DNA of 23,911 nt, taken from the IMG/VR virus record IMGVR_UViG_3300018428_000181, positions 1 to 23,911 of that record; one strand, written 5' to 3'. Each line of letters starts with the position of its first letter. Within the stretch, counting starts at the first letter, position 1. The notes beneath the pieces were generated by a model. The model did not search any database. It saw only the letters and a program-made list of their open reading frames with translations, and was not told where the DNA came from. The stretch comes from a virus. The translations under genes and the position numbers were made by a program. Below are positions 1 through 23,911 of this stretch, piece by piece.

Positions 1-120
1 ATTGAAGATGTAATCGCAGGTAAAGATATATGGATGGAACAAAAGGAAGTTATACAACGTCTTGAGAAAAGAAACAAAAAGATGAAAAGAAAACCTCCTG
101 TAGCATCAGTTACAAACTAA
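1..120 (+). CDS. C-terminal end of an unrecognised protein (5' end outside window)
   Basis: An open frame runs from the first base of the window to a TAA at 118-120, encoding the last 39 residues of a protein. The tail is lysine- and arginine-rich (RLEKRNKKMKRKPP) and ends in VASVTN. There is no recognisable domain in what is visible, so no function is assigned. It is followed by a 71-base gap that holds the ligase promoter. Confidence 0.7.
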   Translation: MEDVIAGKDIWMEQKEVIQRLEKRNKKMKRKPPVASVTN

Positions 121-138
121 AATATTTTGCCAAAATGC

Positions 139-167
139 TTGACTTTTCAGTTAAAAGCATTTAAAAT
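139..167 (+). promoter_or_regulatory. Early (sigma70-like) promoter for DNA ligase
   Basis: TTGACT at 139-144, 17 bases, then TAAAAT at 162-167. It belongs to a family of five boxes in this window with identical 17-base spacing. It lies 24 bases before the ligase ATG, so the leader is about 17 bases. The preceding bases (CAAAATGC) also match the promoters at 2434 and 4685. Confidence 0.75.
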
Positions 168-178
168 TATATAAATTG

Positions 179-191
179 TGAGGAATATTAT
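179..191 (+). promoter_or_regulatory. Leader motif TGAGGA before ligase; possible RegA operator
   Basis: TGAGGA at 179-184, then ATATTAT and the ligase ATG. It serves as the Shine-Dalgarno and resembles, from memory, the T4 gene 44 RegA target AAUGAGGAAAUUAUG. The same motif precedes four other early genes here. A role in RegA repression is inference. Confidence 0.4.
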
Positions 192-1301
192 ATGATTAAA
201 AGTTTACCTACTCTATATAAAAGAGATACAACAGGCAAAATCCGCGAATGGACAATACAATACAACGAAGAAGGTATTAGAACTGTTGCTGGAATAAAAG
301 ACGGCAACCTAGTTACGTCTGAGTGGAATTTAACAGAAGCTAAAAACACAGGTAAAGCAAACGCTACTACACAAGCAGAGCAAGCACAAAAAGAGGCACA
401 AGCTAAGTGGGACAAAAATGTTGAGAAAGAATATTTTGAGGACATTACAAAGGTTGACACTTATGATAAATTCAAACCTCAACTAGCACATGACTACACA
501 AAACTAGATGAACATCAAAGAATGATGTTAGACATGATTAGTCAACCTAAGTTAGATGGAATTAGATGTATTGCTAGAAAAGATGGGTTATTTACTAGAC
601 AAGGTAAAGAAATTACAACTTGCAATCATATCAGAAATGCTTTAGAAAGTTATTTTGAGAAAAATCCTACAGACATTTTAGATGGTGAACTTTACAATCA
701 CGCACTAAAATCAGACTTTAATAAAATTACAAGCCTTGTTAGAAAGGTAAAGCCATCACAAGCAGAGGCAGAAGAATGTGCCTCACTTGTTCAATATCAC
801 ATATATGATATGACAGGGCCTGAGTGGGAAGGTTGTTCATTTGAAGATGGCAACTTACACTTAGAGTCACAAAACTTTGAAAGCCCACTTGTATTTGTAG
901 AAACCTCATATTGTTCAAGCCAAACAGAACTAGATGAATTGTATTCACAATACACAGAAGATGGCTATGAAGGACAAATGGTAAGAAACAATACGCCTTA
1001 TGAAAACAAAAGAAGTAAAAACTTATTGAAAAGAAAAGAGTTTATTACAGAAGAGTTTGATGTTGTTGAAGTATTAGAAGGCTCAGGTAATTGGGCAGGA
1101 TATGCTAAACACTTCATTCTTACAGATGGCAAAGAAACATTTAAAAGTGGCGTCAGAGGAAATCAGGCAACACTTAAAGCTCTACTAGAGCAGGAAGTAA
1201 AACCTACTTGGGTAACTTGTAGATACTTTGAAAGATCTGTAGATAACATTCCAAGATTTCCTGTTGTAATAGATTGGGGAGTAGGACAAAGAAATGACTA
1301 A
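192..1301 (+). CDS. ATP-dependent DNA ligase with WGR-like N-terminal domain
   Basis: Joins nicks in DNA using ATP, probably sealing Okazaki fragments and repair products during phage replication. The 369-residue protein has the nucleotidyltransferase motifs in order. Motif I is KLDGIR at 120-125, with K120 the expected AMP-accepting lysine. A DGE motif lies at 164-166, an EGQMVR element at 260-265, and motif V LLKRKEF at 278-284. The C-terminal 85 residues fit an OB domain. Residues about 8-85 resemble a WGR domain (LYKRDTTGKIREW followed by an alanine- and lysine-rich helix), a fusion I associate with phage ligases. The start has TGAGGA 8 bases upstream and its own early promoter. The 3' end overlaps the next gene by 8 bases. 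Confidence 0.93.
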   Translation: MIKSLPTLYKRDTTGKIREWTIQYNEEGIRTVAGIKDGNLVTSEWNLTEAKNTGKANATTQAEQAQKEAQAKWDKNVEKEYFEDITKVDTYDKFKPQLAHDYTKLDEHQRMMLDMISQPKLDGIRCIARKDGLFTRQGKEITTCNHIRNALESYFEKNPTDILDGELYNHALKSDFNKITSLVRKVKPSQAEAEECASLVQYHIYDMTGPEWEGCSFEDGNLHLESQNFESPLVFVETSYCSSQTELDELYSQYTEDGYEGQMVRNNTPYENKRSKNLLKRKEFITEEFDVVEVLEGSGNWAGYAKHFILTDGKETFKSGVRGNQATLKALLEQEVKPTWVTCRYFERSVDNIPRFPVVIDWGVGQRND

Positions 1302-1482
1302 GTCTATAATAGTAACAGTAGCTGTTCAACTTCCATATAGTAATGAACTATTAAACTATAATGACAAATTAAATAGTGCTGTTTTAGATGTTTTAAAAGA
1401 TGGAAAGTTTGCATGCTCAGTAGTAGCAGGTAATGATTTAACATCTGAGCATCCTATAAATAAGAGTAAAGAGAATGGGTAA
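1294..1482 (+). CDS. Small hypothetical protein (62 aa)
   Basis: A 62-residue protein whose ATG lies inside the last codons of the ligase gene, with GTAGGA about 7 bases upstream as a plausible ribosome site. The N-terminus is hydrophobic and beta-rich (SIIVTVAVQLPY) and the C-terminus is polar. There is no signal peptide with a cleavage site and no recognised family. The tight overlap with ligase and the next short gene suggests it is translated as part of the ligase operon. Confidence 0.6.
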   Translation: MTKSIIVTVAVQLPYSNELLNYNDKLNSAVLDVLKDGKFACSVVAGNDLTSEHPINKSKENG

Positions 1483-1600
1483 ACTTAGACAATGGTTTAG
1501 AAGATGGCTTGCCTGGCAAGTAGAAAAGTCTTTTCAAAGGCAAGCAAATAGAATGTTTGACAAAGCAAGAGTCAAATATAAAGACGGGGATAACACATGA
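1475..1600 (+). CDS. Very small basic hypothetical protein (41 aa)
   Basis: An ATG at 1475 opens a 41-codon frame ending with TGA at 1598-1600, which overlaps the next ATG as ATGA. The product is strongly basic and tryptophan-rich ([18 protein letters not shown]), with amphipathic helix character in the first 20 residues, and contains no cysteines. It overlaps the previous gene by 8 bases and fills what would otherwise be a gap in a tightly packed operon. That context supports it being real. A weak AAGAGA lies upstream. The function is unknown. Membrane-surface or nucleic-acid contact is conceivable from composition only. Confidence 0.55.
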
Positions 1601-1947
1601 CAAAATGGCATGGCGGTAAAGGCAGTAAACAGCGTCCCGGTGACCAAGAATCCTATAGAATTAATTGGGAGAAAATTTTTGGGAATGCCTCAGCAGTAGA
1701 TGACGCCGCTAATGTTATGAGCAAATATCAAAGCGAAGACTATAGACAAGAATATCATTTCGATAATGGCTATGGTGCTTCAGTAATTAGAACAGAATAT
1801 TCTTATGGTGGAAAGCAAGGACTATTTGAATTAGCAGTCCTTAAAGGTGACGAACTATGCTATGACACCGAAATAACAGATGACGTCTTAGGACATTTAG
1901 ACGAAGGAGAGGTGGAATATTGGTTGGAGAAAATAAAGGCCCTTTAA
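1597..1947 (+). CDS. Conserved phage hypothetical protein with [11 protein letters not shown]-terminus
   Basis: A 116-residue acidic protein. The N-terminal block [11 protein letters not shown] followed by NWEKIFG matches a short N-terminal signature I recall from many uncharacterised phage proteins. The rest is aromatic and acidic ([15 protein letters not shown]) and ends in a helical [14 protein letters not shown]. There is no catalytic motif. It is coupled to the 41-residue gene upstream by an ATGA overlap and overlaps the hydrolase gene downstream by 28 bases. The function is unknown. Confidence 0.75.
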
Positions 1948-2420
1948 GTATTATTGTTGCATTATTGCTATTAACTTTTAGTAGTAATATTAAAGCAGCA
2001 TCATATGATGAGGCAAGGTATTGTTTAGCGCAGAACATTTATTTTGAGGCAGCTAATCAATCTTTCGCAGGTAAGTTAGCAGTGGCCCATGTTGTAATGA
2101 ACAGGGTAGATGATTTACAATTCCCAGAAACAGTTTGCGGTGTTGTATATCAGGCAAAACTAAGAGAGAATTGGAAAGGCAATATGGTTCCTATCAGAAA
2201 TCAATGTCAATTTAGTTGGTATTGTGATGGCAAATCAGATGAGCCTGTTGATTCTAAAACTTGGATAAAAGCAATTAGAATATCCAACATGGTTTTAGAT
2301 GGAATATATCCAGATATAACAGAAGGTGCCTTATGGTATCATGCTGACTTTGTAAATCCTTATTGGAATGATGAATTATTACATATAGCAACTATAGATA
2401 ATCATTTATTTTACAAATAA
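1920..2420 (+). CDS. Secreted SleB-like cell wall hydrolase (TTG start)
   Basis: Probably a peptidoglycan-cleaving enzyme of the SleB/Hydrolase_2 family, acting outside the cytoplasmic membrane during lysis. The 166-residue product begins with a signal peptide: GENKG, a hydrophobic core [11 protein letters not shown], then SSNIKA with likely cleavage before ASYDEA. The mature part has the family hallmarks [20 protein letters not shown] (the conserved glutamate is in YFEA), VAHVVMNR, a CQFSWYCDG segment and the late ALWYHA motif. The start is taken as TTG at 1920. It is the only start that gives a complete signal peptide, and GAGGTGG lies just upstream. Signal-bearing endolysins do not depend on a holin for export, but this role is inferred. 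Confidence 0.85.
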
Positions 2421-2433
2421 TTTCCAAAAATGC

Positions 2434-2462
2434 TTGACTTTAGGAGCAAAAGACGTTAGAAT
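2434..2462 (+). promoter_or_regulatory. Early promoter for the VWA/metalloprotease-like gene
   Basis: TTGACT at 2434-2439, 17 bases, TAGAAT at 2457-2462. The segment from CCAAAAATGC through TAGAATATATGTAT is almost the same as the promoter of the MoxR gene at 4685. The predicted leader is about 29 bases. Confidence 0.78.
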
Positions 2463-2482
2463 ATATGTATATTAAATAAAAG

Positions 2483-2498
2483 TGAGGACTTTTAATAC
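2483..2498 (+). promoter_or_regulatory. Leader motif GTGAGGACTTTT before VWA gene; possible RegA operator
   Basis: TGAGGA at 2483-2488, then CTTTTAATAC and ATG at 2499. The core GTGAGGACTTT is shared exactly with the MoxR leader at 4733-4743. It acts as the ribosome site. RegA binding is inference. Confidence 0.4.
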
Positions 2499-4688
2499 AT
2501 GCAAAAAGTAATAGAAACAAAATCAATACTAGCAAAATTACTAGCTACTGAAGACATTACAGTAGAACATCAGCAAATAGGCACAGCAGCCTTTGACGTT
2601 AAGAATAGAAAACTACTTCTCCCAATGTGGGGCGAGATGTCAGATTCATTATATGACTTGCTAATAGGACATGAAGTAGGACATGCTAGATACACACCAC
2701 CTCAAGGTTGGCATGATGCTGTTCTTGAGGACATGAACAAAAAAGCATTTTACAACATTTTAGAAGATGTTCGTATCGAAAAGAAAGTTAAGAAAAAATA
2801 TCCTGGCCTTGTAAAAAGTTTTTACCAAGGTTATAGAGAATTATTTGAAAAAGACTTCTTCGGTGTTAAAGACAGAGATTACAACAACCTAACATTTATA
2901 GATAGAATTAACTTACATTACAAAATAGGTGCGTTCTTAAATGTTCAATTCTCAGATACAGAAAAAGAAATACTAGCAAGACTAGATGCTGCCGAAACAT
3001 GGGACGACATTAAGGCACTAGCAGAAGAACTGTATCAGAAAGCACAAGACGACAAAGACACAGCAATGGAAACTATGTCATTAGACGACATGGAATTCGG
3101 CGAAGACGGCGACGACTTAGAGCCAGGTGATATGATTGAATGGCTCGAAGGCGAAGGTGATGTTGATGCTCAACAAAGAGTTCATAAAGATGACTTTGAA
3201 GAAGATGAGAATCCAATATACTCAGAAACAGACGCAACATTCAGACGTAAAGAAGAAGAACTGTTAGACAAACTAGCACAACCAATTAAATATGTTGACT
3301 TTAAGCCATACGATTACAAAAAGAAAGTAATTAGTCCTAAGGACATTTATAATGGTAAACTTGAGGACAGATTCCAACAATGGAATTATGCAGAAAGTAA
3401 CCCAGGCACAACAAATTTAGAAGAGAAGTCTAAAGAACTATACTCAGAATTTATGAGGCACATTAGTCCTCAAATCAACGCAATGGCTGCTCATTTTGAT
3501 AGAAAGAAAGCAGCACAGGCTTTCAGAAAAGCATCTATTAGTAAAACAGGTGACTTGAACGAGGACAAATTATTTGCTTATAAGTTGACTGAAGACTTAT
3601 TCAAAAGATCTACAAGTATTCCAGATGGCAAGAATCACGGCTTCCTAATGTATCTAGATATGTCAGGTAGTATGGACAACCACATGGCAGGCACAATAGA
3701 TCAACTTTTAACATTGGTATTATTCTGTCAGAAAGTAAATATACCATTTGAAGTTTATGGTTTCACTACATCTTATGGATGGAGATGGGGCGATAGAACA
3801 GACTACTCTGTAAAAGATATAAACTTTGCTAGCACAGAAGAAGATATCAAGGTTGTAAACTTATATTCAAGCACTTTCAAGAAAGCACAAAGAACTAAGG
3901 CATTGCAAACTTTACTACTATGGAAAGAATGTTTTAGAAAATATGACTGGAACGAAGATGCAGATCAATTTTCAATTAAAAGAGGATATGAGTATGAAGA
4001 TGATTATACAGAAAATCCTTTTGAAATGGGTGGAACTCCACTGAATACAATGTTAGCTCTAGGTGTTGACTTAGCAAATGACTTTAGAAAAGCACACAAG
4101 GTTGAGATACTGAATACAATAGTTCTAACTGATGGTGGTGCAACAGATTGGATAGAAGAAGCAGATACATATACTGACTCCGAAGGTAACAAAAAGACAC
4201 AATGGCACGGTATTAGAGACTACAATCACAGAATTTGCATTAGACGTAAAGGTCATCAGATAACATCTAGAAGAGATGTCACTAGATCTACTCTTACTAC
4301 TTTACTAAGCGAGCAATACAAACAGCTTACAGGTTCTAAATTAATTAACTTTTATGTAACTAATTGGAACAAAAGACAACTAGACTCAGAGTGGTATTGG
4401 AGTCATGATAACTCTAATTCTCTAGAAGGTAAGTGGGAGTTTGACAAACAATGGGATAAGCAAAAATCATCTAGAACAGGTGTGTTGCACTACTCTCCTA
4501 GTCAAGGCTTTGATGAAATGTTTTGGATTAAAGGTGCTAAGAACTTAGACATAACAGAACAAGAGTTACAACCTAAGTCAGCAAAGAAAATAGATGTTCT
4601 TAGAGAGTTCAAGAAACTTAACAAGAACAAAACTAAAAACAAAATATTCTTAAATAACTTTATTGAAATAATTTCAAAAAGTGCTTGA
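2499..4688 (+). CDS. Zinc-metalloprotease-like / von Willebrand factor A protein (CobT-like)
   Basis: A 729-residue protein with two modules. The N-terminal part has a zincin motif HEVGH at 58-62 followed by NILEDVRIEKK at 86-96, the kind of LED-R-E helix that can supply a third metal ligand. A very acidic linker follows at about 185-240. The C-terminal VWA domain has MIDAS residues D387-M-S389-G-S391, GGTP around T513 and LTDGG at 543-547. VWA proteins of this type pair with MoxR ATPases, as CobT does with CobS in cobaltochelatase. The MoxR gene is the next gene and has a twin promoter. A chelatase or protein-remodelling role is inferred, and the HEVGH motif argues for proteolysis or metal binding. 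It probably acts in the cytoplasm, because no signal peptide is seen. Confidence 0.85.
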   Translation: MQKVIETKSILAKLLATEDITVEHQQIGTAAFDVKNRKLLLPMWGEMSDSLYDLLIGHEVGHARYTPPQGWHDAVLEDMNKKAFYNILEDVRIEKKVKKKYPGLVKSFYQGYRELFEKDFFGVKDRDYNNLTFIDRINLHYKIGAFLNVQFSDTEKEILARLDAAETWDDIKALAEELYQKAQDDKDTAMETMSLDDMEFGEDGDDLEPGDMIEWLEGEGDVDAQQRVHKDDFEEDENPIYSETDATFRRKEEELLDKLAQPIKYVDFKPYDYKKKVISPKDIYNGKLEDRFQQWNYAESNPGTTNLEEKSKELYSEFMRHISPQINAMAAHFDRKKAAQAFRKASISKTGDLNEDKLFAYKLTEDLFKRSTSIPDGKNHGFLMYLDMSGSMDNHMAGTIDQLLTLVLFCQKVNIPFEVYGFTTSYGWRWGDRTDYSVKDINFASTEEDIKVVNLYSSTFKKAQRTKALQTLLLWKECFRKYDWNEDADQFSIKRGYEYEDDYTENPFEMGGTPLNTMLALGVDLANDFRKAHKVEILNTIVLTDGGATDWIEEADTYTDSEGNKKTQWHGIRDYNHRICIRRKGHQITSRRDVTRSTLTTLLSEQYKQLTGSKLINFYVTNWNKRQLDSEWYWSHDNSNSLEGKWEFDKQWDKQKSSRTGVLHYSPSQGFDEMFWIKGAKNLDITEQELQPKSAKKIDVLREFKKLNKNKTKNKIFLNNFIEIISKSA

Positions 4689-4700
4689 CATTGGTGTCAA
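4685..4700. repeat. Inverted repeat on the -35 box of the MoxR promoter
   Basis: TTGACA, TTGG, TGTCAA: a perfect 6-base dyad whose left arm is the -35 box. It could be an operator or a small hairpin at the end of the VWA transcript. No T-run follows, so a terminator is unlikely. A chance occurrence cannot be excluded. Confidence 0.5.
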
Positions 4701-4713
4701 AAGATAGTAGAAT
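4685..4713 (+). promoter_or_regulatory. Early promoter for the MoxR/CobS-like gene
   Basis: TTGACA at 4685-4690, 17 bases, TAGAAT at 4708-4713. The -35 box contains the TGA stop of the upstream VWA gene (4686-4688). This is a near-consensus bacterial promoter with the same flanks as the 2434 promoter. Confidence 0.8.
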
Positions 4714-4733
4714 ATATGTATTAATTAAAAAAG

Positions 4734-4748
4734 TGAGGACTTTATATT
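4734..4748 (+). promoter_or_regulatory. Leader motif GTGAGGACTTT before MoxR gene; possible RegA operator
   Basis: TGAGGA at 4734-4739 followed by CTTTATATT and ATG at 4749. It matches the VWA leader exactly across GTGAGGACTTT. It is the Shine-Dalgarno of the gene. RegA recognition is inferred from resemblance to the T4 gene 44 site. Confidence 0.4.
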
Positions 4749-5918
4749 ATGAATAAAATCGAAAAACAAAAGCTCTTAGGAGCGCTTAAGGCTGAAGACA
4801 ACAATTACGGTGTTTTCAGTAGAAAAGATATTATTAACACAGCAACTAGCTTGGGACTAGGGTTTCCAGGTTGGTTAGTTTCTGCTCAATACAAAGTAGA
4901 AAAAGGTGTTTATAATATTTCACCAGCATTAGAAAATGTGATAGCAATGCCAATAGCAGAGCAACCACAGAAACAAGAACCAATCTTAACAGTAGAAACT
5001 GCGAAGGTTGTTCAACAGGCAAAGTTGGCTATGGACATAGAAAACTTGATTCCGAGCAGAGACAAGACATTTGTTCCTTTCGGATTTTTCAGAGACTTAA
5101 AGAAAGTATTACAATCAGATACTTTTTATCCAATTTTCATTAGTGGCTTATCAGGTAATGGTAAGACTACAATGGTAGAACAGGTATGTGCCACATTAGG
5201 ACGTGAGGCCATACGTGTAAATATTAGTATTGAAACAGATGAGGACGATCTCATAGGTGGCAATACATTAGTTGACGGTAACGTCGTTTATAGAGAAGGG
5301 CCCGTCCTCACCGCGATGAAACGCGGGGCAGTTCTCATTCTTGATGAAGTAGACCGAGGCTCTAACAAGCTAATGTGTCTTCAGGCAATACTTGAAGGAA
5401 AATCGTATTTCAACAAGAAAAACGGCGAGACAGTCGCTCCTGCTCAAGGGTTCACAATAATTGCAACCGCCAATACAAAAGGCCAAGGCTCAGATGACGG
5501 CAGATTTATCAGCGCCCAATTACTTGATGAAGCCTTCCTGGAGAGGTTCGCAATAACTGTTGAACAGGAGTTTCCTACAAGCGCGGTTGAGAAGAAAATT
5601 GTTCTCAACAAAATGGAAGCGGCAGGTTATCAAGATGAAGAATTCGCAGATCATCTTGTAACTTGGTCCGAGGTTATTAGAAAAACTTATGCAGATGGTG
5701 GCATAGACGAGCTTGTATCAACAAGAAGGCTTGAGCACATTGTTAAGGCTTTTGCAATGTTTGGTAACAAAGAAAAAGCAATAGCACTTTGTGTAAACAG
5801 GTTCGATGAAGATACTAAACAAGCATTCATTGACTTGTATAGTAAAGTTGATCCTAATAACCCAGCATACGAAGAGACAACGGAGTCAGAAGACGCAGGC
5901 GAAGATGTTGATTTCTAA
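4749..5918 (+). CDS. cobS: MoxR-type AAA+ ATPase, CobS-like
   Basis: A hexameric-type AAA+ ATPase of the MoxR/CobS group, which uses ATP to remodel partners bound through a VWA protein. The 389-residue protein has Walker A GLSGNGKT at 133-140, Walker B LILDE at 196-200, sensor 1 IIATANT at 237-243 and an arginine-finger-like LERF at 263-266. The first 70 residues are a small basic domain and the tail after 375 is acidic. The upstream VWA gene shares its promoter and leader sequence, supporting a two-protein machine. CobS is the usual annotation in marine T4-like phages, but no other cobalamin gene is present, so a vitamin role is not shown. Bases about 5281-5580 are clearly richer in GC than the rest of the gene. 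Confidence 0.88.
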   Translation: MNKIEKQKLLGALKAEDNNYGVFSRKDIINTATSLGLGFPGWLVSAQYKVEKGVYNISPALENVIAMPIAEQPQKQEPILTVETAKVVQQAKLAMDIENLIPSRDKTFVPFGFFRDLKKVLQSDTFYPIFISGLSGNGKTTMVEQVCATLGREAIRVNISIETDEDDLIGGNTLVDGNVVYREGPVLTAMKRGAVLILDEVDRGSNKLMCLQAILEGKSYFNKKNGETVAPAQGFTIIATANTKGQGSDDGRFISAQLLDEAFLERFAITVEQEFPTSAVEKKIVLNKMEAAGYQDEEFADHLVTWSEVIRKTYADGGIDELVSTRRLEHIVKAFAMFGNKEKAIALCVNRFDEDTKQAFIDLYSKVDPNNPAYEETTESEDAGEDVDF

Positions 5919-6423
5919 TTACGTATTGCAGTTAGCCAATGGGCTCCCACAAGAAATTTGTGAGGAGCTCATTAGCTCTTTTGATGAGGAAAAAGCATTT
6001 AAATACGATACAACATTCCAACAAACATACATAGACGTAGATTTAAGAGAAAGGTTAGGCAAATATATTAGCGCTAACATAGGAGATTATTTAGGAGCGG
6101 TTCCTAAATATGTGCACCCATATATACCAGCATCCTCAGAAGTAGAACATATTGTTATTAAGAAGTTACCTAAAGGAAAAGAACAAAAGGTATTCTTTGA
6201 TAACTATGGGACTCCAAAACGCAGATTACAGATTCAATACTTTTTAAATAATATAGAAGAAGGTGGAGCAATTCATTATGAACTTGCAGGACTTAGATGT
6301 TTACCTAAACAAGGTGAGGTAGTATTGTCCCCATATTCTTGGCAATATGCTAGCAGTGTATCAGCACCTAGCGAAGATTTATTTATTATGGAAACATATA
6401 TGAGGATAAAAGATGAAAATTGA
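5905..6423 (+). CDS. Degenerate 2OG-Fe(II) oxygenase-like protein
   Basis: A 172-residue protein starting at ATG 5905, which overlaps the MoxR gene by 14 bases and has AGGCGA just upstream. A longer upstream start would overlap by over 110 bases and is not favoured. The C-terminal half follows the double-stranded beta-helix pattern of prolyl-hydroxylase-type oxygenases: RRLQIQYFLNN at 106-116, EEGGAIHYE at 118-126, LPKQGEVVLSP at 133-143. The metal-binding positions appear lost. Where HxD is expected the sequence is F97-F98-D99, and the distal histidine position falls near Y148. It is therefore either a pseudo-enzyme or a very divergent member. The function is unknown. Confidence 0.72.
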   Translation: MLISNYVLQLANGLPQEICEELISSFDEEKAFKYDTTFQQTYIDVDLRERLGKYISANIGDYLGAVPKYVHPYIPASSEVEHIVIKKLPKGKEQKVFFDNYGTPKRRLQIQYFLNNIEEGGAIHYELAGLRCLPKQGEVVLSPYSWQYASSVSAPSEDLFIMETYMRIKDEN

Positions 6424-6745
6424 TTACAAATTTGATGAAGATAAAATTATTAAAGAGTTGCAAGAATATGTTGATGCAACTTACAAAGGTCATTATAGCA
6501 AAAACAAATTCCAATCTACAGAGTTTATTATAGATTGTGGACACGGTATTGGTTTTGCCATAGGTAATATACTTAAATATGCTCAAAGATATGGGCGTAA
6601 GGGCACCAAAGATGATGCTAGAAAGGACCTAATGAAGGTTTTACACTACGGCATTATAGCATTAGCAACACACGATAAGGAAGAAGATGAGGATGACACT
6701 CAAGAATATTTTGCTAAATTAGCAGAAGGCAAAAAAGACAAGTAA
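6413..6745 (+). CDS. DUF3310-like small phage protein
   Basis: A 110-residue protein with the pattern HYSKNKFQSTEFI at 27-39 and GFAIGNILKYAQRYGRKG at 47-64, then a helix DARKDLMKVLHYGIIAL. This matches the DUF3310 (SaV-like) family, found widely in phages and often labelled nucleotide kinase without experimental support. It overlaps the previous gene by 11 bases with GAGGATAAAAGATG as ribosome site and start. The C-terminus is acidic then lysine-rich. No signal peptide or membrane segment is seen. The biochemical role is unknown. Confidence 0.8.
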   Translation: MKIDYKFDEDKIIKELQEYVDATYKGHYSKNKFQSTEFIIDCGHGIGFAIGNILKYAQRYGRKGTKDDARKDLMKVLHYGIIALATHDKEEDEDDTQEYFAKLAEGKKDK

Positions 6746-6782
6746 TTGGTGCAAGTTTAGGTATAGGTAAAGTAAAAAGTCT

Positions 6783-6790
6783 TATAAATA
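6783..6790 (+). promoter_or_regulatory. T4-type late promoter TATAAATA
   Basis: An exact TATAAATA octamer in an 84-base intergenic gap, 40 bases before the ATG at 6830. T4-like phages use this box with phage sigma factor gp55 and the clamp gp45. No -35 element is visible, as expected. Confidence 0.75.
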
Positions 6791-6829
6791 AAGAGTAACT
6801 ATTACAAATTTTTTCAGGAGTTTAGAACA

Positions 6830-7216
6830 ATGGCATACGTTGTAAAATTTAAATACACTAAAGATGCAGCAAATACACCTGTTGCTATTACAGGTGATTT
6901 TGATAATACTTTAGCAACACAATTAGCCTCCGCTCAAGATGCGGCCGGCATCACACAAGAGTGGACAGTTTCAGACAATGGCTTTGTAAACGAATGGGTT
7001 TACACAGCACCTAGCGAGGCTGTTTGGCAAACTTTTGTAGTTGACCATCTACATCCAGCAATAGCTGCTAATAATGCAGTATTCACAGAACAGGTTGATG
7101 AAAACACAGAAAACGCTGTTCAAATGGATATTGTTATTATTGATGAAGACGGTAACGAAACCACTAACCCATTCGGCACAGTTGCTGATATTGTTAGTTC
7201 ATTAGCAGGAAGTTAA
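6830..7216 (+). CDS. Late-expressed protein of unknown function
   Basis: A 128-residue protein with no family I recognise. It is soluble, beta-rich and acidic, with alanine-, asparagine- and threonine-rich stretches (TGDFDNTLATQLASAQDAAG) and no cysteines, signal or membrane segment. AGGAG lies 9 bases before the ATG. It stands alone between a perfect late promoter at 6783 and the early promoter of gp45 at 7234. It is thus likely a monocistronic late gene, which suggests a virion or assembly role. That role is inference from the promoter only. Confidence 0.8.
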   Translation: MAYVVKFKYTKDAANTPVAITGDFDNTLATQLASAQDAAGITQEWTVSDNGFVNEWVYTAPSEAVWQTFVVDHLHPAIAANNAVFTEQVDENTENAVQMDIVIIDEDGNETTNPFGTVADIVSSLAGS

Positions 7217-7233
7217 AACGGTATCCTGTAACA

Positions 7234-7262
7234 TTGACTTTATAATGAAAAGGTTATATAAT
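7234..7262 (+). promoter_or_regulatory. Early promoter for sliding clamp gp45
   Basis: TTGACT at 7234-7239, 17 bases, consensus TATAAT at 7257-7262. The leader is about 28 bases and uses GGAG rather than the TGAGGA motif seen at other early genes. Confidence 0.8.
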
Positions 7263-7297
7263 TAAGTTTATATAATATAATTGGAGTAAAATATATT

Positions 7298-7951
7298 ATG
7301 AAAATATCTAAGAAGACTATTGAAGTTCTCAAGAATTTCGCTACAATCAATTCAAACATATTAATTAGGCAAGGTAACGTCTTGTCTACTATTTCTACAG
7401 GTAAAAATATCTTTGCCAGAGCAGAAGTAGATAATGAGTTTGAAAAAGAATTTGCAGTTTATGATTTGAATGGTTTATTGGGTTTACTTACAGCATTTGA
7501 TAATGCAGATGTAGACTTCGGTGACGAATCCTTAACTGTAAAACAAAACAATTCAACCTTCGAATACTTTTATGCAGATCCTAACATTATTGTTAGCGCT
7601 CCTGACAAAACAATCGAAGTAGATGAGTTTTTTAAATTTAAACTAACTAAAGACAAACTAGAACTAATACTAAAGGCAGCAGGCATTACAGCAGCACCTA
7701 TGTTTAGTGTCGTGTCTAAAGATGGTCAAGTAACAATTCAGGTAGGCGACCCTAGCACACCTAAATCTAACTCATTCGTAGAAGCTATTGGTGAAGCATC
7801 AGTTGACTTCAACGCACAATTAGCAATTGAAAATTTAAAAGTAGTCCCTGGGGATTATGAAGTGGTTGTTTCTCAAAAGAAATTCCTACACTTTAAGAAC
7901 GAAGGTGGATTACAATATTGGTTAGCACTAGAAAGAAGCTCAGAAATATAA
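7298..7951 (+). CDS. 45: Sliding clamp, DNA polymerase processivity factor (gp45)
   Basis: Forms the trimeric ring that tethers DNA polymerase to the template and, in T4-like phages, also activates late transcription. The 217-residue protein is close to the T4 length. It has clear gp45 blocks: LKNFATINSN at 11-20, VYDLNGLLGLL at 54-64 and YADPNIIVSAP at 92-102, with a C-terminal beta-rich half. It has its own consensus early promoter and lies just upstream of the clamp loader genes, as in T4. The stop codon overlaps the next start (TAATG at 7949-7953). Confidence 0.93.
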   Translation: MKISKKTIEVLKNFATINSNILIRQGNVLSTISTGKNIFARAEVDNEFEKEFAVYDLNGLLGLLTAFDNADVDFGDESLTVKQNNSTFEYFYADPNIIVSAPDKTIEVDEFFKFKLTKDKLELILKAAGITAAPMFSVVSKDGQVTIQVGDPSTPKSNSFVEAIGEASVDFNAQLAIENLKVVPGDYEVVVSQKKFLHFKNEGGLQYWLALERSSEI

Positions 7952-8304
7952 TGAGAAGTATCTGGGTTACATTTTCTAAAGAAGGGATACACAAATATCC
8001 AGCAGCACTTACTGATCCTGCATTAGAAGATGTAAAATTTTTAGGTTATCCACATAGACACATTTTTCATTTTAAGGTATGGATAGAAGTATTTCACAAC
8101 GACAGAGAAGTAGAATTCATACTTTTTAAAAGATGGTTAGAAAATTTATATGGTGACGGAACATTATCATTAGATTACAAATCTTGTGAGATGATATCCG
8201 ATGACTTATATGATAAAATTAACTCAGAATATCCTGGGCGTTGGATAAAGATTTCAATATCAGAAGACAACGAGAACGGATCTGAGATTGAATATTCTAT
8301 ATAG
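7951..8304 (+). CDS. Conserved phage protein next to gp45, unknown function
   Basis: A 117-residue protein starting at ATG 7951, one base into the gp45 stop codon. A longer in-frame extension back to 7918 lies inside gp45 and is not favoured. It contains FLGYPHRHIFHFKVWIEV and REVEFILFKRWLENLY in the middle and KSCEMISDDLYDKI then RWIKISISEDNENGS near the end. I recall similar proteins near gp45 in cyanophages. The histidine cluster followed by a beta strand, and the late S-x-E element, faintly resemble the T-fold of 6-pyruvoyl-tetrahydropterin synthase enzymes. I hold that only as a possibility. No function is assigned. Confidence 0.78.
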   Translation: MRSIWVTFSKEGIHKYPAALTDPALEDVKFLGYPHRHIFHFKVWIEVFHNDREVEFILFKRWLENLYGDGTLSLDYKSCEMISDDLYDKINSEYPGRWIKISISEDNENGSEIEYSI

Positions 8305-8313
8305 GAGTATATT

Positions 8314-8487
8314 ATGGAAGAAGGAAGACTACAATTCACTTTTAGAGAAGTTTCTAATGGGTGGATTTTAGAAGTAGAAAAGGACGGCGAAGCTGTAGAA
8401 TTTATTTTTACAAGGCCTAATCCTGGACTAAATATGATGAGAAAAATCATCAACAATGACATTAATCCGTTTGAAGACGAGGAGTAA
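8314..8487 (+). CDS. Small acidic hypothetical protein (57 aa)
   Basis: An ATG at 8314 with AGGAG at 8303-8307 opens a 57-codon frame to TAA at 8485-8487. It fills the gap between the 7951 gene and the peroxiredoxin gene. The product is beta-like then helical (QFTFREVSNGWILEVEKDG, TRPNPGLNMMRKIINNDINP) and ends in FEDEE. The good ribosome site, the exact fit between neighbours and the 3-base distance to the next ATG support it. There is no known domain. Confidence 0.72.
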   Translation: MEEGRLQFTFREVSNGWILEVEKDGEAVEFIFTRPNPGLNMMRKIINNDINPFEDEE

Positions 8488-8490
8488 GAA

Positions 8491-9099
8491 ATGATAAAAG
8501 TCGGTGACAGAGTTCCTTTTGCTAATATTCCAACAAGGAAAGACGGCGAATGGGCTTATAAAAATACAGATGACTTTTTCAAGGATAAAAAAGTAGTATT
8601 ATTTGCATTACCAGGTGCATTTACTCCTACTTGTTCAACATATCAATTACCAGGTTTCGATGATAGCTATGATGCATTTATTGAAAATGGTATTGACGAT
8701 GTAATATGTTTATCAGTTAATGATACGTTTACAATGAATGCTTGGTTTAAAGAACTAGGTATTAAAAATGTAACACCTTTACCTGACGGTAATGGGCATA
8801 TTACAAAAGGCTTTGGTATGAGTGTTTCTAAAACAAATCTCGGTTTCGGAGACAGAAGTTGGCGTTACGCAGCTATCATAAATGATGGTGTTGTAGAGCA
8901 GATTTTTGTTGAAGAAGGATTTATAAATGAAGCAACGGAAGATCCTTATGACGAATCTACACCCGAAAATGTATTAGAGTTTTTGGTTGTGCAAGATACG
9001 TTTGAGGAAATTAAAAAAGATCCAGATGCAGATGTTGAAAGACAGCTTGAATTAAATCTGTCAGACAATTTAGATATCAAAGAAAACTTTGGTAGCTAA
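8491..9099 (+). CDS. Peroxiredoxin (Prx5-like) with C-terminal extension
   Basis: A thiol peroxidase that reduces hydrogen or organic peroxides. The 202-residue protein has the thioredoxin fold with the peroxiredoxin active-site motif P41-x3-T45-x2-C48 within LPGAFTPTCSTYQLPGF. That wording is typical of the Prx5/AhpE branch. The conserved arginine region is RSWRYAAIINDG at 122-133. A second cysteine at 73 (VICLSVND) might resolve the disulfide. Beyond residue about 168 there is a 34-residue acidic tail that ordinary Prx5 proteins of about 160 residues lack. The gene sits between gp45 and gp44. Protection of the infected host from oxidative damage is inferred. Confidence 0.9.
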   Translation: MIKVGDRVPFANIPTRKDGEWAYKNTDDFFKDKKVVLFALPGAFTPTCSTYQLPGFDDSYDAFIENGIDDVICLSVNDTFTMNAWFKELGIKNVTPLPDGNGHITKGFGMSVSKTNLGFGDRSWRYAAIINDGVVEQIFVEEGFINEATEDPYDESTPENVLEFLVVQDTFEEIKKDPDADVERQLELNLSDNLDIKENFGS

Positions 9100-9116
9100 T
9101 TTTTTATATTATATTA

Positions 9117-9128
9117 TGAGGAGTTCTT
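9117..9128 (+). promoter_or_regulatory. Leader motif TGAGGA before gp44; possible RegA operator
   Basis: TGAGGA at 9117-9122, then GTTCTT and ATG. T4 gene 44 is a classic RegA target with a recalled site AAUGAGGAAAUUAUG, and the wording here (ATGAGGAGTTCTTATG) is close. No early promoter lies directly upstream, so this element would act on the gp45-gp44 transcript. Confidence 0.5.
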
Positions 9129-10073
9129 ATGAACAATGTGAGCAATCAATTCTTATGGGTAGAAAAATACAGACCTCAAAGCATCGAGGACTGTATTCTC
9201 CCAGAGGATATTAAAAAAACTTTTAGGGAATTTGTAACAAAAGGCGAAGTTCCTAATCTATTATTATGTGGCACAGCAGGCACAGGTAAAACTACAATAG
9301 CTAGAGCCTTGTGTAATGAACTAGGCTGTGACTCAATCATTATTAATGGTTCAGATGAGGGTAGACATATTGATACTCTCAGAACTAAAATCAAGCAATT
9401 TGCCTCAGCAGTTAGTTTTGAAAACAAGACTAAGGTTGTAATCATTGACGAGGCAGATTATCTAAATAAAGATAGTGTTCAACCAGCACTTAGAGCGTTC
9501 ATAGAAACGTTCTCTGAGAACTGTAGATTTATATTTACTTGTAATTATAAACAACGTATCATTAGCCCTCTGCACAGCAGAACAACGGTGATAGAGTTTA
9601 AGGCAGGTAAAAATGATAAACAACAATTAGCAGCTAAGTTTATGAAACGTATGCAGTATATCTTAGATAGTGAAAGCATACAATATCAAGACAAAGTTCT
9701 CGCAGAATTGTTGATGAAATACTATCCTGACTATCGTAGAGTAATTAATGAATTACAAAGATATAGTGCTAACGGCGTTATTGACGAAGGTATTCTAACT
9801 AACCTAGGTGAAATTAATACACGAGAATTAATTACATCTTTAAAGGATAAAGACTGGCGTAAAATGAGGAAGTGGGTAGCAGATAATGTTGACACAGATC
9901 CTCAGGGTATTTTTAGATATTTATTTGACAGTTTATTACCTGAGGTAGAAGGTGTTCCTCAATTAGTTTTATTAATTGCAGACTATCAGTATAAAGCAGC
10001 CTTTGTAGCTGACCAAGAAATAAATTTATGTGCTTGCCTTACAGAAATTATGGCAAACGTTAAATTTAAATAA
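9129..10073 (+). CDS. 44: Clamp loader ATPase large subunit (gp44)
   Basis: The AAA+ motor subunit that, with gp62, opens the gp45 ring and places it on primed DNA. The 314-residue protein has the RFC-like opening WVEKYRP at 10-16, Walker A GTAGTGKT at 48-55, Walker B VIIDEAD at 104-110, sensor 1 FTCNY at 136-140 and HSRT at 149-152 in the SRC position. The length matches T4 gp44 (about 319). The gene follows the clamp and is separated from gp62 by one small gene. Its leader carries a possible RegA site. Confidence 0.95.
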   Translation: MNNVSNQFLWVEKYRPQSIEDCILPEDIKKTFREFVTKGEVPNLLLCGTAGTGKTTIARALCNELGCDSIIINGSDEGRHIDTLRTKIKQFASAVSFENKTKVVIIDEADYLNKDSVQPALRAFIETFSENCRFIFTCNYKQRIISPLHSRTTVIEFKAGKNDKQQLAAKFMKRMQYILDSESIQYQDKVLAELLMKYYPDYRRVINELQRYSANGVIDEGILTNLGEINTRELITSLKDKDWRKMRKWVADNVDTDPQGIFRYLFDSLLPEVEGVPQLVLLIADYQYKAAFVADQEINLCACLTEIMANVKFK

Positions 10074-10084
10074 TAAATAGTGTT

Positions 10085-10420
10085 ATGTTTATTAAAAGGC
10101 AAAAGGGTAAAGGCGGCCTATCTAGTCAGATAGCAAAGGCATGGAAGTATTATGTGCCTTATCTAGACCCTGTAGAAAAATTAAGAATCGTATATAAGAA
10201 CGGATACGTTCACGATATGTGGGTTCGTAATTTTACTATTGCTAAACATACAAACGTCTATTCGTGGCAACACGTTTATGATAAGAACCGAATCCTGGTT
10301 ATTAAAGATGAAGAAATAGCAGCCTTATTTATTGTTGGAACAAAAAGGTTGCTTAAGTGGAAGGAAAAATTATGGTATCCAAATCAAAAGAAAAAGAAAG
10401 GAATCCAGTTCACGAAGTAG
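10085..10420 (+). CDS. Basic hypothetical protein between gp44 and gp62
   Basis: A 111-residue lysine-rich protein of no recognised family. The N-terminus FIKRQKGKGG and the C-terminus NQKKKKGIQFTK are strongly basic. The middle is aromatic (KAWKYYVPYLDP, MWVRNFTIAKHTNVYSWQHV), which would suit nucleic-acid contact, though this is only composition. There is no Shine-Dalgarno before the ATG. AATAAATA at 10072-10079 lies just 5 bases upstream. Its 3' end overlaps the gp62 gene by 49 bases. In T4 the clamp loader genes are adjacent, so this gene is an insertion relative to T4. Confidence 0.68.
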   Translation: MFIKRQKGKGGLSSQIAKAWKYYVPYLDPVEKLRIVYKNGYVHDMWVRNFTIAKHTNVYSWQHVYDKNRILVIKDEEIAALFIVGTKRLLKWKEKLWYPNQKKKKGIQFTK

Positions 10421-10908
10421 CTGTCCTTGAAGGCTTTGGCGACCCTATTGTCGAAGTCAACGAAGAAGAATATCAAGAGAAAATTAAAAAGCTAAGTCCT
10501 TTTGACTTTGCAAATGCTATCACATCTACAAAAGAAGACTTAATGGCTGAGGACGAGAACATTGAGCCTCAGTATAACGCATTTATCGTGAATAGAGCAC
10601 TAGGCTATGGTGCAGACACGGTGATAGCAGGTAATGAAATGAATGCACGCCCACATTTAGATTCGAGAATGCAATTTGAATTTCTAAAAGGTGTGGTGAG
10701 GCAGAGCAGACGCTTTAATAAATGGATTAAAGGTGAGCATGAGAATATAAAACTAATTCAGGAAGAATTTGGTTATAGTTTTAATAAGGCTAAAGAGGCT
10801 CTTCGACTACTGTCAGAAAAGGACATCGAAAAGATCAAAAAATATCAAGACCGAAAATCCGGGGGAAATTTTCCGCGGAAAAAAACACCAAAAAATCCTG
10901 CTGTATAA
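10372..10908 (+). CDS. 62: Clamp loader small subunit (gp62)
   Basis: A non-ATPase subunit that completes the gp44/gp62 clamp loader. The protein is 178 residues from ATG 10372, which has AAGGA 6 bases upstream. A GTG at 10357 would add five residues and is less likely. The conserved core PFDFANAITSTKEDLM, YNAFIVNRALGYGADTV, NEMNARPHLD and RRFNKWIK matches the gp62 family as seen in marine T4-like phages. The C-terminus is lysine-rich and contains a 14-base DNA palindrome. The stop codon is inside the late promoter for regA. Confidence 0.88.
   Translation: MVSKSKEKERNPVHEVAVLEGFGDPIVEVNEEEYQEKIKKLSPFDFANAITSTKEDLMAEDENIEPQYNAFIVNRALGYGADTVIAGNEMNARPHLDSRMQFEFLKGVVRQSRRFNKWIKGEHENIKLIQEEFGYSFNKAKEALRLLSEKDIEKIKKYQDRKSGGNFPRKKTPKNPAV
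10869..10882. repeat. 14-base palindrome at the end of gp62
   Basis: TTTTCCGCGGAAAA is a perfect palindrome with an unusual GC core (CCGCGG), 21 bases before the TATAAATA of regA and next to GGGGG. It may be a protein-binding site or a weak hairpin. It also has to encode gp62 residues, so chance is possible. Confidence 0.5.
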
Positions 10909-10911
10909 ATA
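10904..10911 (+). promoter_or_regulatory. T4-type late promoter for regA
   Basis: Exact TATAAATA. Its internal TAA (10906-10908) is the stop codon of gp62. It lies 40 bases before the regA ATG, the same distance as at the 6783 promoter. Confidence 0.7.
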
Positions 10912-10950
10912 TTAGCATCAAAATAGGATGAATTAGTTATAGGAACTGAA

Positions 10951-11373
10951 ATGGACAAAAAAGAACAAATAATAGATATTGATTTCGATGGTTATGTTCC
11001 AGTGGAAATATCAATATCTAATCCAGATGATTTCCTTAAGATAAGAGAAACTTTAACAAGAATAGGTATCGCAAGTAGAAAGGATAATACATTGTATCAG
11101 TCCTGTCATATATTACATAAGAAAGGCAGATACTTTATTGTTCACTTTAAAGAACTTTTTATCTTAGATGGAAAACCATCTGATTTGACAACAAATGATT
11201 TACAAAGGCGAAACACAATCGCAAAACTTCTACAAGATTGGAATCTATTAAAGGTATTGAATCCTATAGAAGAATTAGTATTTGCGCCTTTAAGCCAAAT
11301 TAAAATTATTCCTTTCAAAGATAAGGAATCATGGAGTTTGGTGCCAAAATACAATATTGGCAAAAAGAAATAA
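10951..11373 (+). CDS. regA: RegA translational repressor
   Basis: An RNA-binding protein that blocks ribosome access on phage early mRNAs. The 140-residue product aligns by eye with T4 RegA: PDDFLKIRETLTRIGIA, LYQSCHILHKKGRYFIVHFKE, TIAKLLQDWNL and WSLVPKYNIG match T4 wording at long stretches. It is longer than T4 RegA (122) by an N-terminal extension of about 17 residues (MDKKEQIIDIDFDGYVP). AGGAA 6 bases upstream serves as ribosome site. It lies downstream of gp62, while in T4 regA is on the other side of gp62, so local order is rearranged. Expected targets are the TGAGGA leaders in this window. Confidence 0.93.
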   Translation: MDKKEQIIDIDFDGYVPVEISISNPDDFLKIRETLTRIGIASRKDNTLYQSCHILHKKGRYFIVHFKELFILDGKPSDLTTNDLQRRNTIAKLLQDWNLLKVLNPIEELVFAPLSQIKIIPFKDKESWSLVPKYNIGKKK

Positions 11374-11390
11374 ATTATTAAAATTATATT

Positions 11391-12017
11391 ATGCTACTAA
11401 ATTTAAACCCTTTGGTTTATTACGAAGATAAATTTTTAACACCGTTTTTGTGTGAACACCTCATTGATTTGGCAAGGGAAAGATTACAACCAAGCAAAGT
11501 TTTAGGTGATGATGGTAAGCCTGTGGAACATGAGGCCAGATCTTCAGAACACGCATTTATACCACACCACGAAACAAAATTTACACAAGAAATCGTAGCA
11601 AAAGTATCAATAAAAATGGGTATTCACCCAAATCAAGCAGAACAATTACAAGTTATTAGATATGAGGCAGGACAGCAATATAAGGCACATTATGATTCTT
11701 TTGAAGGAGACAATTTAGAAAGAGCATTAGAAAATGGCGGACAGAGAATTGCTACAGCATTAATATATTTGAATAATCCAATATCAGGCGGAGGAACAAA
11801 TTTTCCTGTATTAAAAAGGAGAGTTGATGCTGTTCAAGGAAGAGTTGTGTTTTTTACAAATACATATTTAGGAAATACTATCAGACATCCATATTCTCAA
11901 CATGGTGGCGAACCTGTGGGAAGAGGTGAAAAATGGGCCTGTAACTTATGGTATAGGGAAAAGGAATATAAAAGAGGAGAAGCAAATGGCAACAAAATCA
12001 CAGAAAACTCAAGGTGA
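11391..12017 (+). CDS. Prolyl 4-hydroxylase-type 2OG-Fe(II) oxygenase
   Basis: Hydroxylates a protein or small substrate using 2-oxoglutarate, oxygen and Fe(II). The 208-residue protein has the full P4H set. The metal ligands are H100-Y-D102 in KAHYDSF and H171 in SQHGGEPV, and K181 in EKWACNLWY is placed to bind 2-oxoglutarate. It also has LIYLNN and GGGTNFP at 125-139. N-terminal ENFLTPF-like wording (DKFLTPFLCEHL) is typical of phage members. No Shine-Dalgarno is evident before the ATG. The substrate is unknown. The 3' end overlaps the next small gene by 32 bases. Confidence 0.9.
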   Translation: MLLNLNPLVYYEDKFLTPFLCEHLIDLARERLQPSKVLGDDGKPVEHEARSSEHAFIPHHETKFTQEIVAKVSIKMGIHPNQAEQLQVIRYEAGQQYKAHYDSFEGDNLERALENGGQRIATALIYLNNPISGGGTNFPVLKRRVDAVQGRVVFFTNTYLGNTIRHPYSQHGGEPVGRGEKWACNLWYREKEYKRGEANGNKITENSR

Positions 12018-12213
12018 GTATAACAAAAAAGCTAGGATTGTTTCAGATTATGAAAATGATTTAATCTTTGAACAATATAGAGAAGGTTTGCTAAAGCAGG
12101 AATTTATCTCATACGAGGAAACACCTGCTGGAGTAAAAATTACCAGGATAAATAGAAAATATCAAAAAAATGGTAATTATTCAGATACGTCAAGCATAGA
12201 AATTTTAGTTTAG
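11986..12213 (+). CDS. Small hypothetical protein (75 aa)
   Basis: A 75-residue polar protein starting at ATG 11986 with GAGGAG about 6 bases upstream. A start at 11902 would overlap the oxygenase by 116 bases and is not favoured. The sequence is charged and basic at the start (MATKSQKTQGEYNKKARIV), then acidic and helical, and it has no cysteines. It overlaps the 2OG oxygenase gene and ends four bases before a late promoter. No family is recognised. Confidence 0.68.
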   Translation: MATKSQKTQGEYNKKARIVSDYENDLIFEQYREGLLKQEFISYEETPAGVKITRINRKYQKNGNYSDTSSIEILV

Positions 12214-12216
12214 ACG

Positions 12217-12224
12217 TATAAATA
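12217..12224 (+). promoter_or_regulatory. T4-type late promoter for hsp20
   Basis: Exact TATAAATA. It lies 101 bases before the hsp20 ATG, against 28-40 bases at the other three late promoters, so the transcript should begin near 12230 with a leader of about 95 bases. Confidence 0.75.
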
Positions 12225-12229
12225 TAAAC

Positions 12230-12319
12230 GAGAACTTCAAAAGAGCTCAGTAGAGCTCGGTTCTCACTTAACGTAGACGCCATAATGGGTCTATACATTT
12301 AACTTGCTTAATATAGGAG
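12230..12319 (+). promoter_or_regulatory. Structured hsp20 leader; candidate ROSE-like RNA thermometer
   Basis: Three hairpins can be drawn in series. The first pairs GAGAAC 12230-12235 with GTTCTC 12260-12265 around an inner GAGCTC/GAGCTC stem with loop AGTA. The second pairs TAGAC 12274-12278 with GTCTA 12289-12293 and continues past a bulged G to CCA/TGG. The third pairs C-UUGCU at 12303-12308 with the Shine-Dalgarno AGGAG at 12315-12319, leaving one bulged G. This last element has the UYGCU/AGGA form known from ROSE thermometers of small heat-shock genes. Drawn by eye; function is inference. Confidence 0.5.
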
Positions 12320-12325
12320 AAAAAA

Positions 12326-12781
12326 ATGGTAAGAATAAATACGACAAACTTTAACGACTTGTTAGAAAGACAAGTTGCACAAATTGAGAGAAACTTTTTT
12401 GGTTATGATAGGTTGCTCAACAATCTAAGAGTAGCTGAATTTCCAAAAGATAACTTTCCACCTTACAACGTAGTCAAACATGACGACTTGAACTTTACTA
12501 TTGAATTAGCAGTAGCAGGGTTTTCAATCGACGACATTGAGATTACTCGCAAAGTTGTAGATGGCCAGGCAAAACTAGAAGTTGCTGGTGAACAAGGTGA
12601 AAGCGACGCAGAATATACCCACAAAGGTATTGCAGGTAGAAAATTCAAAAGAGTTTGGAACCTAGCTGATACAGTTGAAATTAAATCTGCAAAACTGGTT
12701 AATGGCATTTTGAGCATTGATGTTGAAAATGTAATTCCAGATGAGGAAAAACCTCAAGTGATTAAAATTAGTAATAAGTAA
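12326..12781 (+). CDS. hsp20: Small heat-shock protein Hsp20 (IbpA-like)
   Basis: An ATP-independent chaperone that holds unfolding proteins. The 151-residue protein has an alpha-crystallin domain from about 45 to 140: PPYNVVKHDDLNFTIELAVAGF, GIAGRKFKRVWNL and AKLVNGILSIDVE, the last being the A-x-L-x-N-G-x-L motif. The short N-terminus (NTTNFNDLLERQVAQI, FFGYDRLL) resembles IbpA. A late promoter and a long structured leader precede it. Hsp20 genes are common in marine T4-like phages, where a role in virion assembly or stress is proposed but unproven. AGGAG precedes the ATG by 6 bases. Confidence 0.93.
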   Translation: MVRINTTNFNDLLERQVAQIERNFFGYDRLLNNLRVAEFPKDNFPPYNVVKHDDLNFTIELAVAGFSIDDIEITRKVVDGQAKLEVAGEQGESDAEYTHKGIAGRKFKRVWNLADTVEIKSAKLVNGILSIDVENVIPDEEKPQVIKISNK

Positions 12782-12795
12782 ATAAGGAGAACGCT

Positions 12796-13128
12796 ATGGC
12801 CAATATTCAAATTCTAAAATTAACTACTGGTGAAGATATCATCGGTGAAGTAATGACGGATAACATTGACGGTAGGGAGCTACTTATTGTAGAAAAACCT
12901 TGTTTAATTATGATGATGCCTAAACAGGATAATCCAAACGAATTTGGAATTGGCCTAGCACCTTATGCACCTTTTGCAAAACAGCATAAAGTTCCAGTTA
13001 TGCCAAGTCATATAGTTTCTATATATGAGGCAGAGGCAGAACTAGAAAAAGAATATCTAGAACGCTTCGGACCAGGTCAAAAAGCAATAATTGCACCACC
13101 AGAAAAGAAAATCCAGTTAAACGGATAA
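12796..13128 (+). CDS. Small conserved phage protein, possibly Lsm-like fold
   Basis: A 110-residue protein opening with IQILKLTTGEDIIGEVM, then VEKPCLIMMMPKQ, GLAPYAPFAKQHKVPVMPSHIVS and YLERFGPG. I recall proteins with this pattern (KLTTGEEII, bent beta strands, a PYMPF-like segment) in many marine myoviruses. The order of strands is compatible with an Sm/Lsm-like barrel. That fold is a tentative reading, and RNA binding is not shown. AAGGAG precedes the ATG. It lies in the hsp20 transcript and its stop overlaps the next start (TAATG). Confidence 0.72.
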   Translation: MANIQILKLTTGEDIIGEVMTDNIDGRELLIVEKPCLIMMMPKQDNPNEFGIGLAPYAPFAKQHKVPVMPSHIVSIYEAEAELEKEYLERFGPGQKAIIAPPEKKIQLNG

Positions 13129-14015
13129 TGAATCATAAAGTCTTTGATATAGACATCTCAGTATCGCCTTCGCGCTATGCTGATATGATATATGAGTCTT
13201 TATTAAAGGATTTGGTTGTTGTATTAAAAACACAAGACGTAGATCCTATTCATGTGTCTAAGTTAATACACAAAATGACACATATAGGAAATTGGAATCA
13301 ACTTTATTGGGATTCTGAAGGAAATTATTTAGGTGTTCCTACAGAATATATAGATCCATATAAAGTAGAAGGCCCAATGCCTGTTCAAAGAGTAACAGGA
13401 CAAAAAATAAATGATTATTGGAGTGGGTTGTTTCCTGTAGGAGAATTAAAGTGGCATTGTAACTTAAATGGCCCAGATAGAGCAGATGGAGTTGCTCTAC
13501 AATGTATTAAAGATGAATATGGAACTAGAACATCTTGGTTAAATACAAATACAGCCTATGAGGAACTATTAAAAACAGAGCCAGACTTTGCTGAGGAATT
13601 AGTCGACAAATGGTGTGACTATGAATATGAAGGAGCAAAGTATTGGGCAGACAGTCCGCCAGAACAATTAGCAATGATGATGAAAGGTGCTAATTCATAC
13701 AAAATGCGTATATTACAAGAAAACGTAGGCGGCACAAAGGGCATATATTTTTATATCAATAATGCGTTAAAAACAGATGATAAAAAATTATATGATAAAT
13801 TGTCAGAATTTTTATGGCAAGAAAAATTTATGTATCATCACGATTGGGAAATTGGTGATGTTGTATTAAGCGATCAACTGTTATCATTACATAGACGCCC
13901 ACCATATAGCGACGAAGTATTGGCAAACAGAATATTGCATCGATGGACCTTTCCAATAAGTAATGCAGTAGATCCCTTATACATAACTAAAAGGAATGAA
14001 TATGTATCAATATAG
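13128..14015 (+). CDS. TauD/TfdA-like 2OG-Fe(II) oxygenase with altered metal motif
   Basis: A 295-residue protein similar to TauD/TfdA dioxygenases. It has the strand WHCNLNGPDRADGVAL, then GTRTSWLNTNTAYEEL at 132-147 (the T-x-W-x-N-x-x-x-A-Y-x-x-L pattern), and a late DQLLSLHRRPP at 249-259 with distal histidine H255. R268 or R272 could bind 2-oxoglutarate. The first metal motif reads H110-C-N112 where HxD or HxE is expected, so the carboxylate ligand is missing. It may be inactive, use another ligand or do different chemistry. The substrate is unknown. The start overlaps the previous stop (TAATG) and the end overlaps the nuclease gene by 14 bases. Confidence 0.82.
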   Translation: MNHKVFDIDISVSPSRYADMIYESLLKDLVVVLKTQDVDPIHVSKLIHKMTHIGNWNQLYWDSEGNYLGVPTEYIDPYKVEGPMPVQRVTGQKINDYWSGLFPVGELKWHCNLNGPDRADGVALQCIKDEYGTRTSWLNTNTAYEELLKTEPDFAEELVDKWCDYEYEGAKYWADSPPEQLAMMMKGANSYKMRILQENVGGTKGIYFYINNALKTDDKKLYDKLSEFLWQEKFMYHHDWEIGDVVLSDQLLSLHRRPPYSDEVLANRILHRWTFPISNAVDPLYITKRNEYVSI

Positions 14016-14418
14016 ATGTAAAGTATTAAGAGTAGTTGACGGCGACACCGTAGACGTAGATATCGATTTAGGTTTTGGCGTATGGCTAAGAAAACAAAGA
14101 GTAAGACTACACGGCATTGACACACCTGAAAGTAGAACAAGAGATAAAGTTGAAAAACATTATGGTAAATTGGCTGCTAAGTTTCTTAAAGAACATTTAG
14201 GTGGTAAAGAAGGTCCTATTTTAAAAACAAGACTAGACGCAAAAGGCAAATTCGGAAGAATCCTAGGAGAGTTTTTAATTGACGATGGCTCAGGTGACAC
14301 GGTAAACGAACTGATGATTAAAGAAGGACATGCTGTTGCTTATTTTGGGCAGTCTAAAGATGACATTGCCGAAGCACACATTTTAAATAGAAAGAAAGTA
14401 GACAAAAAGTATTCTTAA
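14002..14418 (+). CDS. Thermonuclease-family (SNase) nuclease
   Basis: A calcium-dependent phosphodiesterase fold that cuts DNA or RNA. From ATG 14002 the protein is 138 residues with the SNase core: VVDGDTVDVDID, RLHGIDTPES (R35, D40, T41, E43) and GKFGRILGEF with R86, the catalytic set of staphylococcal nuclease in near-identical positions. An ATG at 13996 directly abuts AAGGA, while 14002 gives six bases of spacing and is preferred. No signal peptide is present, so it acts inside the cell, perhaps in host DNA breakdown or nucleic-acid processing. It overlaps the oxygenase gene and is joined to the next gene by TAATG. Confidence 0.9.
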   Translation: MYQYRCKVLRVVDGDTVDVDIDLGFGVWLRKQRVRLHGIDTPESRTRDKVEKHYGKLAAKFLKEHLGGKEGPILKTRLDAKGKFGRILGEFLIDDGSGDTVNELMIKEGHAVAYFGQSKDDIAEAHILNRKKVDKKYS

Positions 14419-15059
14419 TGCGTATATTAATTATAGGAACAGGTAAATGTGGTTCAAACACTCTTGCCCAAGCAATGGCAGACAGTTTGAATTTAGAACT
14501 TATTAACGAACCCTGGCATCCTACAATAGGCTCAGAAGAAAAGGCAGACAGAGCTTTTACAGCACCTAATGTTATTGTAAAATGTATTAATGGTGCCTGG
14601 CAACATCCTTGGAGAAAAGATCCAGACGAACAACAACATCAAGATTGGCAAACTCGTAACGAATTCTTTGAGGACTTTTCTACATATTTCGATAAAACAA
14701 TTTTAGTAGACAGAAAAGATGAAGTTAAAAGACTGTTTTCTGTTATGCACGCTCACAAACACGATACGTGGCATTGGAACGGCGAATATACGCCACAAGA
14801 ATTTACAATTAATAAAGAAGATTTACACTTATTATATGGTGTATTTCATGGCAAATATTCTATTGGCAACATATCAGATGCAATAGAAGAACCCATATTT
14901 TTTATGGAAGAGTTTTGTAATGAAGATTATGAAACATCAAAGAACACATATTTTAGAATGTTCGAGAACAGCAAGATTGCTGATGCTTTGAGGAAAAACA
15001 GATATCCTGATTTGTATGAACGGTATTTTGATCCGAAAAATAGTCAACAAAAAGGTTGA
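14418..15059 (+). CDS. Sulfotransferase-like P-loop protein
   Basis: A 213-residue protein opening with a strand and P-loop RILIIGTGKCGSNTLAQAM, the layout of the 5'-phosphosulfate loop of sulfotransferases. KTILVDRKDEVKRLFS at about 92-107 fits the 3'-phosphate-binding part. Such proteins move sulfate from PAPS to an acceptor, but the acceptor here is unknown and the family is loosely defined. I recall similar proteins in marine T4-like phages. It starts at the last base of the nuclease stop. Its own TGA lies within the -35 box of the polymerase promoter. Confidence 0.72.
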   Translation: MRILIIGTGKCGSNTLAQAMADSLNLELINEPWHPTIGSEEKADRAFTAPNVIVKCINGAWQHPWRKDPDEQQHQDWQTRNEFFEDFSTYFDKTILVDRKDEVKRLFSVMHAHKHDTWHWNGEYTPQEFTINKEDLHLLYGVFHGKYSIGNISDAIEEPIFFMEEFCNEDYETSKNTYFRMFENSKIADALRKNRYPDLYERYFDPKNSQQKG

Positions 15060-15084
15060 CTTTTTACAGCTTAGACTGTATAAT
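15056..15084 (+). promoter_or_regulatory. Early promoter for DNA polymerase gp43
   Basis: TTGACT at 15056-15061, 17 bases, consensus TATAAT at 15079-15084. The -35 box contains the TGA stop (15057-15059) of the upstream gene. The leader is about 22 bases. Confidence 0.82.
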
Positions 15085-15102
15085 TATAATATTATTTTAA
15101 CG

Positions 15103-15112
15103 TGAGAACTTT
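15103..15112 (+). promoter_or_regulatory. Leader motif GTGAGAACTTT before gp43; possible RegA operator
   Basis: TGAGAA at 15103-15108, then CTTT and ATG. It differs by one base from GTGAGGACTTT of the VWA and MoxR leaders. The ribosome site is weakened relative to AGGAG. RegA binding is inference. Confidence 0.38.
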
Positions 15113-17617
15113 ATGAACTTTTATACCTACGCCAAGCATTTCGGCAACAAGATACTTGTTCGAGGAGTTAAGAATGGTGAACGATTTACTGCTAGTCATG
15201 ACTTTAAGCCTACTTTGTTTGTTAAATCCGATAAACAAACTGGATTCAAATCAATATACGGAGAGACAGTTTCTCCCATCAAATTTGAGACTAATAAAGA
15301 AGCACAGGAATTTGTAGAACGCTACAAAGAAGTTGCTAACTTTCCTATTTACGGTCAAACCTACTGGTGTTATCAATACATCGCAGAAAAATATCCTGAT
15401 ACTGTAGAATGGGATGCTAAACATATTCGTATCTATTCTATGGATATAGAAACAACAGCAAACTCTGGGTTCCCTAGTGTAGATAATCCTACTGATGAAG
15501 TTCTACTCATCTCACTACAAGAAAACACTACAAAGAAAATTACTACATTTGGTGTAGGCCCATTTACTATAGGCGAACATACAAAAGATTATGATATTGA
15601 CTATATCGAATGTTCCACAGAAATAGAATTACTTAACAAGTTTCTAGATTGGTGGCAACAAAATACTCCCGATGTTTTAACAGGCTGGAACATACAATTA
15701 TTTGATGTTCCTTATCTTGTTTCTCGTGTTGAGGCAATAATGGGTGACGAAGCTAAAAAACGTTTCTCTCCTTTCGATATTGTTCAACGTAGAAATGTAA
15801 ACATACAAGGTAAAAAGCATACAACAATAAACATCGAAGGTGTTTCTCAGTTAGATTACCTAGATTTATATAGAAAGTTTACATACGTTACAAGAGAATC
15901 CTACAAACTAGACTTTATTGCAGAAGTAGAACTAGGTAAACGTAAACTAGAACATGGTTACGATACATTTAAAGAACAATATGAACAAGACTGGAATGGG
16001 TTTGTAGAATATAATATTATTGATACTGTCCTAATTGATGAATTAGAAGATAAGATGAAACTTATTGAACTAGCATTGACTATGGCGTATGATGGTAAGA
16101 TGAATTTTAATGATGTATTCTCTCCTGTTAGAACTTGGGATTGTTTACTTTATAATCATCTTAAAGAACAAAACATAACTATTCCTACAAAAGGCACAGG
16201 CAGGCAAGGCAGACAAATTGCAGGTGCATATGTTCAAGAACCCGTCCCTGGTGAATATGAATGGGTAGCATCATTTGACGCAACCTCACTATATCCTAGT
16301 ATTATTATGCAATATAATATGTCTCCTGAGACACTTGTTCCTGGGTATAAACTAGATGTAGCAGTAAAAGACTTACTTACATATGGACACGACTTAGACA
16401 AAATCCGAGATAATAATTATGCTATGGCTGCTAATGGGCATTGTTATACTAGAACACGCAAAGGACATTTTCCTACTATTGTTCAAAAGTTTTTCGATGA
16501 TAGGTTAAAGTATAAAAAGTTAATGCAGGAAGCACAACAAAAGTTCAACGATACAGGTGCAGATGTTTACAAAAACGAGATAGCAAGATACAATAACTTT
16601 CAGATGGCTAGAAAGATACAGCTTAACTCACTTTATGGTGCCTTAGCAAATGAATACTTTAGGTATTATGATGATAGGATTGCTGAAGGTATTACTTTAA
16701 CAGGACAATACATTATACAGGCATCAGCAAACTCCTTAGACACGTTCTTAAACAAAGTCTGTGGAACTAACAACGAAGTAAAGTATAACTTCTATTCAGA
16801 TACAGACTCCTGTTATATTACACTTAAGAACGTCGTAGATTACTATTACAAAGACAAGTCTAAGGACAAAGTAATTGACATACTAGATAAAATAGGACAA
16901 GAACAAATTGAGCCCTGCATTGATAAGGCTATGCACAAACTTGCTAGATATACAAATGCTTTTGAAGAAAAAATATTCTTTAAACGTGAGGTTATTGCTG
17001 ACAAAGGTATATGGGTAGCTAAGAAACGTTATGCACTGAATGTATATGATAACGAAGGTGTAAGATACAAGGAACCTAAACTTAAAGTAATGGGTTTAGA
17101 AATTGTTCGTTCATCTACTCCTGGGCCTATTCGAGAGTCCCTACGTGAAGCAGTTAGAATTGTTTTAACACAAGATGAACAGGCATTACAAGAATATATT
17201 CGTAAGGCAAAAGAAGAATTCTTACAGATGACACCTGAGAAAATAGCATTTCCTCGTGGTTGTAACAATTTACAAAAATACAGAAGTTCGGCAGATATAT
17301 ACGAGAAAGGCACACCAATCCATGTAAGAAGTGCCTTGTTATTTAATAAGTATATTAAGGAAAATGGATTACAAAACAAGTATGAACAAATCCAAGAAGG
17401 TGATAAAATTAAATTTGTTTATTTAAAAGAGCCTAATATCATAGGAGAAAATGTAATAGGCTTCATAAATAAATTGCCAGAGGAGTTTAATTTGAATTCT
17501 TATGTAGACTATGATACTATATTTCGGAAAGCCTTCATTGAACCTATTACATCTATTATTGATAGTGTAGGTTGGAAAACAGAACCTCAGGCAACATTAG
17601 AGGATTTATTCGCATGA
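15113..17617 (+). CDS. 43: Family B DNA polymerase (gp43)
   Basis: The replicative polymerase with 3'-5' proofreading. The 834-residue protein is uninterrupted and a little shorter than T4 gp43 (898). Exonuclease motifs are D111-I-E113, GWNIQLFDVPYL at 191-202 and Y300-NII-D304. Polymerase motif A is FDATSLYPS at 388-396, motif B KIQLNSLYG at 501-509 and motif C YSDTDSCY at 561-568. The C-terminus ATLEDLFA resembles the clamp-binding tail of T4 polymerase and should dock on gp45. It has its own consensus early promoter. The stop overlaps the next start as ATGA. No intein or intron is seen. Confidence 0.97.
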   Translation: MNFYTYAKHFGNKILVRGVKNGERFTASHDFKPTLFVKSDKQTGFKSIYGETVSPIKFETNKEAQEFVERYKEVANFPIYGQTYWCYQYIAEKYPDTVEWDAKHIRIYSMDIETTANSGFPSVDNPTDEVLLISLQENTTKKITTFGVGPFTIGEHTKDYDIDYIECSTEIELLNKFLDWWQQNTPDVLTGWNIQLFDVPYLVSRVEAIMGDEAKKRFSPFDIVQRRNVNIQGKKHTTINIEGVSQLDYLDLYRKFTYVTRESYKLDFIAEVELGKRKLEHGYDTFKEQYEQDWNGFVEYNIIDTVLIDELEDKMKLIELALTMAYDGKMNFNDVFSPVRTWDCLLYNHLKEQNITIPTKGTGRQGRQIAGAYVQEPVPGEYEWVASFDATSLYPSIIMQYNMSPETLVPGYKLDVAVKDLLTYGHDLDKIRDNNYAMAANGHCYTRTRKGHFPTIVQKFFDDRLKYKKLMQEAQQKFNDTGADVYKNEIARYNNFQMARKIQLNSLYGALANEYFRYYDDRIAEGITLTGQYIIQASANSLDTFLNKVCGTNNEVKYNFYSDTDSCYITLKNVVDYYYKDKSKDKVIDILDKIGQEQIEPCIDKAMHKLARYTNAFEEKIFFKREVIADKGIWVAKKRYALNVYDNEGVRYKEPKLKVMGLEIVRSSTPGPIRESLREAVRIVLTQDEQALQEYIRKAKEEFLQMTPEKIAFPRGCNNLQKYRSSADIYEKGTPIHVRSALLFNKYIKENGLQNKYEQIQEGDKIKFVYLKEPNIIGENVIGFINKLPEEFNLNSYVDYDTIFRKAFIEPITSIIDSVGWKTEPQATLEDLFA

Positions 17618-18399
17618 TTAAAGCAGCAATAGTAGGATATGGATTTGTAGGTAAAGCTACAGAATATTTACTAAGACATTCAGACATAGAAATAGTAATT
17701 CATGATCCTATGCAGAACATGGAGATTAAAAAATCAGAATGGGCAGATTTTAAATATGCCATATTTTGTTTACCTACTCCTATAAAACCGAATTCAGGGA
17801 AGTGGAGCAAAACAGCGTTAGACACAAGCATTATTAACATGATGCGAGATCTAATTTTAAAACACAATCCAGATATACAAATTATTGTCCGTAGCACAGT
17901 AGGCCCGGATCAAGTATCTCAATTTCCTGAAGCAGATATTATGCCAGAGTTTCTTAGAGAGAAAAATTGGAAAGAGGATGTAGACAACCCAGAATTACCT
18001 ATTATATTTGGAACTAACAAAGGCACAGCGTTTTTAGACGACTGCCATTTTCCAGATAAAAGAGTAATCGTTTGTGAACGTGAAATAGCATCAATGTATA
18101 AGTTAGCAAGAAACGCAGCATTGGCTATGAGAGTTGCATTGGCAAATGACTTCTTCGACATTTGTGTAGAAAATAATATTAACTATGAAGTCTTGGCAAA
18201 GATGTTGTCAGAAGACAAAGAAGGAATAGGAGGCAGTCATTGGGCAGTCCCTGGTCCTGACGGCAAGTTAGGTTTTGGTGGAAATTGTTTTCCAAAAGAC
18301 TTGACACATATTGCAGAGTTATGTTATAATACGCACAATCCGATGAAGGAGGCCTTAGCACAGAATATTATAAGGAGATCTAAAAATGAGTTTAATTGA
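17614..18399 (+). CDS. Short nucleotide-sugar (UDP-glucose/GDP-mannose) 6-dehydrogenase
   Basis: Oxidises a nucleotide sugar at C6 with NAD+ to a uronic acid in related enzymes. From ATG 17614, which overlaps the gp43 stop, the protein has 261 residues. It has a Rossmann loop GYGFVG at 8-13, FCLPTP at 51-56, STVGP at 94-98, PEFLRE at 111-116 with E112, YKLARNA at 162-168 and the catalytic segment FGGNCFPKDL with C225 and K228. Usual members exceed 400 residues. This one stops after the catalytic cysteine segment and lacks the C-terminal nucleotide-sugar-binding Rossmann domain. Whether it works alone is unclear. It sits between gp43 and uvsX. Confidence 0.87.
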   Translation: MIKAAIVGYGFVGKATEYLLRHSDIEIVIHDPMQNMEIKKSEWADFKYAIFCLPTPIKPNSGKWSKTALDTSIINMMRDLILKHNPDIQIIVRSTVGPDQVSQFPEADIMPEFLREKNWKEDVDNPELPIIFGTNKGTAFLDDCHFPDKRVIVCEREIASMYKLARNAALAMRVALANDFFDICVENNINYEVLAKMLSEDKEGIGGSHWAVPGPDGKLGFGGNCFPKDLTHIAELCYNTHNPMKEALAQNIIRRSKNEFN

Positions 18400-19471
18400 T
18401 AAACTACAAAAGAATACTACAATTAAAGAAACAAGTATTCTCACAGAATCTAAGTTTTTCGGAAGTAAAGACTTAATTCAAACATCTGTCCCCGCATTGA
18501 ATGTCGCCCTTAGTGGTAGACTTGACGGTGGACTAACGCCCGGACTTACAGTTTTTGCAGGTCCAAGTAAACATTTTAAAACAGCATTCGCTATGTTATT
18601 GTGTAAATCTTATTTAGACAAATATGAGGATGGTGTTATCTTGTTTTATGACTCAGAGTTTGGAGCACCACAAGGATATTTTAAATCCTTTGGTATTGAT
18701 ACAAATAGAGTCGTTCATACACCTATCACAGATGTAGAACAATTAAAACATGATGTAATGGCACAGTTAAACAACATAGAAAGAGGCGACAGAGTTATGA
18801 TTGTCGTAGATAGTGTTGGTAACTTGGCAAGTAAAAAAGAAGTAGATGATGCACTCGATGGCAAATCTGTAGCAGATATGTCTAGAGCTAAACAAATGAA
18901 GTCATTATTCAGAATGATTACACCTCATCTAACTATTAAAGATATCCCAGCTGTTGTAGTTAATCATACCTACAAAGAAATTGGTTTGTTTCCTAAAGAT
19001 GTTGTATCAGGTGGAACAGGCATTTATTATTCAGCAGACAATATTTTTATCATCGGTAGAAGACAACAAAAAACAGGAACAGAAGTTACAGGTTATGAAT
19101 TTGTAATTAATGTTGAAAAGTCTAGATTTGTTAGAGAAAAGTCTAAAATACCTATTGAAGTATCCTGGGAAGGAGGCATCAGTAAATGGAGTGGACTATT
19201 AGAAATAGCACAAGAATCTGGACACGTTATTAAGCCTAGTAATGGTTGGTATCAGAGAGTAAATACAAAAACAGGTGAAGCGGTAGATCCTAAACTAAGG
19301 TTAAAAGACACTTATACAAAAGAGTTTTGGTTGCCTATTGTTTCAGATGAAACCTTTTCGAACTGGATTGAGAATAGATACAGTATAAATTCTTTAGATA
19401 GTATTATGCAGGCAGAAGTTAGCGATGAAGATATTGAACAAATTTACGAAGAAGTCGACAAAGAAGATTAA
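18386..19471 (+). CDS. uvsX: UvsX, RecA-like recombinase
   Basis: Forms filaments on single-stranded DNA and drives strand exchange for recombination-dependent replication. The 361-residue protein has Walker A GPSKHFKT at 59-66, matching the T4 form GPSKSFKS, and Walker B VMIVVDS at 137-143. It also has NHTYKEIGLFPKDVVSGGTG downstream and an acidic C-terminus (SDEDIEQIYEEVDKED) typical of single-strand-binding partners. AAGGAG lies 8 bases before the ATG. The start overlaps the dehydrogenase gene by 14 bases. In T4 uvsX is followed by genes 40 and 41, and the same pattern holds here with a different small gene between. Confidence 0.95.
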   Translation: MSLIDKLQKNTTIKETSILTESKFFGSKDLIQTSVPALNVALSGRLDGGLTPGLTVFAGPSKHFKTAFAMLLCKSYLDKYEDGVILFYDSEFGAPQGYFKSFGIDTNRVVHTPITDVEQLKHDVMAQLNNIERGDRVMIVVDSVGNLASKKEVDDALDGKSVADMSRAKQMKSLFRMITPHLTIKDIPAVVVNHTYKEIGLFPKDVVSGGTGIYYSADNIFIIGRRQQKTGTEVTGYEFVINVEKSRFVREKSKIPIEVSWEGGISKWSGLLEIAQESGHVIKPSNGWYQRVNTKTGEAVDPKLRLKDTYTKEFWLPIVSDETFSNWIENRYSINSLDSIMQAEVSDEDIEQIYEEVDKED

Positions 19472-19628
19472 TTGCGACACTTGTAAAAAAACAATCCCAG
19501 AAAAACAAGAAAAACTATGCTTTCATGGCGAGGAGTTCGAGGTGTATATGTGTCTCGAATGTGCTAAAAAAGTTTTTAATGAAAAAATAAATGAATTTCG
19601 AGCAGAGGAATTAAGTGAAAAGAATTGA
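19425..19628 (+). CDS. Small Zn-ribbon-like protein between uvsX and gp41
   Basis: A 67-residue protein with two CxxC pairs, C17-D-T-C20 and C43-L-E-C46, separated by 22 residues with an extra C32 and H34. This is the arrangement of a small zinc ribbon. The C-terminus is a charged helix (KKVFNEKINEFRAEELSEKN). The ATG at 19425 lies inside the end of uvsX, overlapping by 47 bases, and the ribosome site is poor. A shorter form using a rare start near the first CxxC cannot be excluded. It occupies the place of T4 gene 40 but does not resemble it. A helper of UvsX or gp41 is conjecture. Confidence 0.62.
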   Translation: MKILNKFTKKSTKKINCDTCKKTIPEKQEKLCFHGEEFEVYMCLECAKKVFNEKINEFRAEELSEKN

Positions 19629-20991
19629 GAATACAATATTAAGTAAATTATTTTATGATGAAACATTCCTAAGAAAAGTTATTCCCTTTTTAAAAGGTGA
19701 ATATTTTAGCGTTGCTGAAGAAAGAATACTGTTTAATAAAATACATAATTATATCGAGAAATATAATAACACTCCTTCTAAGGAAGCAATCCTAATAGCA
19801 ACACAAGATGATAAATCTATAACTGAAGAACAATACAAACTGATTAATAATATTGTTGATGAGTTCGTAAATGAAGATGTAGATCAACAATGGGTTGTTG
19901 ATGAAACAGAAAAGTTCTGTAAAGATAAAGCATTATACAATGCGATTATGGACAGCATACAAATTATAGATGGAAGTAATGTTAATATGGGTAAGGATGC
20001 TCTTCCTAGCATACTTTCAGATGCGCTTAGTGTAGGATTTGACACTAATGTAGGACATGATTATATAGAAAATGCTGAAGAACGTTTTGACTTTTATCAT
20101 AGAATAGAAGAAAAACTAGAGTTTGATTTGGATATGTTTAACAAAATTACAGAAGGCGGACTATCTAACAAAACTTTAAACGTAGCACTTGCAGGAACAG
20201 GTGTAGGTAAATCTTTGTTTATGTGTCATTGCTCAGCATCAGCTATAGCAAAAGGTAAAAATGTTTTATACATTACATTAGAAATGTCAGAAGAAAGAAT
20301 AGCAGAAAGAATAGATGCTAACTTAATGAATTTGCCTATACAGGATTTGAAAGATTTATCTAAAACAATGTTTGATGACAGGATATCTAAAATTAATGAT
20401 AAAATACAAGGTAGATTAATTATTAAAGAATATCCTACAGCATCAGCACATACAGGACATTTTAAGGCTCTATTACAAGAACTAAAACTAAAGAGAAACT
20501 TTGCACCAGATATTATTTTTGTTGATTACTTAAATATATGCACAAGTGTTAGATTTCGCCCTGGCTCAGCAGCTAATAGTTATACAGTTATAAAAGCTAT
20601 AGCAGAAGAATTGAGAGGGTTAGCAGTTGAACATGATGTTCCTATTATGACTGCTACACAAACTACTAGGGGAGGCTACAATAATAGCGACATAGATCTC
20701 ACGGACACTTCCGAGTCGTTCGGCCTCCCCGCTACTGCTGACTTAATGTTTGCTCTTATTAGCACAGAAGAGATTGAGCAGATGGGCCAAGTCATGGTAA
20801 AACAATTAAAGAATAGATATTCAGATCCTACAAGAAACAAACGTTTTATGGTAGGTGTAGATAGAGCTAGAATGAAACTATTTGATCTAGAAAATCCTAC
20901 AGCAGATTTAAATGATATAGGAACACAAGATGACGGTCCTGTATTTGACAATAGCAAGTTTGGAGAGAGGTTCAACGACTTTAAAATATAA
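19615..20991 (+). CDS. 41: Replicative DNA helicase, DnaB-like (gp41), GTG start
   Basis: A hexameric 5'-3' helicase that unwinds the replication fork. The 458-residue protein parallels T4 gp41 throughout. The N-terminal ILSKLFYDETF and KVIPFLKGEYF blocks are followed by VGHDYIENAEERF, Walker A GTGVGKS at 194-200, LYITLEMSEERIAERIDANL, Walker B IIFVDYL at 300-306, KAIAEELRGLAVE and SESFGLPATADL at 367-378. The start is GTG at 19615 with AGAGGA about 5 bases upstream and overlaps the Zn-ribbon gene by 14 bases. Bases 20669-20730 are unusually GC-rich and contain a long inverted repeat. The stop codon is inside the next late promoter. Confidence 0.95.
   Translation: MKRIENTILSKLFYDETFLRKVIPFLKGEYFSVAEERILFNKIHNYIEKYNNTPSKEAILIATQDDKSITEEQYKLINNIVDEFVNEDVDQQWVVDETEKFCKDKALYNAIMDSIQIIDGSNVNMGKDALPSILSDALSVGFDTNVGHDYIENAEERFDFYHRIEEKLEFDLDMFNKITEGGLSNKTLNVALAGTGVGKSLFMCHCSASAIAKGKNVLYITLEMSEERIAERIDANLMNLPIQDLKDLSKTMFDDRISKINDKIQGRLIIKEYPTASAHTGHFKALLQELKLKRNFAPDIIFVDYLNICTSVRFRPGSAANSYTVIKAIAEELRGLAVEHDVPIMTATQTTRGGYNNSDIDLTDTSESFGLPATADLMFALISTEEIEQMGQVMVKQLKNRYSDPTRNKRFMVGVDRARMKLFDLENPTADLNDIGTQDDGPVFDNSKFGERFNDFKI
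20669..20730. repeat. GC-rich inverted repeat inside gp41
   Basis: GGGGAGGC at 20669-20676 and its exact complement GCCTCCCC at 20723-20730, 46 bases apart. An inner CCGA/TCGG hairpin lies at 20711-20723 (loop GTCGT). The 40 bases from 20701 are about 65% G+C in an AT-rich genome. The segment encodes gp41 residues 352-372. Confidence 0.6.
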
Positions 20992-20994
20992 ATA
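20987..20994 (+). promoter_or_regulatory. T4-type late promoter for the two-TM gene
   Basis: Exact TATAAATA whose internal TAA (20989-20991) is the stop codon of gp41. It is 28 bases before the ATG at 21023. Confidence 0.72.
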
Positions 20995-21022
20995 ACATTA
21001 CAATTTTTATTAGGAGATTGTA

Positions 21023-21313
21023 ATGGAAATAGAGAAAAAGAAGGTCAATATTGAGCTTGAAGTCGATACTAATGTCGTAGACAGCAGTAAAAATAGATTT
21101 CAAAATTGGATTGACTTAGCTAAAGCGATTGATTCCTGGAGAATATTTCCCAGATTGTTTCTAACAGTTTATATTGTATTACTTTACCAAGTAGTGCATT
21201 GGTTTATGGAAATAGACGCACCAAACTTAGAACAAAGTGGGTTAGTTTCAGTCGTAGTTGGTGCAGGAGCGGCCTGGTTTGGGTTATACGCAGGCACTAA
21301 CAAAGAAAAATAA
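21023..21313 (+). CDS. Two-TM membrane protein, possible holin
   Basis: A 96-residue protein with a charged N-terminal half and two predicted membrane helices. One is at about 41-62 (FPRLFLTVYIVLLYQVVHWF), the other at about 72-91 with GLVSVVVGAGAAWFGLYAG. A short polar KEK tail follows. AGGAG lies about 6 bases before the ATG. The size, the two helices and the late promoter fit a holin. I recall similar proteins in cyanophages, with an almost identical VSVVVGAGAAWFG segment. The endolysin candidate at 1920 is far away. A role in lysis is inferred, and a membrane anchor for replication is an alternative. Confidence 0.78.
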   Translation: MEIEKKKVNIELEVDTNVVDSSKNRFQNWIDLAKAIDSWRIFPRLFLTVYIVLLYQVVHWFMEIDAPNLEQSGLVSVVVGAGAAWFGLYAGTNKEK

Positions 21314-21328
21314 TTCGAGATATTTGTT

Positions 21329-21832
21329 ATGAAAAATTTTTTATATTTTGCACCCGATGGCTACATATCGTCTTTACCTAACGAGGATTGGTATTTAGTC
21401 ATAGGTGCAGGTATAGAAGATATCAAAGTAAATTCAGATTTACACGAATCTAGATTAGACACAAAAGATGTTTCTAATTGGTTATCAGCACTTCAAATAA
21501 CATCAATAATCACACAAAACGCACCTAAATTTATTGTTTGGAAACAAGCAGATATGTCTTTTATAGATGATGGCTATTTTAAATTAGGTCCAACTTGGAT
21601 GGGTGAGATGTATCATAATAAAGAATGGCTACATAATGATATGATGGGAAGTTATCACAAAGTTTCTTCGACTTTATTACAACATTATATACAGCAATTT
21701 TGTAAGTCTGTAGATGTAGATATATTTGTAATAAAACCTCATTGTAGTCATCAGAAAAATTTTATTGAAAAAAACGGTGAGGTAGAGTTGATAATTGATT
21801 TTGTAGTAACTAAGGAACAAAATTTAATATGA
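21329..21832 (+). CDS. Hypothetical protein (167 aa)
   Basis: A 167-residue protein of no recognised family. It opens with FLYFAPDGYISSLPNEDWYLVIGAG and has aromatic, histidine-rich parts (GPTWMGEMYHNKEWLHND, IKPHCSHQKNF) and no cysteine pairs. No strong ribosome site is visible. CGAGA lies about 11 bases upstream. Its stop overlaps the start of the SGNH hydrolase gene (ATGA), suggesting coupled translation and a shared task with it. Confidence 0.72.
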   Translation: MKNFLYFAPDGYISSLPNEDWYLVIGAGIEDIKVNSDLHESRLDTKDVSNWLSALQITSIITQNAPKFIVWKQADMSFIDDGYFKLGPTWMGEMYHNKEWLHNDMMGSYHKVSSTLLQHYIQQFCKSVDVDIFVIKPHCSHQKNFIEKNGEVELIIDFVVTKEQNLI

Positions 21833-22785
21833 CACAGATATCTAGATGGGACTATACTTTAGGTCATAACCATGATAAATTTCAAGAATGGTATGCAGAA
21901 GTAATTTACAGTAGGCCTGTAGGTATGGCCCATGATAACTTAGATAATTGGAAAAGATTAGTAGCAAAATATGGTAAAGATTGGGAATATTATGATAGAG
22001 ATTTATTTTTCGGTTACAAATGGAATTCAATGGGACATAGAAACGATTATGAATTTAATAGCTGGGGCAATAAACCTTGGATGTTAGCATTAGGAGATTC
22101 TAATGTTGAAGGAACAGGTAATAGAAGAATAGATTTATTCCATGAGGTAGTAGCAAAGGAAAAAGGTTTAGTAAACTATAATGCTGGAATAGGAGGAACC
22201 TCAAACCATGCAGCTATTTGGAACGGACTTACTTTATTAAATTTAGCAGAAACAAAGCCCGAATTTGTTTTAATTAGATTAACAGATTCTAAAAGATATA
22301 GTTTTGTTCACTCATTAGCAGAATCCGCATACGAATCCCCAGCATATAAGTATAAGTTGAAAGATGTAAACATAAAAGGAAATATGTCTTATGAAACAGA
22401 TGTGTCTACAACAAGAGATATCAAAAATGTTAAATATGGTGGACTTATGTTTCATCAAGGACCTTGGACTGATAAATCTCCTTGGGTAGATTTATTCTTA
22501 GATAGAGACGAACACAAAGTAGATAAGTCTGAGACAAGAATAATGTTTATAATGCTTCAGCAATACTGTTATATAAACAATATAAAATTAATTTTATTAA
22601 CAGCAACAGGACAAACTGCAAAGGATAATTGGGAAAAATATGCTCAAATACCAGGGACAATAGAAGTAGAAGAAATAAGAGTAGAAGACGGAGAATGGCA
22701 TACGATACCTAAAGCAAGAGACGATATGCACTTTGGATCAAGTCAACATTTCAAAATAGCACAAAGAGTGTTAGAAGCGATATGA
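21829..22785 (+). CDS. SGNH/GDSL-type hydrolase
   Basis: Probably an esterase or acetylhydrolase acting on an acyl group, often on polysaccharide. The 318-residue protein has block I ALGDSNVEGTG with nucleophile S91, a second block NYNAGIGGTSN with glycines that can shape the oxyanion hole, and a final DDMHFG (D298, H301) in the D-x-x-H position. The usual block III asparagine (GxND) is not evident, where LIRLTDSKR stands instead. The N-terminal DLFFGYKWNSMGHRNDYEF is a motif I associate with related phage proteins. There is no signal peptide. It is coupled by ATGA on both sides. Surface or capsule modification is inferred. Confidence 0.82.
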   Translation: MTQISRWDYTLGHNHDKFQEWYAEVIYSRPVGMAHDNLDNWKRLVAKYGKDWEYYDRDLFFGYKWNSMGHRNDYEFNSWGNKPWMLALGDSNVEGTGNRRIDLFHEVVAKEKGLVNYNAGIGGTSNHAAIWNGLTLLNLAETKPEFVLIRLTDSKRYSFVHSLAESAYESPAYKYKLKDVNIKGNMSYETDVSTTRDIKNVKYGGLMFHQGPWTDKSPWVDLFLDRDEHKVDKSETRIMFIMLQQYCYINNIKLILLTATGQTAKDNWEKYAQIPGTIEVEEIRVEDGEWHTIPKARDDMHFGSSQHFKIAQRVLEAI

Positions 22786-23519
22786 AAGAAATAAAAAGAA
22801 TAATAAAAGAACATGACGCCTTTGATATAAATGCAAGATATCAAGTAGCAACACCTGTTCCAAATTGCACAATAGATAATTTTCTATCAGAAGATTTTGC
22901 ACAAAGAATGTATGAGGAGTCAAATACAATTCCTCAAGAATACTGGACAAAATTTACACGAAACGGAAGTAACATGGAAGAATGTGTCCGTTTGGATAAG
23001 GCACCTGTAGCAACAGAATTTGTTAACCAAATGCATAGTTCGTTAGGTATGGAATGGCTTAGTCATTTAACAGGTGTCGATAACATAATAGCAGACCCAT
23101 ATATTGTAGGTGCAGGATATAGCAAATCCTACAAAGGTGATAGTTTAAAAATACATACAGATTTTAATTGGAATGATAGATTACAAGTTCATAGAGTAGC
23201 ATCATTAATAATATATCTCACACCTGGTTGGAAGCCAGAGTGGAAAGGAACGTTTGAATATTGGGACGAAAATAGAGAACACAAAGTAAAAGAAGTAGAT
23301 TGTTTATTTAATCGTTGCATTATTTGGAACTATCACAAAAGAGGATTCCACGGATATCCAGAGCCCATAGAATGCCCAGAAGGAGAACATAGAACAACAT
23401 TTAGATTAATGTTTTATGTAAGCAACGCAGAATATAACAAAACAGATAGGCCTCACAGAAGTCTTTATTGGTATGATAAAGATATGGATGAACCTTATGA
23501 TATACCGAGCCAGAAATGA
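22782..23519 (+). CDS. 2OG-Fe(II) oxygenase, prolyl-hydroxylase-like
   Basis: A 245-residue member of the 2OG oxygenase superfamily with all ligands in place: H125-T-D127 in LKIHTDFNW, H190 in RGFHGYP, and R204 or R208 in RTTFRLMFY for 2-oxoglutarate. The strand ASLIIYLTPGW at 140-150 and the GTFEYWD segment match phage and bacterial P4H-like proteins. It starts with an ATGA overlap from the SGNH hydrolase and ends with an ATGA overlap to the next gene, so three genes are translationally coupled. The substrate is unknown. A sugar or protein acceptor linked to its hydrolase neighbour is a guess. Confidence 0.88.
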   Translation: MKEIKRIIKEHDAFDINARYQVATPVPNCTIDNFLSEDFAQRMYEESNTIPQEYWTKFTRNGSNMEECVRLDKAPVATEFVNQMHSSLGMEWLSHLTGVDNIIADPYIVGAGYSKSYKGDSLKIHTDFNWNDRLQVHRVASLIIYLTPGWKPEWKGTFEYWDENREHKVKEVDCLFNRCIIWNYHKRGFHGYPEPIECPEGEHRTTFRLMFYVSNAEYNKTDRPHRSLYWYDKDMDEPYDIPSQK

Positions 23520-23911
23520 TTTATAGTTTAGGAAGAGCAGGAATAGTTGATTGCGGTATAGTTCCGCCTTACGGTAATAATGGTATTGCTCACGAGGATA
23601 AAAATGCTGTATTTGTTTATGATAGATTAGATAGAGCTACAAGAGGTAGAGGATTAGAAGATTCTTTAAAGCCAGAGTGGTGGGCATCGTTAAAACATTA
23701 CGGCTCACAAAGATTATTAATTAACTATACAGATGACTATTTTAATATTAAAGACGTTGAGGAATGGAAAGAAGTTTTAATAAAATACGAAATACCAATG
23801 ACAAGAGTTATCTTTATTGTTAAGGATCAATTGTTTGAAAACTTTATCCAACATAACTTTGCAGACATGCGAGGATATGAAATATTTAAATACGGTTTAT
23901 TACAACAAAAA
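23516..23911 (+). CDS. Unrecognised protein, 3' end outside window
   Basis: An ATG at 23516 overlaps the previous stop as ATGA and opens a frame that is still open at the window end (132 residues). The N-terminus reads MIYSLGRAGIVDCGIVPPYG, then GRGLEDSLKPEWWASLKHYG, RLLINYTDDYFNIKDVEEW and TRVIFIVKDQLFENFIQ. There is no signal peptide or membrane helix. No family is recognised from this part. It is the fourth gene of the coupled cassette starting at 21329. Confidence 0.75.
   Translation, partial: MIYSLGRAGIVDCGIVPPYGNNGIAHEDKNAVFVYDRLDRATRGRGLEDSLKPEWWASLKHYGSQRLLINYTDDYFNIKDVEEWKEVLIKYEIPMTRVIFIVKDQLFENFIQHNFADMRGYEIFKYGLLQQK

Follow-up and report, generated by a model that had tools for sequence, protein, structure and literature searches.

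Genomic context and architecture of the hsp20 leader

The window, by which we mean the whole stretch of DNA analysed here, is a 23.9-kb IMG/VR virus record that carries T4-like replication genes. Its hsp20 gene encodes a protein of 151 aa, matches phrog_432 (Hsp20 heat shock protein, E 8e-37) and sits between regA and the DNA polymerase gene; in several named Kyanoviridae (C48C1, S-PM2, Bellamy and S-RSM4), hsp20 adjoins regA or lies toward the polymerase gene. The features of the locus are as follows.

10951-11373, regA
11902-12213, ORF of 103 aa without PHROG match, directly upstream of the late promoter
12217..12224, + strand, T4-type late promoter TATAAATA, predicted start ~12230
12230..12265, + strand, hairpin A, the minimal form of element X, at the predicted mRNA 5' end; in order GAGAAC, UUCAAAA, GAGCUC, AGUA, GAGCUC, G, GUUCUC
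12273..12294, + strand, ROSE hairpin I; outer stem, C12278-G12289, bulged G12279, C12280-G12288, C12281-G12287
12303..12319, + strand, ROSE hairpin II; C12303-G12319, U12304-A12318, U12305-G12317, C12307-G12316, U12308-A12315
12304..12308, + strand, anti-Shine-Dalgarno motif UUGCU (the UYGCU of ROSE)
12315..12319, + strand, Shine-Dalgarno AGGAG
12326..12781, + strand, hsp20
15113, start of the DNA polymerase gene
18386, start of the UvsX-like recombinase gene

T4-type late promoters carry TATAAATA at -13 to -6. By this spacing rule, the hsp20 transcript would start at about G12230, the first base of hairpin A, and its leader would be ~96 nt long. The leaders behind the promoters at 6783, 10904 and 20987 come to ~23-34 nt, which agrees with the contrast drawn in the first-pass annotation (about 95 nt at hsp20 versus 20-35 nt at the other late promoters). 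A fifth TATAAATA lies at 1455, within the end of a small ORF. The five occurrences in this AT-rich window are not above chance (4.3 expected), and all five are on the coding strand. Additionally, the distance between a TATAAATA-like box and the 5' base of hairpin I is mostly 9-13 nt in representative relatives.

The leader contains the three serial hairpins that the first-pass annotation had described. Specifically, in the last of them UUGCU and C12303 pair with AGGAG around a single bulged G, which is G12306, and the hairpin covers the Shine-Dalgarno. The whole leader folds better than 200 of 200 shuffles (z -4.3), and hairpin A contributes much to this value.

Conservation and covariation of the two-hairpin element

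To place the window among its relatives, we collected 205 distinct phage hsp20 leaders by Hsp20 searches of IMG/VR. UYGCU followed by AGGA precedes the start codon in 194 of the 205, as against one of 97 control genes, which were other genes with an AGGA Shine-Dalgarno from the same loci. Beyond these 194, UYGCU..AGGA lies closer to the start codon in L219, L220, L221, L254 and L262, and in L048 and L094 UUGCU stands before GGAGG. Named carriers include Mosig, Melnitz, S-PM2, S-ShM2 and P-SSM4. Conservation of the short two-hairpin ROSE-like element spans T4-like marine phages whose hosts belong to several groups, and we regard its identity as a conserved structured leader as near certain.

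Hairpin I was searched for with a score that takes in the outer stem, the Y-G, the bulged G and the inner stem; a score of at least 9 was reached by 65% of 127 non-redundant leaders and by 1% of shuffles. In raw-leader alignments made with MAFFT (A4, A5 and A6), the Shine-Dalgarno and the 3' half of hairpin I were out of place, and we excluded these alignments from the covariation analysis. Alignment A7 was instead N-padded to fix the register of 60 leaders and is hence fitted to the structure, so that we also ran a test in which hairpin I was anchored by sequence only (YGCY..RGG; 71 leaders). In this test, the share of leaders that form each of the first four outer pairs is 92, 94, 94 and 82%, versus 14-59% in slid registers (true-register z 7.8-9.9), and these pairs are of several Watson-Crick types. 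In the 60 register-fixed leaders, the hairpin I helix is 91.5% paired, with two-sided changes at seven of nine pairs.

Covariation extends to hairpin II. The pair below its core is C-G in 26 leaders, U-A in 28 and A-U in 11 (z 7.3), and the pair above the core is U-A in 99 and A-U in 6 (z 5.3); the core pairs themselves cannot covary, since they overlap the Shine-Dalgarno. Over the whole structure, 91.2% of the cells in A7 are paired, and covariation amounts to 0.520, compared with 0.190 after shuffling and 0.05-0.17 in slid registers. The U, G, C and U of UYGCU are invariant in A7, the second base being U or C, and the bulged-G columns are invariant as well. Compensatory changes that keep the pairing in related phages, for which the first-pass annotation had called, are seen in both ROSE hairpins.

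Relationship to Rfam families

A scan of the whole window at Rfam gathering scores gave no match. On positions 12100-12450, ROSE_3 (RF02523) came out top of 4227 Rfam families, at 12271-12331, with 20.4 bits and an E value of 0.049. The same model matches the hsp20 leaders of relatives, with 34.1 bits in Melnitz-3, 26.8 bits in C48C1, up to 35.8 bits (L061) in the seven of 20 IMG/VR loci that it matches, 33.0 bits in L269, 30.0 bits in L030 and, as the best, 40.6 bits in L430 (E 3e-5). The gathering cut-off of ROSE_3, 43 bits, is reached neither by the window nor by any phage leader tested, and being below it the phage leaders are not filed as members of this family. In the comparison with known ROSE models that had been proposed for this leader, ROSE_3 is the best family for the window and is significant in several relatives; the window itself stays below the curated cut-off.

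Several phage leaders reach ROSE_3 E values of 1e-3 to 3e-5 at the correct place despite their sub-cut-off scores. When the full L003-L008 loci were run through cmscan with E values up to 1 allowed, nothing matched, though the motif is seen by eye in their leaders. We also considered the freshwater-2 RNA for the window leader and rejected it, as it scores weaker there than ROSE_3; on one relative's hsp20 leader (L068, 716-812), freshwater-2 (RF02980) scores 32.5 bits against a cut-off of 49.9.

We then built a covariance model, R1, from 60 register-fixed phage leaders. In a 427-kb set, R1 matches 41 of 42 hsp20-bearing contigs, once each; it gave no match in the five hsp20-less contigs, and nothing else in the set was matched. 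Several of the matched leaders are identical to the seed L030, so these matches are not all independent. Among named phages, R1 matches C48C1, Pelagibacter phage Mosig, Methylophilales phage Melnitz-3, S-ShM2, P-SSM7, Bellamy, S-RSM4, P-RSM4 and Syn30, nine in all; S-PM2 and P-SSM4 match too, but were seeds. S-TIM5, which is outside Kyanoviridae, gave no R1 match. The model also finds a Pseudomonas-type hsp20 leader (L263, E 1e-5) and Burkholderiales hsp20 leaders (L270, L273 and L287, E 2e-5), and the Salmonella ibpA leader L265 gave no R1 match at E up to 1. As ROSE_3 matches phage leaders and R1 matches bacterial ones, the phage and the short bacterial ROSE elements recognise each other in both directions.

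Several further leaders came up in these searches. In the unrelated jumbo phage PA5oct of Pseudomonas (L264), the hsp20 leader is a near-ROSE variant (R1 E value 0.019), in which a GUGCC..GGGC hairpin is accompanied by CUUGCG ahead of AAAGGAG. SAR11-type cellular hsp20 leaders (L272, L277, L283, L288, L312 and similar ones) consist of a GCC..GG hairpin, a hairpin of GCAGGUUU..CUGC and then AACGCUUAAGGAGG; here ACGCU replaces UYGCU, and the R1 match is weak or absent. Phage-type hsp20 leaders also occur on contigs filed under archaeal, Acidimicrobiales, Parcubacteria, Pelagibacter or Nonlabens genomes (L267, L325, L335, L337, L338, L343 and L344; one contig is 188 kb long); these are probably phage sequences that were binned together with cellular genomes or contaminate them. 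Bacterial-looking ibpA-like genes in records named as Pseudomonas, Campylobacter or Salmonella phages (L263, MG065691, MG065686 and OR851202) may be host contamination.

An additional RNA module at the predicted 5' end

Hairpin A had been read as the first hairpin of the thermometer, and this part of the first-pass annotation does not hold. A role as part of ROSE was rejected because hairpin A is missing from nearly all other ROSE-bearing leaders; it is a separate conserved RNA module, which we call element X. Hairpin A was also considered as an intrinsic terminator and rejected, being without a U-run.

Element X consists of C-UUNAAAA-GAGCUC paired with GAGCUC-G-G, of which the window has the minimal, one-bulge form. 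The sequence UUNAAAAGAGCUCGG recurs in IMG/VR; among the two-copy loci listed, all 34 of 34 have hsp20 downstream, with ROSE in between in nearly all, and further loci were found. In dozens of phage hsp20 leaders element X precedes ROSE, usually as a dyad-symmetric tandem composed, in order, of an outer stem, a 7-nt bulge, GAGCUC/GAGCUC, a 7-nt bulge on the other strand, an inner stem and an apical domain. The six outer pairs of the tandem are present in all 18 distinct outer stems, with compensatory types at several. Besides the window (12230-12265), loci that carry element X upstream of ROSE include L030, L269, L350, L359, L372, L377, L378, L382, L384, L397, L422, L430 and L440. The apical domain of the tandem is variable or conserved; in the long form it is conserved, as GGAACUUGGAUUGGGCAACGCCGACAUCAAGUGACCCC.

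In L427, L480, L481 and L484, the tandem lies downstream of an ORF, inside an intrinsic-terminator-like hairpin that is followed by a U-run; judging the sequence by eye, we take the ORF to be the T4-like gp32 single-strand-binding protein in L427, L481 and L484. An Rfam search with the leaders that bear element X returned no family matching it, and neither the window nor the tandem module had a meaningful blastn match among named phages. In the window's group, hsp20 may be controlled by a composite leader in which a viral ROSE and element X, as a new structured RNA class, work together, a proposal that we put forward tentatively and at slightly less than even odds. As a guess, element X could be the binding site of a dimeric phage protein or an end-protecting module.

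Predicted folding across temperature

In local folds of the window, hairpin II is the minimum-energy structure, with -4.0 kcal/mol at 5 °C and -0.1 kcal/mol at 37 °C. In folds from -38 to +6, the Shine-Dalgarno of the phage hsp20 leaders is less exposed than those of 88 control genes at every temperature (z ~-7); for the window, the predicted exposure is 0.000 at 5 °C and climbs to 0.055 at 45 °C. When 20 nt of coding sequence are added, the 37 °C fold of the window prefers CUUGCUU paired with the coding region, and with 60 nt the Shine-Dalgarno exposure of the hsp20 leaders is no different from that of control genes. Whole-leader thermodynamics do not separate hsp20 from control genes; local folds alone do so. 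Predicted melting is gradual, Mosig and C48C1 looking partly open even in the cold, and these values come from a nearest-neighbour energy model, which handles non-canonical pairs poorly. Overall, the prediction across temperatures is equivocal: local folds support an AGGAG that is hidden in the cold and opens with heat, and folds that include coding sequence do not.

Proposed control of Hsp20 translation

Covariation and the similarity to ROSE_3 support the ROSE-like reading of the leader. The two-hairpin ROSE of Pseudomonas ibpA is repressive at 25 °C and open at 42 °C, when hairpin II has melted and hairpin I persists; the bulged G (G39 in P. aeruginosa) is needed for regulation, and once it is deleted the element stays closed (PMC3669281). 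The phage leaders likewise keep an imperfect, bulged pairing instead of a perfect one, and as their anatomy is the same as that of Pseudomonas ibpA, the same action is the best inference. We propose that the late hsp20 transcript, beginning near 12230, would carry in its leader a two-hairpin ROSE-like element of the Pseudomonas ibpA type. In the cold, hairpin II would pair C12303 and UUGCU with AGGAG round the conserved bulged G and keep ribosomes off, with hairpin I as a stable neighbour that may aid the folding of the weak hairpin II; on warming, hairpin II would melt and Hsp20 would be translated. Temperature control of the phage hsp20 is, in our assessment, likely, and the whole account of ROSE-like thermo-control of Hsp20 translation appears to be the best explanation of the leader, with a probability of roughly 0.7.

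The leader might instead serve mainly for feedback, in which free phage Hsp20 would bind its own leader and repress it, aggregates formed during infection would titrate the protein away, and misfolded protein rather than temperature would act as the trigger. According to the account of Miwa 2021 in PMC10981312, E. coli IbpA holds down the translation of its own mRNA, and aggregation lifts this repression. The element also appears to be kept by phages whose hosts live in thermally stable water. A protein target alone, however, needs no weak Shine-Dalgarno hairpin with a bulged G, and we consider feedback as the main role less likely than thermo-control, though a serious rival to it. It is compatible with thermo-control, both having been reported for E. 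coli ibpA mRNA, and IbpA-like feedback by Hsp20 could use the same phage element.

Less probable still is a constitutive brake or mRNA stabiliser that would fix translation at a low level or protect the 5' end independently of temperature. The position of hairpin A exactly at the predicted 5' end, that of hairpin I near the 5' end in most relatives and the gradual melting predicted by thermodynamics would suit such a role, which nevertheless leaves unexplained why UYGCU with its bulged G is so strictly kept opposite the Shine-Dalgarno, why the element goes with small heat-shock genes and why it resembles ROSE_3. Chance pairing in an AT-rich leader, to which the weak hairpin II and the modest ROSE_3 score of the window taken singly would point, is contradicted by conservation and covariation in hundreds of relatives and can be dismissed almost entirely; the evidence against chance is comparative.

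Significance and comparison with known systems

The viral ROSE-like element is real and widespread. In the open-access literature, to which our search was confined, no phage ROSE element turned up in any description, in line with the first-pass annotation, which knew of none; for Melnitz, the published account mentions hsp20 and a glutamine riboswitch, and no thermometer. Cultured marine T4-like cyanophages have hsp20 among their core genes, with capsid scaffolding as the suggested function (PMC3037559), and the Hsp20 of S-ShM2 has been purified and characterised (PMC5028025). A conserved ROSE-like switch predicts that Hsp20 is made upon heat or protein misfolding, and not as a constitutive structural helper, which can be tested in cultured phages such as S-ShM2, S-PM2, Syn30, Mosig and Melnitz. 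If this holds, ROSE-like elements would extend from bacteria to viruses, beside the unrelated lambda cIII thermometer, and ocean temperature would be concretely linked to phage gene expression. Element X, the additional module of the window's group, looks like a structured RNA missing from Rfam.

The closest known system is the short ROSE of Pseudomonas ibpA (PMC3669281), and the closest Rfam model is RF02523 (ROSE_3). Like the phage element, the Pseudomonas ibpA ROSE is a ~60-nt leader of a small heat-shock gene with two hairpins and a bulged G, the second hairpin pairing U(U/C)GCU with the Shine-Dalgarno, and the UGCC/GGG in the first hairpin of ROSE_3 is found in phages too. The phage element differs in being viral and AT-rich and in standing behind T4-type late promoters rather than sigma-32 promoters; in the window, moreover, a further RNA module stands ahead of it. 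ROSE1 of Bradyrhizobium hspA and the enterobacterial ibpA thermometers share the UYGCU/Shine-Dalgarno hairpin upstream of a small heat-shock gene, but are longer, with three to four hairpins. The lambda cIII RNA thermometer also lies in a phage mRNA leader and responds to temperature, whereas it switches between two alternative conformations, is occluded at high temperature and is unrelated in structure and gene (PMC4166951). Finally, the cyanobacterial hsp17-type thermometers and the ROSE-like leader of Anabaena are heat-shock leaders from the host phylum of many of these phages, although the hsp17 element, compared here by description only, is a single hairpin (PMC4166951).
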